A model generated the notes under the pieces. The model was given only the letters and a program-made list of their open reading frames with translations, was not told the origin of the DNA and made no database searches. Shown piece by piece: positions 1 through 64,000 of a stretch of DNA of 64,000 bases. The stretch covers positions 1 to 64,000 of the forward strand of contig NZ_JAKJSC010000008.1 of NCBI RefSeq assembly GCF_029029525.1, written 5' to 3'. Each line of letters starts with the position of its first letter. Position 1 is the stretch's first letter. The DNA comes from Labilibaculum sp. DW002. Its GTDB lineage: Bacteria; Bacteroidota; Bacteroidia; Bacteroidales; Marinifilaceae. The position numbers and the translations under genes are program-made.

Positions 1-349
1 CATTTTGTGATCGTCTTCACATTACGAGCCTAAGCATCTGAAAACGTGAGAGAAAAAATTTCAAAAAATATAAAATGAGCGAATGCCAAACTGTATTGCT
101 GAGATAAATTGCATTCGCTAACAATAGAAACAATTATCCATTAGGGATAGAAGCGATATCCTTTTGACGAGGAACGAGAGAAAAGATTTAGCGGATAGCC
201 CGACCAATTATCTATTAAAACAAATAGATAATTGGGAATGGCCAGATAAAAAATAGAAATTTTAGTCTTTTTAACTATCCATCGGAAAAGAAATTAGGTA
301 GATATATTATCTTCGTACGATAAAATTGTTTTAACACTTTAATTCTCTC
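1..349. other. Intergenic region with dispersed-repeat remnant and hairpin
   Basis: No convincing coding frame is visible. Positions about 145-205 carry a stretch with the core GCGGATAGCCC (191-201), whose reverse complement GGGCTATCCGC recurs near 3029 in another spacer. This resembles the dispersed intergenic elements I know from Bacteroidota genomes. It is followed immediately by a perfect 13-bp stem hairpin (204-235). The end of the region leads into the mannosyltransferase gene. Confidence 0.5.
204..235. repeat. Perfect 13-bp inverted repeat
   Basis: The arms CCAATTATCTATT (204-216) and AATAGATAATTGG (223-235) are exact complements around a 6-base loop. No T-run follows on either strand, so it is not a standard intrinsic terminator. 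It abuts the GCGGATAGCCC repeat core and may be part of that element. Confidence 0.7.
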
Positions 350-1081
350 ATGGTGACAAATCGTATTGTTATTATACCTACTTACAATGAAAAGGAAAAC
401 ATTGAAGCTATTGTAAGGAAGGTTTTTTCGCTGGATACCCCTTTTGATATTCTTGTTATAGAAGATAACTCGCCTGATGGGACTGCTGCTATTGTGAAAA
501 AGCTACAAAAAGAGTTTTCGCAGCTACATATTATAGAACGTAAGGGCAAACTTGGATTGGGTACGGCATATATTGCTGGATTTAAATGGGCATTGGAACA
601 CAATTATGAATATGTGTTTGAAATGGATGCTGATTTTTCGCACAACCCGGAAGATTTGGTACACCTATATAAGGCATGTTCGGAAAAAGGTGGTGATATG
701 GCCATTGGTTCTCGCTACGTTTCCGGTGTAAATGTTGTAAATTGGCCTATGGGTAGAGTATTGATGTCGTATTTTGCATCGAAATATGTTCGTATCGTTA
801 CTGGTATGAAGATTCATGATGCTACTGCGGGCTTTAAATGCTACACGAAAAAGGTACTTGAAACGATCGATTTGGATAAAATTCGATTTAAAGGCTATGC
901 TTTTCAGATAGAAATGAAATTTACCACATGGAAATTTGGCTTTACTATTATTGAAGTGCCGATTATTTTTACTGATAGAACCCAAGGAACCTCTAAAATG
1001 AGTGGTGGAATTTTTAATGAAGCTGTTTGGGGCGTGATTAAAATGAAATTGAGAAGCTTCTTCACCAAATACGAAAGATAG
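350..1081 (+). CDS. Polyprenol-phosphate mannosyltransferase (GT2 family)
   Basis: Family 2 glycosyltransferase of the dolichol-phosphate mannose synthase type, expected to move mannose or a similar sugar from a nucleotide sugar to a polyprenyl phosphate at the cytoplasmic membrane. The 243-residue protein opens with the nucleotide-binding strand IIPTYNEKENI. It carries the acidic motif DADFSHNPED near residue 95 and an RTQGTSKM segment near 210 typical of this family. There is no C-terminal membrane domain, so it is the short catalytic-only form. It lies 30 bp before dihydroorotase on the same strand. A mannosyltransferase next to pyrC is an arrangement I recall from other Bacteroidota. The exact donor and acceptor cannot be told from sequence. 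Confidence 0.85.
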   Translation: MVTNRIVIIPTYNEKENIEAIVRKVFSLDTPFDILVIEDNSPDGTAAIVKKLQKEFSQLHIIERKGKLGLGTAYIAGFKWALEHNYEYVFEMDADFSHNPEDLVHLYKACSEKGGDMAIGSRYVSGVNVVNWPMGRVLMSYFASKYVRIVTGMKIHDATAGFKCYTKKVLETIDLDKIRFKGYAFQIEMKFTTWKFGFTIIEVPIIFTDRTQGTSKMSGGIFNEAVWGVIKMKLRSFFTKYER

Positions 1082-1111
1082 ATTTACTATACTATATAAC
1101 TAAACAACCAA

Positions 1112-2452
1112 ATGTCAAGTATTCTTATAAAAAATGCCTTGATTATTAATGAAGGCAAAAAGTTTGCAGGAAGTGTTCTTGTAAAAGATCAGTTGATTGA
1201 AAAAATTTATACTTCAGCACCAGAAGTAACAGATCCTAATTGCAAGGTGATTGATGCTGGTGGAAGAATATTAATTCCTGGTGTAATCGACGATCAAGTT
1301 CATTTTCGTGATCCGGGAATGCCTCACAAAGGCGATATATTTACGGAATCGAGAGCAGCTGTGGCCGGAGGAACAACTTCATTTATGGACATGCCAAATG
1401 TAAAGCCTCAAACTCTTACACAAGAATTGCTTGCTGAACGATACAAACTGGGTGCTGAGAAATCTCTGGCTAACTACTCGTTCTATATGGGAGCTTCTAA
1501 CACGAATTTGGAAGAGGTTATTAAAACCAACCCTAAAGATGTTTGTGGTATTAAAATCTTTATGGGGTCGTCTACCGGAAATATGTTAGTTGATGATATC
1601 GATACGCTTTCTCAGATTTTCGAAAAAGCACCTTTGCTTATCGCAACACATTGCGAAGATTCACCAACAATTGATGCCAATCTTGAAACTTACCGTGAGA
1701 AATATGGTGATGACATCCCTATGGATTATCATGGTGAAATTCGATCGGCTGAAGCTTGTTACAAATCATCTTCAAAGGCAATTGAACTGGCTAAAAAATA
1801 CAACACTCGCTTGCATATCCTTCACCTTTCCAGTGGAATAGAAATGGATTTATTCGATAATAAGATTCCATCGAAGGATAAGCGAATCACTTCTGAAGTT
1901 TGTGTTCATCATCTAAGATTTAATGATTCAGATTATGCAGAAAGAAAAGCAAGAATCCGTTGGAATCCTGCCATTAAAACTGCTGATGATCAATCTAAAA
2001 TTTGGGAAGCTTTACTTGACGATCGTTTAGATGTTATTGCAACAGATCATGCGCCACATACAATTGAGGAAAAAGATGGCAACTATATGCAAGCTGCTGG
2101 CGGTGGACCATTGGTACAACACTCTCTTGTTTCTATGCTTGAATTTGCACACAAAGGTAAGCTGTCTGTTGAGAAAGTAATTGAAAAAATGTGTCATGCT
2201 CCTGCTGATGTGTTCCAGGTTGAAAAAAGAGGTTATATCCGTAAAGGTTACTTTGCAGACTTAGTTCTTTTATCAGAAGATGAATGGACAGTAAACAAAG
2301 AAAATATCCTATACAAATGCGCTTGGTCACCTTTCGAAGGCGATCGTTTCCATTATAAGGTAGATCAAACTTTTGTAAACGGACATTTGGCTTACGATAA
2401 TGGTCAATTTGATGAAAGTAATAAAGGAATGCGATTGAGTTTTGATAGATAG
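1112..2452 (+). CDS. pyrC: Dihydroorotase
   Basis: Zinc amidohydrolase that interconverts N-carbamoyl-aspartate and dihydroorotate in pyrimidine synthesis. At 446 residues it matches the long class I dihydroorotases. Visible metal and catalytic motifs are VHFRDPG (about residue 65), the GIKIFMGSSTGNML stretch with the lysine expected to be carbamylated (about 150), ATHCEDSP (about 178), LHILHLSS (about 235), and ATDHAPHT (about 310). All key residues are present. It follows the mannosyltransferase by 30 bp and precedes the lipoprotein by 28 bp, so the three are probably one transcript. Hydantoinase or allantoinase relatives are an alternative, but the motif set and length favour dihydroorotase. 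Confidence 0.9.
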   Translation: MSSILIKNALIINEGKKFAGSVLVKDQLIEKIYTSAPEVTDPNCKVIDAGGRILIPGVIDDQVHFRDPGMPHKGDIFTESRAAVAGGTTSFMDMPNVKPQTLTQELLAERYKLGAEKSLANYSFYMGASNTNLEEVIKTNPKDVCGIKIFMGSSTGNMLVDDIDTLSQIFEKAPLLIATHCEDSPTIDANLETYREKYGDDIPMDYHGEIRSAEACYKSSSKAIELAKKYNTRLHILHLSSGIEMDLFDNKIPSKDKRITSEVCVHHLRFNDSDYAERKARIRWNPAIKTADDQSKIWEALLDDRLDVIATDHAPHTIEEKDGNYMQAAGGGPLVQHSLVSMLEFAHKGKLSVEKVIEKMCHAPADVFQVEKRGYIRKGYFADLVLLSEDEWTVNKENILYKCAWSPFEGDRFHYKVDQTFVNGHLAYDNGQFDESNKGMRLSFDR

Positions 2453-2480
2453 ATCTTCTGAAAAATAACATTGTACTAAA

Positions 2481-2978
2481 ATGATAAAACGTAATAATAT
2501 ACTAACAGCTCTGATTTTTTCAGGGCTGTTTTTGTTTTCCTGCCAGCAGAAAGAGACAGTTAAAAACAATGAGCAAACGGGAATAAAAATAGCAAAGCCG
2601 ATTACTTATGAAGTTTTGGTAAAAAATCCGAATCCCGATGATGATTGGAAAACAGAGTGCTTGGCAAATACCGACACAAAAATATTGGTAGAGGACATTC
2701 TTAAAGCCGTAAAAAATGGAAATTTACCGGCCTTTGATTATTACGACAATCATGAATTATCAAAATCGGAAATTAAAGAAATCATTAAAGAAGGCAATTT
2801 AAGCGAGAACACGGCCAATATACAATTTGAAGAAGAATGGTATTGGGATAAAAACGAACTTGCCTTAAGCAAGAAGGTTAATAAAATAATGTTGGGCTAT
2901 GCTGTATACGATGGTAAAGGAGCTGTTCGTGGTTACAAGGCTAGTTTTGTGATTGATTTAAACTTGAATAAAAATTAA
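2481..2978 (+). CDS. Hypothetical lipoprotein
   Basis: 165-residue protein that I do not recognise. The N-terminus is a basic MIKR followed by a hydrophobic stretch and a lipobox ending FLFSC, with the lipidated Cys at about residue 21, so an outer- or inner-membrane lipoprotein is expected. The mature part is charged, without obvious repeats, and has a possible small beta-rich C-terminal half. It is the last gene of the mannosyltransferase-pyrC run. In many Bacteroidota this slot holds a DUF4296-type lipoprotein, but I cannot confirm that domain here. Confidence 0.6.
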   Translation: MIKRNNILTALIFSGLFLFSCQQKETVKNNEQTGIKIAKPITYEVLVKNPNPDDDWKTECLANTDTKILVEDILKAVKNGNLPAFDYYDNHELSKSEIKEIIKEGNLSENTANIQFEEEWYWDKNELALSKKVNKIMLGYAVYDGKGAVRGYKASFVIDLNLNKN

Positions 2979-3111
2979 CTATTTTAATTACTTAAGGCTT
3001 ATAAGTATTACAATCTATTTTTTGCATTGGGCTATCCGCCCAAACCCGACTTCATTTATTCATTAAAGCCTACTTTTATTTGTATTCATGATTTCCGCTT
3101 TGCTCCAATTG

Positions 3112-3254
3112 TTGGCTTGATCCAAAAAACGAAGCAAAAAAAATCAAGGCTGCTTTTTAAATACCTTTCTTATCTGCCTCATGCTTAAGTGCGGCCAGGT
3201 GATCTTCGAACAATCCCGATAGCTATCGGGACTAAGCTTCCCGGTCTTACTAAA
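3112..3254 (+). repeat. Dispersed intergenic repeat, copy 1
   Basis: Shares blocks in the same order with 5892-6016: a TTGGCTT...CCAAAAA(A)CGAAGC block, an A-run then TCAAGGCT, CTTAAGTGCGGCC, GTGATCTTCGAACAA, and CGGTCTTACTAA. This copy has an extra TCCCGATAGCTATCGGGA palindrome between the last two blocks. It is non-coding in both copies, and the element family is not one I can name. Confidence 0.7.
3214..3231. repeat. 18-bp perfect palindrome
   Basis: TCCCGATAGCTATCGGGA equals its own reverse complement. It interrupts repeat copy 1 and is absent from copy 2, which suggests a separate small palindromic element inserted into the repeat. Confidence 0.7.
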
Positions 3255-3478
3255 TCTTAGAGGCAAAACAAAAACTCTTTAAAATAAATGCCACTTAACG
3301 TGTGCCTTATACAATATTCCTTTATAGGATCACACACTATTAAAACGTCTAAATAAATTTAGTAAAAGCTTTTTTCAGAAACGTTTAGGACGCGATTGAT
3401 TTTCCATCTATTTTTGCACAAAATATTTGAGTCTCGAACATTCTTGATTCTTGATCCTTTAAACTTGACACTTAAAGA

Positions 3479-4420
3479 ATGAAAGTACTATTTATAGATT
3501 CTACCCATCCAAGATTGATGGAGATGCTTGTTGAAGCAGGATTTGATTGCACTTATGCTCCAGAAAAAAACAAGGAAGAGCTTTTAGAGATATTTCCTGA
3601 GTTTGATGGTTTTATTATCCGAAGTAAGTTTAAGCTGAATAAGGAAGAATTAGATCAGGCGGCAAACTTAAAATTTATAGGACGCGTTGGTGCCGGTCTT
3701 GAAAATATAGATGTGCCATACGCCGAAAGCAAAGGAATTACTTGTTTTAATGCCCCGGAAGGTAATCGCGATGCCGTGGGAGAACATGCACTTGGTATGC
3801 TTCTTTGCTTATTCAACAACCTATACCGATGTAACACTGAAGTTGGCATGGGAATGTGGCGTAGAGAAGAAAATCGAGGATTGGAAATAAAAGGTAAAAC
3901 TGTCGGAATTATTGGTTATGGTAATATGGGAAATGCCTTTGCTCAACGCCTTAAAGGTTTTGGTTGTAAAGTAATTGCTTACGACAAATACAAATTCGAT
4001 TATACCGACGAGTATTGCGAAGAAAAACAATTGCAAGATCTTTTCGACAATTGTGATATTCTAAGTCTTCATATACCTCAAACCGAAGAAACCATGTTTA
4101 TGGTAAATGAAGAATTCATAGCTAAGTTCAAGAAACCTTTCTTTCTTATTAACACAGCTCGTGGAAAAATTGTAAGAATTTCTGACTTAGTTAAACATCT
4201 AAAAACGGGTCAGGTTCGTGGCGCTTGTCTCGATGTTTTAGAATACGAGAAAACTTCTTTCGAAGATTTACATGCCAATGAACTTCCTGATGATTTCAAA
4301 TATTTAATTGATGCTGAGAATGTCTTATTAAGCCCGCACGTTGGTGGCTGGACACATGAATCAAACATTAAATTATCAGAAGTTACAGCTCAAAAGATCA
4401 TTGATGAATTTGGGAAGTAA
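3479..4420 (+). CDS. D-2-hydroxyacid dehydrogenase (phosphoglycerate dehydrogenase-like)
   Basis: NAD-dependent oxidoreductase of the D-isomer 2-hydroxyacid dehydrogenase family. The 313 residues show a substrate-binding half, then the Rossmann motif GIIGYGNMG (about 142-150). The catalytic set follows: Arg in INTARG (about 224), an acidic residue in the LDVLEYE segment, and His in SPHVGGWTHES (about 285). There is no C-terminal ACT domain, so this is the short form, unlike E. coli SerA. It stands alone on the plus strand and ends at a strong bidirectional terminator. The substrate could be 3-phosphoglycerate or another 2-hydroxyacid; nearby genes do not decide. Confidence 0.8.
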   Translation: MKVLFIDSTHPRLMEMLVEAGFDCTYAPEKNKEELLEIFPEFDGFIIRSKFKLNKEELDQAANLKFIGRVGAGLENIDVPYAESKGITCFNAPEGNRDAVGEHALGMLLCLFNNLYRCNTEVGMGMWRREENRGLEIKGKTVGIIGYGNMGNAFAQRLKGFGCKVIAYDKYKFDYTDEYCEEKQLQDLFDNCDILSLHIPQTEETMFMVNEEFIAKFKKPFFLINTARGKIVRISDLVKHLKTGQVRGACLDVLEYEKTSFEDLHANELPDDFKYLIDAENVLLSPHVGGWTHESNIKLSEVTAQKIIDEFGK

Positions 4421-4438
4421 TCTCCATTAAAATAAAAC

Positions 4439-4471
4439 AAAGCCTCAATTCGAAAACGAATTGAGGCTTTT
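4439..4471. terminator. Bidirectional terminator
   Basis: AAAGCCTCAATTCG and CGAATTGAGGCTTT form a 14-bp stem around AAAA, flanked by A and T runs. It sits between the convergent dehydrogenase and the minus-strand hypothetical. Confidence 0.9.
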
Positions 4472-4494
4472 GCAATTATATAGGTGCGACCAAA

Positions 4495-5133
4495 TTATAA
4501 AATTAAATTCGGTTCATTTTCACGAATCACGTAAGTTCTAATTTTTTCAACAAATTTAAACAGTATTTCAATCTTCTCTGGTTCCTCAAACCAATCTTGC
4601 GTTGTATAGATTCCAAAATGAGATTCTTCCTTTAGTTCAGGAACAAAACTCACATCAACACCATTAATACCGACCCTTAAACGCAAATCAAATTCCAGAG
4701 CATTTTTAATTATTTCTTGCACTCTCGTATTTGTGAAAATTCGATCGGCTCCAGTCAATTGATATTTTTCAAAAACTACCTTAGAATCGAAATTTTGACT
4801 TCCAGTTTTATTATTCTCATTGTTAGAGAAAAAGTTCAATTTATCGGTAATGAACTTCTTACGAATACTAATTTTTGTTGACTTAGAAACTGGTAAAGAG
4901 AAAAATACCCCACTACAATGCGCTATTCCACTAACATTTTTAGGATCAGAAAAGCAAGTAAAGAAAGTATTACTGTTAGGATGATTCTTAATGTATACTA
5001 ATCTTTTATGATACACAATTGGCTGCATAGCATTTGACGAGTAGGCATCCTCTGAAGATTTAATATCTCGCCCTGTACTTTTTGCAAAATCTTGCAATTT
5101 CTGAATACTTGATTTTTCCCCTTCCATAAACAA
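4495..5133 (-). CDS. Hypothetical protein
   Basis: 212-residue protein without a signal peptide or membrane segment, and I do not recognise the family. It alternates predicted strands and helices. A central basic segment (KISIRKKFITDK) is followed by a Ser/Asn-rich linker of about 15 residues and then a compact C-terminal half. The overall style faintly resembles DUF3137-like proteins, but this is only an impression. ATG codons at residues 1 and 3 are both possible starts. It has its own spacer on each side, so it is probably monocistronic. Confidence 0.55.
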   Translation of the reverse strand: MFMEGEKSSIQKLQDFAKSTGRDIKSSEDAYSSNAMQPIVYHKRLVYIKNHPNSNTFFTCFSDPKNVSGIAHCSGVFFSLPVSKSTKISIRKKFITDKLNFFSNNENNKTGSQNFDSKVVFEKYQLTGADRIFTNTRVQEIIKNALEFDLRLRVGINGVDVSFVPELKEESHFGIYTTQDWFEEPEKIEILFKFVEKIRTYVIRENEPNLIL

Positions 5134-5223
5134 TGATTCTAATATTAATTTGCTTTCAATGACTTACAACAATCAAAGGATTAATTTAGCATAAAAACAT
5201 TTTAGAATCAAAACACATAAGAA

Positions 5224-5763
5224 CTAGAAACCGTAAGCCATACCTAATCCAAAGTAGTGATAAGCCTCATCGGTTAGTTCAATTTCCGATTCCATAATTA
5301 CAGACCATCCATTTCCTATTGAAACTCTGATACCAATTGGCACCCACAATGGAATTGTTGTTTCATCACCAAAGTTGATGTCCATGTCTAAACCAGTAAT
5401 TAGTTTTGTTCCTGATGTTAGTGGTATTGTAATATTTGCTGTTCCATCGAAACAAAAATCATGGAAATGATGCGCTCCTGCCGACAAGGATAGATTTTTG
5501 CTGATACCAAATTCAAGATCACCACCATAATAGTTTACATCTCCAAAGGCACCAATTTTTGCTCCAAGATCAACGTTTCGTCCAATACCTACGCCAGCAT
5601 GAAAAAACATCAAAAACTCTGTATTTCCATCATACACAAACATAGAAGGTTCAAAACCAATTGCTGCTTCTCCACTTCTTAATACTCCAGATGTGTTAAA
5701 AACTTGCGCGTTTCCCACTATTGCAATAAATATCAAACTCAATAATATTATTCTTCTCTTCAT
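5224..5763 (-). CDS. Predicted outer-membrane beta-barrel protein
   Basis: 179-residue exported protein. A signal peptide is clear (MKRRIILLSLIFIAIVGNAQ, cleavage expected after NAQ). The rest alternates short amphipathic strands rich in Gly, Phe and Tyr, such as GAGVGIGRNVDLGAKIG-like segments. The chain ends in the aromatic ...YGF expected of barrels handled by the BAM machinery. Length suits an eight-strand barrel. No catalytic motif or recognised ligand site is visible, and neighbours give no functional hint. Confidence 0.6.
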   Translation of the reverse strand: MKRRIILLSLIFIAIVGNAQVFNTSGVLRSGEAAIGFEPSMFVYDGNTEFLMFFHAGVGIGRNVDLGAKIGAFGDVNYYGGDLEFGISKNLSLSAGAHHFHDFCFDGTANITIPLTSGTKLITGLDMDINFGDETTIPLWVPIGIRVSIGNGWSVIMESEIELTDEAYHYFGLGMAYGF

Positions 5764-5891
5764 AAGTCCTCTTTAAATTATTATCTAGAAACTAAGGAAT
5801 GACCTATAATATTGTATTTAAAAGGACATTTTATAATTCGAGCCGTAAGGCTTTTACTTTTACCTTTTAGAGCCAGAGAGGCTCTTCATTT

Positions 5892-6016
5892 TTGGCTTAA
5901 CCCAAAAACGAAGCAAAAAACTCAAGGCTACTTAAAAAATATCATCCAAATTCTTGTAATACTTAAGTGCGGCCGAGTGATCTTCGAACAAGTTCTCAGC
6001 TTCTCGGTCTTACTAA
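5892..6016 (+). repeat. Dispersed intergenic repeat, copy 2
   Basis: Same block order as 3112-3254 and the same orientation, but slightly shorter and without the internal TCCCGATAGC palindrome. Both copies lie in spacers, about 2.6 kb apart. Confidence 0.7.
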
Positions 6017-6109
6017 AGCTTTACTTCAATTCAGATAACATTTCTTAAAATGCCAGTACAATAGTATGTACATTATCTTTATTTTAATACACCATATTAT
6101 AAAATAAAA

Positions 6110-6136
6110 ATCCCTGCTCCAATCAGGAACAGGGAT
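6110..6136 (-). terminator. Terminator of the methionine operon
   Basis: Read on the minus strand, ATCCCTGTTCC pairs with GGAGCAGGGAT (11 bp with one G-U) around the loop TGATT, followed by TTTTTATTTTAT. It lies 57 bp after the metF stop codon. Confidence 0.9.
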
Positions 6137-6192
6137 CAAAATATTTTATTAGACTCTTATAGGTACTTCGAACGCTGTCAGGTCAATAATTA

Positions 6193-7152
6193 CTAATAAA
6201 TAGCTTTTGCGATATCTCGAACACAATTCGATGCCATTAAGGTATAAAAATGTAATGAAGGAACTCCATGTTTTATCAATTCTTTTGATTGATGAATTCC
6301 CCATTCTGTTCCAAGCTCTTTCACTTGTTCGTTCGTTTTACATTTGCGAACCTCAGCAGCTAATGCTTCGGGAATATCAACTTTAAAAACCTGAGGTAAT
6401 AAATTCAACTGACTAAGTGCAGAGATTGGTTTTATTCCCGGAATTAAAGGCACTGTTATCCCAGCTTCACGAATTTTCTTCTCAAACTCGAAAAACTTTT
6501 GATTATCGAAAAACATTTGTGTGACTATATAGTCAGCCCCGGCATCAACTTTCTTCTTAAGGTGATAGATGTCAGAATCCAAATTTGGAGCTTCTTCATG
6601 CTTTTCAGGATATCCAGCTACGCCAAAAGAAAAAGGAGAATCAAAAGCTTCAGTTTGAGTTCCATCCAAATACTCTCCTTTATTAATTTGATTTACCTGA
6701 TTAATCAAATCAATCGCATATTTGTGCTCTCCCTCAATTGGAATAAAACCATGACGAGGTGAAGAATCTCCACGAAGTAATAACAAATCAGTTATCCCAA
6801 GAAAATTCAAGTCAATCAAAGCATTCTCGGTTTCCTCAGGTGTAAATCCTTGGCAAATAACATGAGGTACAACTGTTAACTTATATTTATTTTTAATTGC
6901 AGCAGCAACGGCAACCGTCCCTGGTCGTTTATTAGTCAGTTTCTTTTGAAAAGTTCCATTAGCAGATTCTGAGAAAATCACCTCATCGCAATGTGACGTA
7001 ATATTTATATACTTAGGATCAAACTCTTTAAGCATATCAATAGTATTGAATACTTTGTAGATACTATTTCCTTTACGAGGAGGCAAAAGCTCAAAAGAAA
7101 AATGTGTGGTCTTATTTTCTATGGCCTGGTTGATATGATCAATTACTTTCAT
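6193..7152 (-). CDS. metF: 5,10-methylenetetrahydrofolate reductase
   Basis: FAD-dependent enzyme reducing methylenetetrahydrofolate to 5-methyltetrahydrofolate, the methyl donor for MetH. 319 residues, close to the usual bacterial size. Visible features include the N-terminal strand with FELLPPRKG (about 20), TSHCDEV (about 53), LLLLRGDSSP (about 123), and TQMFFDNQKF (about 211). It is the last gene of the six-gene methionine operon, 55 bp after metH, and is followed by a strong terminator. Regulation is expected through the SAM riboswitch 9 kb upstream on the same transcript, unless an internal promoter exists. Confidence 0.95.
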   Translation of the reverse strand: MKVIDHINQAIENKTTHFSFELLPPRKGNSIYKVFNTIDMLKEFDPKYINITSHCDEVIFSESANGTFQKKLTNKRPGTVAVAAAIKNKYKLTVVPHVICQGFTPEETENALIDLNFLGITDLLLLRGDSSPRHGFIPIEGEHKYAIDLINQVNQINKGEYLDGTQTEAFDSPFSFGVAGYPEKHEEAPNLDSDIYHLKKKVDAGADYIVTQMFFDNQKFFEFEKKIREAGITVPLIPGIKPISALSQLNLLPQVFKVDIPEALAAEVRKCKTNEQVKELGTEWGIHQSKELIKHGVPSLHFYTLMASNCVRDIAKAIY

Positions 7153-7207
7153 TGGTTTTAGTTAGATATAAGCTTCGAGACAGAAATCTCAATCCTTATT
7201 ATTGATA

Positions 7208-10200
7208 CTATATTATTGCACTAAGCAATTTTTTTGCTTTTTCTTCTGATATTCCTTTACGGGATGCGTAATCCTTCAACTGATCTTCTTTGATTTTATC
7301 AATCGCGAAATACATTGCTTCCGGATGAGCCATTACCAATCCACTTACAGTTGCCGTTGGATACATTGCAAAATTCTCTGTTAAAGTTGCTCCAATATTC
7401 TCCTCTACTTTTAAAAAATCCCAAAGCACCTGTTTTTCTGAATGTTCGGGTAATGATGGATAACCAAATGCCGGGCGAATTCCCTGATAGTTTTCACGAA
7501 GCATGTCCTCTATACTTCCATCCTCATTGGTAGCATAACCCCAATCTTCTTTACGGATTTTTTCGTGCAACAATTCAGTAAATGCTTCTGCCAATCGATC
7601 AGCCAAAATCTTTACCATGATACTGTTGTAATCATCATGATTTTCGTTCAATTTTTCTACAATCTCATCTAATCCCAGACCAGATGTAACTACGAAAGCA
7701 CCTATATAATCAGTTCTGTTAGATTCTTTTGGAGCAATAAAATCGCTCAAGCATAAATTGGTTAAGCCTTTCTTGAATTTCTCTTGCTGACGAACACCAC
7801 AGAAGCGTGTAATTTCTTTCGATCTATCCTCATCCTCGTATAAAACAATGTCATCTCCTACACTATTTGCAGGGAACAGACCAAAAACTGCTGCTGCTTC
7901 AATCAAATTTTTCTCTTCAATCTCATCCAACATCAGATTAGCATCATCAAAAAGTTTCTTAGCCTCATCTTTAAATTCTGCATCCTCCATAATTTCAGGA
8001 TACATACACTTCAGCTCCCAAGCCACAAAAAAGAATGTCCAATCAATATACTTTCGAATTTCGCCAATCGAGTAGTTTTTTAACACCTGCAAACCTGTTT
8101 TATTCGGCTTATGAATCGGTTCAGTAGACCAATCGTAACGTTCCCTATTCGCACGAGCCTCTTCTATAGAATAATATTCTTTTGGTTTTTGATTTTCGTG
8201 AGCAGCTCGAACTTCCTGATATTGTTCTTTAACGGTTGACAGAAATTCATCGCGCTTCTTTTTATTACACAGGTTTTTGAAAATACCAACCGATTTTGAA
8301 GCATCAGCAACATAAACAACACCTCCGGAATAATTGGGTTCAATTTTCACAGCTGTATGCAGTTCTGATGTTGTTGCTCCTCCTACTACCAAAGGAATGT
8401 CTAAACCAAGTCGTTCCATTTCTGAAGCAACAAAAGCCATTTCTTCCAAAGAAGGTGTAATCAAACCACTCAAACCTATAGCATCAACTTTTTCTTCAAT
8501 GGCAACTTCCAATATTTTAGCGCAAGGCACCATCACACCAAGGTCAATTACTTCAAAATTGTTACAGCCCAATACAACGCCAACAATATTTTTACCAATA
8601 TCGTGAACGTCACCTTTTACAGTAGCCATCAGAATTTTACCCGCATTACTTGCTGCTAAACCTTTTTTCTCCTCCTCGATAAAAGGTTGAAGGTAAGCAA
8701 CAGCTTTTTTCATAACCCGAGCAGATTTTACAACCTGAGGTAAAAACATCTTTCCTGATCCAAAAAGATCTCCAACAACATTCATCCCATCCATTAAAGG
8801 ACCTTCAATTACTTCAAGTGCTCTTGGATAATTCTGACGAGCTTGTTCAGCATCCTCATCAATATAGTCAGTAATCCCTTTCACCAATGAATAGGATAAT
8901 CGCTCCTTGACAGGCTTTTCTCTCCAGGCATCCGTCTTAACTACAGCTTTCCCTTGCGATTTCAATCCTTCAGCAAAATCGATTAACTGTTCAGTTGCTT
9001 CCGAATGACGATTAAGGACAACGTCTTCAACTTTCTTAAGAAGTTCTGGTTCAATCTCATCGTAAATCTGCAACATGCCCGGATTCACAATTCCCATATC
9101 CAAACCTTCCTTTATGGCATAATAAAGGAAAACAGAATGCATCGCCTCTCGAACAATATTGTTACCACGGAAAGAAAATGACAGGTTACTAATACCACCA
9201 CTAATTTTAGCATGCGGTAAGTTGGCCTTAATCCAAGTCATTGTCTTAATAAAATCAACAGCATAATTATTGTGTTCTTCGATACCCGTTGCTATAGCCA
9301 ATACATTAGGATCGAAAATAATATCCTCTGGTGGAAAATTTACCTTTTCAGTAAGTGTCTTATAAGCTCTTCCACAAATTTCGATTCGTCGCTCGTAAGT
9401 ATCGGCCTGACCTTTTTCATCAAAAGCCATAATTACGGCAGCTGCTCCGTATCTTTTTATCTTTTGTGCCTTTTCAATAAAATCAGCCTCACCTTCTTTC
9501 ATAGAGATAGAGTTGACCACACATTTACCTTGTACGCATTTCAATCCAGCTTCGAGCACCGACCATTTTGATGAGTCAATCATGATAGGCACTCGAGAAA
9601 TTTCTGGTTCAGAAACCAATAATTTTAGGAAAGTGACCATCTCAGCTTCGGCATCCAACATGGCGTCATCCATATTCACATCAATCACCTGAGCTCCATT
9701 CTCAACCTGACTGCGTGCTATAGACAAGGCTTCTTCGTATTTCTTCTCTCCTATCAAGCGTGCGAACTTTCGAGAACCAGCCACATTGGTTCGTTCTCCC
9801 ACATTCACAAAATTACTTAAGGAATTCACACGCAATAGTTCCAATCCACTCAAACGAGTTTCTTTTTCAACTACAGGAATCTCTCTAGGTTCAGCATCTT
9901 TAACTGCCTGAGCTAATGCTTTAATATGTTCTGGTCGAGTGCCACAACACCCACCTACAATATTTATCTTCTCGCCCTTCAACAAAACTGAAAGGTCAGA
10001 GGTCATCGTTTCAGCAGTTTCGTCGTATTCCCCCAGTTCATTGGGTAGTCCGGCATTCGGATAAACACTTACATAAACGGGAATTAATTTATCTAATTGC
10101 TCAATATATGGTACCAAATCCTTAGCTCCAAAAGCACAATTCAAACCTAAACTCAACAGACGATCTGTCTTCATCGATGTCACAAAAGCCTCCAAGGTTT

Positions 10201-10876
10201 GTCCGGAAAGTGTTCTTCCACTGTTATCGGTAATGGTACCCGAAAGCATGATTGGAATATCAAGATCTCTTTCAGTCAATATTTCATCCGCAGCAAAAAC
10301 AGCAGCTTTAGCATTCAGGGTATCGAAAATAGTTTCAATCAACAAAGCATCTACACCACCATCAATCAAACCTTTTATTTGAACCGAATATATCTCAACC
10401 AAATCATCGAATGATACCTCACGATAACCTGGGTCTTCAACTTTGGGCGACATAGACGCCGTTTTATTGGTTGGACCAATTGCTCCAGCCACCCAACGTG
10501 GTGTTAAAGGATCTTCCTTTAGAATTTCATCAATAACTTCGCGCGCATTCTTGGCGGCTTCAAAATTCAACTCATAAGCTAAGTCTTCCAAACCATAATC
10601 GATTAACGAAATCGCATTGGAATTAAAGGTATTTGTTTCAAGAATATGAGCACCTGCTCTTAAAAAATCTCTATGAATAGATTTTATTATATCAGGTTTG
10701 GTCAAAGTTAATAAGTCATTATGCCCTTTCTGGTCACTTGAGAAATCTGCAAAACGAGTTCCACGAAAATCCGAATCAGTCAACTTGTGTGCCTGAATCA
10801 TTGTTCCCATTGCTCCGTCTAAAACAAGAATTTGCTTCTTTAGTGCTTCTTTTATAGATATCAATTTCTGCTCCAT
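7208..10876 (-). CDS. metH: Cobalamin-dependent methionine synthase
   Basis: Transfers the methyl group of 5-methyltetrahydrofolate to homocysteine through methylcobalamin. At 1222 residues it is full length. The homocysteine domain carries zinc ligands in LNCAFGA (about 245) and GGCCGT (about 309). The pterin domain begins near [12 protein letters not shown] (about 358). The B12 domain has [10 protein letters not shown] with the cobalt-ligand His (about 755). The SAM-binding reactivation domain has [12 protein letters not shown] (about 1134). It lies one base after the aspartokinase stop and before metF. No separate cobalamin riboswitch is visible, so control seems to come from SAM alone. 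Confidence 0.97.
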
Positions 10877-10877
10877 T

Positions 10878-12137
10878 TTAATTTGCGACTGTTAGATAGA
10901 TTGCGGTATTACTATTTTTTTGTTCAACCAAAACGTGATGTTTTAGTTGTATTTCTTCAATTGTAGCTGGTGTGTAATGTCGAACAGTGATTAATTCTAA
11001 ATCATCACTCAATTCAACATCGTATTTTTGCTCTAATTCTTCCACTAAACTCTGCATGTCTCTTGCCGAACTGTTTGCACAAAAAGCAAAGCTAACTGCA
11101 GTGTTCTGAGTAAAATTAAGCTTTATTCTATATTTTGTCACCAAGGTGAAGATAAAAACCAAGTCTTTCTCACCAATAAATGAAAAATTTAAAGGTTTTA
11201 AAGTCACTAACATCTGCCTTTTCTTTACAATGTAATTTGGCAACAATGGTTGCGGCTGATCTCCCTTGGTAATTAATGTTCCTTTTTGCGATGGATCGAT
11301 AAAAGATTTTACCCACAAAGGAATTTTTTTAGCCTGCAAAGGCTTTATGGTTTTCGGATGAATTACTCTTGCTCCATAGTACGACAACTCTATTGCCTCA
11401 TGGTATGGAATCAAATCAATCTTAGTAGTTTCTTCAAAATAATCAGGATCTGCATTTAATATTCCCAACACATCTTTCCATATGATCATTTTATCAGCGC
11501 CAAGCAAGTGAGCCAAAATGGCTGCGGTATAATCAGATCCTTCTCTTCCTAAAGAAGTTGTATTTCCTTCTGGATCTCTGGCAATAAACCCTTGCGTAAT
11601 GTACAATGCAGTCGGATTATCAGAAAATACAGCATTTGCCTTTTCCTTGGAAGAATCCCATAGAATATTGGCATCTACATAATTATCATCTGAATCCAAA
11701 CAGGTTCTGACATCAATCCATTTGTTGCTTTGCTCTATTGAATTTAAGTAAGCAGATACAATTTTTGTTGATAAAAGCTCTCCAAAACCAATCACCTGAT
11801 CGTATTCAAAATTGAATTGATCAGATGATGGTTTCGAAATTTTGGTTTTTAGCTCAATGAAAAGAGCGTTAATTTCCGAATTTAGACTCGTAGGAATTTC
11901 TTCGAATAAATCTTCGATTACTGAAGTGTGGTTTCTCTTCAGTAAATCAAAAAGTTCCAAGGTCTTTGTATCTCCAGAAAAATAAGCATCTACAAGTTCT
12001 TCCAGCAAATTGGTGGTTGTACCAATCGCCGAAATCACGACAGTGAGTGGACGCTTGACTTTGCCAATAATTTGGCAAATATTTTTGATAGCAGTCGCAT
12101 TTTTTACCGATGCGCCACCAAATTTGTATATGATCAT
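10878..12137 (-). CDS. Aspartate kinase (methionine-operon copy)
   Basis: Phosphorylates aspartate, the first step of the aspartate family pathway. 419 residues, monofunctional. Motifs are KFGGASVKN (5-13), [11 protein letters not shown] (about 197) and [10 protein letters not shown] (about 257), then about 120 residues expected to hold paired ACT domains for allosteric control. It lies between hom and metH with only one base before metH, so it is dedicated to this operon and should be controlled by SAM. A clear paralogue lies at 16515-17768. Which effector inhibits this copy cannot be told. Confidence 0.93.
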
Positions 12138-12160
12138 TTTTTGATATCTGATTAGTGTTG

Positions 12161-13351
12161 CTATTCTTCGCCTAAGTATGCTAGGAAAATATCTTTCCCT
12201 TCAATTTGCTTTCGGATTTTTATCAGTTCTGAAATATTCAAAGTTCCAATCACATAATTAAAATCTTTCCCTTTAAGCGATTCTGAGATTTCTTTGAAAT
12301 TAAATAAGGCCAAGTCGTTGGTATCTGAATACCTTAAATAGATTTGAACCGGCATATCATTCGTGTATTCTAAACCACCATAATATTTCAATTTCTTGTA
12401 CTCATACTTATAATTATAAGCCAAAGCCGTAATATCTGAAAGTACCGCCGATCCTGTTGGATGCGAACCAGCTCCTTTACCATACATAAACTGGTTATCG
12501 TAGAAATTCCCTTGGATCAACACACCATTATAATGATCTTCGACTGTATAAGCATGTTCCGAAGGTTTTACAAATTTAGGTGCTACCAATAAATTCACAT
12601 GATTACCATTCACCTTAGTTACTTTACCTAATAAACGAATCTTATAGCCTTTTTGTGAAGCCAATTGAATATCATTAGCTGTCAATCTTGAGATACCAAT
12701 ATTAAAAACCTGATCAGGATGAACAAACAATCCAAAACCATGTACTGTAAGCGTAATTAGTTTATAAAGCGTATCGAAACCTTCAACATCAGATGTTGGA
12801 TCGCTCTCTGCAAATCCCAATTCTTGTGCTTGTTTTAAAGCTACCTGATAATCTGAATTTTCATTGAAAATTTTACTCAAGATATAATTTGATGAGCCAT
12901 TTAAAATACCACTTACCGATTGCAATAAGTCATTATCGTAATACTCCTCAAGATTACGGATGATTGGAATACTACCACAAGCCGATGCTTCATATAAGAA
13001 TGATACCTTCTTCTCCCATTGTAATTGAATCAACTCCTCGATATGATAGGCTAACATCTTTTTATTTGCAGAAACAACATGTTTTCCATTCTGAAGCGCT
13101 GTTTTTACAATTCGATACGCCTCATCAGCATCATCAATCAATTCTGCAACAACATTAATCTTTGGATCATTCAAAATATCATCTGGATTAGTGGTTAGTA
13201 ATTTAGAATCTATATCTCTTTCCTTTTCTGCATCCTTCACACAAACTTTTACGATTGATGCATCTAAGCCTTTACTATTTTTAAGAACGTGGGCCAATCC
13301 AGAACCAACTACTCCGAATCCGAAAATGCCTATTTTTAATTTATTGCTCAT
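12161..13351 (-). CDS. hom: Homoserine dehydrogenase
   Basis: Reduces aspartate semialdehyde to homoserine. 396 residues. The nucleotide-binding motif GFGVVGSG is at 10-17, ANKKMLAYH with the expected catalytic Lys near 105, and the GSSNYILSKIF signature near 150. It is monofunctional, not fused to a kinase, and lacks a recognisable C-terminal ACT domain. Its start overlaps the last 11 bases of metX, which implies translational coupling. It sits between metX and the aspartokinase, so the operon covers both ends of the aspartate-to-homoserine branch. Aspartate semialdehyde dehydrogenase is not in this window. Confidence 0.93.
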   Translation of the reverse strand: MSNKLKIGIFGFGVVGSGLAHVLKNSKGLDASIVKVCVKDAEKERDIDSKLLTTNPDDILNDPKINVVAELIDDADEAYRIVKTALQNGKHVVSANKKMLAYHIEELIQLQWEKKVSFLYEASACGSIPIIRNLEEYYDNDLLQSVSGILNGSSNYILSKIFNENSDYQVALKQAQELGFAESDPTSDVEGFDTLYKLITLTVHGFGLFVHPDQVFNIGISRLTANDIQLASQKGYKIRLLGKVTKVNGNHVNLLVAPKFVKPSEHAYTVEDHYNGVLIQGNFYDNQFMYGKGAGSHPTGSAVLSDITALAYNYKYEYKKLKYYGGLEYTNDMPVQIYLRYSDTNDLALFNFKEISESLKGKDFNYVIGTLNISELIKIRKQIEGKDIFLAYLGEE

Positions 13352-14375
13352 TGCTATTGTTGTCGATTAAGAAGGTTTTTAATACTTGAGTTAGTTGTTC
13401 TTGTTCCAAAAGGAATCCATCATGTCCGTAAATCGAATTGATTTCAAGGAATTCTGCCTTTGGAATATGATCTGCAATAAATCTTTGTTCTTGAATTGGG
13501 AAAATTTGATCAGAATTCACACCAATAACCAATGTTCTTGATTTTATTCCGCTTAAAGCTGAAACCAAACCATTTCTACCTCTTCCCATATCATGGCTGT
13601 CCATGATCTTTGATAAATGCCAATAAGCATAGGCATTAAATCTTCTGGCTAACTTCTCTCCTTGGTATCGTTGGTATGAACTTGCACGGTAATCATCTAC
13701 TTTTCCTTCCTCATTTTCTTGCTGAGAATGATCGTAGGTAGCATAAGTCCGATAGCTCAATAAGGCAATCGATCGAGCAACACGCATGCCATTCAATCCT
13801 GCTTTATCATTCGATTCTTTCCAAGTTGAATCATTTGCAATCGCCATTCTTTGCGACTCATTAAAAGCTATTCCCCAAGGCGAATGCTGTGCATTACTTG
13901 CCAAGAAAACCAGATGATCTAAATATCCATTCAAATTGTAAGCCCACTCTAAAGCTTGCATCCCACCAAGAGAACTTCCAATCAGCGTGTGAATTTTTTC
14001 AATGCCTAGTTCTATTCGTAAAAGTTCATGAGCCGCAGTCAAATCACGAACGCTTAAGTGTGGAAAATCATGATAATAAGCCTGTCCGTTGTCCGGATTT
14101 TTTGAAAGAGGACCAGTTGAGCCATAACATGAAGCAAGTGTATTGTCGCATACGATGAAATAATCTTTCGGGTTAAAGAAATCTTCTTCACCAAATAAAC
14201 CAGCCCACCAATCGAAAACATCTGAATTAGCTGTTAGTGCATGACAAACCCATATCACATTATTTTTCTCAGGATTATATTCTCCATAAGTGTGATAAGT
14301 TAGTTCTAGCTCTTTCAGACATTCGCCTGATTCAAGTTCTAAACCTTCTTTATGGATATAACAATTGGAATTCAC
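13341..14375 (-). CDS. metX: Homoserine O-acetyltransferase
   Basis: Alpha/beta-hydrolase-fold acyltransferase that activates homoserine for sulfur addition. 344 residues. The nucleophile elbow is GSSLGGMQALEWA (Ser about 147), the acid is expected in VIGVNSDQIFP (about 295), and the His is in YGHDGFLLE (about 325). All members of the triad are present. Sequence alone does not fully separate acetyl from succinyl transfer in the MetX fold. The downstream partner MetY accepts O-acetylhomoserine, which favours acetyl. It overlaps hom by 11 bp. Confidence 0.92.
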   Translation of the reverse strand: MNSNCYIHKEGLELESGECLKELELTYHTYGEYNPEKNNVIWVCHALTANSDVFDWWAGLFGEEDFFNPKDYFIVCDNTLASCYGSTGPLSKNPDNGQAYYHDFPHLSVRDLTAAHELLRIELGIEKIHTLIGSSLGGMQALEWAYNLNGYLDHLVFLASNAQHSPWGIAFNESQRMAIANDSTWKESNDKAGLNGMRVARSIALLSYRTYATYDHSQQENEEGKVDDYRASSYQRYQGEKLARRFNAYAYWHLSKIMDSHDMGRGRNGLVSALSGIKSRTLVIGVNSDQIFPIQEQRFIADHIPKAEFLEINSIYGHDGFLLEQEQLTQVLKTFLIDNNSNEQ

Positions 14376-14503
14376 AGTTTACAATTTTTGTTTTGTTTGT
14401 TGTTTTGTATTAAGAATAGATTGCACAATGCTAAACTTGTACAAATACTAGTTCCCAGTCGATCACCTACGAGAAGATGATCGGCTGGGATAAACTATAA
14501 AAA

Positions 14504-15859
<1,356 letters not shown>

Positions 15860-15874
15860 CTATTTGCTTTTTTA

Positions 15875-15907
15875 TTAGCATGGCCACCAGTTTTCCTGAT
15901 TTGCCAT
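15875..15907 (-). CDS. Possible 10-residue mini-ORF before metY
   Basis: ATG-started frame giving MANQENWWPC with tandem TAA TAA stops, ending 51 nt before metY. An AAGGAG-like purine run lies 16 nt before the ATG, which is too far for a normal site. The surrounding sequence is open in more than one frame, so this may not be translated. It is listed because of its position and the WW and terminal Cys codons. Confidence 0.2.
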   Translation of the reverse strand: MANQENWWPC

Positions 15908-15955
15908 CCAGCACAAAAGCCTACTCCTTGATTAAAAAAATTGTTTAATTGGTTA

Positions 15956-15972
15956 GAAACCTAAAAGGTTTC
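15956..15972 (-). terminator. Possible attenuator hairpin in the metY leader
   Basis: GAAACCT and AGGTTTC form a 7-bp stem with a 3-nt loop. A run of seven U follows about 15 nt later on the minus-strand transcript, further than usual for an intrinsic terminator. It could be a weak terminator or the stem of a larger switch. Confidence 0.3.
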
Positions 15973-16167
15973 GAATGGTCACAAATACAGATCTATCTTA
16001 TCAGTAAACTATCTGAATGTGGTTTTTTCAGGTTTAGTTGTACCTATTCCTTGTTCTGAAAATACAGAAACATGAAAATTAAGCAAGATTGAATTTGAGT
16101 TCCCTAATCGGAGTTATTTTATACGCACCGGCATCTAAAAAAGGGGAAATTTTATAGACAGAATGCG

Positions 16168-16287
16168 TTATAGCATACGCATAGCCATTTGCATTCGCAT
16201 CATTGGAGTTGATGCATTATGTAGTTGCAAATGTAAATTTAACTCCTGTGGAGTTACCTGATTGATGTAATGATTTTCTGTCTTCAT
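16168..16287 (-). CDS. Met-rich 39-residue leader ORF
   Basis: ATG to TAA, 39 codons. Residues 29-39 read MMRMQMAMRML, so six of the last eleven codons are AUG, in the pattern Met-x-Met-x-Met-x-Met; the whole frame has seven Met. It begins 7 nt after the SAM riboswitch P1 3' arm and ends 344 nt before metY. A GGAGTTA/TAACTCC hairpin lies inside it (16240-16256). The codon make-up and position are those of a leader peptide sensing methionine or Met-tRNA, but I know of no named example. It could also be a small functional protein. Its start context is A/U-rich, as is usual in Bacteroidota. Confidence 0.6.
   Translation of the reverse strand: MKTENHYINQVTPQELNLHLQLHNASTPMMRMQMAMRML
16240..16256 (-). 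promoter_or_regulatory. Hairpin within the Met leader ORF
   Basis: On the transcript, TAACTCC (16256-16250) pairs with GGAGTTA (16246-16240) around ACA. Another exact TAACTCC lies at 16116-16110 and a shorter AACTCC at 16209-16204, so the single GGAGTTA has competing partners up- and downstream of the Met run. Confidence 0.45.
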
Positions 16288-16293
16288 AATTTC

Positions 16294-16402
16294 TAATTTA
16301 TATTCACCAATTACTTGGTCAGGATTTGACACCTTTCGGTTTTGGTACCGCGGTTGTCAGAAGGTCATCGAGCCTGTTCTCTCACTTCTTCTGTATAAAT
16401 TA
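16294..16402 (-). promoter_or_regulatory. SAM-I riboswitch
   Basis: Read on the minus strand, the conserved core is clear. P2 arms CAGAAG and CTTCTG enclose AAGTGAGAGAACAGGCTC with GATGA. Then come ACAACC, a P3 hairpin CGGT/ACCG, AAAGGTGTCAAATCC, and a P4-like GTCA/TGAC helix. P1 is UAAUUUAUA (16402-16394) with UAUAAAUUA (16302-16294), nine pairs. This is the S-box class that binds S-adenosylmethionine and shuts methionine genes off. Its P1 3' arm ends 7 nt before the Met-rich mini-ORF start, so ligand-stabilised P1 would be expected to hide that initiation region. It heads the metYX-hom-ask-metHF operon. Confidence 0.93.
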
Positions 16403-16441
16403 TAGATATCCTCCTAGGAGTTTTACCTTAAATAACTTTGA

Positions 16442-16472
16442 CAAAGATAGAGAAGTTTTTTAATTGTCCAAA
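16442..16472 (-). promoter_or_regulatory. Bacteroidota-type promoter of the methionine operon
   Basis: On the minus strand the -33 element TTTG (16472-16469) is followed by exactly 19 nt and the -7 element TATCTTTG (16449-16442). This matches the phylum consensus TTTG-N19-TAnnTTTG. It places the start about 30-35 nt before the riboswitch P1. Confidence 0.8.
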
Positions 16473-16514
16473 CAATTAAGACCTCTTTGTCTTTTTATTT
16501 TTTAAGTTAAAATC

Positions 16515-17768
16515 CTAAACCAACACAAATTGAGCTGTGTCTCTACTTCGCTGTTCTAACAGTATTTCTCTACCTTTCGTCATTCTTTCAACTGCCTCTT
16601 GGTTATGATGACGAATGGTTATCAATTCCAAGTCATCATTGTATTTTACCTCAAAATCGATTGATATTTCTTCAATTAATTCTTTTAATCGTCTGTCAGA
16701 ATTATCAACACAGACCGAAAAACTAATTGCTGAATTCTGAATTAAATTTACTTTGACGCGATGTTTTGCAAACAAGGAAAACAAGGAACTCAACTTTTCT
16801 TCCAAAATAAAAGAGAAGTCAATTGGGCGAATCGAAATCAAGACCTGATCCTTTTTTTGAATGTAAACAGGAAGTAAATAATCTAATTTTTTAGATGCGG
16901 TGCTAATTAAAGTTCCCGATTCATTCAAATCAAGAAAAGAGCGCACTTGCAATGGAATCTTTTTCTTTTTTATTGGTTGTATTGTCTTTGGGTGGATCAC
17001 CTTTGCTCCATAAAATGCAAGCTCTATTGCCTCCTGATAAGTAATCCGTTCTAATTTTTGTGCATCTGGCAACCATTTCGGATCTGCATTCATGATTCCT
17101 GGTACATCTTTCCAAATTGCCAACTTATCAGCATCTAAAATATAGGAAAGAATTGCGGCTGAATAATCAGAGCCTTCTCTTCCTAAAGTAGTTGTTTGAT
17201 TGGTTTTTGTTCCACCAATAAAGCCTTGAGTTATATAAACGAAAGTACTGTTGAAACTAAATGTTTGTGAGACCAACTTCTCTGATAATTTCCAATCAAT
17301 TCTCCCCTCTTTGTATGTATCATCCGTTTTTAAACAAGTACGAATATCTACCCACTTATTTGGACGACCACTTAAGCGAAGAAATTCAGATACAATTGTG
17401 GTTGAAATCAGCTCCCCGAAAGATACAATTTGGTCATACTCAAATTCAAAACACAAAGACGGCTCTTTTTCAAGATATTGTGACAATTGATTAAAAAGAA
17501 CTTCAATCTTTTCATATACTGCATCCTCTTTTTTAGGAAACAATTCATTTACTATTGATAAATGATATTGTTTTACAGCTAATAATTTAGAGTCTTGATC
17601 ATTTTTATTAAAAAAGGCTTCAACAATTTCTTCCAACGCATTAGTCGTTTTCCCCATAGCAGAGAGAACAATTATTGTTTCCTCCCTATACGACTGAACG
17701 ATCTTCACAAAATTACGCACGCCATCAGCACTATTTACCGAAGCTCCACCAAATTTAAATATGTTCAT
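16515..17768 (-). CDS. Aspartate kinase (second copy)
   Basis: 417-residue paralogue of the kinase at 10878-12137. It shows KFGGASVNS (5-13), GREGSDYSAAI (about 197), KVIHPKTIQPIKKKKIP (about 256) and a C-terminal pair of ACT-like segments. Catalytic motifs are intact. It lies just upstream of the riboswitch-controlled operon on the same strand, but the operon promoter begins after its stop. It is therefore not controlled by that riboswitch. No lysine riboswitch or amino-acid-rich leader is visible upstream. It may feed lysine and threonine, while the other copy serves methionine. Confidence 0.9.
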   Translation of the reverse strand: MNIFKFGGASVNSADGVRNFVKIVQSYREETIIVLSAMGKTTNALEEIVEAFFNKNDQDSKLLAVKQYHLSIVNELFPKKEDAVYEKIEVLFNQLSQYLEKEPSLCFEFEYDQIVSFGELISTTIVSEFLRLSGRPNKWVDIRTCLKTDDTYKEGRIDWKLSEKLVSQTFSFNSTFVYITQGFIGGTKTNQTTTLGREGSDYSAAILSYILDADKLAIWKDVPGIMNADPKWLPDAQKLERITYQEAIELAFYGAKVIHPKTIQPIKKKKIPLQVRSFLDLNESGTLISTASKKLDYLLPVYIQKKDQVLISIRPIDFSFILEEKLSSLFSLFAKHRVKVNLIQNSAISFSVCVDNSDRRLKELIEEISIDFEVKYNDDLELITIRHHNQEAVERMTKGREILLEQRSRDTAQFVLV

Positions 17769-18121
17769 CAGATAATTATTAAAACGATTCTTAAATTAAC
17801 ACTTTAAACTCTATTCTTAGAATTAAAAAATGAAGTTACTAAATATTGTATTAGCATTTTCATCTTTACCAAAAATTAAAGAATTCTGTTCTAATTTTCG
17901 CTTCTCAAACCATAAAAAATGACACAATTTCACTTCTCTTAAAAAATCATCTAATTGTTAATCAAATTGGCTAAAATAATGAATCACTACCTCTACCTAG
18001 TATACCTAGGCCGATACCCCCAAAAACACCTCCCGAAAACGTTTGAAATAAGCTTTAGGAGGTTCAATAAAAAAAATTAACTTTATGGCACCAAACAAGA
18101 CCAAACCAAAAGCCAAAAAAA
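17769..18121. other. Divergent promoter region ask/fbp
   Basis: 353 bp between the minus-strand aspartokinase and plus-strand fbp, so it must hold two promoters. A small imperfect palindrome CCTAGTATACCTAGG lies at 17997-18011, and a pyrimidine-rich CCCCCAAAAACACCTCCC stretch follows. TTAACTTTATG close to fbp could be a -7 element. I see no riboswitch fold that I recognise. Confidence 0.4.
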
Positions 18122-19144
18122 ATGACTGAACAGAATAACGTTCAAACACTGAACCAGTTCATAATTCAGCGTCAAGCTGAATACCCAAATGCCTCGGGTG
18201 AATTATCTCGTATGCTACATCACATTGGCATTGCTTCTAAAATTGTAAATCGTGCTGTTAATAAAGCAGGCTTAGTTGATGTTTTAGGAGCTCATGGAGA
18301 TCAAAATGTACAAGGGGAAGATCAACAAAAGCTAGATATTTTTGCAGATACGCATTTCATAGATGCACTTAGAGCAAGTGGTGAATGTGCCGCAATAGCC
18401 TCGGAAGAGCAGGAAGATATGATCATTTTTGATGATGAAATGGGACGTAATGCAAAGTATGTTTTTTGTATGGATCCACTTGACGGTTCTTCGAATATTG
18501 ATGTGAATGTTTCTATTGGAACAATCTTCTCAATTTATCATCGTGTAAGTAAAAAAGGAGAATTACCAACCAAAGAAGATTTTTTGCAGGAAGGAACAAA
18601 ACAAGTTGCTGCAGGCTATGTGATTTATGGATCTTCGACTATGCTTGTGTATTCTACAGGTAATGGTGTAAATGGATTTACTCTGGATCCTTCAATTGGA
18701 GAATTCTGCTTGTCACATCCTAATATTAAGACACCAAAGAATGGAAATATTTATTCCATTAATGAAGGAAACTATATCAACTTCCCAGAGGGTGTGAAGA
18801 AGTTTATCAAGTATTGTCAGGAGAAAGATTCAAAGACGAGTCGTCCTTACACATCGCGTTATATTGGATCCTTAGTAGCTGATTTTCATAGAAACTTGTT
18901 AAAGGGCGGTATTTTTATTTACCCTAATACCAGTAAAAATAGTAATGGTAAATTACGCTTACTTTACGAATGTAACCCTGTTGCCTTTATTGCAGAACAA
19001 GCCGGAGGTTTGGCTACGGATGGCACACAACGAATTTTAGAAATCAAACCAGAATCTCTTCACCAACGTGTTCCTTTTTATACTGGATCAACAAAAATGG
19101 TGGAAAAAACAGAAGAATTTCTACATTTCTTTAACAACATCTGA
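18122..19144 (+). CDS. fbp: Fructose-1,6-bisphosphatase, class I
   Basis: Hydrolyses fructose-1,6-bisphosphate in gluconeogenesis. 340 residues, the normal size for the class I (eukaryote-like) enzyme. The metal and phosphate signature [20 protein letters not shown] lies at about 120-139. The substrate region with [16 protein letters not shown] (about 241) and the C-terminal [17 protein letters not shown] (about 280) are all present. It is transcribed alone and ends at a strong terminator. Class II and III enzymes are excluded by these motifs. Confidence 0.96.
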
Positions 19145-19187
19145 AACAGGATTTTCAGAAAAATAAAGTAACACACTACTATTAACA

Positions 19188-19212
19188 AAAGCCACTTCGT
19201 AAGAAGTGGCTT
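19188..19212. terminator. Terminator after fbp
   Basis: AAAGCCACTTC and GAAGTGGCTTT form an 11-bp stem around GTAA, followed by TGTTTAT. It lies between convergent genes and can serve both. Confidence 0.85.
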
Positions 19213-19238
19213 TGTTTATATGTAAAATCAATTGTAAA

Positions 19239-19643
19239 CTAAACCAATATTGTTTTACCTGGCTCTAAATTTAAACTTCTTAAAATTTTATTTAATTCGA
19301 TTAAGGATTCTTCATCAATTAAACCTACATTAATTTTTATTTCCGTCTTTTTCGTCTTTATAACATAATTACCTGAAGCTGATTTTACACAAACAACTTC
19401 TGATAAACTAATCCTTCTAGGTATTAACGAATTCTTGCAAAGAACTCCACTTTCAATTGTTAGAAATTGATTTTTCGATTCGTAAATATAGGTTGCGATA
19501 TGAGTTACTCCTAAGACAATATACGCATAGTCATTCCATCTCAATTGTTCATTAAACAAAAGGTTTGCCACACCTAATAAGATCCATGCAATTCCAAAAT
19601 AAAGGAAGTATTTTAGTCTTTTTCTTTTGTACTTTATTCTCAT
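19239..19643 (-). CDS. Small membrane protein with C-terminal soluble domain
   Basis: 134 residues, function unknown. A strongly basic N-terminus (MRIKYKRKRLK) leads into two hydrophobic helices (about 12-30 and 38-55). These are followed by a soluble part of about 75 residues with strand-like pattern (FLTIESGVL...ISLSEVVCVKS...YVIKTKKTEIKINVG). The arrangement of two membrane helices and then a beta-rich domain resembles bacterial PH-like proteins, but I cannot assign it. It precedes no gene on the same strand. Confidence 0.5.
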   Translation of the reverse strand: MRIKYKRKRLKYFLYFGIAWILLGVANLLFNEQLRWNDYAYIVLGVTHIATYIYESKNQFLTIESGVLCKNSLIPRRISLSEVVCVKSASGNYVIKTKKTEIKINVGLIDEESLIELNKILRSLNLEPGKTILV

Positions 19644-19699
19644 TTTACTTATCTCAAATATTAATTACAGCAAAAAAGTGCATTCAATCTGTTCCGTAA

Positions 19700-20887
19700 T
19701 TACATTTTATCATAGAACAACGATTTCCGATAATTCTTACTCGTACTTAAAATTTTATCAAGAAATTTTTTCTGTGCATTTACATTTTGCATATCAGCTT
19801 TAAGAGCACTATAAAGTTGATCCATTTTCTGCTTAGTGATTTTATTAGGCGTCCTTATCTTATCCAAATGCCTCTTAGCGGTATCAAAAGAACTAAAAAT
19901 ATCATCCATCATTTCAATTAAATATTCATCTCCTTTGTCAGGCTTAAATAAATCATTTCTGAAATCAATAAATCTATTTAGCGAAAATATACCTTCCTTA
20001 TACGCCTTTAAAGCTAAATTATATTTCATTGTCACATCTCGTTTATAACAAGATTCTATTGCCTTTTCCAATTCTAAACTATAAACATAACTCAAATAAT
20101 TATTTATACCACCTTTATCAATTCTACCTTTAATGCAAATGATCCGCGCAAGATCATATTGAGAACTATATTTCTTAATACTATCCCGATAATTAAAATA
20201 AACGTCTCTATTTTTCCCTATTGTTTTTCCCTTTTCAAACTCTATATTTGATACCGGATAATTTAACAATTGCCATATTGGATCAAATGGCATATGGGTC
20301 TTTATTGCATTTTCAGCTCTCATCTGAAAATAATCATAGGTCATCTTCTTTTTGAAAGATCTCTTACGTAACTCACCTGCTCCCCAGGTAGGATCAAAAA
20401 CAAACCACCTGAAATCAATCTTTGCAACACACCAAGCATGAGGGCTTCTACTAATAACTCCTTTCTCCTTTGTATAACCTACTACAATGTAGGATTCAAT
20501 CCCTATTTTATTTACAATTTCATTAAATAAAATGGTATAATTTTGACATGTCCCTTTTCTATTTTTTAAAGTGACCTCTGAATTCCTCTCTATATTAAAC
20601 TTATACATACTTTCAACATCATAACTGATATTTCTTGTAATCCAAGAATAGGCCGCTTTTACCTTGTTACTTTCCGATCTTAAATTAGCACTTATGTAAT
20701 TGGCTATATTTTTAGTGTTTGTAGTAAGAGAATCAGGAATATTAAATCTATAGCTATTAGACTTAAAGCTGTCAGGATCAAAATTTTCTATTGTATGTTG
20801 TCCCATTGATATTGTATTTGAACAATATAAAATGACGAACAACAAACTCATTCTCATCGTTAATTTTTTATGAAAGGTAAACGCCAT
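19700..20887 (-). CDS. Secreted transglutaminase-like cysteine protease/protein
   Basis: 395-residue exported protein with a transglutaminase-like core. The hydrophobic leader (MRMSLLFVILYC...SMGQ) suggests export. The real start may be the Met at residue 11 or 13 rather than the first. The core shows AYSWITRNISYD (about 84), Cys in RKGTCQNY (about 110), His in SPHAWCVAKID (about 149) and Asp in WFVFDPTWGAG (about 162), the full Cys-His-Asp triad. The C-terminal 200 residues are helical, charged and unassigned. Activity could be proteolysis, crosslinking or none; family membership is surer than function. Confidence 0.7.
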   Translation of the reverse strand: MAFTFHKKLTMRMSLLFVILYCSNTISMGQHTIENFDPDSFKSNSYRFNIPDSLTTNTKNIANYISANLRSESNKVKAAYSWITRNISYDVESMYKFNIERNSEVTLKNRKGTCQNYTILFNEIVNKIGIESYIVVGYTKEKGVISRSPHAWCVAKIDFRWFVFDPTWGAGELRKRSFKKKMTYDYFQMRAENAIKTHMPFDPIWQLLNYPVSNIEFEKGKTIGKNRDVYFNYRDSIKKYSSQYDLARIICIKGRIDKGGINNYLSYVYSLELEKAIESCYKRDVTMKYNLALKAYKEGIFSLNRFIDFRNDLFKPDKGDEYLIEMMDDIFSSFDTAKRHLDKIRTPNKITKQKMDQLYSALKADMQNVNAQKKFLDKILSTSKNYRKSLFYDKM

Positions 20888-21273
20888 ATTCTTTCAATTT
20901 ATTAATGCAGTTTTAAAATATCAATTTTTTATGATAAAATGAATCATCGACACAACAAAAAATACTAAACATATTCATTACAAATACACACTCTATTTAA
21001 GGTTGTTATAAAGGATGTCTTTATTCTAATCAATCGGTATTCATACATAAAAACAATAAGATTTTTTTTTACCAAGCGCAAGTGCTTTTCACAAAAAACA
21101 CAAGTTACAATTCCAATATTAGATAAAGAATTTCATCTATTAGCCATGAGACATCACACTAATTGCTTGACACTTAAAAACCATTTTTGTAAATTAAAAC
21201 TTGTATTACTTACAGATCTCTCAGTATAAAATTGCGCGTTTAGCATCCATTTCTGCACGAAAACAAAAAAAAT
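20888..21273. other. 386-bp AT-rich divergent spacer
   Basis: Lies between the minus-strand transglutaminase-like gene and the plus-strand secreted protein. It is AT-rich with no open frame of note, no strong hairpin and no recognisable riboswitch. Promoters for both genes must lie here, but none matches the consensus well enough to place. Confidence 0.5.
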
Positions 21274-21858
21274 ATGGAAAATTCAATTTCAAAATTATTG
21301 ATTACTATCATTCTAATCACTATTCCTGCGATTATCTTTTCACAAGATCAAAAGGTAATTATTAATGATTTAGAATTAAATGAAATACAGCTAAATGAAA
21401 TTGAAACGAAATATGGAGTTCAACCAAAAGCTGGAAATTATTGGTATGATAGCAAAAGTGGTTTGTATGGAGTTGTTGGTTATGCTTCTTATGGATTCAT
21501 GTTGTCTGGTCATGATTTTGGAGAGTTAAGACAAGATGCTTCTAATGGTAACACAAATGTAATTGTAAATGGCCGTGAACTTCCTAAAAACGAATGGATG
21601 GTCTGGAGTTACGTTTTGGGTTATTACATTCAAGTTGGAAATTACTGGTTCGATCATCAAGGTAATGCTGGTTATATTGGCAACCCAATTCCAACAGTTA
21701 ATTTATATTTAGCTGCCCAACAAAACTATTATACCGGACAAGGCAGCGCTGGTGATAACTTTTGGTCTACCCGATTTAGTGCAGGAAATTCCGATCGCGG
21801 AAATACGCGAGGATATGTGAGTGTACCTGGCCATGGTCCTGTTGGGTACGGATTTTGA
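21274..21858 (+). CDS. Secreted Gly/Tyr/Asn-rich protein with repeated GNYW motif
   Basis: 194 residues. Signal peptide of about 23 residues ending IIFSQ. The mature part has two related segments, AGNYWYDSKSGLYGVVG (about 53-69) and VGNYWFDHQGNAGYIG (about 128-143). Between them is RQDASNGNTNVIVNGRELP (about 87-105). I recall similar YWYD...G...DAS-G-T-V-VNGREL proteins as hypotheticals in unrelated bacteria, but I know no function. The C-terminus is Gly-rich and ends ...GYGF. Its stop codon lies one base from the convergent YciI gene. Confidence 0.6.
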   Translation: MENSISKLLITIILITIPAIIFSQDQKVIINDLELNEIQLNEIETKYGVQPKAGNYWYDSKSGLYGVVGYASYGFMLSGHDFGELRQDASNGNTNVIVNGRELPKNEWMVWSYVLGYYIQVGNYWFDHQGNAGYIGNPIPTVNLYLAAQQNYYTGQGSAGDNFWSTRFSAGNSDRGNTRGYVSVPGHGPVGYGF

Positions 21859-21859
21859 A

Positions 21860-22150
21860 CTAAACCTCTAACAAACAAGTCAACTCATCACTCGTCATGC
21901 TTGGAATAAATTCGGTGATCGAATAATCAGCTAAATCATTTTTATGGAAAGGATCCATTGCTAAAACTTCTTCCAACTGACTCTTATCCTTCATTTGTGA
22001 TAGAATAATGCCACCCGTCCTAGGGACTTTTCTTCCCGAAGCCTTAAAATTACCTAAAGCATATTGCTCCTTTAAATATTGAACGTGATTATTCAATTCG
22101 GCCTCTACTTTTTCTAAAGGAACTTTATAGGTTAATGATATAATGAACAT
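21860..22150 (-). CDS. YciI family protein
   Basis: 96-residue protein of the YciI-like (dimeric alpha-beta barrel) family. Characteristic features are the opening FIISLTYKVPLEKVEA, the HVQYLKEQYALGNF segment (about 23-36), SGRKVPRTGGIIL (about 39-51) and the MDPFHKNDLADYSITEF stretch (about 67-83) with the conserved DPF and His. Function in this family is poorly known; small-molecule dehydratase or hydrolase activity has been proposed for relatives. It stands alone and is convergent with the secreted protein. Confidence 0.8.
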   Translation of the reverse strand: MFIISLTYKVPLEKVEAELNNHVQYLKEQYALGNFKASGRKVPRTGGIILSQMKDKSQLEEVLAMDPFHKNDLADYSITEFIPSMTSDELTCLLEV

Positions 22151-22478
22151 GATTTATTATTTGCTTTGTATTTAATGAAAAACCAAGTTTCGAAAGTAAC
22201 TATTATTTATAATCAGTGAAATTAAAGAATCTAAAAATATTGGAACAATTACTGTCATTTATTTCACCCTTTCGCCTATCGGCACTTTCCCTTAAAAGGG
22301 AAAGATTGAATTTGAAAATACACTGCTAAATATTCTTTACCAATCTTTGTACTTTTTCTTTGGTTCTTGATCCTTTCTCCTTGTTACTTGGCACTTTGTT
22401 CTTGATCCTTGTCACTTTTAACCTGTCCCTAAAATATTTTCCCTAAATTTGCCAATCAAATAATAAAAGGATAAGGAT
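22151..22478. other. 328-bp spacer with degenerate short repeats
   Basis: No gene. Positions 22285-22304 hold an 8-bp hairpin CTTTCCCT/AGGGAAAG. Positions about 22345-22420 hold several degenerate units of the ttcttgatcctt and cttggcacttt kind, as also seen before the dehydrogenase at 3430-3475. TAAATTTG (22444-22451) could be the -7 element for mfd. Confidence 0.5.
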
Positions 22479-25400
22479 TTGGAACTAAAGCAACTTATAC
22501 AAATTTTCTCTGAGCATCCTGCTCGTTATAGCATTGAAAAATACCTAGAACAAAAAAAGAACTTTCAACTTCATTTAAAAGGTGCAATTGGATCTTCTTT
22601 GTCATTGGTTATATCTGCACTTTCGCCAAGTAAACGTCCACATGTTTTAATTTTTAACGATAAGGAAGAAGCAGCGTACTTCTACAACGATTTGTGTAAT
22701 CTTATAGATGATAAAAGTGTTTTGTTCTTTCCATCGTCATACAAACGATCGGTACAATACGAGAAAACAGATAGTTCCAATATCATTCTTCGTGCTGAAT
22801 GTTTAAAACGATTAACTTCAGACCAACATCCAACATTTATCATCACCTTTCCAGAAGCTATTGTTGAAAAGGTAATTACGCAAGGGCAATTAGAAGAAAA
22901 CACCTTAAGCATTAAAGTCGGAGAAAAATTATCGCCTGAATTTGTTGAAGAAGTACTGGTAGATTATGAATTTGAGCGAGCCGATTTTGTTGTAGAACCA
23001 GGACAGTATTCTATTCGAGGAAGTATTATCGATATTTTTTCCTTTTCGGATGAACAACCTTACCGAATCGATTTCTTTGGAGAAGATGTAGATTCCATTC
23101 GTATGTTCGATGTGGAAAATCAGCTTTCTATTAAAAAATTCGAATCGGTTGATATTATCCCAAACATACAAGAGAATCTGTTAAAGGAATCACGAATCTC
23201 ATTCCTTTCCTTTGTTCCTAACAATACAATTTTTTGGTGTAAAAACTTCCAATTTTCTTGCGATAGAATTCAGTCTATCTACGAAAGTACAATTGAGAAA
23301 GTACCTTTTTTAGAACTTGGAGAAGACCGAGTTTCTACTAAAGATTATTTAATAGACAGCAAAGAATTCTTACATCAGATTAATGAGTTTTCCATTCTTG
23401 AATTTGGTCAGAAATTCTTTTTAGCTGCGCAAGAGGTTATTCAATTCAATCAAAGCCCTCAGCCAGCTTTCAATAAAAATTTTGATTTGCTCGGTCAGGA
23501 ATTGATGAATAATAATGCAAAGCAGAAAGCAACTTTATTCTTTCCGATAATCCGAAACAAATCGAAAGGATACACAACATATTTGAAGATAAAGGAATTG
23601 AAGTTGAATTCCAAGATGTAAATCAAACGCTTCACGAAGGCTTTTCTGATCAGGATTTGCGAATTTCATGTTATACCGATCATCAAATTTTTGACCGGCA
23701 TCATAAATTTAAACTAAAGAATGCGACGGTTCATAAAGCGAAAGAAACAGTCACCTTAAAGGAAATAAATAGGCTTCATCCTGGAGATTTTATTGTGCAT
23801 TCCGATCATGGTATTGGTCGTTTTGGAGGATTGCAAAGAATTGAAACCAATGGAAAATCGCAGGAAGTTATTCGTTTGGTTTATAAAGATGACGATATTC
23901 TTTTTGTGAGTTTGCACTCATTGCATAAAATATCAAAGTATAAAGGGAAAGACGGATCTGCACCTAAAATATATAAACTTGGTACTGGTGCTTGGCAAAA
24001 ACTAAAGGATAAAACCAAGTCTAAGATTAAGGATATAGCTAAGGATCTTATTTTGCTCTACTCAAAACGTAAAGCCGAACGAGGATTCCAATTTAGCCCT
24101 GACAGTTTCATGCAGCAGGAGCTAGAGGCATCCTTTATATACGAAGACACACCGGATCAGGTAAAAGCGACTAAATCGGTGAAAGAAGGTATGGAATCTG
24201 CTATCCCAATGGATAGATTGGTTTGTGGTGATGTAGGATTTGGGAAAACCGAGATAGCTATACGTGCTGCATTTAAGGCTGTGGCCGATGATAAGCAAGT
24301 TGCAATTCTGGTTCCTACAACCATATTGGCTTTCCAACATTTTAAAACTTTTTCAGACCGATTGAAGGATTTTCCATGTACGATTGATTATATCTCGCGA
24401 ATGCGAAAGCCAAAGGATCAAAAGGAGACCTTAAAGAATCTGAAAGCTGGTAAAGTTGATATACTAATAGGAACACATCGAATAATTGGAAAGGATATTC
24501 AGTTTAAAGATTTGGGACTTTTAATCGTTGATGAGGAACAAAAGTTTGGTGTATCTGTGAAAGAAAAACTAAAGCAGATGAAAGTGAATGTAGATACATT
24601 GACCCTAACTGCAACACCAATTCCTCGTACACTTCAATTCTCATTGATGGGGGCACGCGATTTATCTATTATTAATACGCCACCACCAAACCGTTACCCA
24701 ATTGCTACCGAAATTCATAATTTTAATGAAGATATTATTCGTGAAGCTATAACTTACGAGGTTGAGAGAAATGGTCAGGTTTTCTTTATTCACAATAGAG
24801 TTCAGAATATTCACGAAGTAGAAGCCATGCTTCATCGTGCTGTACCGGGTATTTCTACCATTGTGGCACATGGACAAATGGATGGGCCGAAGCTTGAGAA
24901 GATTATGCTTGAATTTATTCGGGGTGATTACGATGTTTTAATTGCGACAACAATTATCGAGTCGGGGCTTGATATTCCAAATGCAAATACCATTATTATA
25001 AACAATGGGCAGAATTTTGGTTTAAGTGAGCTGCATCAGTTACGTGGGCGTGTTGGCCGTTCCAACAAGAAAGCCTTTTGTTATCTTCTAACACCACCAA
25101 TGGAGTCGATGACTCAAGAGGCCCGACAGCGTTTAAACGCTATCGAGAGTTTTTCAGAACTAGGATCTGGCTTTAATATTGCCATGCAGGATTTAGATAT
25201 TCGTGGTGCAGGTAATTTATTAGGAGGAGAACAAAGTGGTTTTATTTCTGATATAGGATATGAAACCTATCAGAGAATTTTAAATGAAGCGATCTTAGAA
25301 CTTAAGGAAACTGAGTTTAAAGATGTGTTTGCCGAAGAAAAAGCACAAGAGGAAATAGAAATTAAGCGATTCATTACGGATTGTCAGATTGATACTGATT

Positions 25401-25828
25401 TGGAGATTCTGTTCCCTGAATCATATATTGAGAGTATTTCAGAACGTATTCGTTTGTACCGAGAACTAGATAATATTCAAAAGGAAGAGGAAATAGATGT
25501 TTTCGCAAGCCAACTTAAAGATCGATTTGGTGAAATCCCGGAAGCATCTATTGAATTACTTAATGTGGTTCAATTAAGATGGTTTGCACTTGATTTGGGT
25601 ATTGAAAAACTGATTCTTAAAAGCGGTAAGCTAGTTCTTTATTTTATTTCTGATCAAAGCTCTGCCTTTTATCAATCAGCCCAATTTAGTAAGGTCTTAC
25701 AATTCTTACAAACGCAACCAATTCCGTGCAAAATGAAGGAAGCAAAAAATCGTTTGAGTCTAAGTTTCGATAAAATTAACAACATAAAAAAAGCCAGTGA
25801 AATACTGACTTTAATTAATACTTTATAA
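22479..25828 (+). CDS. mfd: Transcription-repair coupling factor (frameshifted)
   Basis: Mfd removes stalled RNA polymerase and recruits UvrA. The TTG start at 22479 has AAGGATAAGG just before it. The frame breaks at about 23526-23530: after residue 350 the sequence needs one extra base (AAA read as AAAA), and then NFILSDNPKQIERIH continues in the other frame to 25828. Joined, it makes 1116 residues, the normal length. Domains are the UvrB-like N-terminus, the CarD/RNAP-interaction domain with LHPGDFIVHSDHGIGRF (about 431), the helicase with GDVGFGKTEIA (about 585) and DEEQKFG (about 684), and the TRCF C-terminal domain. Both halves look fully conserved, so a lost base in an A-run is likelier than decay. 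Confidence 0.85.
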
Positions 25829-25839
25829 TAATAAGAATT

Positions 25840-25859
25840 CCCATTCAAATTTGAATGGG
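25840..25859. terminator. Bidirectional terminator mfd/regulator
   Basis: CCCATTCAAATTTGAATGGG is a 20-bp palindrome followed by AGTTTATTTTTTT. It separates the convergent mfd and response-regulator genes. Confidence 0.8.
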
Positions 25860-25870
25860 AGTTTATTTTT

Positions 25871-26983
25871 TTAAGAACATGCTTTTGTATCTCTTATATA
25901 ACATACAATGCCCGTTTCTTCACCGTTATCATTTTTAAGCAGATTAGCCATTAGCTTTAAGTCTTTTTTTTCATTCTTAATGTCTAAAGAAACATCCACC
26001 TTATAAATTCCATTTTCTCTTACCGGACTTAATATATCTCCAACAAAAGATTTTTCTTCTCCTTCAATAATTACTTCTTCGTATTCCTTTCCAAGAACTT
26101 TAGCTTCTTCAATTCCAAAAATACGTTCGCAGGCTCTATTCCATGATTTAATTGTTCCATTTAAATCGAAAGTAACAACACCATCTGCCAAATTATTAAT
26201 AATGTTCGCTTTTTCAGCTAACAATTGACGATATGCAAATTCCTGGGTGATATCTCTAACAATTAATTGCAAATTCATTTTCCCGTTAAACTCAATTTGA
26301 GCACCAGTTAAACCAACATCAAAAAGTTCACCATGAATTGTTTTCAACTTAAGATGTGTATAGGCAATTCCTTTTTCCATTGCTAGAGACGTTTCCAAAC
26401 GCTCTTTGAAAATAGGGGCATAATGTTCATCTACAAAAGAAAGCAATGGCAAGCCCATTAAATCTTCAATGTATGCTGTTTTGAAAAGTTTTAAACCCAA
26501 GCAGTTTAAATATTCAATCAATCCATTTTCATTAATTACGATAATGGCCTCAGGAGAATCAGTAATAAAATTTCTAAACCGTTGTTCACGCATTTTCTGA
26601 TCCAAATCGAATTGATGTTTGTAAAAAGCCAATTCTATTGAAATACCCAATTCTTTTTTATCAATGGGTTTTACAAGATATCCATACGAGTGGGTATTGA
26701 TTACTCTTTGAATTGTACTTTCCTCAGTATCGCTCGACAAGAAAATAACTGGAATATCAAATTTAGATTTAATTAATTCGGTGGTTTGAATTCCATCCAT
26801 GCTTCCACCTAAATGTACATCCATTAAAATAATGTCAGGCTTTAAGGTTTCGCATAAACGAATAGCTTCCTTACCATCTTCTACAATTTCCAAAAGATCA
26901 TATCCTAATTCTTTCAAGAACATTCTAAAAATGGTCGAAATCAAACTATCATCCTCTACAATTAATATTTTTTTCTTCATCAA
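25871..26983 (-). CDS. Response regulator with two PAS domains (REC-PAS-PAS)
   Basis: 370 residues. An N-terminal receiver domain (MKKKILIVEDDSL, acidic pocket; phosphoacceptor Asp in PDIILMDVHLGG, about 55; Lys in GYLVKPIDKKEL about 106) is followed by two PAS domains (about 130-255 and 256-368). The second begins IINNLADGVVTFDLNG. No histidine kinase, GGDEF, LytTR or HTH output domain follows; the chain ends with PAS. It may relay a signal by protein contact or by feeding a kinase elsewhere. No partner kinase is adjacent. Two Met codons start the frame; either could be used. Confidence 0.8.
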   Translation of the reverse strand: MMKKKILIVEDDSLISTIFRMFLKELGYDLLEIVEDGKEAIRLCETLKPDIILMDVHLGGSMDGIQTTELIKSKFDIPVIFLSSDTEESTIQRVINTHSYGYLVKPIDKKELGISIELAFYKHQFDLDQKMREQRFRNFITDSPEAIIVINENGLIEYLNCLGLKLFKTAYIEDLMGLPLLSFVDEHYAPIFKERLETSLAMEKGIAYTHLKLKTIHGELFDVGLTGAQIEFNGKMNLQLIVRDITQEFAYRQLLAEKANIINNLADGVVTFDLNGTIKSWNRACERIFGIEEAKVLGKEYEEVIIEGEEKSFVGDILSPVRENGIYKVDVSLDIKNEKKDLKLMANLLKNDNGEETGIVCYIRDTKACS

Positions 26984-27186
26984 TCTGAAATTGAATAATT
27001 AATCGAATTAACTCTACATTGACACTACATCCTATCATTTCTTCGCATTAAAATTGAAGATGTAAAACCTCTTCCCTTTAAAATGATTTTGTAAAACCAT
27101 AGTATCACTCCAATATATGCATAAAGTTTGCTAATTTTAAGCGATTTTACAAGATATTTATAATAATTAAGTTTACATTTTTTCTT

Positions 27187-27924
27187 TTGAATCTAATAAT
27201 CGACATAGGAAACACGCAAATAAAAGCAGCCTTATTTGAAAACCATCAATTGGTGAAGCTTTTTACATCAAGTAAGCCTGAAATTGATTTTATCAAAGAA
27301 ATCTTTTCGCGGACAGATAAAATTCAAAACGCCATTGTTTCCTCGGTTCGAAAATCTCCTGAAGAATTAGTCTCTTTCTTAAAACAACAGTGTGGGAAAG
27401 CAATATTTTTTAATTCCGAAATTGCTATTCCACTTGAAAATTTATACGAATCGAAAAGCACATTAGGATATGATCGTCTAGCCGCTTGTGTTGGTGCTTA
27501 TGGCAATCACCCCAATCAAAATCTTCTTGTGATAGATGCAGGAACTGCAATTACTTTTGATTTTGTGAATGATAAAGCACAATATATAGGAGGTTGTATT
27601 TCACCGGGATTAAAAATGAGATTTAGAGCTCTGCATGAATTTACTCAAAAGCTTCCTGAACTTTCCCAAAATGATGACTTTCATCTAATAGGCAAGAATA
27701 CCAATGATGCAATTGTATCAGGTGTTCAAAATGGTTTACTGTTCGAAGTTGATGCTTATATCAACAATTTAAAAAATGCTCATCGCAACATAGAAGTTAT
27801 TTTTACTGGTGGCGATGCTCCTTTTCTTGTAAAATCAATCAATAACAATGCAATCTTAGCTCCTGAGATCGTGTTAGAAGGCTTAAACAAGATACTGGAA
27901 TTTAATTTGTTGAATCACTCTTAA
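27187..27924 (+). CDS. coaX: Type III pantothenate kinase
   Basis: Phosphorylates pantothenate, the first step of coenzyme A synthesis. 245 residues with a TTG start. ASKHA-fold motifs are visible: LIIDIGNTQIKAALF (phosphate 1, about 3-17), GYDRLAACVGAY (about 98-109), VIDAGTAITFDFV (about 116-128), GGCISPGLKMR (about 137-147) and FTGGDAP (about 216). CoaX uses no ATP-specific P-loop and resists acetyl-CoA feedback, as known for the family. It is followed by the TPR gene after a spacer of about 250 bp. Confidence 0.92.
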   Translation: MNLIIDIGNTQIKAALFENHQLVKLFTSSKPEIDFIKEIFSRTDKIQNAIVSSVRKSPEELVSFLKQQCGKAIFFNSEIAIPLENLYESKSTLGYDRLAACVGAYGNHPNQNLLVIDAGTAITFDFVNDKAQYIGGCISPGLKMRFRALHEFTQKLPELSQNDDFHLIGKNTNDAIVSGVQNGLLFEVDAYINNLKNAHRNIEVIFTGGDAPFLVKSINNNAILAPEIVLEGLNKILEFNLLNHS

Positions 27925-28173
27925 TAATCACTTTTCTTTGCAACTTTCCAATTTATTTATAGTTTTGCATTGAGCTCAAAAAAAGAGCAGTTGAAGGACG
28001 TTTTTAAAGCTTGTACAAATTTTTGGTACGAGTTTTGCAGTTTTAATTCTGACATAACTAAAACTTTCGTTATATTTATAGCATGATTTTGAAATCTGAT
28101 TTTATCAGTAAAATCTAGTGATCGAAATTTTAGTTTAGAAACAAAAAGAAACTTGATTATAAAAATTAGTAAT

Positions 28174-29510
28174 ATGAAGACAAGAATTTTATTCGTAACA
28201 ATGGTTCTTTTGTTTTCAGGTCTGTTTACTTCAAAAGCACAGACTTTGGAATCAAAATATGGGTTAGATAGTACTCAGACAATTTTGAATGCATCTCTTT
28301 ATATTGAGATGGTAAAGCAAAAAAATTATACTGAAGCATTATCACAATGGAGATATGTTTATAATAATGCTCCTGCCTATCAGAAGTCTACTTATATTAA
28401 TGGTGTGAAAATCATGACTGCACAATTGCGTGCTACAAAGGATTTCAAGTATGTGGATACCTTGATGATGATTTACGATAAAAGGATTAAATATTTCGGT
28501 ACCGATCGTAAGTATTCTAAAGGATGGATTCTTGGTCGTAAAGGTGGTGATTTATTCAAATACAAAAAGAAAAGTATTCCTGCTGTTAAAGAAGCTTATA
28601 GTATTCTTAAGCAGTCAATCGAAATTCAAGGGTTGAAATCAGAAGCTAAGGTAATTGCTAATACAATGGAAGCTTCTAAAATTTTGGTTCAAAACAACGA
28701 GATTGAAGCAGAAGAAGTAATCGACAACTATCTATTGTATATGGATATGGCGAAAAAGCAAATGGATGCTCAAACGGATGAAAAGAAGAAAGCTAACATT
28801 AACAATGCTAGATTAAACGTTGAGAAGATTTTCTTTGCTGCAGGTGTAGCTGACTGTGAAACATTAAGTAATATTTTCACGCCTAAGTTTGAAGCAAATC
28901 CTGAAGATATGGTTTTGATCAACAAGATCATGAAAATGTTGAATCGTCAGGAGTGTGAAGATGGTGCTTTATATGCAAAAGTAGCAGAGCAGAAATATAA
29001 GCTTGAGCCTAGTGCTGATGCAGCTCACAACTTGGCTAAAATGTTTATCAAGAAAAAGCAATTTTCTAAAAGTAAGGTTATCTAAAACAGGCCATCGAAT
29101 TGGAAGAAGATGCTGATGTTAAAGCTGATTTACACTATAAATTAGCATATATCAAATTTTCAAAAAAAGAATATGCTGGTATGAAGTCTAACGCTTTAAA
29201 AGCTGCAGCATTAAGATCAAACTGGGGACAGCCTTACTTATTAATTGGAAAAGCATATGCTGCTTATAGCCAAAAATATGGTTCTACTGAATTAGAAAAG
29301 CAAGCTGTATATTGGGTTGCGGTTGATAAATTCAAGAAAGCTAAGAGCGTAGATCCTGAGTGTGCTGAAGAAGCTCGTAGTTTAATTAACGATTACTCAA
29401 GACACTTTCCAAGAACAGAAGAAGCTTTTTTCGAAGGAATTAAGCAAGGTGATACTTATAAAGTAGGTGCTTGGATTAACGAATCGACTAAAGCAAGATT
29501 AACAGAATAA
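28174..29510 (+). CDS. Exported TPR-type protein (frameshifted)
   Basis: The annotated-looking TTG at 28153 is less likely than ATG 28174, which starts a signal peptide (MKTRILFVTMVLLF...KAQ). The frame ends early at 29085, while 29079-29510 continues the protein in another frame. Restoring one T near 29078-29079 (GTT TAT CTA for GTTATCTA) gives ...SKVYLKQAIELEEDADVK and about 445 residues. The joined protein is helical with tetratricopeptide-like repeats, most clearly ...HYKLAYIKFSKKEYAGMKS. Its likely place is the periplasm, in a scaffold role. Five bases separate it from lptC, so they may be cotranscribed. Confidence 0.7.
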
Positions 29511-29514
29511 CACA

Positions 29515-30084
29515 TTGAAAAATATCAACAATATTATCAAAAGCATTGTTGCCCTGGTTGGGGCGACAATGCTTTTGTCTTGTGAAAATAACATCAAAGA
29601 GGTACAAGATGCCACAAGCAAAGAAGACACTCCTGAAGTATCGGGCGAAGAAGTAGAATTTATCTATACCGATTCAACCAGAATTGTACATCGTGCATTT
29701 GCTGTAGAATTTACCCAAATTACTACGGAAGGTAAAGAATATGATGAATTCCCTAAAGGAGGAAAACTGATTTCATACGATAAAGATGGCACTGTAGCTG
29801 GACAAATTGAAGCCAAGTATGCCAAACACATTGTCTCTGAACAATTATGGGAACTTCGTAACGATGTTGTCGCTGTAAGTGACGATGGTAAAACCATTAA
29901 CACTGAATTAATGTATTGGGATCAGAAAAAAGGTGAGATTTACTCTGATCAATATGTGAGAATTACTGATGAAGATGGTCAAGTTTTAGAAGGCAATAGT
30001 TTTTCTTCAGATGAGAAAATGAATAATATTATATTGAAAAAAGTTTCTGGTGAAGTATATTTAAAAGATGAAACAGAACAATAA
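29515..30084 (+). CDS. lptC: LPS export protein LptC
   Basis: Inner-membrane-anchored component that passes lipopolysaccharide from LptBFG to LptA. 189 residues with a TTG start. The N-terminal hydrophobic segment ends in LLSC, a lipobox, so here it may be lipid-anchored. The body shows the OstA/LptC strand pattern with DSTRIVHRAF, KGGKLISYDKDGTVAGQIEAKYA-like strands and WDQKKGEIYSDQYVRI. It sits directly after the TPR protein and before a small membrane protein. Confidence 0.85.
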   Translation: MKNINNIIKSIVALVGATMLLSCENNIKEVQDATSKEDTPEVSGEEVEFIYTDSTRIVHRAFAVEFTQITTEGKEYDEFPKGGKLISYDKDGTVAGQIEAKYAKHIVSEQLWELRNDVVAVSDDGKTINTELMYWDQKKGEIYSDQYVRITDEDGQVLEGNSFSSDEKMNNIILKKVSGEVYLKDETEQ

Positions 30085-30125
30085 GATAAAATTCATATTA
30101 TATTGCAACTAAAATCATTTATAAC

Positions 30126-30329
30126 GTGAAACAGAAACTACCTTTTATTTTAGAAATCATTTGGTTTGTGGTTATGATTGTAGCTCTAGCAGCTGCCATT
30201 CACAAAACTACACAATCAGGTTTTTCTGAGAGCATTTTACTTTATGTTATCGCTCTTGTTGCAACATTAATGTTCGCCAGTAGAAGATACATGAGAAAGT
30301 TACAAGAGAAAAACCAATCCCCGAAATAA
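30126..30329 (+). CDS. Small two-helix membrane protein
   Basis: 67 residues with a GTG start. Two hydrophobic helices (about 8-26 and 37-52) and a basic C-terminal tail (RRYMRKLQEKNQ). The stop codon is immediately followed by the ATG of the CNNM/CorC gene, so the two are translationally coupled. Function unknown. The small size and position between lptC and a transporter-like gene suggest an envelope role. Confidence 0.6.
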   Translation: MKQKLPFILEIIWFVVMIVALAAAIHKTTQSGFSESILLYVIALVATLMFASRRYMRKLQEKNQSPK

Positions 30330-31589
30330 ATGAATGACCTGATCATCATTTTTATCATGTTAGCTTTGTCGGCTTTTTTCTCCGGCATGGAGATTGCTTT
30401 TGTTGCTGCCAACAAGCTAAGAATGGAACTTGATAAGAGTAAAAATACTTTGACCTCAAGAATCATCAATATTTTTACGAATCATCCTGGTCATTATATT
30501 TCAACCATGTTAGTTGGCAATAATATTGCATTGGTTGTTTATGGTATCATGATGGCTAAAATTCTAGAGCCAAGTATTGCTAATTGGGTCGATTCTGAGT
30601 TGTTGATAATGACAATACAGACCTTATTTTCTACGCTTTTAATTCTGTTTACTGCAGAGTTTTTACCCAAAACACTTTTTAGGCTAAATCCAAATTTCTC
30701 CTTGAACCTATTTGCGGTGCCAGTCATGTTTTTTTACATTGTCTTCTATCCGCTTACCTCGTTTACCATTTTTCTATCGAAGAACATTATCTATAAGGTC
30801 TTCAAAACAAAAATCAGCGAAGACGAAGAAACCAGAGCATTTGGAAAGGTTGATTTGGATCATTTGGTGCAGGAAGGGCAAGAAGGGCAAACTGTTTTAG
30901 ACGAAGATGAGCATAACATGAAACTTTTTCGTAATGCTCTGGATTTTTCGAATGTGAAGCTACGTGAGTGTTTTGTGCCTAGAACTGAGATTGAAGCCAT
31001 GGAAATGGGTGGTGAAATTGATGTGCTGACACAGCGTTTTATTGAAACGGGCTATTCGAGAATCATGATTTATAAAGAATCTATCGATAATATTATTGGT
31101 TACGTCCACTCTTCGGTTCTATTTAGAAATCCTCAGAGTATAAAGGCGGCTTTAAGCCGTGTTATTATTGTACCGGAAACAATGGCTGCTCACAAACTAT
31201 TAAATTTGTTTACCCGAGAGCAGAAAAGTGTAGCAGTAGTGGTTGATGAGTTTGGAGGCACATCTGGAATGGTAACCATTGAAGATATAATGGAAGAGAT
31301 TTTCGGTGAAATTGAAGATGAACATGACAATATTGACTTAGAGGAAGAAAAAATTTCGGATACTGAATATATCTTATCTGGACGGTTAGAAATAGACTAT
31401 TTAAATGATAAGTATGAACTAAATCTGCCTGAATCGGAGGATTTCGAAACACTTAACGGCTATTTGTTATTTACCCATGAAAGTATTCCCAAATACAATG
31501 AAACCATTCGCATTGAAAATTTCCATTTTAAAATAATGGAAGTAAGCAGTACAAGGGTTGACAAAATCCGCCTAACAATTCTCGAATAA
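30330..31589 (+). CDS. CNNM/CorC-type transporter with CBS domains
   Basis: 419 residues: an N-terminal DUF21 (CNNM) membrane domain with about four helices (residues 1-150), a CBS pair (about 205-320) with VPRTEIEAME and VVVDEFGGTSGMVTIEDIMEEIFGEIED-like motifs (about 303 onward), and a C-terminal CorC/HlyC domain. The family is linked to Mg2+ or Co2+ export. Flavobacterial GldE belongs to the same architecture, but I do not claim that role. It follows the small membrane protein with no gap. Confidence 0.88.
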   Translation: MNDLIIIFIMLALSAFFSGMEIAFVAANKLRMELDKSKNTLTSRIINIFTNHPGHYISTMLVGNNIALVVYGIMMAKILEPSIANWVDSELLIMTIQTLFSTLLILFTAEFLPKTLFRLNPNFSLNLFAVPVMFFYIVFYPLTSFTIFLSKNIIYKVFKTKISEDEETRAFGKVDLDHLVQEGQEGQTVLDEDEHNMKLFRNALDFSNVKLRECFVPRTEIEAMEMGGEIDVLTQRFIETGYSRIMIYKESIDNIIGYVHSSVLFRNPQSIKAALSRVIIVPETMAAHKLLNLFTREQKSVAVVVDEFGGTSGMVTIEDIMEEIFGEIEDEHDNIDLEEEKISDTEYILSGRLEIDYLNDKYELNLPESEDFETLNGYLLFTHESIPKYNETIRIENFHFKIMEVSSTRVDKIRLTILE

Positions 31590-31839
31590 TTCTCCTTTTT
31601 TATATTGGAGAAACTCAGGAAGAACTTCACTATTTATATCAATAACAAATACGCTTTTATCTGATTTTTCTCTACAAATATGTAGGTAAAAGCCTTTCTT
31701 ATCAGTCATTAACAGATCTGTTTTTCAATCTCTTCTTATTTTACTATAAAACCTAACAATCCTAATGAAATAAAAGGCGATCATTTCCCATTTTTTTGTA
31801 TATTCGTAGCCTATTTTAAGAATAATTAAATCTTTTTAG

Positions 31840-33963
31840 ATGGCAACATTACAGAAAATAAGAAACCGCGGAGTTTTTATAGGAATTATCATTGGTGGAG
31901 CCTTGTTGGCATTTATAGCTGGTGACGCCTTAAAATCAGGTGGTTCTCTTTTAACAAACTCACGAAATGAGATGGCTGAAATTGCAGGGGAATCTGTGAA
32001 TATTCGTGATTTTCAAAATCGTTTCAACCACAACCTAGAAGTAACCAAAATGATGGGAGGTCAGAACTCTATACCTTCTGATCAAATGGATAAGATCAGA
32101 GAGCAAGTTTGGCAACAAATGGTTCAAGAGATCGTAATGAATCGTGAGTACGATGAGTTAGGAATTTCGATTTCTTCTGACGAGTTATTTGACATGGTTC
32201 AAGGTCGTAATATCGATCCAACGATCCGTCAGATTTTCCAAAATGAAAACGGTCTTGTTGATAAAGATCAAGTAAGAGCAACACTTAAGCAACTGATGGC
32301 AGCTCCTGATGGAACGCCTCAAAAAGCATACTGGTTAAATATTGAAGAATCATTAATTGCTCAAAGAACCTTAACTAAGTATAATACTTTAATTGCTAAA
32401 GGTCTTTACATGCCAAGTGCAATGATTAAAGAAATGGCAACTAAAGGAAGTAAAAAAGTTGATTTCAACTATATCGTAAAAAGTTATAATCTTATTCCTG
32501 ATAGTACAATTACTGTTACTGAATCAGAAATTAGAGAATATTATAACGATAATAAAGAACTTTTTAAGCAAGGCGAATCTAGAAAAATTGACTACGTTCC
32601 TTTTAGTATCGAGCCATCAACTGACGATTTTAAATACACTGAGAAGTGGATCGCAGATCAAAAGGAAGATTTCGCAAAAGAAAGTAACAATGTTCAGTTT
32701 GTTGAATTGAATGGTGATACTGATTTTAACGCATATTATTTCAAGAAAGACGAAATGTCTAATAAGGAAGTAAACGACTTTGCTTTTGCAGCTGCTAAAG
32801 GTGATGTTTTTGGTCCTTATGACGAGAATGATGCTTACAAATTAGCAAAGATTGCTGATGTTAAGATGATGGCTGATTCAGTTAAAGCTCGTCATATTTT
32901 AATTCGTCCGCTTAATGGAGATTTTAAAGCTGCTGAAGCGAAGGCTGATAGTTTGAAACAGCTAATTAATAAAGGAGCTAAGTTTGCTGAAGTAGCTAAA
33001 GCTAATTCTGAAGATCAAGGTTCTGCTGTGAATGGTGGTGATCTAGGTTGGTTTACTCAAGGACGTATGGTTCCTGAGTTTAACGATGCTGCTTTCTCAT
33101 CAAAGAAAAATGAAATTAAGATTGTAACAACACAGTTTGGTGCTCACTTAATTCAGGTTGTTAATTTAAGCAAGCCAGTTAAAAAAGTACAGATTGCTGT
33201 TCTTGATCGTAAGGTTGAAGCGAGCACAAAAACAACTCAAGGTGTTTATGCTAGAGCTCGTACTTTTGCAGGAAACAATATCGAAAGAGCTGCTTTCTTG
33301 AAAGCAATTACTGCCGAGAACTTAAGTCGTAGAACTGCAAATCTTAAAAAAGATACCAAGTTAATTCCAGGATTAGAAAACTCTAGAGATTTAGTTAGAG
33401 CTGCATACAATACAGATGAAATGGAAAGTGTTTTACTAACACATGACAACTCAGCTGTATTTGAGTTTGGTAATAAGTTTGTTGTTGCTATACTTTCAAA
33501 TATCAAAGAAGAAGGATATGCTTCAATTCAAGATCAAGTTTCTGCTATTAAGCGTGCAGTTAGAAAAGAAAAGAAAGCTGAGCAAATTATTGCTGCTATG
33601 AATAAAAATAGTGCAAGCGCTCAAAGTTTACTTTCTGTTGCTCAAAAGGAAAACTTGGAAGTTAAGAATGCTGCTGATGTATCATTCCAATCGTTCCAGA
33701 TACCAGGTGCAGGAATTGAGCCAAAAGTTATCAGTACTGCTGCTTTACTTGAAAAAGGTAAGATCTCTTCAGCTATAGAAGGAAACCAAGGTGTTTACAT
33801 GTTGGTTGTAACAAATGAAACTTCTGATGAAGTAACAGATATGACTGTTGAAGCTTTCAAATCGAGATTAGAGCAAGGTTACCAATACAGAGCAAACTAT
33901 CAAGCATTCCAAGCATTAAAAGAAAATGCTAATGTTGTTGATAAAAGATACAAGTTTTACTAG
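31840..33963 (+). CDS. Membrane-anchored peptidyl-prolyl isomerase (PpiD/SurA-like)
   Basis: 707 residues. One N-terminal membrane helix (about 13-30, IGIIIGGALLAFIAGDAL) anchors a periplasmic chaperone of the PpiD type. After a SurA-N-like helical region (about 40-210), a parvulin domain occupies about 348-442 with VKARHILIRPL, GGDLGWFTQGRMVPEFNDAAF and FGAHLIQV. A second helical region follows to the end. All expected parvulin landmarks are present, so isomerase activity is plausible. Its role is folding of outer-membrane and periplasmic proteins. It is monocistronic and followed by a strong terminator. Confidence 0.88.
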   Translation: MATLQKIRNRGVFIGIIIGGALLAFIAGDALKSGGSLLTNSRNEMAEIAGESVNIRDFQNRFNHNLEVTKMMGGQNSIPSDQMDKIREQVWQQMVQEIVMNREYDELGISISSDELFDMVQGRNIDPTIRQIFQNENGLVDKDQVRATLKQLMAAPDGTPQKAYWLNIEESLIAQRTLTKYNTLIAKGLYMPSAMIKEMATKGSKKVDFNYIVKSYNLIPDSTITVTESEIREYYNDNKELFKQGESRKIDYVPFSIEPSTDDFKYTEKWIADQKEDFAKESNNVQFVELNGDTDFNAYYFKKDEMSNKEVNDFAFAAAKGDVFGPYDENDAYKLAKIADVKMMADSVKARHILIRPLNGDFKAAEAKADSLKQLINKGAKFAEVAKANSEDQGSAVNGGDLGWFTQGRMVPEFNDAAFSSKKNEIKIVTTQFGAHLIQVVNLSKPVKKVQIAVLDRKVEASTKTTQGVYARARTFAGNNIERAAFLKAITAENLSRRTANLKKDTKLIPGLENSRDLVRAAYNTDEMESVLLTHDNSAVFEFGNKFVVAILSNIKEEGYASIQDQVSAIKRAVRKEKKAEQIIAAMNKNSASAQSLLSVAQKENLEVKNAADVSFQSFQIPGAGIEPKVISTAALLEKGKISSAIEGNQGVYMLVVTNETSDEVTDMTVEAFKSRLEQGYQYRANYQAFQALKENANVVDKRYKFY

Positions 33964-33978
33964 AGATTAGTAAAACCA

Positions 33979-34014
33979 CAAAAAAAGCGAGATGAATTTC
34001 ATCTCGCTTTTTTT
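33979..34014. terminator. Terminator after the PpiD-like gene
   Basis: AAAAAAAGCGAGATGA and TCATCTCGCTTTTTTT form a 16-bp stem around ATT, ending in T-runs on both strands. Confidence 0.92.
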
Positions 34015-34073
34015 ATGCCTAATTCCTTATGCCACATTAAAATTAATAGCATTTGATGCATCGTATACAGGCC

Positions 34074-34107
34074 CAAAAAAAGAGGCTTAGCCAAAGCTAA
34101 ACCTCTT
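34074..34107 (-). terminator. Terminator of the dcw/yqeY transcript
   Basis: On the minus strand AGAGG-TTAGC pairs with GCTAA-CCTCT (one mismatch each side of the join) around TTTG, followed by seven U. It lies 22 bp after the yqeY stop codon and probably ends the long division-cluster transcript. Confidence 0.85.
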
Positions 34108-34128
34108 CAATGTATTTTCTCGTATGGT

Positions 34129-34575
34129 TTAAGCCAATACTGCTTTTACCTTATCAGCAATTGCTTTTCCATCAGCTTTTCCGGCCAATTGTTTCGATGC
34201 CATTCCCATTACTTTCCCCATATCTTTCATTGAAGAAGCTCCTGTTTTAGCAACGATCTCTTGAATTGCAGTAGTTAGTTCCTCATCACTTAGCTGAGCA
34301 GGCAAATACACCTCTAAAAAGCCCATTTCAAGCAATTCTTTATCTGCTAAATCTTCACGTCCACCAGACTTATAAGTATCTGCTGAATCTTTACGTTGTT
34401 TTACCAATTTTTGAACAAGCTTAACAGCTGAATCGTCATCTAATTCGCTAGCTCCAGTTTTAGTCATCTCCAGAGTAAAAGCCGTTTTCAATGCTCGAAT
34501 AGCTTGTAATTTATCTTTTGCTTTTGCCTTCATGGCAGCTTTCATATCCGAATTGATCTGTTCTAATAAGCTCAT
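34129..34575 (-). CDS. GatB/YqeY domain protein
   Basis: 148 residues of the YqeY family, related to the C-terminal tail domain of GatB. Features are the helical N-terminal MSLLEQINSDMKAAMKAK with KLQAIRALKTAF, and the C-terminal KDMGKVMGMASKQLAGKADGKAIADKVK stretch (residues about 118-145) typical of the family. A role in tRNA-dependent amidation or tRNA binding is inferred only from GatB. It lies 34 bp after ftsZ(B), and is the last gene before the terminator. Confidence 0.85.
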   Translation of the reverse strand: MSLLEQINSDMKAAMKAKAKDKLQAIRALKTAFTLEMTKTGASELDDDSAVKLVQKLVKQRKDSADTYKSGGREDLADKELLEMGFLEVYLPAQLSDEELTTAIQEIVAKTGASSMKDMGKVMGMASKQLAGKADGKAIADKVKAVLA

Positions 34576-34609
34576 TGTTCTGTCTATTTAAATTTTCAGT
34601 ATGTATTCC

Positions 34610-35839
34610 TTATTCTTCGTCAAGAGTAAATTTAATTACTTTTCCTGATTGATATCCATGTCTACCCAAATTCTTTAACTTTCTTTTGTAAGCAGGTACA
34701 TTTTCGATTTCATCAATTTCAGATTCTTTCAAATCAGTAAGAATCAGTTTTTCATCCACCACTTCTTCTTCTTCCAACTGCATTTTGGTTTGTTCTACAG
34801 TATTTGCCTGACCTCGTTTGGCATGAAAAGTCGTTGTTCTAGATTGCTGGTTCTGTTCTGGAATCAAACCATGATCAAAGCCAGTTGCAATAATTGTAAC
34901 AGAAACTTTATCGCCCAAGGCAGAATCCTGGCCAGTTCCCCAGATAATATTTCCACTATCGCCAACAGCTTCGTATACATAGTCGGTAATTTCTCCCACT
35001 TCATCCATAGTTACTTCTTCCTGACCAGAACTAATATTCAATAAAATATTACGAGCTCCTCGAACATCATTACTATTCAATAATGGTGAGGTAAGAGCCT
35101 CACGAATGGCATTAACTGCACGATCTTCTCCTTCGGCACTTGCTGATCCCATAACTGCTACACCACTGTTGGTCATAACTGTTTTAACATCTTCAAAGTC
35201 AACATTGATATAACCATGCAGGGTTATAATTTCAGCTATACCTTTAGCTGCAGTGGCTAAAACATCGTCGGCTTTTGAGAAAGCTGTCGAAAGTTTTAAA
35301 TCGCCATATATTTCAGAAAGTTTAGCATTATCAATGACCAGAAGGGAATCAACACTTTCCTTAAGTTTCTTAATACCCTCTATTGCCTGATTGATGCGTT
35401 GCTTACCTTCAAAACGGAAGGGAATGGTAACAATTCCAACCGTAAGAATATTCATATCTTTGGCAGCTTTTGCAATAATAGGAGCCGCTCCTGTACCTGT
35501 GCCACCGCCCATACCAGCTGTAATAAATACCATTTTGGTATTATCTTCTAGAACATCGGTAACATCATCTAAATTCTCTATTGCTGACTGTTCTCCTTTT
35601 TCAGGCTTATTTCCAGCACCACGTCCTTCTGTTAAAGATTCTCCAAGTTGAATTTTTTTAGGCACACTACTTTTCGCTAATGCTTGTGCATCGGTATTAC
35701 AGATGACAAAATCAACGTCTTTGATGCCCTGCTGATACATGTAGTTAACAGCATTGCCTCCGCCTCCTCCAACTCCAATTACTTTAATAATTGAAGATTC
35801 GTCTTCTACTAAGCCAAAATCCATTAATTCCTCGCTCAT
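34610..35839 (-). CDS. ftsZ: Cell division protein FtsZ, canonical copy (B)
   Basis: Tubulin-like GTPase that forms the division ring. 409 residues with IKVIGVGGGGGNAVNYMYQQGI (about 18-39), the tubulin signature GGGTGTGAAPIIAKAA (about 113), and the T7 loop region VNVDFEDVKTVM (about 211). The C-terminus holds NVPAYKRKLKNLG (about 378-390), matching the PAYKR-type peptide of Bacteroidota FtsZ that is expected to bind FtsA and other partners. It is complete and lies directly downstream of the divergent copy A. I take this as the functional ring-forming copy. Confidence 0.95.
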   Translation of the reverse strand: MSEELMDFGLVEDESSIIKVIGVGGGGGNAVNYMYQQGIKDVDFVICNTDAQALAKSSVPKKIQLGESLTEGRGAGNKPEKGEQSAIENLDDVTDVLEDNTKMVFITAGMGGGTGTGAAPIIAKAAKDMNILTVGIVTIPFRFEGKQRINQAIEGIKKLKESVDSLLVIDNAKLSEIYGDLKLSTAFSKADDVLATAAKGIAEIITLHGYINVDFEDVKTVMTNSGVAVMGSASAEGEDRAVNAIREALTSPLLNSNDVRGARNILLNISSGQEEVTMDEVGEITDYVYEAVGDSGNIIWGTGQDSALGDKVSVTIIATGFDHGLIPEQNQQSRTTTFHAKRGQANTVEQTKMQLEEEEVVDEKLILTDLKESEIDEIENVPAYKRKLKNLGRHGYQSGKVIKFTLDEE

Positions 35840-35882
35840 TTCTTCTTATATTATACAGATCAAAATATTCAACAACTCGACA

Positions 35883-37193
35883 CTACATAGAAGTATCATC
35901 ATTATCAAAAATCTGTGTAAACTTACCTATAAACCAATTGTCTAATCCACCTTTCTTGTGTTCCTCTTCTGGTGTTTCTTCGACCTCAACAGGTTCCTTT
36001 TTTTGAACAGGAGCTTCTCTTTTCACTTCCTGTTCTTCAACCACCTCGCTACGCGCTTCCTCAGAACGTCTTCGCATCAATTCTTCTCGACGCTGCTTTT
36101 CTTCTCGTCTTTTTGCCGCTGCAATTTCCTCCGACTCAGCCGGATTCTCAATAATTAATTCCAATTTTGGAGCTGCGTCACGAACCGATTTTCTTGGCTC
36201 TATATTCAAATCAGGAATTGGATTTTCAGAGAAGCCAGTTGCAATTATGGTCACACCTAACTCATCATCCAACTGATCGCTATTCCCATTTCCCCATATA
36301 ATGCTCACCTCATCACCTACTACATCATGAACGTATTCGGTAATTAGACTAACTTCTTGCATTGTAACCTCTTCTTTTCCCGATATAATATTCAATAGAA
36401 TATTTCGAGCTCCGCAGATGTTATTGCTATTCAATAGTGGTGATGTAAGAGCTTCTTCGATTGCACGAATTGCTCTGTCTTCTCCAGAGGCAGATGCAGA
36501 ACCCATAACGGCTACTCCACTATCACGCATCACAGTTTCAACATCGGCAAAATCGACGTTTACATAGCCGTGAACTGTAATAATTTCTGCGATACTTTTA
36601 GCTGCAATCGATAAAACATCATCAGCCTTTGCAAAGGCATCCGATAATTTTAAATCGCCATACATCATCCTTAACTTTTCGTTATTAATGATCAAAAGTG
36701 CATCAACATGTTTCTCCAGGTTTGCAATTCCTTCCATCGCCTGCTCAATTCTCCGTTTGCCTTCAAATCGAAATGGAATGGTTACAATGCCAACCGTTAA
36801 TACACCTTGTTGTCTTGCTGCTTCTGCAATAATTGGAGCGGCACCAGTACCTGTTCCACCTCCCATACCTGCAGTAACAAATATCATTTTGGTTTTTTGG
36901 CTTAAAACCCTGTTTATTTCTTCGATGCTTTCCTTTGCAGATTCCCTACCACGTTCTGGTTTATTTCCAGCTCCTCTGCCTTCGGTAAGTGATCTACCAA
37001 GTTGCACTTTAATAGGTACCTGACTATTTTCCAATGCTTGTGCATCGGTATTACAAATTACAAAATCAACCCCTGTGATGTCCTCCTTTTACATGTGGTT
37101 AACAGCGTTACTTCCACCGCCACCAACACCAATCACTTTAATTATAGATTTCTCTTTAGGTTCAAAATCAACCGGTAACAATTCGTCAACCAT
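35883..37193 (-). CDS. Divergent FtsZ paralogue (copy A), interrupted by an in-frame TAA
   Basis: Starting at ATG 37193, the frame reads 436 codons to 35883 but has TAA at codon 35 (37091-37089), inside HM-x-KEDITGVDF where copy B has MYQQGIKDVDF. One base change (TAT or TAC to TAA) explains it. After the stop, a TTG at 37034 could restart but would lose the first GTP-binding loop. Otherwise GTPase motifs are intact (GGGTGTGAAPIIAEAA, VNVDFADVETVM). The C-terminus lacks PAYKR and instead has a charged Arg/Glu-rich stretch (about 345-415). It ends in LDNWFIGKFTQIFDNDD, like the FtsA tail. It is either an accessory paralogue with a sequence error or a recently inactivated one. Confidence 0.8.
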
Positions 37194-37227
37194 GATCTCA
37201 CAAGTATTAGGGTTACAAATATTCTAT

Positions 37228-38490
37228 TTACATTTTCATATCATCAGTATCAAACAAAGCACCAAAAAACCGCTGTAATCCTTTCTTTTTTGGTTTATTC
37301 CCTTTGTCTGAATTCCGATTTTGAGTCTCTTGATCAGGCTTGTTCATTCCCTGCAACAGCAATCCGATTCCTGTTGAAAAGATTGGTAAATCCAAAGCTT
37401 CTTCCAATTCGATCTTATCAGAAGTACCTGGATATCCTACTCGAACATCAAGTCCAGTTTGTTCTTGCGTTAACAAGTCAAGATTTTTCAATAAGGCACC
37501 ACCTCCAGTTAAAACAATTCCAGCTCCAATTTTATCATGTAAGCCAGTTATCTCAATCTGAAATTTCACACTATCAATAATCTCCTCCATTCTACATTGA
37601 ATGATTTGAGCTAATGTTTTAAAAGAAATCTCTTTAGGATCCCATCCTCCAACACTTGGTATGGTAACTACCTTTTCTTCGGCAGCCATATCAGCCACAG
37701 CTTCACCAAACTGAATTTTTAGAGCTTCGGCTTGCTTAATTAGAACAGAACAACCTTCTTTAATATCACGAGTTACAATGTCTCCCCCAAATGGGATTAC
37801 AGCCGTATGTCTTAATATACCATCGAAATATACAGTAATATCTGTAGTACCTCCTCCAATATCTACTAAAACAACACCAGCTTCTTTTTCCTCTTCGGTA
37901 AGCACTGCAAGCGAGGAAGCCAAAGGTTCCAAAACAAGCTCTTCAATCTCGAGCCCAACTTCTTTCACACATTTTTCAATATTACGTGCAGATGCAGTTC
38001 GCCCAATGATAATGTTAAAGTTACCATCTAATCTTCTTCCAGCCATTCCAACTGGATTTCGAATACCTGCCTCTTTATCCACAACAAAATCTTGTGGAAT
38101 TACATGCAATATTTGTTCTCCGACCTCAATCGGAATTCTCAAATTTTCATTTAATATTTCGTCTACATCCGCCTTGGTAATTTCACCAATTCCATTCTGA
38201 ATGTATTTAAATTGTCTGTTTTTGATACTTCTGATATGTTGGCCTGCTATACCAACATACACGCGAGAGATGTCTTTATTTGATTTTGCCATCAATTTCT
38301 CAACAACTTCTCGAATTGCTTCTATTGTATCTTCAATACTGTGTATAACTCCTCGTTTCACACCTTTCGAAACGGTCTTCTCCATTCCAAGAATGCGCAA
38401 TTTCCCCTCGGAGTTTTTCTCTCCCAGAATGGCAACAATTTTTGTTGTGCCAATATCGATAGCTGCTATTATCTTATTTCTACCCGTCAT
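37228..38490 (-). CDS. ftsA: Cell division protein FtsA
   Basis: Actin-like protein that tethers FtsZ to the membrane. 420 residues: phosphate-1 AAIDIGTTKIVAILG (about 9-23), the SHS2 region with VYVGIAGQHIRS, VVLVDIGGGTTDITVYFDG (about 205-223, phosphate 2) and the adenosine-site stretch IVLTGGGALLKNLD (about 324). The C-terminal amphipathic tail GLQRFFGALF then DTDDMKM is the expected membrane-targeting helix. It lies 35 bp before ftsZ(A) and 4 bp after ftsQ, within the classical order ftsQ-ftsA-ftsZ. Confidence 0.95.
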   Translation of the reverse strand: MTGRNKIIAAIDIGTTKIVAILGEKNSEGKLRILGMEKTVSKGVKRGVIHSIEDTIEAIREVVEKLMAKSNKDISRVYVGIAGQHIRSIKNRQFKYIQNGIGEITKADVDEILNENLRIPIEVGEQILHVIPQDFVVDKEAGIRNPVGMAGRRLDGNFNIIIGRTASARNIEKCVKEVGLEIEELVLEPLASSLAVLTEEEKEAGVVLVDIGGGTTDITVYFDGILRHTAVIPFGGDIVTRDIKEGCSVLIKQAEALKIQFGEAVADMAAEEKVVTIPSVGGWDPKEISFKTLAQIIQCRMEEIIDSVKFQIEITGLHDKIGAGIVLTGGGALLKNLDLLTQEQTGLDVRVGYPGTSDKIELEEALDLPIFSTGIGLLLQGMNKPDQETQNRNSDKGNKPKKKGLQRFFGALFDTDDMKM

Positions 38491-38494
38491 TCTA

Positions 38495-39223
38495 TTACTT
38501 TTTTGTGCAAACTACCTGATCCTTATACTTCAAGTTGATCGTTTTGTATGCATTCCAGCCTTTTTTTGAAAAACCTTCAGAATACAAAGCACCCAACTTT
38601 TGAAATTTCCGATGATAATTTTCTATACTCCCTAATTCAATTTTATGTGCACCAACGCGTGGAATCAATATATACTCTTTATTCCTACTAACATGTATCT
38701 GCGTTATTTGCGACTTCCAAAATTCATCATTTGTAATAAATTTCACCAAGTCGAACAGCTCTTCTTTTATCAACTTATCATTTACTGCCCCTGAAACAAC
38801 TAAAACCCTTGATGTATAGTTCCTCGACAAAGGCATTTTCTCTCCTTCTTCGTCAATATAATACCCATTACCTTGAAGTATCCTAACAATTGGATTGCGT
38901 TGCTTAATTTCAACAATCAATTTTCCCGAAAGAGAATTGTAGACCTCCGATTTTTTCACGTAGGGAATTTGATCAATCAGCTCTTCCAATACCTCCTTGT
39001 TAATATCGGCAATTGGCAATCCTTCTAAAGAGGGATATTCCTTTTTTATAATTCTTTCAACATCAGAATTATTCACAAACCCCCTTGTTATGCTATCTAC
39101 AACGTTAACTGTAGTGCCCGCAAAACTAAGCTTCTCATTTTTGCTGTTCGCAAAAGAAAAAACCACAATTAAATATCCAAAAAAGAATACCCAAACCAAT
39201 ATGTTCGCTACTTTCTTCAGCAT
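38495..39223 (-). CDS. ftsQ: Cell division protein FtsQ
   Basis: Single-pass divisome protein linking early and late assembly. 242 residues, with an N-terminal membrane helix (about 6-26) and then a POTRA-like segment (VNVVDSITRGFVNNSDVERIIKKEYP, about 36-60) and a beta domain. The match is diverged, as is usual in Bacteroidota, and identification rests on position between murC and ftsA and on the topology. Its start codon shares one base with the murC stop (TAATG), so translation is coupled. Confidence 0.85.
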   Translation of the reverse strand: MLKKVANILVWVFFFGYLIVVFSFANSKNEKLSFAGTTVNVVDSITRGFVNNSDVERIIKKEYPSLEGLPIADINKEVLEELIDQIPYVKKSEVYNSLSGKLIVEIKQRNPIVRILQGNGYYIDEEGEKMPLSRNYTSRVLVVSGAVNDKLIKEELFDLVKFITNDEFWKSQITQIHVSRNKEYILIPRVGAHKIELGSIENYHRKFQKLGALYSEGFSKKGWNAYKTINLKYKDQVVCTKK

Positions 39224-40590
39224 TATATTCTTTGATTCAATACCTTTTCTATAGGTTCTACCAATTTATCAATATCACCTGCTCCCAAAGTTAATAATAC
39301 TTCAAGTTCTATTTCCTTAAGTACTTCTATCAATTCCTCTTTCTTGCACAATTTAGAAGGCACTTTCAAATTTTTAAAAATAATCTCAGAAGTAACGCCT
39401 TCGATAGGCAATTCCCTAGCCGGATAAATATCCAACAAAATCACCTCATCCAGAAGATTTAAACTTTCGGCAAACCCATCAGCAAAATCCCGAGTTCTCG
39501 TGTATAGATGAGGTTGAAAAATACCCGTGATTTTTTTATCTGGATAAATGGCTTTAACCGATGAAATGCTTTCCCATAATTCTTTTGGGTGATGTGCATA
39601 ATCATCAATAAATACTAAATTTTCATTTTTGATGCGATAATCAAACCTTCTGCGAACACCTTCAAAAGAAGCCAGCGCTATTCGAATTTCTTCTTCTTTC
39701 ACTCCGCAAAGTAGAGCCACACTTGTTGCCGCTACTGCATTTTCTACATTTATCTTACCTGGATAAGAAAACTTTAAATTTTGAAGAACCCCACTTGGAT
39801 GAATTAAATCAAATTGATAAAACCCTTCAACCAACTTCATGTTTTTCACATAAAAATCAGCCTCCTCTTTTAAAGAATAAGAGTAAGTTGATATGTCATT
39901 CGTTTTAAGAATCAAGCCCTTTTTATGAACTAAACTTCCTCCTTTTTTGATTTGAGAAACAAACTCCTGAAAACTTTTTTCCAACTCATTTTTATCGCCA
40001 TAAATATCCAAATGATCCGCGTCCATCGAAGTTATTACCGCAATTTGTGGATGCAATTGTAAAAATGAACGATCGAATTCATCAGCCTCTAAAATAACCC
40101 AAGGGCTATTTTTTGAAAGCAACAAATTAGATTGATAATTACGCGAAATACCACCTAAAAAAGCATTACAGCCAAGAGATGATGTTTTAAAAATATGTGA
40201 TGTAATAGTGGAAACCGTAGTTTTTCCATGCGTTCCTGCTATTCCTATTCCATTTAAATGATCGGAAAGCAAGCCTAAAACTTCAGAACGTTTTTTAATC
40301 ACAAAATCATTTGCTTGAAAAAATTTCAATTGCGCATGACTAGAAGGTATAGCAGGAGTATAAACGACTAGCGTTTTTTCATTTGCTTTGTATGGCTCAG
40401 GAATTTGATTAAGCTCTTCGTCGAACGTAATTCCAATTCCTTCTTTTATTAATTCTGCGGTGAGTTGAGTCGGTGTTCGATCGTAACCAAACACATTCTT
40501 GCCAATGGAATGAAAATATCGAGCAATAGCACTCATTCCGATTCCACCGATGCCTATAAAATAAATATTTTTAAAATCCTCAATCCGCAT
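39223..40590 (-). CDS. murC: UDP-N-acetylmuramate--L-alanine ligase
   Basis: Adds the first amino acid, L-Ala, to UDP-MurNAc. 455 residues. Visible are GIGGIGMSAIARYF (about 13-26, UDP-sugar site), GTHGKTTVSTITSH (about 119-132, P-loop), EADEFDRSF (about 170) and the C-terminal ligase motif with DDYAHHPKEL (about 328). All are typical of MurC. It lies 3 bp after murG and couples to ftsQ. Confidence 0.95.
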   Translation of the reverse strand: MRIEDFKNIYFIGIGGIGMSAIARYFHSIGKNVFGYDRTPTQLTAELIKEGIGITFDEELNQIPEPYKANEKTLVVYTPAIPSSHAQLKFFQANDFVIKKRSEVLGLLSDHLNGIGIAGTHGKTTVSTITSHIFKTSSLGCNAFLGGISRNYQSNLLLSKNSPWVILEADEFDRSFLQLHPQIAVITSMDADHLDIYGDKNELEKSFQEFVSQIKKGGSLVHKKGLILKTNDISTYSYSLKEEADFYVKNMKLVEGFYQFDLIHPSGVLQNLKFSYPGKINVENAVAATSVALLCGVKEEEIRIALASFEGVRRRFDYRIKNENLVFIDDYAHHPKELWESISSVKAIYPDKKITGIFQPHLYTRTRDFADGFAESLNLLDEVILLDIYPARELPIEGVTSEIIFKNLKVPSKLCKKEELIEVLKEIELEVLLTLGAGDIDKLVEPIEKVLNQRI

Positions 40591-40593
40591 AAT

Positions 40594-41691
40594 CTATATT
40601 AATGCAATTATTTGTTCTGCAATTTCATCTGCTGCGTTTGGCTTAGCTAAAGCCTTGCAGTTTTCTGACAAAAGAGCTAATTTTTCTTCATCCTTAATCA
40701 ATTCCAAAGCTGTACCTATCAACTTGTCCTCTGCTTCAATATCCTTAACCATTACAGCGGCATTTTTATTTACCAATGCCATTGCATTTTTGGTTTGATG
40801 ATCTTCAGAAACATTAGGAGAAGGTACTAAAATACATGCTTTCTCGACCAGGCAAAGTTCAGAAATTGTACCTGCACCCGCTCTTGATATAACCATATCC
40901 GCGGCAGCATAAGCCAAATCCATACGACTTAAAAAATCGGATACTTTCAAGCATGGAATATCCCAATTGCTTAATTCTTCTCGAACTTTTTCAATGTAAA
41001 ATTTTCCTGTTTGCCAGATTACCTGAACATCCGAATCTGACAGAGCTTTAAGTGACTTAAGAACACTGTTGTTAATTGTTCTTGCACCCAAACTTCCTCC
41101 CACAATTAGAATTGTTTTCTTTGCTGGATCTAAGTCGAAATACGCTACCGCTTCTTGTTTTTTAGAAGAGATATCAAGTAAATCTTTTCTAACCGGATTT
41201 CCCGTCATTAGAATTTTATCAGATGGAAAAAAACGTTCCATACCTTGGTAAGCCACACATATTTTATTGGCTTTTTTTGCCAGTAGTTTATTGGTAATTC
41301 CAGCGTATGAATTCTGCTCTTGAATCAACGAAGGAATTCCCATTTTATTTGCAGTGTGCAAAAGAGGACCACTTGCGTAGCCACCAACACCAATCACGAC
41401 ATCTGGTTTAAATTCTTTTATTATTTGCTTGGCCTTTCTTAGACTTTTGAATAATCTGGAAAAAAACTTTAAGTTCTCTTTGCTAAAATTTCGTTGTAAG
41501 CCTCTGATAGGTAAACCTATTATTTTGTAACCAGCCGATGGTACTTTCTCCATCTCCATTTTGCCTTCTGCACCAACGAATAGTATTTCAATATTGTCTT
41601 GTTTTGCCTTTAGAGCATTGGCAATAGAAATGGCCGGATAGATATGTCCTCCGGTTCCTCCTCCGCTAACTATTATTTTAATTTTCTGCAT
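40594..41691 (-). CDS. murG: UDP-GlcNAc:undecaprenyl-PP-MurNAc-pentapeptide GlcNAc transferase
   Basis: Makes lipid II from lipid I at the inner face of the membrane. 365 residues of the GT28 family. The N-terminal glycine loop GGGTGGHIYPAISIA (about 10-24), GVGGYASGP (about 101) and the C-terminal donor-site SRAGAGTISEL (about 272) are present. It overlaps ftsW by 14 bp, suggesting translational coupling of synthesis and polymerisation genes. Confidence 0.95.
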   Translation of the reverse strand: MQKIKIIVSGGGTGGHIYPAISIANALKAKQDNIEILFVGAEGKMEMEKVPSAGYKIIGLPIRGLQRNFSKENLKFFSRLFKSLRKAKQIIKEFKPDVVIGVGGYASGPLLHTANKMGIPSLIQEQNSYAGITNKLLAKKANKICVAYQGMERFFPSDKILMTGNPVRKDLLDISSKKQEAVAYFDLDPAKKTILIVGGSLGARTINNSVLKSLKALSDSDVQVIWQTGKFYIEKVREELSNWDIPCLKVSDFLSRMDLAYAAADMVISRAGAGTISELCLVEKACILVPSPNVSEDHQTKNAMALVNKNAAVMVKDIEAEDKLIGTALELIKDEEKLALLSENCKALAKPNAADEIAEQIIALI

Positions 41692-42847
41692 GCTTTAATT
41701 CTTCTTGTTCTTTTACTGAACGACTTACGCTTAAAATCATTCCCAAGGCTGCACTGGTAAATATTAACGATGTACCTCCCATGCTGACGAGTGGTAAGGG
41801 TTGCCCCGTAACGGGAATTAAATTTACCGAAACAGCCATATTAGTTAAGGCTTGTGCCACAATGCTTAAGCTGAGACCTATGACGAGAAATGCGGGAAAT
41901 GTCCGATCACATTTCCTGACAATTGATCCTGCTCTGTAGATTAGAAAAAGATAAAGTGCCAAAATTCCAAAACCTCCTGTCCAGCCTAATTCTTCGAGAA
42001 TAATGGCGTAAATAAAATCAGAGTAGGGATGAGGTAAGAAATTTCGCTGATCACTATTACCAGGACCTTTCCCTAGAATTCCTCCCGAGGCAACTGCTAT
42101 TTTAGCTTGATCTACTTGATAGTTCTGACTATTATTTACATTGGTTTCATCTTTATCGAAAAAGTTAACAATTCGACTTCTTACGGTCTGCACACGACCA
42201 ATACTTGGCAATAGTGGCGCCATAACAATTAGCATAATTACCAATCCCAATACAACTCCTACCGATCCAAGCAAATACTTTTTAGCTACTCTACCAATAA
42301 ACATTAGCAAATAACAAACTCCTCCAAGCAGTACCGAAGTTGAAAAGTCATCTAAAAAAATTAGAAAACAGACAATTCCTACGGGTATAATTATATGCAG
42401 AAAAGCTTCTTTTTTACAGGAATCTTCGGATTGAAATCGCGATAAAGTCCTGGAAACATGAAGTATTAAGGCCAATTTTGCGAGTTCCGAAGGCTGAAAA
42501 TTAAAGCCAATCCCAGGAATGGTAATCCATCTGGATGCATCGTTCAAATTCGTCCCTACAAATTTGGCCAGTATGAGCAAACCAATGGAGACGATCAACA
42601 CCAAGTTTGCCGAACTCGAGTAAACCTTAAAATGTATTCGGTGAACCACATACATGATCATGTAACAACCACCTAATAATATCAATTGCTTGATAAAAAA
42701 GTAAGAGGTATTACCACCTTTTACCTTATAGGCAAGCGTTCCGGTCGAGCTATACACAACCAGCAAAGAAATCATCGATAAAAAGAAGATGATGACCCAA
42801 ATCACCTTATCTCCCCTTAAGCTTAAATTCTTTAACAACTTCCCCAT
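41678..42847 (-). CDS. ftsW: Septal peptidoglycan polymerase FtsW
   Basis: SEDS-family glycosyltransferase that polymerises lipid II at the septum with its partner class B PBP. 389 residues with about ten hydrophobic helices. Conserved SEDS features include IPGIGFNFQPSELAKLALI (about 110), and the C-terminal ...NLIPVTGQPLPLVSMGGTS stretch (about 340-360). FtsW rather than RodA is inferred from its place in the cluster between murD and murG. Confidence 0.93.
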   Translation of the reverse strand: MGKLLKNLSLRGDKVIWVIIFFLSMISLLVVYSSTGTLAYKVKGGNTSYFFIKQLILLGGCYMIMYVVHRIHFKVYSSSANLVLIVSIGLLILAKFVGTNLNDASRWITIPGIGFNFQPSELAKLALILHVSRTLSRFQSEDSCKKEAFLHIIIPVGIVCFLIFLDDFSTSVLLGGVCYLLMFIGRVAKKYLLGSVGVVLGLVIMLIVMAPLLPSIGRVQTVRSRIVNFFDKDETNVNNSQNYQVDQAKIAVASGGILGKGPGNSDQRNFLPHPYSDFIYAIILEELGWTGGFGILALYLFLIYRAGSIVRKCDRTFPAFLVIGLSLSIVAQALTNMAVSVNLIPVTGQPLPLVSMGGTSLIFTSAALGMILSVSRSVKEQEELKHAEN

Positions 42848-42856
42848 CTCAAGTAT

Positions 42857-44194
42857 TTATAAATTTCGTACTTCTTCTTTGAACTGATTTCCGCGATCTT
42901 CATAATTCTTGAACAAATCGAAACTTGCACAAGCTGGAGATAACAAAACGATTTCTTCTTTTTTTGCTATTTGATAAGCCTGACTTACCGCCTCTTTCAT
43001 CGAACTAGCATCTACGATTGTATTGACCTTTCCATCAAAAGCGGCATGTATTTTAGAGTTATCAACTCCCAAACACACAATACCACTCACTTTTTCACAA
43101 ACCAAATCAGCCAATATAGCGTAATCATTTCCTTTGTCTACACCACCAACAATCCAAACAATTGGCTCTTCCATACTCTCCAACGCATACCAAGTTGCGT
43201 TAATGTTTGTCGCCTTTGAATCATTAATAAATTGAATTCCCCTAACACGCACAACCTTTTCTAGACGATGATCGACACCTTGAAAATCACTTAAACTTTC
43301 GCGAATAACTTCTTTTCTGATCTGTAGAACGTTGCCTGCAATTCCAGAAGCTAGTGAGTTATAAACATTATGAATTCCGTGTAAAGACAAATCTTTTTTA
43401 TCCATTGAAAATAAATTTTCGTTGTATTGAATTTTTAAAAGTTCGTTCTCAATCCATCCACACATTTCCTTTTCTTCCTGAACAGAAAATGGTAATAATT
43501 GAGCGAGAGTATCACAATTCAACAATTCAGTTCTAATGATTTCGTCATCAGTGCAAAAAACAAATGAATCCTCGGATTTCATATTTTGCAAAATTCTAAA
43601 TTTTGAATTGATATAGTTTTCCATTTTATAATCGTACCGATCTAAATGATCTGGCGTAATATTTAATAAAATGGCAATATTGGCTCTAAAATCATACATC
43701 CCATCTAGCTGAAAACTGCTCAATTCAATCACATAATGGGTGTAATTTTGTTCTGCCACTTGCCAGGCTAAACTTTCTCCTACATTTCCTGCTAAACCAA
43801 CATTTAAACCTGCTTTTTTTAGCATGTGATGCAGCAACATAGTTGTAGTTGTTTTGCCATTGCTTCCTGTAATACAAATCATTTTCGCATCGGAATACCT
43901 TCCTGCGAATTCAATTTCCGAAATCACAGCTATTTTTTTCTCTTTCAACTTTAAAATTATTGGAGCTGTATCAGGAATCCCTGGACTTTTAACAACTTCA
44001 TCAGCTGATAAAATCAATTCCTCGGTATGCTTCTTTTCCTCAAACTTTAGTTGATATCGATTAAGCGCTTCTTTGTACTTAGGACTTATTTCTCCTAAGT
44101 CTGAAACAAACACATCAAAGCCTTTTGACTTAGCCAATACAGCTGCGCCAACCCCACTTTCTCCTGCTCCTAATATGACGATTCTATTTTTCAA
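42857..44194 (-). CDS. murD: UDP-N-acetylmuramoylalanine--D-glutamate ligase
   Basis: Adds D-Glu to UDP-MurNAc-L-Ala. 445 residues: IVILGAGESGVGAAVLAK (about 5-22), P-loop GSNGKTTTTMLLHHML (about 109-124), FINDSKATNINAT (about 306-318, the DSKATN motif characteristic of MurD), and GGVDKGNDY. It lies 9 bp from ftsW. On the other side the usual neighbour mraY is displaced by the small four-helix-bundle gene. Confidence 0.95.
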   Translation of the reverse strand: MKNRIVILGAGESGVGAAVLAKSKGFDVFVSDLGEISPKYKEALNRYQLKFEEKKHTEELILSADEVVKSPGIPDTAPIILKLKEKKIAVISEIEFAGRYSDAKMICITGSNGKTTTTMLLHHMLKKAGLNVGLAGNVGESLAWQVAEQNYTHYVIELSSFQLDGMYDFRANIAILLNITPDHLDRYDYKMENYINSKFRILQNMKSEDSFVFCTDDEIIRTELLNCDTLAQLLPFSVQEEKEMCGWIENELLKIQYNENLFSMDKKDLSLHGIHNVYNSLASGIAGNVLQIRKEVIRESLSDFQGVDHRLEKVVRVRGIQFINDSKATNINATWYALESMEEPIVWIVGGVDKGNDYAILADLVCEKVSGIVCLGVDNSKIHAAFDGKVNTIVDASSMKEAVSQAYQIAKKEEIVLLSPACASFDLFKNYEDRGNQFKEEVRNL

Positions 44195-44204
44195 TGATTA
44201 ATGT

Positions 44205-44571
44205 TTAATTGTTATTGCTTAATGATGCCTTTGCTGACTTAATAATACTCGTTATTAATTTTATGACCTCAATGGCATCCTTATTTATATCTTCAAATTG
44301 TTTCGAATTTAAAAAGCCAGTTTCACTCAACAGTTCAATCCAATAAATTGCTTCATTAATCTCCTTTTGAGCTATTGCCATTTTATGAATAAAATCTTTT
44401 TTACTCTCAGCAAATTCAGCCTCTCGGATCATTGCACCAACACTTGTTCCACTTCGTAAAAGCTGCTTAGAAAGTGTAAATTCTTTTTTATCCTCAGACA
44501 AAAATTTATGCAGCCTCACAATCCGAATTGCAAATACAAAACTCTTATCCCTTATTACATTTTTCCTTCAT
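44205..44571 (-). CDS. Four-helix-bundle protein (frameshifted N-terminus)
   Basis: Family of the 23S rRNA intervening-sequence (four helix bundle, Avd-like) proteins: KQLLRSGTSVGAMIREAEFAES and ...KDFIHKMAIAQKEINEAIYW fit well. The open frame from ATG 44519 lacks the usual first helix. Upstream, ATG 44571 reads MKEN, and after an extra A (T-run 44560-44564 on the plus strand) the second frame continues VIRDKSFVFAIRIVRLHKF, which is the missing helix. One inserted base thus splits a normal protein of about 121 residues. It sits between murD and mraY, an unusual guest in a dcw cluster. Its biological role is unknown. Confidence 0.75.
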
Positions 44572-44609
44572 CAATTGATTGGTGATAATTAATCCTTAAA
44601 CATTAATAA

Positions 44610-45864
44610 CTACCTAATTTTAAGGGTCACGATAGTGATTACTGCCAAGAAAATACCAATAATCCAGAATCGTGTAACGATTTTAGCTTCAGGGTATCCC
44701 TTTAATTGATAATGATGGTGAAGAGGTGCCATTCTAAATATTCGACGACCTTCACCGTATTTTTTTCGTGTGTATTTAAACCATGAAACTTGCATCATTA
44801 CAGAAACATTCTCAACCAAGAAAATTCCGCATAATACAGGTATTAAAAGCTCTTTATGGATGATAATTGCAAGAACAGCAATAATTCCTCCCAACGAAAG
44901 ACTTCCTGTATCGCCCATAAATACTTGTGCAGGGTATGAATTGTACCAAAGGAAACCAATAGTTGATCCAATAAATGCGGCGATGTAAACAACAAGTTCA
45001 CCCGAGTGAGGAATGTACATGATGTCGAGGTAACTTGCATAAACCAAGTGACCTGATAGGTAAGCTAAAATACCAAGTGTTGCTCCAATTATGGCAGAAG
45101 TTCCGGTAGCCAGACCATCTAGACCGTCGGTCATATTTGCACCATTTGAAACTGCTGTAACAATAAATATCGTAACGATAATAAAAAGAATCCACGCAAG
45201 AATCCCTGAATATTCACCACCAAAACGAACTAAATCTTCATAATCGAATTCATTATTTTTAAAGAAAGGAATCGTTGTTTTAGTTGACTTTAACATCTTT
45301 CGTTAAACGAGTTACTCCTGGATCTTCTGCGGTAAAACCTGTATCAACCAATTCTGTTTGAACGCCTAACTCATCTATGGATACCTTTTCTCTAACAACT
45401 ACATCATCATTCATGTATAAGGTTAGACCAACAATTAATCCTAAACCAACTTGCCCAGCAATTTTAAATCGACCTTTTAAACCTTCTTTATCTTTTTTGA
45501 AAACTTTGATATAGTCATCTATAAATCCAATTAACCCTAACCATACAGTGGTTATAATCATTAGAATGATATAAATATTGTCGAGCTTGGCAAATAAAAG
45601 AACAGGTACTAAAATGGAAATTAGAATAATGATTCCCCCCATAGTTGGTGTTCCTTTTTTCTCAATTTGACCAGCAAGTCCCAAGTCTCTTACGATTTCG
45701 CCAATTTGTTGTTTTTGTAGATAATAAATTATCTTTTTACCAAAAACAGTAGCTATAAACAGTGATGTCATGATGCTTAATGCAGCACGAAACGAAATAT
45801 AATCAAACATTCCAGCTCCTGGAAAATCTAACTCATGTAGGTATTTAAAAAGGTAGTATAACAT
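44610..45864 (-). CDS. mraY: Phospho-N-acetylmuramoyl-pentapeptide transferase (frameshifted)
   Basis: Membrane enzyme making lipid I from UDP-MurNAc-pentapeptide and undecaprenyl phosphate. The first frame (45864-45280) carries the N-terminal helices, [10 protein letters not shown] (about 70) and [13 protein letters not shown] (about 113). It ends soon after a Bacteroidota-type periplasmic insert. The second frame (45296-44610) carries [12 protein letters not shown] and the C-terminal helices with [11 protein letters not shown]. Removing one A at 45289-45291 (GAT GTT AAG TCA) joins them into 417 residues, the normal length. As MraY is essential and normally single-copy, a sequence error is the simplest reading. 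Confidence 0.88.
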
Positions 45865-45866
45865 GC

Positions 45867-47324
45867 TTATTGATTAAATATTTCGTTAATAATTTCTTTG
45901 TCATCGAAGTGATGCTTCACACCGTTTATTTCCTGGTAATCTTCGTGTCCTTTTCCAGCTACCAGGATAATATCATCTTTTTGGGCCAGCATAATTGCTG
46001 TACGAATAGCCTCTTTACGGTCGGTAATGGCCAAAACCTTACGAAGGTTGTGCGCATCAACACCCACTTTCATCTCCTGAATGATCTGATCTGGATTTTC
46101 AGAACGAGGGTTATCAGATGTTAGAATAACCTTATCACTATATTCTGCACTAACTTGCCCCATTAACGGACGTTTGGTCTTGTCTCTGTCACCACCGGCG
46201 CCTACAACTGTAATTACAGTTTCGTTATGAGTTCGAAGCTGGTCAATTGTTACAAGTACATTTTTTAATGCATCAGGCGTATGGGCATAGTCCACAATGG
46301 CCATTACACCGTTTGGAGAAATAAGACTTTCAAATCGGCCTGCAACAGAAGTTAGTTCACTCATCTTCATTAGAACTTCATCTTTCGGTTGATCAAGAAG
46401 TCGAGCAGCACTATAAACAGCAAGCAAATTATGAGCATTGAAATCACCGATGAAATTTGACCATAATTCAAGACCATCCATTTCCAACATCATACCATTG
46501 AAATGTTTTTCCAGAATTTGTGCTCTAAAGTCGGCAAAGGCACGGGTAGAATAAGTGAACTTATGAGCTTTTGTATTCTGAAGCATTATTTTACCATTCT
46601 TATCATCTGCATTGGTAATAGCAAAGGATGTTTTACCCAGTTGATCGAAAAAACCTTTTTTGGCTCTTAAATAAGCATCAAAAGTTTTGTGATAATCAAG
46701 ATGGTCATGAGTAAGGTTTGTGAAAATACCTCCTTTAAAATTTAAAGCACTTGTTCTATGTTGATCAATTGCGTGAGAACTAACTTCCATAAAACAGTAG
46801 TCGCATCCTTCCTCAATCATCTCATTTAAAAGTTTCGAGATTTGAATGGCATCAGGAGTCGTATGGGTTGCTTTTACTTCTTTAGTGTCGATATAATTGG
46901 TTACCGTTGAGAGTAAACCAACTTTATAACCTAATTTTCGAAACAGCTCGTAAAGTAAACTTGCAATTGTTGTTTTTCCATTTGTTCCTGTAACGCCTAC
47001 TAATTGAATATTTTCTGTAGGTTTATTGTAAAAGTTATGAGCAATGTGCGACAATGCTTCCGAAGCATCTTCAACCAACACAAAACTTGTTTCAGAAGAG
47101 CTAGATTTTGGCAACTCCTCACAAACAACAACTTTCGCACCTTGTTCTACTGCTTTTTCAATAAAATCATGTCCGTCGGAGACAGTACCTCTGCAGGCAA
47201 CAAACAAATCTCCTTCTTTTACTTTTCGCGAATCGAAGTGCACCTCGTTCACCTCAACATCTCTGCTCCCCTTTACACTCTGTATGTTAACCGAAGCAAA
47301 AAGCTCGTTAATATTTACACTCAT
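45867..47324 (-). CDS. murE: UDP-MurNAc-L-Ala-D-Glu--meso-diaminopimelate ligase
   Basis: Adds the third stem-peptide residue. 485 residues: P-loop [15 protein letters not shown] (about 113-127), [12 protein letters not shown] (about 153), and near residue 402 the motif [10 protein letters not shown]. The DNPR motif is the known signature for meso-diaminopimelate, as opposed to lysine, so a DAP-type wall is predicted. It lies 2 bp from mraY and 12 bp after the PBP gene. Confidence 0.95.
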
Positions 47325-47336
47325 TTTGTTCCTTTT

Positions 47337-49454
47337 TTACGATAAACTAATCGAAATTCGATCTCCCTTTTTAAAATAAGAACCAGGTCGAAGAGATTGT
47401 TTTGCAACCGATCCCATTCCTTTTACCTGCACTCGTAATCCGGCATTTTCGAGAATGTACAAGGCATCTTGCACGCCCATTCCTTTTACATTAGGAACTA
47501 CAAACTTCTTAACCGTTCTATATTTGTATTCAATAATTGAATCTTTTCGAGATGTCATTACCCAATCAGAATTAATATCCTCATTGGCGATCTCGATATC
47601 CAATTCACCAAAAACATTATCTAAATCGGCTTTAAATCCATTCAATGACACAGGTACAAGCGGCTCTATGCTTTCCTCGTCCACTTTAATAGGGTGCATT
47701 GAATAACTCATTGCATAAACCTTATCAGCAATGGTTTTAAAAACGGGTCCAGCTACCTGATTCCCATAAAATCCTTTGGTCTTGTTTGGTCGATTAACAA
47801 CCACAATACAAGAATACATCGGATCATCTGCAGGAAAATAACCAACAAAGGAAGCTTGATAAACCTTGACTTTATATCCTTTGTTTTTATCAGCAATTTG
47901 AGCAGTTCCTGTCTTTCCGGCAATCGAATAATTGGCATTTCGTAAATTTCTAGAAGTCCCTCTTAAAACAACACCTTCCAACATATTCTGAACATATTCT
48001 AAAGTTTGATTAGAACAAATTTTCGATTTCAAAACCTCATCATCGAACTCACGAATCACCTCACCATGGTAACGAAGCTCTTTTACAAAACGTGGCTTCA
48101 TCATTTTACCATCGTTGGCAATTGCATTGTAAAAGGTCAGCGTTTGTAGCGGCGTTTGCTCAACAGCATAACCAATTGACATCCATGGCAAGGATACTCC
48201 TGACCAAGTTGGATCATCAGGATATTTTATACTTGGAATGCCCTCTCCTTTTATATCTAAACCTAAAGGTTCGTTTAATCTGAATTCGTATAACCGATTG
48301 ATAAATGATCTTGGCTTATTTTTATAATGCTCGTTCACCAATTTTGAAATTCCAACATTTGATGATTTTTCAAAAGCTTCTTGCACAGTTATCTTCCCAT
48401 ACCCCCCATAATGAGAATCACGCATTTTTTCTTTGTAGAAACTATAAACGCCATTTCCTGTATCAACAGAATCCATTGGACCAACATAGCCATCCTCCAA
48501 CAATGCCATTACCGATGCTAACTTAAATGTAGAACCTGGTTCGGTTGCTTCTCCAATTGCATAATTGTAATTTTCCTTATAAGATTGACTTTTTTCGTCG
48601 AAACCTAAATTGGCAATTGCCTTGATAGCTCCAGTTTTCACTTCCATTAAAACTACCGAACCATGACGAGCGTTGTATTTAATTAGCTGTTGCTCCAATG
48701 CCGATTGCGCAACATCCTGATAATTCACATCGATAGTCGTAATTAGATCGTTACCATCTTTTGGTTCTACCATATTAACAGGCAACCATCTGCCAGACAG
48801 TTTTTGAATGATGCTAATTCCATCAACACCCTTTAATTCACTCTCAAAAGCTCCCTCAATACCAACTTTACCAATTTTTTGCTTTTGTTCTCCCTCTAAC
48901 AAATAACCTATTGTTCTGTTTGCCAGATTTAGATGCGGTTGAATTCTTCGATTCTCTTGCTCACAAATTAAGCCACCCTTATTTTTCCCTAATCTAAAAA
49001 GGGGAAAGTTTTTGATTTTCTTTAATCCGTTGTAATTGATTTTTCTTCTATTAATTAAGAAATAGCGATTTTTCTTGGTGCGATATTTCGCCTTCCAAAG
49101 CATATTTCTATAATCTCTGGCTGATTTATCATTGAAGAATCGAGACAAACATAAAGCTAAAGAATCAACATCAGCACGAAAAACTGAATCTGTTAATCCG
49201 TGGGCTCTAAAATCCATACGGATCTGATAATAAGGCAATGAACTTGCCAGAAGGCGGCCATCTGCAGCGCAAATATCACCACGATTGGCATGTACGATCA
49301 CATCTCGTTGCGAAAGAGTCTGAGCTTTACTTCTCCACTTATCTCCTTCGAACAATTGCAAGGCTACAACTCTACCTACAATAAGTATTGCAAAAATCAA
49401 CACCAAAGTATAGATAGCCCCAACTCGCCACATGATGTCGTTTTTTATTTGCAC
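47337..49454 (-). CDS. ftsI: Septal penicillin-binding protein (class B, FtsI-like, with PASTA)
   Basis: Transpeptidase partner of FtsW. 705 residues: an N-terminal membrane helix (about 13-30), a dimerisation domain with NRGDICAADGRLLA (about 57), and the transpeptidase domain with the active Ser in EPGSTFKLAS (about 308), KSSNVG (about 363) and KTGTAQ (about 513). A single C-terminal PASTA domain follows (about 645-705). A PASTA-bearing FtsI is the rule in Bacteroidota. The gene sits between ftsL and murE as expected. Confidence 0.93.
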   Translation of the reverse strand: MQIKNDIMWRVGAIYTLVLIFAILIVGRVVALQLFEGDKWRSKAQTLSQRDVIVHANRGDICAADGRLLASSLPYYQIRMDFRAHGLTDSVFRADVDSLALCLSRFFNDKSARDYRNMLWKAKYRTKKNRYFLINRRKINYNGLKKIKNFPLFRLGKNKGGLICEQENRRIQPHLNLANRTIGYLLEGEQKQKIGKVGIEGAFESELKGVDGISIIQKLSGRWLPVNMVEPKDGNDLITTIDVNYQDVAQSALEQQLIKYNARHGSVVLMEVKTGAIKAIANLGFDEKSQSYKENYNYAIGEATEPGSTFKLASVMALLEDGYVGPMDSVDTGNGVYSFYKEKMRDSHYGGYGKITVQEAFEKSSNVGISKLVNEHYKNKPRSFINRLYEFRLNEPLGLDIKGEGIPSIKYPDDPTWSGVSLPWMSIGYAVEQTPLQTLTFYNAIANDGKMMKPRFVKELRYHGEVIREFDDEVLKSKICSNQTLEYVQNMLEGVVLRGTSRNLRNANYSIAGKTGTAQIADKNKGYKVKVYQASFVGYFPADDPMYSCIVVVNRPNKTKGFYGNQVAGPVFKTIADKVYAMSYSMHPIKVDEESIEPLVPVSLNGFKADLDNVFGELDIEIANEDINSDWVMTSRKDSIIEYKYRTVKKFVVPNVKGMGVQDALYILENAGLRVQVKGMGSVAKQSLRPGSYFKKGDRISISLS

Positions 49455-49501
49455 AGTTTACTCTTCTAAATAGATTTTTACCGGAGGTTCAGTTGATTCG
49501 A

Positions 49502-49837
49502 TTAAATCAAGCCCTCTCTTTTTACTCTTTTTACAACTTCTGATTGTTTGCTCATATACATCAAATCTGATGCAGTTGTTATTGATTCAAAACGAAGCTC
49601 TTTTAATTCTTTTTCCAGACTAATCATTTCTCGATAAACGCGCTCTGAGTGATATCGATTACTGATATAAAAAATACCTAAAGCCACTAAAAAAAGGATA
49701 AAAGGCAATTGCTGTACAACTGCCGTTTTCGATAAAATACTTCCATCAATAAAATCCTTGATCGAACCTGAAGGTGTCTCTTTCAGTTCCTCGCTAGGCT
49801 TGATAAAATCATTGTATTTTTTACGAAATTTAAACAT
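49502..49837 (-). CDS. ftsL: FtsL-like divisome protein
   Basis: 111 residues: a cytoplasmic N-terminal part of about 40, one membrane helix (about 43-61, QLPFILFLVALGIFYISN) and a short coiled-coil-like stretch (SERVYREMISLEKELKELRFE). The primary sequence is poorly conserved in this family. Identification rests on topology and position between rsmH and ftsI. Confidence 0.8.
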   Translation of the reverse strand: MFKFRKKYNDFIKPSEELKETPSGSIKDFIDGSILSKTAVVQQLPFILFLVALGIFYISNRYHSERVYREMISLEKELKELRFESITTASDLMYMSKQSEVVKRVKREGLI

Positions 49838-49846
49838 CCTACATTT

Positions 49847-50746
49847 CTATTTAGGTTGAGCAATTCTCATTTTTGCACTACGTGCTCTACCGTTTAATTC
49901 AATTTCCTTTTCGCTCGGAAGAATTACTTTTCTGTTTACCGCCATCAATGGCGTTTGTACATTTCCGAAGAAATCCTTCTCTGCAGAACCATCAAACTTC
50001 CCATCTCGTATAAAATTCTTAACCAATCGATCTTCCAAAGAATGATAGGTTATTACAACAAGACGGCCTTCAGGCTTTAACATATCAGCACACTGCATTA
50101 ACATCTCTTTCAACACATCCATTTCTTGATTAACCTCAATACGAATGGCCTGAAAAACTTGAGCTAAATATTTATGCTCCTTAAATTTTGGCGTGCAAGG
50201 TGCAATTACCTCTTTAAAATCTTGAATTGTTGTAAAAGGTGTTTCTTTTCTTCGATTATCAATCAATCGAACCAACTTACCAGGATTTTTCACTTCCCCA
50301 TAGTATTTAAAAATTCGAAACAGATCTTCAACACTGTAATCATTTAACAAATCAGCCGCAGTAAAATCTGAGGTTTGATTCATTCTCATATCCAAGTCAC
50401 CATCAAATCGGAATGAAAACCCACGTTCTGCAACATCAAATTCGTGAGATGACACACCAAGGTCGGCAAGAATACCATCCACTTTTTCGTAGCCAATATA
50501 TTTTAGAAAATTTTTGAAATATCTAAAATTGTGACGAATAAAAATAAAACGTTCATCATCAATTATATTTCTCTCTGCATCCACATCTTGGTCGAAACCA
50601 ATAAGTTTGCCTGTTGTAAGATGTTTAATAATTTCTCTTGAATGACCACCGCCACCAAAAGTTAAATCGACATATATCCCATCTGGTTTGATGTCTAAAG
50701 CTTCAATGCTCTCTCCTAGTAAAACTGGTATGTGATATTCACTCAT
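49847..50746 (-). CDS. rsmH: 16S rRNA (cytosine-1402-N4)-methyltransferase
   Basis: SAM-dependent methyltransferase modifying C1402 in the ribosomal P site. I choose the ATG at 50746 (MSEYHIPVLLGESIEAL), since family members begin at this motif. An upstream ATG at 50770 adds eight unconserved residues. The protein is 299 residues, with YVDLTFGGGGHSREI (SAM motif, about 26), GILADLGVSSHEFD (about 101) and VVITYHSLEDRLVK (about 235) all present. It is second in the dcw cluster, after mraZ. Confidence 0.93.
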   Translation of the reverse strand: MSEYHIPVLLGESIEALDIKPDGIYVDLTFGGGGHSREIIKHLTTGKLIGFDQDVDAERNIIDDERFIFIRHNFRYFKNFLKYIGYEKVDGILADLGVSSHEFDVAERGFSFRFDGDLDMRMNQTSDFTAADLLNDYSVEDLFRIFKYYGEVKNPGKLVRLIDNRRKETPFTTIQDFKEVIAPCTPKFKEHKYLAQVFQAIRIEVNQEMDVLKEMLMQCADMLKPEGRLVVITYHSLEDRLVKNFIRDGKFDGSAEKDFFGNVQTPLMAVNRKVILPSEKEIELNGRARSAKMRIAQPK

Positions 50747-50803
50747 TTTTTTGTCTTTTAATTGAAGCACAAAGAAACAACTCTAAATGCTCATTTTCAA
50801 CGA

Positions 50804-51265
50804 TTACTCATCATTTGCATCACCACCCAGAATCTCATCAGCTAAATCGCTAAACCCATCCTGTCCTAATGCTGATTGTTCGTAAGTTTCTGTATCCCAT
50901 ATTTCAATTTTACCATCTTGCCCAGCTAATGTGACCTCTTTGGTAAAACCTGCAAACTCAAAAAACTTCTTAGGTATTAAAATTCGCCCATTGGCATCAA
51001 TTGGAACTTCGGCGGTGCCACGAAAAAACTCACGTAAAAAGCCCGCATGTTTTTTATTAAATGGATTCACCTTAGCTCTTACCAACTCTGTTTGCTTCTC
51101 CCATTCTGTAATCGAATACAAGTCCAAACATTTTTCATAGAGATTTTTTCGCAAGACACAACGACTCTCAGAATCTCCATTTAAGAGTTTCCGAAAAGGC
51201 GAAGGCAATAAAACACGGCCTTTAGCATCTAATCGACAAGGATAATCACCTATAAATGTTACCAT
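50804..51265 (-). CDS. mraZ: Transcriptional regulator MraZ
   Basis: DNA-binding protein with two swapped-hairpin AbrB-like repeats, known in E. coli to repress its own dcw operon. 153 residues. DAKGRVLLPSPFRKLL (about 13-28) and DANGRILIPKKFFEFAG (about 94-110) are the two repeats. It heads the cluster, and three direct repeats at 10-bp spacing, of the kind MraZ binds, lie just upstream (51303-51332). Confidence 0.93.
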   Translation of the reverse strand: MVTFIGDYPCRLDAKGRVLLPSPFRKLLNGDSESRCVLRKNLYEKCLDLYSITEWEKQTELVRAKVNPFNKKHAGFLREFFRGTAEVPIDANGRILIPKKFFEFAGFTKEVTLAGQDGKIEIWDTETYEQSALGQDGFSDLADEILGGDANDE

Positions 51266-51287
51266 TGGGAAAATTAATTTACAATTG

Positions 51288-51318
51288 TAAAATTAGAGAA
51301 AAATTTACCCACTTTCAA
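51288..51318 (-). promoter_or_regulatory. Candidate mraZ promoter
   Basis: On the minus strand TTG (51318-51316) and TAATTTTA (51295-51288) are separated by 20 nt, a fair match to the phylum consensus. The -33 part lies inside the middle MraZ box. Confidence 0.45.
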
Positions 51319-51332
51319 CCACATCGCCCCAC
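51303..51332 (-). promoter_or_regulatory. MraZ boxes, three direct repeats
   Basis: On the minus strand three units with exact 10-bp period, GTGGGGCGAT, GTGGTTGAAA and GTGGGTAAAT, each beginning GTGG. MraZ is known to bind GTGGG/TGGGN direct repeats spaced in this way. The middle box overlaps the likely -33 element, so binding should repress. Confidence 0.75.
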
Positions 51333-51472
51333 TTTTATTGTTTTGTTAATAACTTTTATATCACTCCTCAAGTAATTATCCCTCAATTAATTTGATATTG
51401 CTTTAGAAATAGAAAAAACAATGACATAAAATTGCGATATTTGCCATCTGAATAAACGACTTCTTTATATTT

Positions 51473-52309
51473 ATGGAAAAAGAAAACACAAGCGAAAGCT
51501 ATCCAAAAATCGATATCGAAAAAGTTATTGCAAGTAAAAGTGAAAAACTAGCCAAAGTATTACCAGGTTTTATTGTTCGCTATTTAAAAAAGATCCTTCA
51601 TCAAGATGAGCTAAATGATTTCCTATCAAGAAATCACCAAAAGCAAGGCATTGATTTTGCTGATAGTGTTCTCGAAGAACTTGACATTACCTTTGAAGTA
51701 AAAGGATTTGAGAACATTAAAACTGATGGTAGATATATTTTTGCCTGTAATCATCCACTGGGTGGACCAGATGGTCTTATCCTTATTAGTCTTTTTGGCA
51801 AACACTTTAAAACCATCCGCTTTTTGGTTAATGATATTCTTATGAATATTAAAAATATGGGCAAGGTCTTTGTTCCTATCAACAAACATGGTGGTCAGGC
51901 CAAAGAAGCAGCAAAAATTATTGAAGCAGCATACAGTTCTGATTCTACAATTCTGACTTTCCCTGCCGGACTTGTTTCCAGAAAACAACAAGGTGTAATC
52001 AAAGATCTTGAATGGAAAAAGAGCTTTATTGTAAAAGCTAAGAAACACGAGCGTGATATTGTGCCTCTTCATATTGACGGAAGAAATTCTAACTTTTTTT
52101 ACAGACTAGCTAATCTTCGGAAATTTCTAGGCTTAAAATCTAATTTGGAAATGTTATATTTGCCAAACGAACTTTTTAAGCAAAGAGGAAAGAAGTTTAC
52201 TGTTCGAATTGGCAAACCGATTTCTTACCAAACCTTTGACAGCAGTTTATCGTATGATAAGTGGGCTGAAAAAATGAAAAGAGCAACCTACAATTTAGCG
52301 GACCAATAA
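51473..52309 (+). CDS. Lipid O-acyltransferase (PlsC family, GlsA-like)
   Basis: 278 residues of the PlsC fold. The catalytic box is NHPLGGPDG (H-x4-D, about 91-99), followed by FVPINKHGG (about 139) and TFPAGLVSRKQQG (about 162, the substrate-binding block). The next plus-strand gene is a GNAT-type N-acyltransferase. In Bacteroides a pair of this kind (GlsB and GlsA) makes glycine lipids, where GlsA adds the second acyl chain. That is the likeliest role; ornithine or serine lipids are possible. The spacer to the next gene is about 150 bp. Confidence 0.75.
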   Translation: MEKENTSESYPKIDIEKVIASKSEKLAKVLPGFIVRYLKKILHQDELNDFLSRNHQKQGIDFADSVLEELDITFEVKGFENIKTDGRYIFACNHPLGGPDGLILISLFGKHFKTIRFLVNDILMNIKNMGKVFVPINKHGGQAKEAAKIIEAAYSSDSTILTFPAGLVSRKQQGVIKDLEWKKSFIVKAKKHERDIVPLHIDGRNSNFFYRLANLRKFLGLKSNLEMLYLPNELFKQRGKKFTVRIGKPISYQTFDSSLSYDKWAEKMKRATYNLADQ

Positions 52310-52458
52310 TTTCAATTAAATAAGATTAAAACTATTTAATCAAATAATGTTACTATACATTTCATTATTGACCATAAAGTAGGTATTTTCGAAATCCATT
52401 TTAATTAAAGAGAAAACCAAGTAATAATATTCCTTAATTTAAGGAAACAATACACCAC

Positions 52459-53442
52459 GTGATGAAAGAAATTATTCCCCCTGTAGCGCGAGAGGAACTT
52501 GAAAAGGAGTTGACTGAAGAAAGATTTGTACGCAAGACCAACAAGGGCTCGAATGAAATCTATAGTTTCACACATCACGACTCTCCAAACTTGATGAGAG
52601 AAGTTGGTCGTTTACGCGAAATTACTTTCCGTAAAGCTGGTGGTGGAACTGGAAAAGACATAGATATTGATCATTATGATTTAGATGAGAAGCCATATCA
52701 TCAGCTTATTGTTTGGGATCCAAGTGCAAAAGAAATTTTAGGTGGTTATCGCTATATTATCTGCAAAGATGCTCCCATTGATGAAAATGGGAAAACTTAC
52801 CTAGCAACTTCCAGGTTGTTTAATTTTTCTGACGAATTCAAGAAGGATTACATGCCTCACACCATTGAATTAGGAAGATCTTTTGTTCAGCCGGAATATC
52901 AATCAATTTTAAAAGGACGAAAGAGTCTTTATGCATTAGACAATTTATGGGATGGGCTTGGTGCTCTAATTGTGGAGTATCCTGAGGTCAAATATTTCTT
53001 TGGGAAAGTGACCATGTATCCTCATTTTAACACCGAGGCTAGAAATCATATTTTGTATTTCATGAATCGCATGTTCAACGATCCTGATAAACTGGCTACG
53101 CCAACAACGCCTCTTGTAACTAACATGGATACTGAGACGCTAGCAAAAGATTTTTGTTACGATACATTTGAAGAGAACTATAAAGTTTTATCGCAAAATG
53201 TTCGCAAAAATGGAGCTAATATCCCACCATTAATCAATGCTTACATGGGCTTATCTCCAACGATGAGAAGCTTTGGAACAGCTGTAAATTCGCATTTTGG
53301 TGATGTTGAAGAAACAGGTATCATGATTACTATTGAGGATGTTTACGATCAGAAAATTGACAGACACACCTCTTCTTATCTTTCATTCTTAAAGATCAAA
53401 TTTCCAAAGGCTCCTAAATTAAATATTTTCAAAAAGAAATAA
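52459..53442 (+). CDS. Amino-acid N-acyltransferase (OlsB/GlsB-like)
   Basis: 327 residues. Hemolysin-like GNAT fold of the OlsB type, with REITFRKAGGGTG (about 54), ILGGYRYIICKDA (about 92-104), TIELGRSFVQPEYQ (about 136) and the long C-terminal part seen in Bacteroidota GlsB. It is expected to attach a 3-hydroxy fatty acid from acyl-ACP to the amine of glycine (or ornithine or serine), the first step of an aminolipid. GTG 52459 and ATG 52462 are equally possible starts. The O-acyltransferase lies just upstream. Confidence 0.78.
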   Translation: MMKEIIPPVAREELEKELTEERFVRKTNKGSNEIYSFTHHDSPNLMREVGRLREITFRKAGGGTGKDIDIDHYDLDEKPYHQLIVWDPSAKEILGGYRYIICKDAPIDENGKTYLATSRLFNFSDEFKKDYMPHTIELGRSFVQPEYQSILKGRKSLYALDNLWDGLGALIVEYPEVKYFFGKVTMYPHFNTEARNHILYFMNRMFNDPDKLATPTTPLVTNMDTETLAKDFCYDTFEENYKVLSQNVRKNGANIPPLINAYMGLSPTMRSFGTAVNSHFGDVEETGIMITIEDVYDQKIDRHTSSYLSFLKIKFPKAPKLNIFKKK

Positions 53443-53446
53443 TAGC

Positions 53447-53474
53447 AAAAAGCATTCCTAACAGAATGCTTTTT
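53447..53474 (+). terminator. Terminator after the acyltransferase
   Basis: AAAAGCATTC and GAATGCTTTT form a 10-bp stem around CTAACA, followed by a T-run. Confidence 0.75.
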
Positions 53475-53490
53475 TATTCCCTATCCAATA

Positions 53491-53520
53491 AAAAACCCCG
53501 CTTTGAAAAAGCGGGGTTTT
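53491..53520. terminator. Bidirectional terminator, acyltransferase/purF
   Basis: AAAAACCCCGCTTT and AAAGCGGGGTTTT form a GC-rich stem around GAA, with A and T runs on the outside, 21 bp from the purF stop. Confidence 0.92.
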
Positions 53521-53540
53521 ATTTTTATAGCAAACTATAA

Positions 53541-55442
53541 CTAGTAAGCTCTTTTTGTATTTCCTTCAACATAGTTGATAAATGATGTATTTACAACCTT
53601 GTTTCCTCCCGGAGTTGGGTAGTCACCTGTGAAATACCAGTCACCATTATTTTCAGGACAAGCAGCGTGTAAGTTTTCTATTGATTGGAAAACAATCTTC
53701 ACTTCTGCATTCATGTTTTCCGGAGTTAACTGTTCAGAAATTTTATCCGATATTTCTTCCGGAGTAAATGGCTTATAGATTTCAGTTACATAATTCATAA
53801 CTTCTTCTTTAGGCAAGTTTTCCTGAGCTTTACATTTCTGGTAAACATCATCAATTACGTTCTCCATATTTCTTTCCTTAAGCAAAGCAATTGCTGCATT
53901 AAAGGCACAGAAATCGCCCATTCTTGTCATATCAATACCATAACAGTCTGGGTAACGAATTTGAGGTGCCGATGAAACAACAACAATCTTCTTTGGATGA
54001 AGTCTATCGAGAATTCTTAGGATACTTTTCTTAAGCGTTGTTCCCCGAACGATTGAATCGTCAATAATCACTAGATTATCAACATCGTTACGAACAATAC
54101 CATAAGTTACATCATAAACGTGACCAACTAAATCGTCACGACCTTCGTCTCCAGAAATAAATGTTCTTAGCTTAACATCTTTAACAGCTATTTTCTCAAC
54201 ACGAGGTTCTACCGAAATAATCTCCTGTAATTTTTCTTCAGTCCATTCGCCGTTTAGATCATGAATCTTACGTTTCTTGTCCTCTTGCAAGTGATTTCGA
54301 ACACCTTCCATCATTCCGTAAAAAGCAGTCTCGGCTGTGTTAGGAATGAATGAAAAAACAGAGTTCGCAATATCATTATCGATACTATCAAGAATGGCAG
54401 GTGTTAAAAGCTCACCCAATTTCTTTCTTTCAAGATAGATATCCTTATCAGATCCACGAGAGAAATAAATACGCTCAAATGAACAAGATCTGCGTTTTTG
54501 TGGCACACGTACAGGTACTTCAGCAACATCACCATTCTTTCTAATGATTACGCCATTTCCTGGCTCAATTTCTTTAATCGTATCAGCTTTTACATTCAAG
54601 GCTGTTTGAATAACCGGACGCTCTGAAGCAACCACGACAATCTCATCATCCTGATAATAATAGGCTGGACGTATACCCCATGGGTCACGCATTACAAAAG
54701 AATCACCATGCCCAAACATACCAGCAATAGCATAACCACCATCCCAATCACGAGAAGCGCTTGCCAATACTTTCTGAACGTCAAGATTATTCTCAATTAA
54801 TGGAGAAATTTCCTGAGAAGTAAAACCTTCATTTTTATATTGTCTGAATTTAAGTTGATTCTCCTCATCAAGATAATGACCAACCTTTTCAAGAATAGTT
54901 ACTGTATCAGTATAATCTGTTGGACTCTGACCTAAGGAAACCAATAGATCAAATAATTCATCAACATTGGTTAGGTTAAAGTTACCTGCCAATACCAAGT
55001 TACGAGAACGCCAGTTGTTTTCACGCTTAACAGGGTGAACAAAATCGATACTGTTACGACCAAATGTTCCGTATCTTAAATGCCCCAAATACAATTCCCC
55101 CGCGAATGGCAAATTAGCTTTCGCCCAAGCCGGATCATTAAACTTATCTGGATCACTAGCTTCAGCTGCTGCAAGATCTTTATAAACTCCATCGAAAACA
55201 TCCTTTATTGGCTGATTCCCATTAGAACGATGACGATGAATATACTTTGTTCCTGGTTGCTGATCGATTTTTATACTAGCGGCTCCTGCTCCTTCTTGTC
55301 CTCTGTTGTGTTGCTTCTCCATCAAAAGACAAAGCTTCTGAATTCCATATTGCCAAGTCCCATACTTTTCCTGATAATACTCAAGAGGTTTACGCAAACG
55401 GACTAAAGCTATTCCGCACTCGTGTTTAAGTTGATCACTCAT
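53541..55442 (-). CDS. purF: Amidophosphoribosyltransferase (long form)
   Basis: Makes phosphoribosylamine from PRPP and glutamine, the first committed purine step. 633 residues, some 130-150 longer than the usual bacterial enzyme. The catalytic Cys is residue 9 in KHECGIAL, implying removal of a short propeptide. QHNRGQEGAGAASI (about 46-59) and HLRYGTFG (about 122) belong to the glutaminase. The PRPP motif is LVIIDDSIVRGTTLKKS (about 455-471). The extra length lies partly between the domains and at the C-terminus. A similar long form is widespread in Bacteroidota, in my recollection. Confidence 0.85.
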   Translation of the reverse strand: MSDQLKHECGIALVRLRKPLEYYQEKYGTWQYGIQKLCLLMEKQHNRGQEGAGAASIKIDQQPGTKYIHRHRSNGNQPIKDVFDGVYKDLAAAEASDPDKFNDPAWAKANLPFAGELYLGHLRYGTFGRNSIDFVHPVKRENNWRSRNLVLAGNFNLTNVDELFDLLVSLGQSPTDYTDTVTILEKVGHYLDEENQLKFRQYKNEGFTSQEISPLIENNLDVQKVLASASRDWDGGYAIAGMFGHGDSFVMRDPWGIRPAYYYQDDEIVVVASERPVIQTALNVKADTIKEIEPGNGVIIRKNGDVAEVPVRVPQKRRSCSFERIYFSRGSDKDIYLERKKLGELLTPAILDSIDNDIANSVFSFIPNTAETAFYGMMEGVRNHLQEDKKRKIHDLNGEWTEEKLQEIISVEPRVEKIAVKDVKLRTFISGDEGRDDLVGHVYDVTYGIVRNDVDNLVIIDDSIVRGTTLKKSILRILDRLHPKKIVVVSSAPQIRYPDCYGIDMTRMGDFCAFNAAIALLKERNMENVIDDVYQKCKAQENLPKEEVMNYVTEIYKPFTPEEISDKISEQLTPENMNAEVKIVFQSIENLHAACPENNGDWYFTGDYPTPGGNKVVNTSFINYVEGNTKRAY

Positions 55443-55478
55443 TTCGATTTATTATAATGGTTATTTAGATTGTATTTG

Positions 55479-55973
55479 TTATTCTGTCACTTCTTCCAAA
55501 ATCACTTCTTCCACTTCCTGTTGTATAGGAATTAGATCAGTAAACAATATTCTTGTTTTTACTGGATAGCAATTTGGAAAATATTCTAAGCAAGCTTTAT
55601 ACAGCTCGATTGATTCAATTTTACTTCTAAAATTACCAACACGCACTCGAAAATCTGGAGCTTTGTAAACTACATACGCTCTTTCCTCAGGAAACAATTC
55701 ATTAAATTCGTGTTTCACCTTAAAAGCACGTTCTCTATCGGTACTTCTTCCAGAAAAAATTTGCACACGATACCCTGTAAAACCAGGATTTTTAGCACTA
55801 ATCATTTGATCTGTTTCCAACAGTTGATCCACCCTTGCGTCCTGAATAATATTTACTATCCCTAAGGTATCTGCACTTGCCATTTCAGTTTCCTGAACCG
55901 CACCATATTGAGCTCTTGCGGAAAAGCCCAAAACAATTAAAAAAGAAAGAAATATAATTTTCTTGTACTGCAT
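55479..55973 (-). CDS. SPOR domain protein
   Basis: 164 residues. Signal peptide of about 21 residues (MQYKKIIFLSFLIVLGFSARAQ). The C-terminal SPOR domain (about 65-145) shows GYRVQIFSGRSTDRERAF and FRVRVGNFRSKIESIELY. SPOR domains bind denuded glycan strands at division sites. It lies 36 bp upstream of purF on the same strand, probably in one transcript, though the functional link is not obvious. Confidence 0.82.
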   Translation of the reverse strand: MQYKKIIFLSFLIVLGFSARAQYGAVQETEMASADTLGIVNIIQDARVDQLLETDQMISAKNPGFTGYRVQIFSGRSTDRERAFKVKHEFNELFPEERAYVVYKAPDFRVRVGNFRSKIESIELYKACLEYFPNCYPVKTRILFTDLIPIQQEVEEVILEEVTE

Positions 55974-56058
55974 TTTACTCTTTTTATCAAAATCTAATAA
56001 AAAAGATTACCAGCCGAACAACGGCTAAATAATCTAAGTCTAATCTAAAAACCGAATT

Positions 56059-56892
56059 TTAATCGTTAGGAACAGATAAAATTGGAATTTCCGATCGATT
56101 CACCATTTGTTGAGCATAGGATCCAAAGAACATATTAAACGAGCTTTCTGCTTGCTCTGTCATTATTGTTATTAGGTCAGCCTCCACTTCACGAGCATAA
56201 TCAAGAGAGGAGAATGTATTATTATCTCCCTGACGAAGGCTCGACACAAATTCGACATTCGCCTCTTTAAAATAACCTTCGGCTTGTCTCATGTAATGCT
56301 CAATTTTCCCAACAATTTGCGAGTTTGTTGTTTCATGAACCCCTAAAATATGAACTTTTGCATTGCAACTAGAAGCTATATCAGTAACAAAAGGGATCTT
56401 CTTTCTTGTTTCAGTACTCGCATCGATAGGCATAACAATTGTTTTCAACTGCCCTTTTGTAAATTCATTTTGAACCGTTATAACTGGACAATCAGCATTT
56501 CGAACAACCTTAAAAGCGTTACTTCCAATAAAAAACTCTTCAAAACCAGAAGCTCCATATGCTCCCATTAGAATCATATAGGCATCTCCGTATTTAGCCT
56601 GATTTACGATTTCTCGATAAACACTTCCGGTTCTTATCTTAAAATCAAAAACTCCATTCTTGACACAATAGCCAGCAGAATGAAGTTCTATCAATTTTTC
56701 TAAATATTCTTGCACCGTATGAATGATCTCATTTTTCATTTCTTCAAAATGAAATGGAATTTCAAACTTTTCGGATTTTTGCACATGAATTATCCTAAGA
56801 TGGCAATCCAATTTATTCGCCAAATAAATGGCAAACCTCAAAGCTTTGAGTGAATCTCCTGAAAAATCGATTGGAACTAAAATACGCTTCAT
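56059..56892 (-). CDS. Tandem universal stress protein
   Basis: 277 residues made of two UspA domains (about 1-145 and 150-277). The first begins KRILVPIDFSGDSLKALRFA, with GAYGASGFEEFFIGSNAF (about 115) as the nucleotide-binding-type G-x2-G-x9-G-S region. The second begins KTIVMPIDAS and ends near FGSYAQQMVNRSEIPILS, with weaker glycine motif. Role in stress survival is inferred from the family. No neighbour suggests a specific signal. It is divergent from miaB. Confidence 0.85.
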   Translation of the reverse strand: MKRILVPIDFSGDSLKALRFAIYLANKLDCHLRIIHVQKSEKFEIPFHFEEMKNEIIHTVQEYLEKLIELHSAGYCVKNGVFDFKIRTGSVYREIVNQAKYGDAYMILMGAYGASGFEEFFIGSNAFKVVRNADCPVITVQNEFTKGQLKTIVMPIDASTETRKKIPFVTDIASSCNAKVHILGVHETTNSQIVGKIEHYMRQAEGYFKEANVEFVSSLRQGDNNTFSSLDYAREVEADLITIMTEQAESSFNMFFGSYAQQMVNRSEIPILSVPND

Positions 56893-57296
56893 GATGTCTA
56901 CTTTTACATTTACACTACTTATCGTAACACAAGAACTATTCCTTTTTTTTCATTTTCTAAAACAAAAAAAGGTTTCAAAACAGATACGAAATCTTCAAAC
57001 CCACTCTAAATCAAGCCCTTCTCAGACCTCTAATTTGCGAGGTAAAAATACACAAAAATATTTAGCAACAAACACTATTTCCAAGCCAATATCAACTAAA
57101 TATTTTAGGATAAAAAAAACAGTTCACTTAATTCTAAAAGTACGAATTAATCCACTATTTATAATCATAAACATGGAAAGCAAAATTTATTTTTAAGGAT
57201 CTTTTTTTAAACTTTTCTAAATGATTCTCTTAGGCCTTGTCAATCAATTGAGATAATATAACTTTGCACGGAAATTTTAACTGGTGAAATACAACG
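56893..57296. other. 404-bp divergent spacer usp/miaB
   Basis: AT-rich. Apart from the miaB promoter at 57237-57266, I see no gene, repeat or hairpin that stands out. Confidence 0.5.
57237..57266 (+). promoter_or_regulatory. Promoter of miaB
   Basis: TTG (57237-57239) preceded by C, 19 nt, then TAACTTTG (57259-57266), an exact -7 element. The start codon follows 30 nt downstream. Confidence 0.7.
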
Positions 57297-58628
57297 ATGG
57301 AGCAAGACAAGAAAAAACTATTCATGGAAACCTATGGGTGTCAAATGAATGTTGCCGATAGTGAAGTCGTAGCTGCCATTATGGAGCACGACGGTTTTGA
57401 GAGAACTAAGGAAAGAGCTGCGGCTGATGTGATTTTGGTTAACACCTGCTCTGTGCGTGAGAATGCAGAACAAAGGGTTCGTGGTAGAGTTCAGGGATTT
57501 AGCGAGTTAAAAAAGAAGAATCCAAAACTCTTGGTTGGTGTTATTGGCTGTATGGCTGAGCGACTGGGGGAGAAACTTTTTGAGCAAGAGAAAAACGTAA
57601 ATATTGTCGTTGGGCCAGATGCTTATATGGATCTGCCATTGCTTGTTAAACAAGCAGAGAAAGGGGAAAAGGCCATCAATATTGACTTGTCGTTGACTGA
57701 AACTTATAAGGATATTTGCCCTTCTCGTATTGATGAAACTGCTATCTCGGGTTTTGTTTCTATTATGCGGGGTTGTAATAACTTTTGTACTTACTGTATT
57801 GTTCCTTACACAAGAGGTAGAGAACGTAGCCGTAACTTTGAGAGTATTCTTAAAGAAGTTAAGGATTTGGCGTCAAAAGGTTATAAAGAAGTAACTCTAC
57901 TAGGACAGAATGTTAATTCATATCATTTTAAGAATTCTGTTTCTGAAATTACATTCCCGGAATTATTAGAGATGGTAGCTCAGGCTGAGCCTAATATGCG
58001 TATTCGTTTTGCCACTTCGCATCCTAAGGATATGAGTGACGATACTTTGCATGTAATTGCGAAATATTCTAACATTTGCAATTTCATTCACTTACCAGTG
58101 CAATCGGGAAGTGACTCTGTATTGAAAGACATGCGTAGAAAATATACGCAAGAATGGTACAAAGATCGCATTACTGCAATTCGAAAAATCATCCCTGGAT
58201 GTGGCATTTCTTCGGACATTTTTGTCGGATTTCATAACGAAACAGAAGAGGAATTTCAAGAAACTTTAGATTTGATGAAGTGGGCAGGTTATGATTATTC
58301 TTATATGTTTAAATATTCTGAGCGTCCGGGAACTTTTGCTTATAAAAATTTAAAGGATAATATTCCTGAAGATGTAAAATCGAAACGTTTGGATGAAATG
58401 ATTGCTCTTCAAAGACAATTATCTCTTGAAAACAATCAAAATGATATCGGAGAAGTTTTTGAGGTCTTAATTGAAGGAATATCGAAAAGATCAGAACAAG
58501 ATGTTTACGGAAGAACGTCACAAAATAAAGTAATTGTATTTCCTAAAGGGAGCTTTGAGGTCGGCGATTTTGCTAATGTAATAGTTAATTCTTGCACCAA
58601 GGCGACGCTCGTAGGAGTATCTGTTTAG
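57297..58628 (+). CDS. miaB: tRNA-2-methylthio-N6-dimethylallyladenosine synthase
   Basis: Radical-SAM methylthiotransferase acting at A37 of tRNAs. 443 residues. The three N-terminal cluster cysteines are in ETYGCQMN (about 14), VNTCSVRENA (about 51) and IGCMAERL (about 87). The radical-SAM motif is RGCNNFCTYCIVPYTRG (about 160-176). A C-terminal TRAM domain starts near 378. All are intact. It is a monocistronic gene with its own promoter and terminator. Confidence 0.95.
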   Translation: MEQDKKKLFMETYGCQMNVADSEVVAAIMEHDGFERTKERAAADVILVNTCSVRENAEQRVRGRVQGFSELKKKNPKLLVGVIGCMAERLGEKLFEQEKNVNIVVGPDAYMDLPLLVKQAEKGEKAINIDLSLTETYKDICPSRIDETAISGFVSIMRGCNNFCTYCIVPYTRGRERSRNFESILKEVKDLASKGYKEVTLLGQNVNSYHFKNSVSEITFPELLEMVAQAEPNMRIRFATSHPKDMSDDTLHVIAKYSNICNFIHLPVQSGSDSVLKDMRRKYTQEWYKDRITAIRKIIPGCGISSDIFVGFHNETEEEFQETLDLMKWAGYDYSYMFKYSERPGTFAYKNLKDNIPEDVKSKRLDEMIALQRQLSLENNQNDIGEVFEVLIEGISKRSEQDVYGRTSQNKVIVFPKGSFEVGDFANVIVNSCTKATLVGVSV

Positions 58629-58647
58629 TTACGATACAACAACATAT

Positions 58648-58679
58648 AAATCCAACTAATCATCGTATTAGTTGGATTT
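58648..58679 (+). terminator. Terminator after miaB
   Basis: AAATCCAACTAAT and ATTAGTTGGATTT form a 13-bp stem around CATCGT, ending in TTTT. Confidence 0.88.
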
Positions 58680-58727
58680 TCTGTATCCTCAAAATTAACT
58701 ATCTTTCTATCTTAAAATTTACCTTTT

Positions 58728-59246
58728 ATGAAGATTCAAATTCGCCCAGAAAACAAAAACGATTATAAAATCATATCTATGGTTAATGATATGGCCTTTG
58801 GACAAGAAAACGAAGGTATTTTAATTGAGAAACTGCGAAAAAATCGAAAATTCATAAAAGAACTCTCCTTAGTAGCTTGTATGGGTAATGAGATCATTGG
58901 TCACATCTTGTTTTTCCCCATTAAAATTAATTCAGAAAAAGAAAGCTTTGAATCTTTAGTATTAGCGCCAATGTCCGTTATTCCAGAACTACAAGGTTTA
59001 GGTATTGGATCCCAATTGGTAGAAAAAGGCATTGCAAAAGCAAAAAAATTAGGACACCAATCAATCATTGTTTTAGGCCACGAAAAATATTATCCAAAAT
59101 TTGGATTCAAAGCAGCTTCTGAATTCAATATCAGTCCTCCTTTTGATGTTCCTGATCAAGTTTTCATGGCCAAAGAAATACTGCCAGATGCTTTAAAAGA
59201 CATAGCAGGATGCGTTGAATACCCTAAAGAGTTCAAGGATCTTTAA
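58728..59246 (+). CDS. GNAT family N-acetyltransferase
   Basis: 172 residues of the YhbS-like N-acetyltransferase group. Motif A is ELQGLGIGSQLVEKGIAKAKKLGHQSIIVLGHEKYYPKFGF, split as the acetyl-CoA loop Q-x2-G-x-G-S at about 88 and the HEKYYPKFGF end at about 125. The start of the fold, RPENKNDYKIISMVN, is normal. Substrate unknown. It overlaps the convergent STAS gene by 4 bp. Confidence 0.8.
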   Translation: MKIQIRPENKNDYKIISMVNDMAFGQENEGILIEKLRKNRKFIKELSLVACMGNEIIGHILFFPIKINSEKESFESLVLAPMSVIPELQGLGIGSQLVEKGIAKAKKLGHQSIIVLGHEKYYPKFGFKAASEFNISPPFDVPDQVFMAKEILPDALKDIAGCVEYPKEFKDL

Positions 59247-59554
59247 TTTTTGAAGATCACAAAAGATTCTTTCATTCCAACCAACTCAATCAATTCCATT
59301 ACATCCTCAGAAACATTCATGTAGGAAAAGATTTGATTGTTTACACGAGCGAATTCGGCAATTGCCTGTAAGGCGGAAAATCCCTCACTATCAATAAAAC
59401 TCACACCTCGTAAATCGAGCACTACTTGCTGCCCTGATTTTTCAATAAATTCATTTATCTCCTTTTTCACTAAGTCTGAAATTTTAGCGTTAATTCTCTT
59501 TACTCCTTCCAAAGATGCTATAACAGACTGCTCTTTCACTTGATAATTTAGCAT
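59243..59554 (-). CDS. STAS-domain protein (anti-sigma factor antagonist-like)
   Basis: I choose the ATG at 59554 (MLNYQVKEQ), giving 103 residues. A longer frame from 59704 adds a basic, unconserved 50 residues that look like untranslated leader. The protein has the STAS pattern QVVLDLRGVSFIDSEGFSAL (about 46-65), with the phosphorylatable Ser in IDSEG. No kinase or phosphatase partner is adjacent. Either partner switching or a simple binding role is possible. Confidence 0.75.
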   Translation of the reverse strand: MLNYQVKEQSVIASLEGVKRINAKISDLVKKEINEFIEKSGQQVVLDLRGVSFIDSEGFSALQAIAEFARVNNQIFSYMNVSEDVMELIELVGMKESFVIFKN

Positions 59555-59851
59555 ATCGAATTCAATTGATTTTAAGCAATATATTTTCGAAACAAAGAAA
59601 ATAATTTTTCTTAAAAACACAATTCGTAACAGCTTAATTCTAAAAGCTTTTACACGAACGAACAAAGTTCGATTCCGAACAGCTATTTGTCCACTTTCGA
59701 ACAATAAATATTACTGTTGAGCAGCCACTCTTTTACTAAAACGACACATTACCAGATGCTTATTTGCTTTGGTACAAATTATGATAGAAAAACTTGATTA
59801 TTACTAAATAGTAAACCTAAGACCTTAATTTTTAACACAAATTAATAAGAC

Positions 59852-62800
59852 ATGATTAAAAAGTTGTTTTTCATTACCACATTTCTAATTGCTCTTGCTA
59901 AAAGTCTTCTAGGTATGGATACTCCTCAGTGGCTTAGATATCCATCAATCTCTCCCAACGGACAAACTATTGTCTTTGAATACCATGGTGATTTATTCAC
60001 AATATCATCGGACGGAGGTGTGGCTACAGCACTTACAACAAATCAAGCTTACGATTATCAGCCAATTTGGTCACCAGATAGCAAAACAATTGCTTTTGCA
60101 TCGAATCGATATGGCAATTTTGATATTTTCACAATACCAGTTGAAGGAGGAACTCCTCTTCGACTCACCTATAACTCTAGTGGCGAAACACCATCTAGTT
60201 ATACACCTGATGGGCAAAACATTTTATTTTCATCATCGATAAGCGATGATTCTAAGAATGCAATGTTTCCTTCTGGAGTACTTCCTGAATTGTATAGCGT
60301 TCCTGTTGCTGGAGGTAAAACTACTCAAGTTTTAACGACACCAGCATTGGATGCTAAGTACAATAAAAACATGGATTTGCTTCTTTATAGAGACAGCAAA
60401 GGATATGAAGATCATTGGAGAAAACATCACACCTCGGCAGTTACACGAGACATTTGGTTATACGATGTCAAAAATAAAAAACACAGCATGTTTTCAACCT
60501 TTAAAGGTGAAGATCTTTACCCTGTTTTTAATGCTGCGAACGATGCGATTTTCTATTTATCGGAAAAGAGTGGAAGTTTTAATGTTTGGAAGGCTCCTGT
60601 AAACAACAAATCTCAGTTAAAACAAATAAGTAGTTTTGAAAAACATCCTGTTCGTTTCCTAAGCATTTCTGAAAACAACACACTGTGCTATTTTTGGAAT
60701 GGAGAAATCTACACGCAAAAAGAGGGTGGAGATCCAGTAAAATTAGCTGTTAGTGTTGCTACAGACAATAAAGAAAATGCAGTAAGCTTCGAAAAATTAA
60801 GAAGTGGTGCCAGCGAGATGACTGTCGCTCCTAATGGAAAAGAAATTGCTTTTATTGTTCGTGGTGAGGTGTTTGTCACTTCTGTAGATTATGGAACAAC
60901 CAAACGAATCACAAATACTCCTGAGCAAGAGCGTAGTGTTAGTTTTAGCCCTGACGGGAAAGCTTTATTATACGCTTCAGAAAGAAAAGGAAGTTGGAAT
61001 TTATATCAAACAAAAGTTGTTCGCGAGCTCGAAACAAATTTTGCCAATTCAACCTTATTAAAAGAAGAAGTTGTTTTAGAATCGACTCCTGAAACATTTC
61101 AACCAAAATTTTCTCCTGATGGAAAAGAAGTGGCTTTCTTAGAAGAACGTACAACTCTAAAAGTAATCAATCTTAAAAGTAAAAAAGTCCGTACTATTCT
61201 TGATGGAAAATGGAATTATTCATATACTGATGGTGACCAACATTACGACTGGTCTCCTGATAGTAAATGGTTCTTAGTAAATTTCTATCCTCACACAATT
61301 TTCATGGCCGATGTAGCATTAGTAGATGCTCAAGGCAATAAAAAAATGGTAAACCTTACCCAAAGTGGATACAGCGATTCAAATGCCAAATGGTCTCTCA
61401 AAGGAAATGCAATGATTTGGGATACTGACAAACGAGGCTACAGAAGTCATGGTAGCTGGGGATCTCAAAACGATGTTTATGCGCAATTCTTTACTCAAGA
61501 GGCTTTCGACAACTTCAAACTTTCAAAAGAAGAAAAAGAGCTGATTGAGGAAGAAGAAAAAGCGAAAAAGGAAAGTGAAAAAGAAGAGGAATCTTCTAAA
61601 AAAGATAAGAAAGGCAAAAAAGACAAGAAGGATAAAAAGGAAGATGAAGAAGAGAAAGATTTGAATATCGAATTTTCTGGTTTGGAAGATCGTCAAATCT
61701 GCTTAACGATTAATCCTTCAAAATTATCTGATGCAATTTTAACTCCTGATGGAAAGAAGCTTTTCTACCTAAGTAAATTTGATGGTGGATATGACTTATG
61801 GGTTAACGATTTAGTTGAAAATTCGACTAAAAAGGTATTAGACTTAAAAGGTGGTGGTGGTGCTATGCAATTCGACAAGGATGCTAAAAACCTATTCTTA
61901 ATGTCGGGTAACAGCATTATTAAAGTTGATGTTGCTAGTAATAAACGTAAGAATATCAGCTATAATGCTGAAATGTATTTGGATAAGGCCAAAGAAAGAG
62001 AATATTTATTTGAGCACGTTTGGCGTACCATGCTAAGAAAATTTTACGATCCTGAAATGCATCAATTGGATTGGGATTTTTACAAAGCTGAATACAAACG
62101 CTTCTTACCTTACATCAACAACAATCACGATTTCTCAGAAATGCTAAGTGAATTACTAGGTGAACTAAATGCCTCTCACACAGGTTCTGGCTATCGCTTC
62201 AGAGCAAGCAATGCTGACAATACTGCGAAACTAGGAGCATTTTTCGACTGGAATTACAAAGGTGATGGACTAAAGATTATTGAAGTTCTTGAAAAAGGTC
62301 CTCTTAACAAGGCTGATTCTAAGATTAAAGCTGGTGTTATTATCGAAAAAATTGATGGTGTTAGTTTAAGTAAAGATAAGAGCCATTATCCTCTACTGAA
62401 TCACAAATCTGGTAAGAAGGTATTATTGAGCCTTTATAATCCAGCAACTAAAAAACGTTGGGATGAAATTGTTAAGCCTATTTCATGGACAGGAAATTTA
62501 TTGTACGAACGTTGGGTTAAAAACTGCCAAAAAGAGTGTGATAGACTTTCAAACGGACGCATTGGATATGTCCACGTTAAAGGAATGAACTCTGCCAGTT
62601 TCCGTAAAGTTTACTCTGAAATGTTAGGTAAATATGGTACTCGTGAAGCCATTATTGTTGATACTAGATTTAACGGTGGAGGTTGGTTACATGATGATCT
62701 TGTAACACTATTGAGTGGTAAGGAGTATGCCAAATTTAGCCCTCGCGATCAATTATTTGGTTCAGATCCTATGTCAAAATGGAAAAAGCCTTCTGCTGTA

Positions 62801-63115
62801 TTAATCAATGAAGGAAACTACTCTGATGCTTGTGCTTTCCCTTACGCTTACCAATATCTTAAGATTGGTAAATTAGTAGGAATGCCTGTTCCCGGAACAA
62901 TGACTGCAGTTTGGTGGGAAACACTTCAAGACAAGAGCATTTACTTCGGCATACCTCAGGTTGGTATTAAAGACATGAAAGGTGATTACATCGAAAATCA
63001 GCAGATTGAGCCAGATATTCGAGTTGAGAATCAATTAGAAATGGTAACAAAAGGTAAAGATCAGCAACTACAAAAAGCGGTTGAACACCTACTAAACGAA
63101 ATTGATAAGAAATAG
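59852..63115 (+). CDS. Tricorn-like S41 peptidase with PD40 propeller
   Basis: 1087 residues, exported (signal peptide MIKKLFFITTFLIALAKSLLG). Residues about 25-550 form a PD40/WD40-like propeller with SPNGQTIVF, SPDSKTIAFASNR, SPDGKALLYASER and similar repeats. A charged linker of about 50 Lys/Glu/Asp residues follows (about 554-606), then a second propeller part (about 610-710). The PDZ and S41 protease domains (about 735-1087) carry DTRFNGGGWLHDD (about 935) and NEGNYSDACAFPY (about 987, catalytic Ser). This is the Bacteroidota tricorn-like peptidase architecture. An S9 peptidase starts 485 bp downstream. Confidence 0.88.
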   Translation: MIKKLFFITTFLIALAKSLLGMDTPQWLRYPSISPNGQTIVFEYHGDLFTISSDGGVATALTTNQAYDYQPIWSPDSKTIAFASNRYGNFDIFTIPVEGGTPLRLTYNSSGETPSSYTPDGQNILFSSSISDDSKNAMFPSGVLPELYSVPVAGGKTTQVLTTPALDAKYNKNMDLLLYRDSKGYEDHWRKHHTSAVTRDIWLYDVKNKKHSMFSTFKGEDLYPVFNAANDAIFYLSEKSGSFNVWKAPVNNKSQLKQISSFEKHPVRFLSISENNTLCYFWNGEIYTQKEGGDPVKLAVSVATDNKENAVSFEKLRSGASEMTVAPNGKEIAFIVRGEVFVTSVDYGTTKRITNTPEQERSVSFSPDGKALLYASERKGSWNLYQTKVVRELETNFANSTLLKEEVVLESTPETFQPKFSPDGKEVAFLEERTTLKVINLKSKKVRTILDGKWNYSYTDGDQHYDWSPDSKWFLVNFYPHTIFMADVALVDAQGNKKMVNLTQSGYSDSNAKWSLKGNAMIWDTDKRGYRSHGSWGSQNDVYAQFFTQEAFDNFKLSKEEKELIEEEEKAKKESEKEEESSKKDKKGKKDKKDKKEDEEEKDLNIEFSGLEDRQICLTINPSKLSDAILTPDGKKLFYLSKFDGGYDLWVNDLVENSTKKVLDLKGGGGAMQFDKDAKNLFLMSGNSIIKVDVASNKRKNISYNAEMYLDKAKEREYLFEHVWRTMLRKFYDPEMHQLDWDFYKAEYKRFLPYINNNHDFSEMLSELLGELNASHTGSGYRFRASNADNTAKLGAFFDWNYKGDGLKIIEVLEKGPLNKADSKIKAGVIIEKIDGVSLSKDKSHYPLLNHKSGKKVLLSLYNPATKKRWDEIVKPISWTGNLLYERWVKNCQKECDRLSNGRIGYVHVKGMNSASFRKVYSEMLGKYGTREAIIVDTRFNGGGWLHDDLVTLLSGKEYAKFSPRDQLFGSDPMSKWKKPSAVLINEGNYSDACAFPYAYQYLKIGKLVGMPVPGTMTAVWWETLQDKSIYFGIPQVGIKDMKGDYIENQQIEPDIRVENQLEMVTKGKDQQLQKAVEHLLNEIDKK

Positions 63116-63130
63116 TCTGTTTACAAAGAT

Positions 63131-63175
63131 CCTGCAATCAAACACTTCTTCTTTTATGGAGATGTGTTTGGCAGG
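63131..63175 (+). terminator. Hairpin after the tricorn-like gene
   Basis: CCTGC-ATC-AAACAC pairs with GTGTTT-G-GCAGG across a 20-nt loop. Its place, 16 bp after the stop codon, suggests a terminator, although no clear T-run follows. Confidence 0.45.
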
Positions 63176-63260
63176 TACACACACACATTGACTATTTTTT
63201 TTTAGATGACTACAACTAGAGCCAGATAACAACTACAACATTAACTGGACAATTAAGTGT

Positions 63261-63323
63261 AAATGAGACGGAGCTCAACCCTCCTTTGATCACCTCAATT
63301 GAATTGAGCTTTGTTCTCATTTT
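63261..63323. repeat. Long imperfect inverted repeat
   Basis: AAATGAGA (63261-63268) pairs with TCTCATTT (63315-63322), and inside it AGCTCAA (63272-63278) with TTGAGCT (63304-63310). The loop is about 25 nt. No T-run follows directly. Confidence 0.55.
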
Positions 63324-63496
63324 ATTGGTATGATATTTGCTATTAAACCACAACAAAAGAAACTATAAAAATATTCCATGCATGTTAAATTTACCTACTA
63401 GCCATCGGAATAATAGCTTGGCAACTTATTTTCTTACAAGTATGGTCAAGCAGCTGTTTATTATTCATATTTATGAAAATTGAGCAGATAATTTTT

Positions 63497-63546
63497 GCCG
63501 AAAATTACACGGAATAGGGGCCGATGTAGTTTTCGGCATTTTTTAT
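63497..63546 (+). terminator. Hairpin with T-run before the S9 peptidase gene
   Basis: GCCGAAAA (63497-63504) and TTTTCGGC (63530-63537) form an 8-bp stem with a 25-nt loop, followed by ATTTTTTAT. It is typical of an intrinsic terminator, although the preceding transcript is unclear. Confidence 0.55.
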
Positions 63547-63600
63547 AAAAAATTGACTTTAAATACAAACAGTGTTAAATTGGAACATAAAAATTAAATT

Positions 63601-64000
63601 ATGAAACGACTAATGTATTTGCTAATCCTCCTAGCTTTTTCAAGTGCCAATGCACAGGAAAATTTAGGTTATCAAAAACCATCAGCAGAAATACTTGACC
63701 TTGTAGATGTTCAGGTAGCACCTTCTGTATTAATTGATGAAAGTAAAGAATTTATGCTATTACGTTACCGTGATTCGTACAAGAGCATAGCTGAACTTTC
63801 GGAGGAAGAAATGCGCTTGGGAGGCTTACGAATTAATCCAAAAACGAATATTGGAAGTCGAACCAATTATTACAACAACTTAAAAATTATTAACCTTAAA
63901 AATAAAGACAAACAGCCTGTGGAGGTTAAAGGGCTTCCTGATAATCCACGTTTAGCCAACTTTTCTTGGTCACCAGATCAGAAGAAAATTGCCTTTACTC
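63601..64000 (+). CDS. S9-family (prolyl oligopeptidase-like) peptidase, partial
   Basis: The first 133 residues only; the gene runs off the window end. Signal peptide MKRLMYLLILLAFSSANAQ, then ENLGYQKPSAEILDLVD, RYRDSYKSIAELSEEEMRLGG and SWSPDQKKIAFT. This opening is what I know from secreted S9 peptidases of Bacteroidota, with a propeller before the alpha/beta-hydrolase domain. The catalytic domain is not visible, so the call rests on the N-terminal pattern. Confidence 0.65.
   Translation, partial: MKRLMYLLILLAFSSANAQENLGYQKPSAEILDLVDVQVAPSVLIDESKEFMLLRYRDSYKSIAELSEEEMRLGGLRINPKTNIGSRTNYYNNLKIINLKNKDKQPVEVKGLPDNPRLANFSWSPDQKKIAFT

Follow-up and report, generated by a model that had tools for sequence, protein, structure and literature searches.

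Leader region of the metY locus

The 64,000-nucleotide stretch of contig NZ_JAKJSC010000008.1 from Labilibaculum sp. DW002 analysed here (the window) raises the question of what a SAM-I (S-box) riboswitch acts on when the start codon of a short, methionine-rich reading frame lies directly beside it. On the minus strand the order of elements is a promoter-like pair, a SAM-I aptamer, 7 nt, an ORF of 39 codons, a spacer of about 345 nt and metY. A first-pass annotation of the sequence had pointed out both the riboswitch, placed at 16402-16294, and the Met-rich ORF, and this observation was confirmed. Rfam model RF00162 matched positions 16295-16401 of the minus strand over its full length with 75.5 bits (gathering score 44.4), showing the sequence and structure that define SAM-I, and the annotated coordinates were right to within one base. 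In this match the P1 helix is formed by arms at 16401-16394 and 16302-16295, of which the A/U-rich 3' arm (TATAAATT; 16295-16302, minus strand) stops 7 nt 5' of the leader ATG.

The leader ORF occupies 16168-16287 of the minus strand (ATG 16287-16285; stop codon TAA 16170-16168) and encodes the peptide MKTENHYINQVTPQELNLHLQLHNASTPMMRMQMAMRML, in which all six internal Met residues fall within the final 11 residues, in agreement with the annotation of a Met-rich ORF 7 nt past P1. Direct reading of the sequence places this run, MMRMQMAMRML, with its six AUG codons, at 16171-16203 (minus strand). The locus has the short ORF with a run of a pathway amino acid near its stop that is expected of a ribosome-read attenuator. 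The promoter-like pair (16442-16472, minus strand), recognized by motif, consists of TTTG (16472-16469), which was looked for in the window alone, and TATCTTTG (16449-16442). All 17 of the 17 loci aligned have the motif TAnnTTTG, which we take to be the Bacteroidota -7 box, at -48/-49 relative to the aptamer, and only one of them has another TAnnTTTG promoter between its leader and metY.

The first downstream gene is metY, encoding O-acetylhomoserine sulfhydrylase (14504-15823, minus strand; TIGR01326, 652 bits against a cut-off of 495). It is followed on the same strand by profile matches to metX-like, homoserine dehydrogenase and aspartate kinase genes (10878-14375), MetX models scoring below their curated cut-offs for the metX-like gene, and we infer that these genes are co-transcribed with metY. 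The met genes have an aspartate kinase gene on either side, at 10878-12137 following homoserine dehydrogenase and at 16515-17768 directly upstream of the riboswitch. A Flavo-1 RNA of unknown function (RF01705, 48.9 bits) lies elsewhere in the window at 132-209 (plus strand). No T-box was matched in 15800-16480 up to an E value of 5, or across the window at the gathering score, and a relaxed Rfam scan of 15800-16480 returned, besides SAM, just three snoRNA matches far below their cut-offs.

The contig itself is a fine mosaic. Between approximately 12500 and 17800 it alternates between stretches that match Ancylomarina sp. DW003 (L053) at 99.9-100% identity and Labilibaculum-like stretches, where identity to a Labilibaculum MAG (L058) is mostly 91-100%, and positions 16400-16101 are identical to L053 with Labilibaculum-like sequence on both flanks. 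Alternation of the two sources was seen across approximately 500-17500, with switches at intervals ranging from a few hundred to about 1500 bases, and between 22000 and 42500 identity to the sole Labilibaculum genome compared (G079) swings from approximately 73 to 100%. The window genome is listed with 4.19% contamination. The contig is probably a chimeric assembly of Labilibaculum- and Ancylomarina-like DNA, mixed assembly seeming a more likely cause of the mosaic than natural recombination. Since riboswitch and leader are present at L053 as well as at L058, the two source loci, the finding is independent of the mosaic.

Loci and definitions

SAM-I loci were collected by three routes. The first, through the window genome's family and other relatives, gave all 46 family loci above the cut-off and 10 more from the same order. 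The second took named metY loci in GTDB genomes, 80 in all, of which 52 had SAM-I upstream and 28 lacked it. The third, a phylum search, supplied 89 loci among the matches listed (60 chosen across genera plus 29), this list being ranked by score and so favouring canonical aptamers. The total of 197 loci, reached with L142 (28 bits, below the cut-off) and L156 (contig edge) left out, was dereplicated to 154, comprising 101 other loci and 53 of an AU-P1 class, which was defined after inspection of the sequences as having a P1 that ends in TATAA followed by A or T, within the final 13 nt. As a control, 29 TPP riboswitch loci of relatives were taken among the matches listed, with L199 excluded. 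A fused leader was defined as an ATG ORF at most 16 nt past P1 with at least three Met/Cys among its last 12 residues, and for the family count the stricter requirement of at least four was applied.

Conservation of the leader ORF beside P1

Occurrence of the leader ORF beside the riboswitch is beyond chance. Within the GTDB family of the window genome, 42 of 46 SAM-I loci carry the leader (at least four Met/Cys, at most 16 nt past P1), and those without it are L012 and L017, from one genus, and L003 and L138, which are cys-operon copies. Among dereplicated AU-P1 loci of the Bacteroidota the leader was found in 36 of 53, in comparison to a mean of 0.16 and a maximum of 2 in 50 dinucleotide shuffles, with the other 17 falling short of the threshold for a fused leader; none of the 29 TPP loci had a Met/Cys leader. 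The leader was present at only 7 of the 101 other dereplicated SAM-I loci (Fisher 2e-15), and the first ATG lay 4-16 nt past P1 in 51/53 AU-P1 loci versus 17/101 others (Fisher 2e-23), P values that are descriptive and not tests because the P1 classes were drawn after inspection and the loci share ancestry.

Comparison with relatives had been proposed in the first-pass annotation as a check, with an ORF that was absent, frameshifted or not Met-rich in close relatives counting against its reading. That outcome did not arise: relatives conserve the mini-ORF along with its Met run and the spacing between P1 and the ATG. Their leaders drift at the N-terminus and differ in length by whole codons, with the Met run retained. 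Codon differences over 25 pairs of leaders comprised 224 non-synonymous and 86 synonymous changes, an excess that hardly suggests selection on the peptide beyond the run.

Fused, serial and separate forms

Applying these thresholds to the 52 named metY loci with SAM-I gave 30 fused, 8 serial and 14 that were neither. Eight of the last group have an ATG ORF 4-11 nt past P1 with one or two late Met/Cys, and in two others, L114 and L122, a Cys-rich ORF below threshold lies farther downstream; L104, described below, also belongs to this group. A Met/Cys leader was also present within 400 nt at 10 of the 28 named metY loci without SAM-I (shuffle mean 0.03), which indicates that leader and riboswitch are separable modules.

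In the serial layout, represented by 13 loci hand-picked after inspection, a Cys-rich ORF starts 131-383 nt past the aptamer, and a strong terminator stands 35-73 nt past the aptamer in 8 of these 13. In L003 and L138 the terminator is absent right after the aptamer and present after each leader, L071 has a weaker terminator match at the leader end only, and L157 and L114 have none. Eight serial loci (L071, L075, L078, L085, L102, L117, L125 and L128) are metY loci of Chitinophagaceae and other Bacteroidota; their Cys-run ORFs, mostly ending in MP, lie 131-383 nt past SAM-I, and all except L071 have a strong terminator 35-68 nt past the aptamer. A second SAM-I of the window's own genome (L003; C1:1622000-1634500, minus strand) heads a sulfate-assimilation operon, where tandem Cys leaders (..NNCCCCMYIPIDKG and ..MMCCICCMCCCMR..) located 148 and 341 nt past the aptamer are each followed by a strong U-tract intrinsic terminator, making three regulators in series. 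Genome G067 (L138) has the same arrangement of SAM-I and two Cys leaders.

One locus, from a Bacteroides sp. MAG (L104), is leaderless, and the ATG of metY itself lies 10 nt past an AU-rich P1. Judged from its sequence, L104 would represent a version of the switch that acts directly on translation of metY, and a metY start in this position is expected if P1 acts on an adjacent start codon. At L166, which has a canonical P1, a long ATG ORF begins 5 nt past P1 and is taken as an N-terminal extension.

Composition of the Met/Cys run

At the level of sequence, the pairing of riboswitch and leader recurs in many Bacteroidota, with Cys often replacing Met. The metY leaders of Ancylomarina, Labilibaculum and Marinifilum have ends like MMRMQRMMRML, while members of the same family with an HcyBio gene (assigned by PF01837 in the one member tested) have leaders ending in MSMRMRCMR or MDMRCMR. 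Cys or mixed ends (e.g. CMCMCCCCC) occur at named metY loci of Mucilaginibacter, Pedobacter, Solitalea, Cesiribacter, Splendidivirga and a Saprospiraceae MAG, and leader Cys codons include both TGT and TGC. Several Sphingobacterium leaders have only one or two late Met (..RMR) and would be weak sensors. At L010 and L011 (G026 and G033), SAM-I and a Met/Cys leader, with ends MLCMRMCMRMC and MLCMRMCMC, precede a gene for an NhaC-type transporter, its family tested on L010 only, which is a candidate methionine transporter.

Structure of the leader RNA

Two structural features were examined, a hairpin inside the ORF and a set of alternative helices around its stop codon. The first, a candidate pause hairpin at 16240-16256 (minus strand), was found by alignment of 18 leaders; its four core pairs are present in 18/18 clade leaders and its three non-core pairs form in only 6/18 leaders each. 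Changes on both sides were seen at four of its seven pairs, a value reached in 0 of 500 shuffles, and further standard pair types were not above shuffles (466/500 as high).

The alternative helices involve four predicted strands on the minus strand. Strand 1 (ATGCA, 16190-16194) is predicted to pair with strand 2 (ATGCGT within the Met run, 16177-16182), which may instead pair with strand 3 (ACGCATT, starting in the stop codon, 16162-16168, defined from aligned columns); strand 3 may in turn pair with GGTGCGT (16129-16123) in the strand 4 block GGTGCGTATAAAATAACTCCGA (16108-16129). The 1:2 pairs are kept in 17-18 of 18 leaders and are barely variable, with no covariation; two of 12 rows lose one or two pairs of 2:3; and strand 3 columns are invariant in 12/12 except for one U to C change that retains the pair. 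RNAalifold of the stop region of 12 relatives likewise found no covariation. Because 1:2, 2:3 and 3:4 are nearly invariant, their conservation does not prove pairing. In 23 of 56 family genomes the strand 4 pattern was matched with zero mismatches 3' of the SAM-I metY leader, and elsewhere it gave two extra matches with 2 mismatches each. Folding assigned energies of -6.2 kcal/mol to the 2:3 hairpin alone and -10.2 kcal/mol to 3:4, and the minimum-energy fold of 16203-16100 combines 1:2 with 3:4, leaving 2:3 as the alternative. A further helix is possible 3' of strand 4 between TTTCCC and GGGAA. In the wider set of leaders folding is enriched just past the stop (mean z -1.13, 13/50 below -2; control -0.10, 3/50), and the coding regions are not clearly structured (mean z -0.44).

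Proposed mechanism

We consider it probable that the locus is a SAM-gated attenuator read by the ribosome. With high SAM, the aptamer would keep P1 closed and, as the P1 3' arm is the A/U-rich stretch just 5' of the AUG, the leader would stay untranslated; strands 1:2 and 3:4 would then fold and metY would be off. With low SAM and charged Met-tRNA, ribosomes would reach the stop and depart, allowing 3:4 to fold, and metY would again be off. With low SAM and scarce Met-tRNA, a ribosome would stall at the early Met codons and cover strand 1, so that strand 2 would pair with strand 3, 3:4 would be blocked, and metY and the following genes would be transcribed. The resulting logic would be NOT SAM AND NOT charged Met-tRNA, or Cys-tRNA in many relatives. 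In this scheme we infer SAM binding, the block of initiation and stalling at Met/Cys codons.

The first-pass annotation had suggested that P1 occludes the leader start, and this suggestion held in part. The spacing fits, since 51 of 53 AU-P1 loci have their ATG 4-16 nt past P1, but folding with P1 forced leaves the AUG unclosed: the P1 arm alone closes, and predicted openness over the 10 nt surrounding the AUG stays at 0.53. The block would thus have to be due to the P1 helix lying within the 30S footprint.

Alternative explanations and the output step

The locus could alternatively hold two independent devices in series, a riboswitch with its own platform and a separate leader attenuator whose closeness reflects packing, an arrangement that we regard as unlikely. 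The serial class does look like this, with a terminator 35-73 nt past the aptamer in 8 of 13 loci, and metY loci without SAM-I keep leaders alone. The fused class, however, has little room for a separate platform, its P1-AUG distance is fixed at 4-16 nt in 51/53, and few strict terminators lie near the fused leader stop (7/55, 3.1 expected from shuffles), for which reason strict intrinsic terminators were rejected as the general output of fused leaders. In the window, no terminator-like site was found between aptamer and leader, and thus no S-box terminator platform. Its strict scan from stop-45 to stop+150 found none, and a simple terminator scan of 15700-16600 gave a sole match at 16256-16240, inside the leader ORF.

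It is also conceivable, and in our judgement improbable, that in the window's family a hairpin spanning the final Met codons and the stop terminates transcription through a U-rich tail and that a ribosome on the run prevents this directly, as in pyrBI-type coupling. A loosened scan found a stop-overlapping hairpin with a U-rich tail in 18 of 50 leaders versus 2.1 by shuffle, 17 of the 18 being in the window's family, and an example from the HcyBio group has GCGTATGCGCTGCATGCGC followed by TAATATTCTTTT. These criteria, however, were loosened post hoc, after the sequences had been seen, and the strict scan gave just the 7/55 noted above. The stop-overlapping hairpin of the window is weak and passes the loosened scan only; its tail (TTCTGTCTATAAAA) is only moderately U-rich, and at -6.2 it is weaker than 3:4 at -10.2 kcal/mol.

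That the ORF encodes a working Met/Cys-rich microprotein (e.g. metal- or thiol-binding) and not a sensor is very doubtful: the C-terminal run of sulfur residues is conserved, but there is no Pfam match, the N-terminus drifts, and Met is swapped for Cys beside mostly sulfur-metabolism genes. A chance ORF is hardly credible, even in an A/T-rich region where ATGs are common, given 0.16/53 in shuffles against 36 seen and 0/29 for TPP.

As to the output step of the SAM-gated attenuator, a U-tract directly 3' of strand 4 is absent in the aligned relatives, and 3:4 is followed by AUAAAAUAAC instead. Possible ways in which 3:4 might stop expression are RNA decay, pausing and Rho. Reinitiation of translation at metY was discounted in view of the gap of approximately 345 nt.

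Relation to known systems

Classical trp and his attenuators have regulatory codons on strand 1, alternative 1:2, 2:3 and 3:4 helices and a leader hairpin. The predicted helices of the present locus share their strand layout, but initiation here appears to be SAM-gated and 3:4 is without a U-tract. It has the aptamer and kind of target gene in common with S-box SAM-I riboswitches (RF00162) and differs in that a terminator is absent after the aptamer and the leader AUG lies where the platform would begin.

Two-input logic is already known from SAM-I/T-box-Met tandems upstream of metX/metY (PMC9481103), which have the same inputs, SAM and Met-tRNA charging, and a predicted NOT A AND B logic. In those tandems the tRNA is read by the T-box RNA, whereas here it is proposed to be read by the ribosome on Met/Cys codons, and a riboswitch helix abuts a leader start codon here. 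The accessible text of PMC9481103 makes no use of the term 'leader peptide' (0 occurrences). The B12 riboswitch of M. tuberculosis ppe2, which has a translated uORF, likewise gates translation of a short upstream ORF, but that uORF acts by termination-reinitiation, whereas a gap of approximately 345 nt to metY and a Met/Cys run are found here (PMC11260477, from the portion available). Actinobacterial cys operons have Cys-run leader peptides for which Rho-dependent control was proposed (PMC1262725); there too the Cys codons stand near the stop without conserved terminators, and Rho is a candidate output step here as in that proposal. Those leaders belong to a different phylum and involve Cys only, and no riboswitch is noted in the accessible part of that report.

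Within the Bacteroidota, attenuation by leader peptides ahead of amino-acid operons is a suggestion already made for Flavobacterium psychrophilum (PMC9723704), and Bacteroides thetaiotaomicron has long 5' UTRs with short ORFs reminiscent of leader peptides (PMC7366714), as far as the accessible portions of these sources go. A riboswitch paired with a Met/Cys leader was not found in the available portions of PMC2965389, PMC8632094, PMC4833913, PMC9373788 and PMC6230763. Literature searches within open-licence PMC papers, supplements aside, found no riboswitch-Met-leader tandem, in line with the first-pass annotation, which knew of none described in Bacteroidota.

Implications for the Bacteroidota

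We lean slightly towards a Bacteroidota regulator class whose riboswitch has an attenuator leader's start codon as its output, the metabolite thereby gating whether a ribosome reads a tRNA-charging signal. As serial layouts use the same aptamer and the leader is also found alone, the fused form may represent two joined modules, and the fused, serial and leader-only forms together with the one direct metY form make a natural comparison. If true, this reading would explain the missing recognisable terminator platform of these SAM-I RNAs. Bacteroidota make little use of Shine-Dalgarno pairing, and the locus would, if the reading is true, test how metabolite switches work in such a phylum. Many Bacteroidota would then control sulfur amino-acid synthesis by computing NOT SAM AND NOT charged Met-/Cys-tRNA in one RNA, without a T-box.
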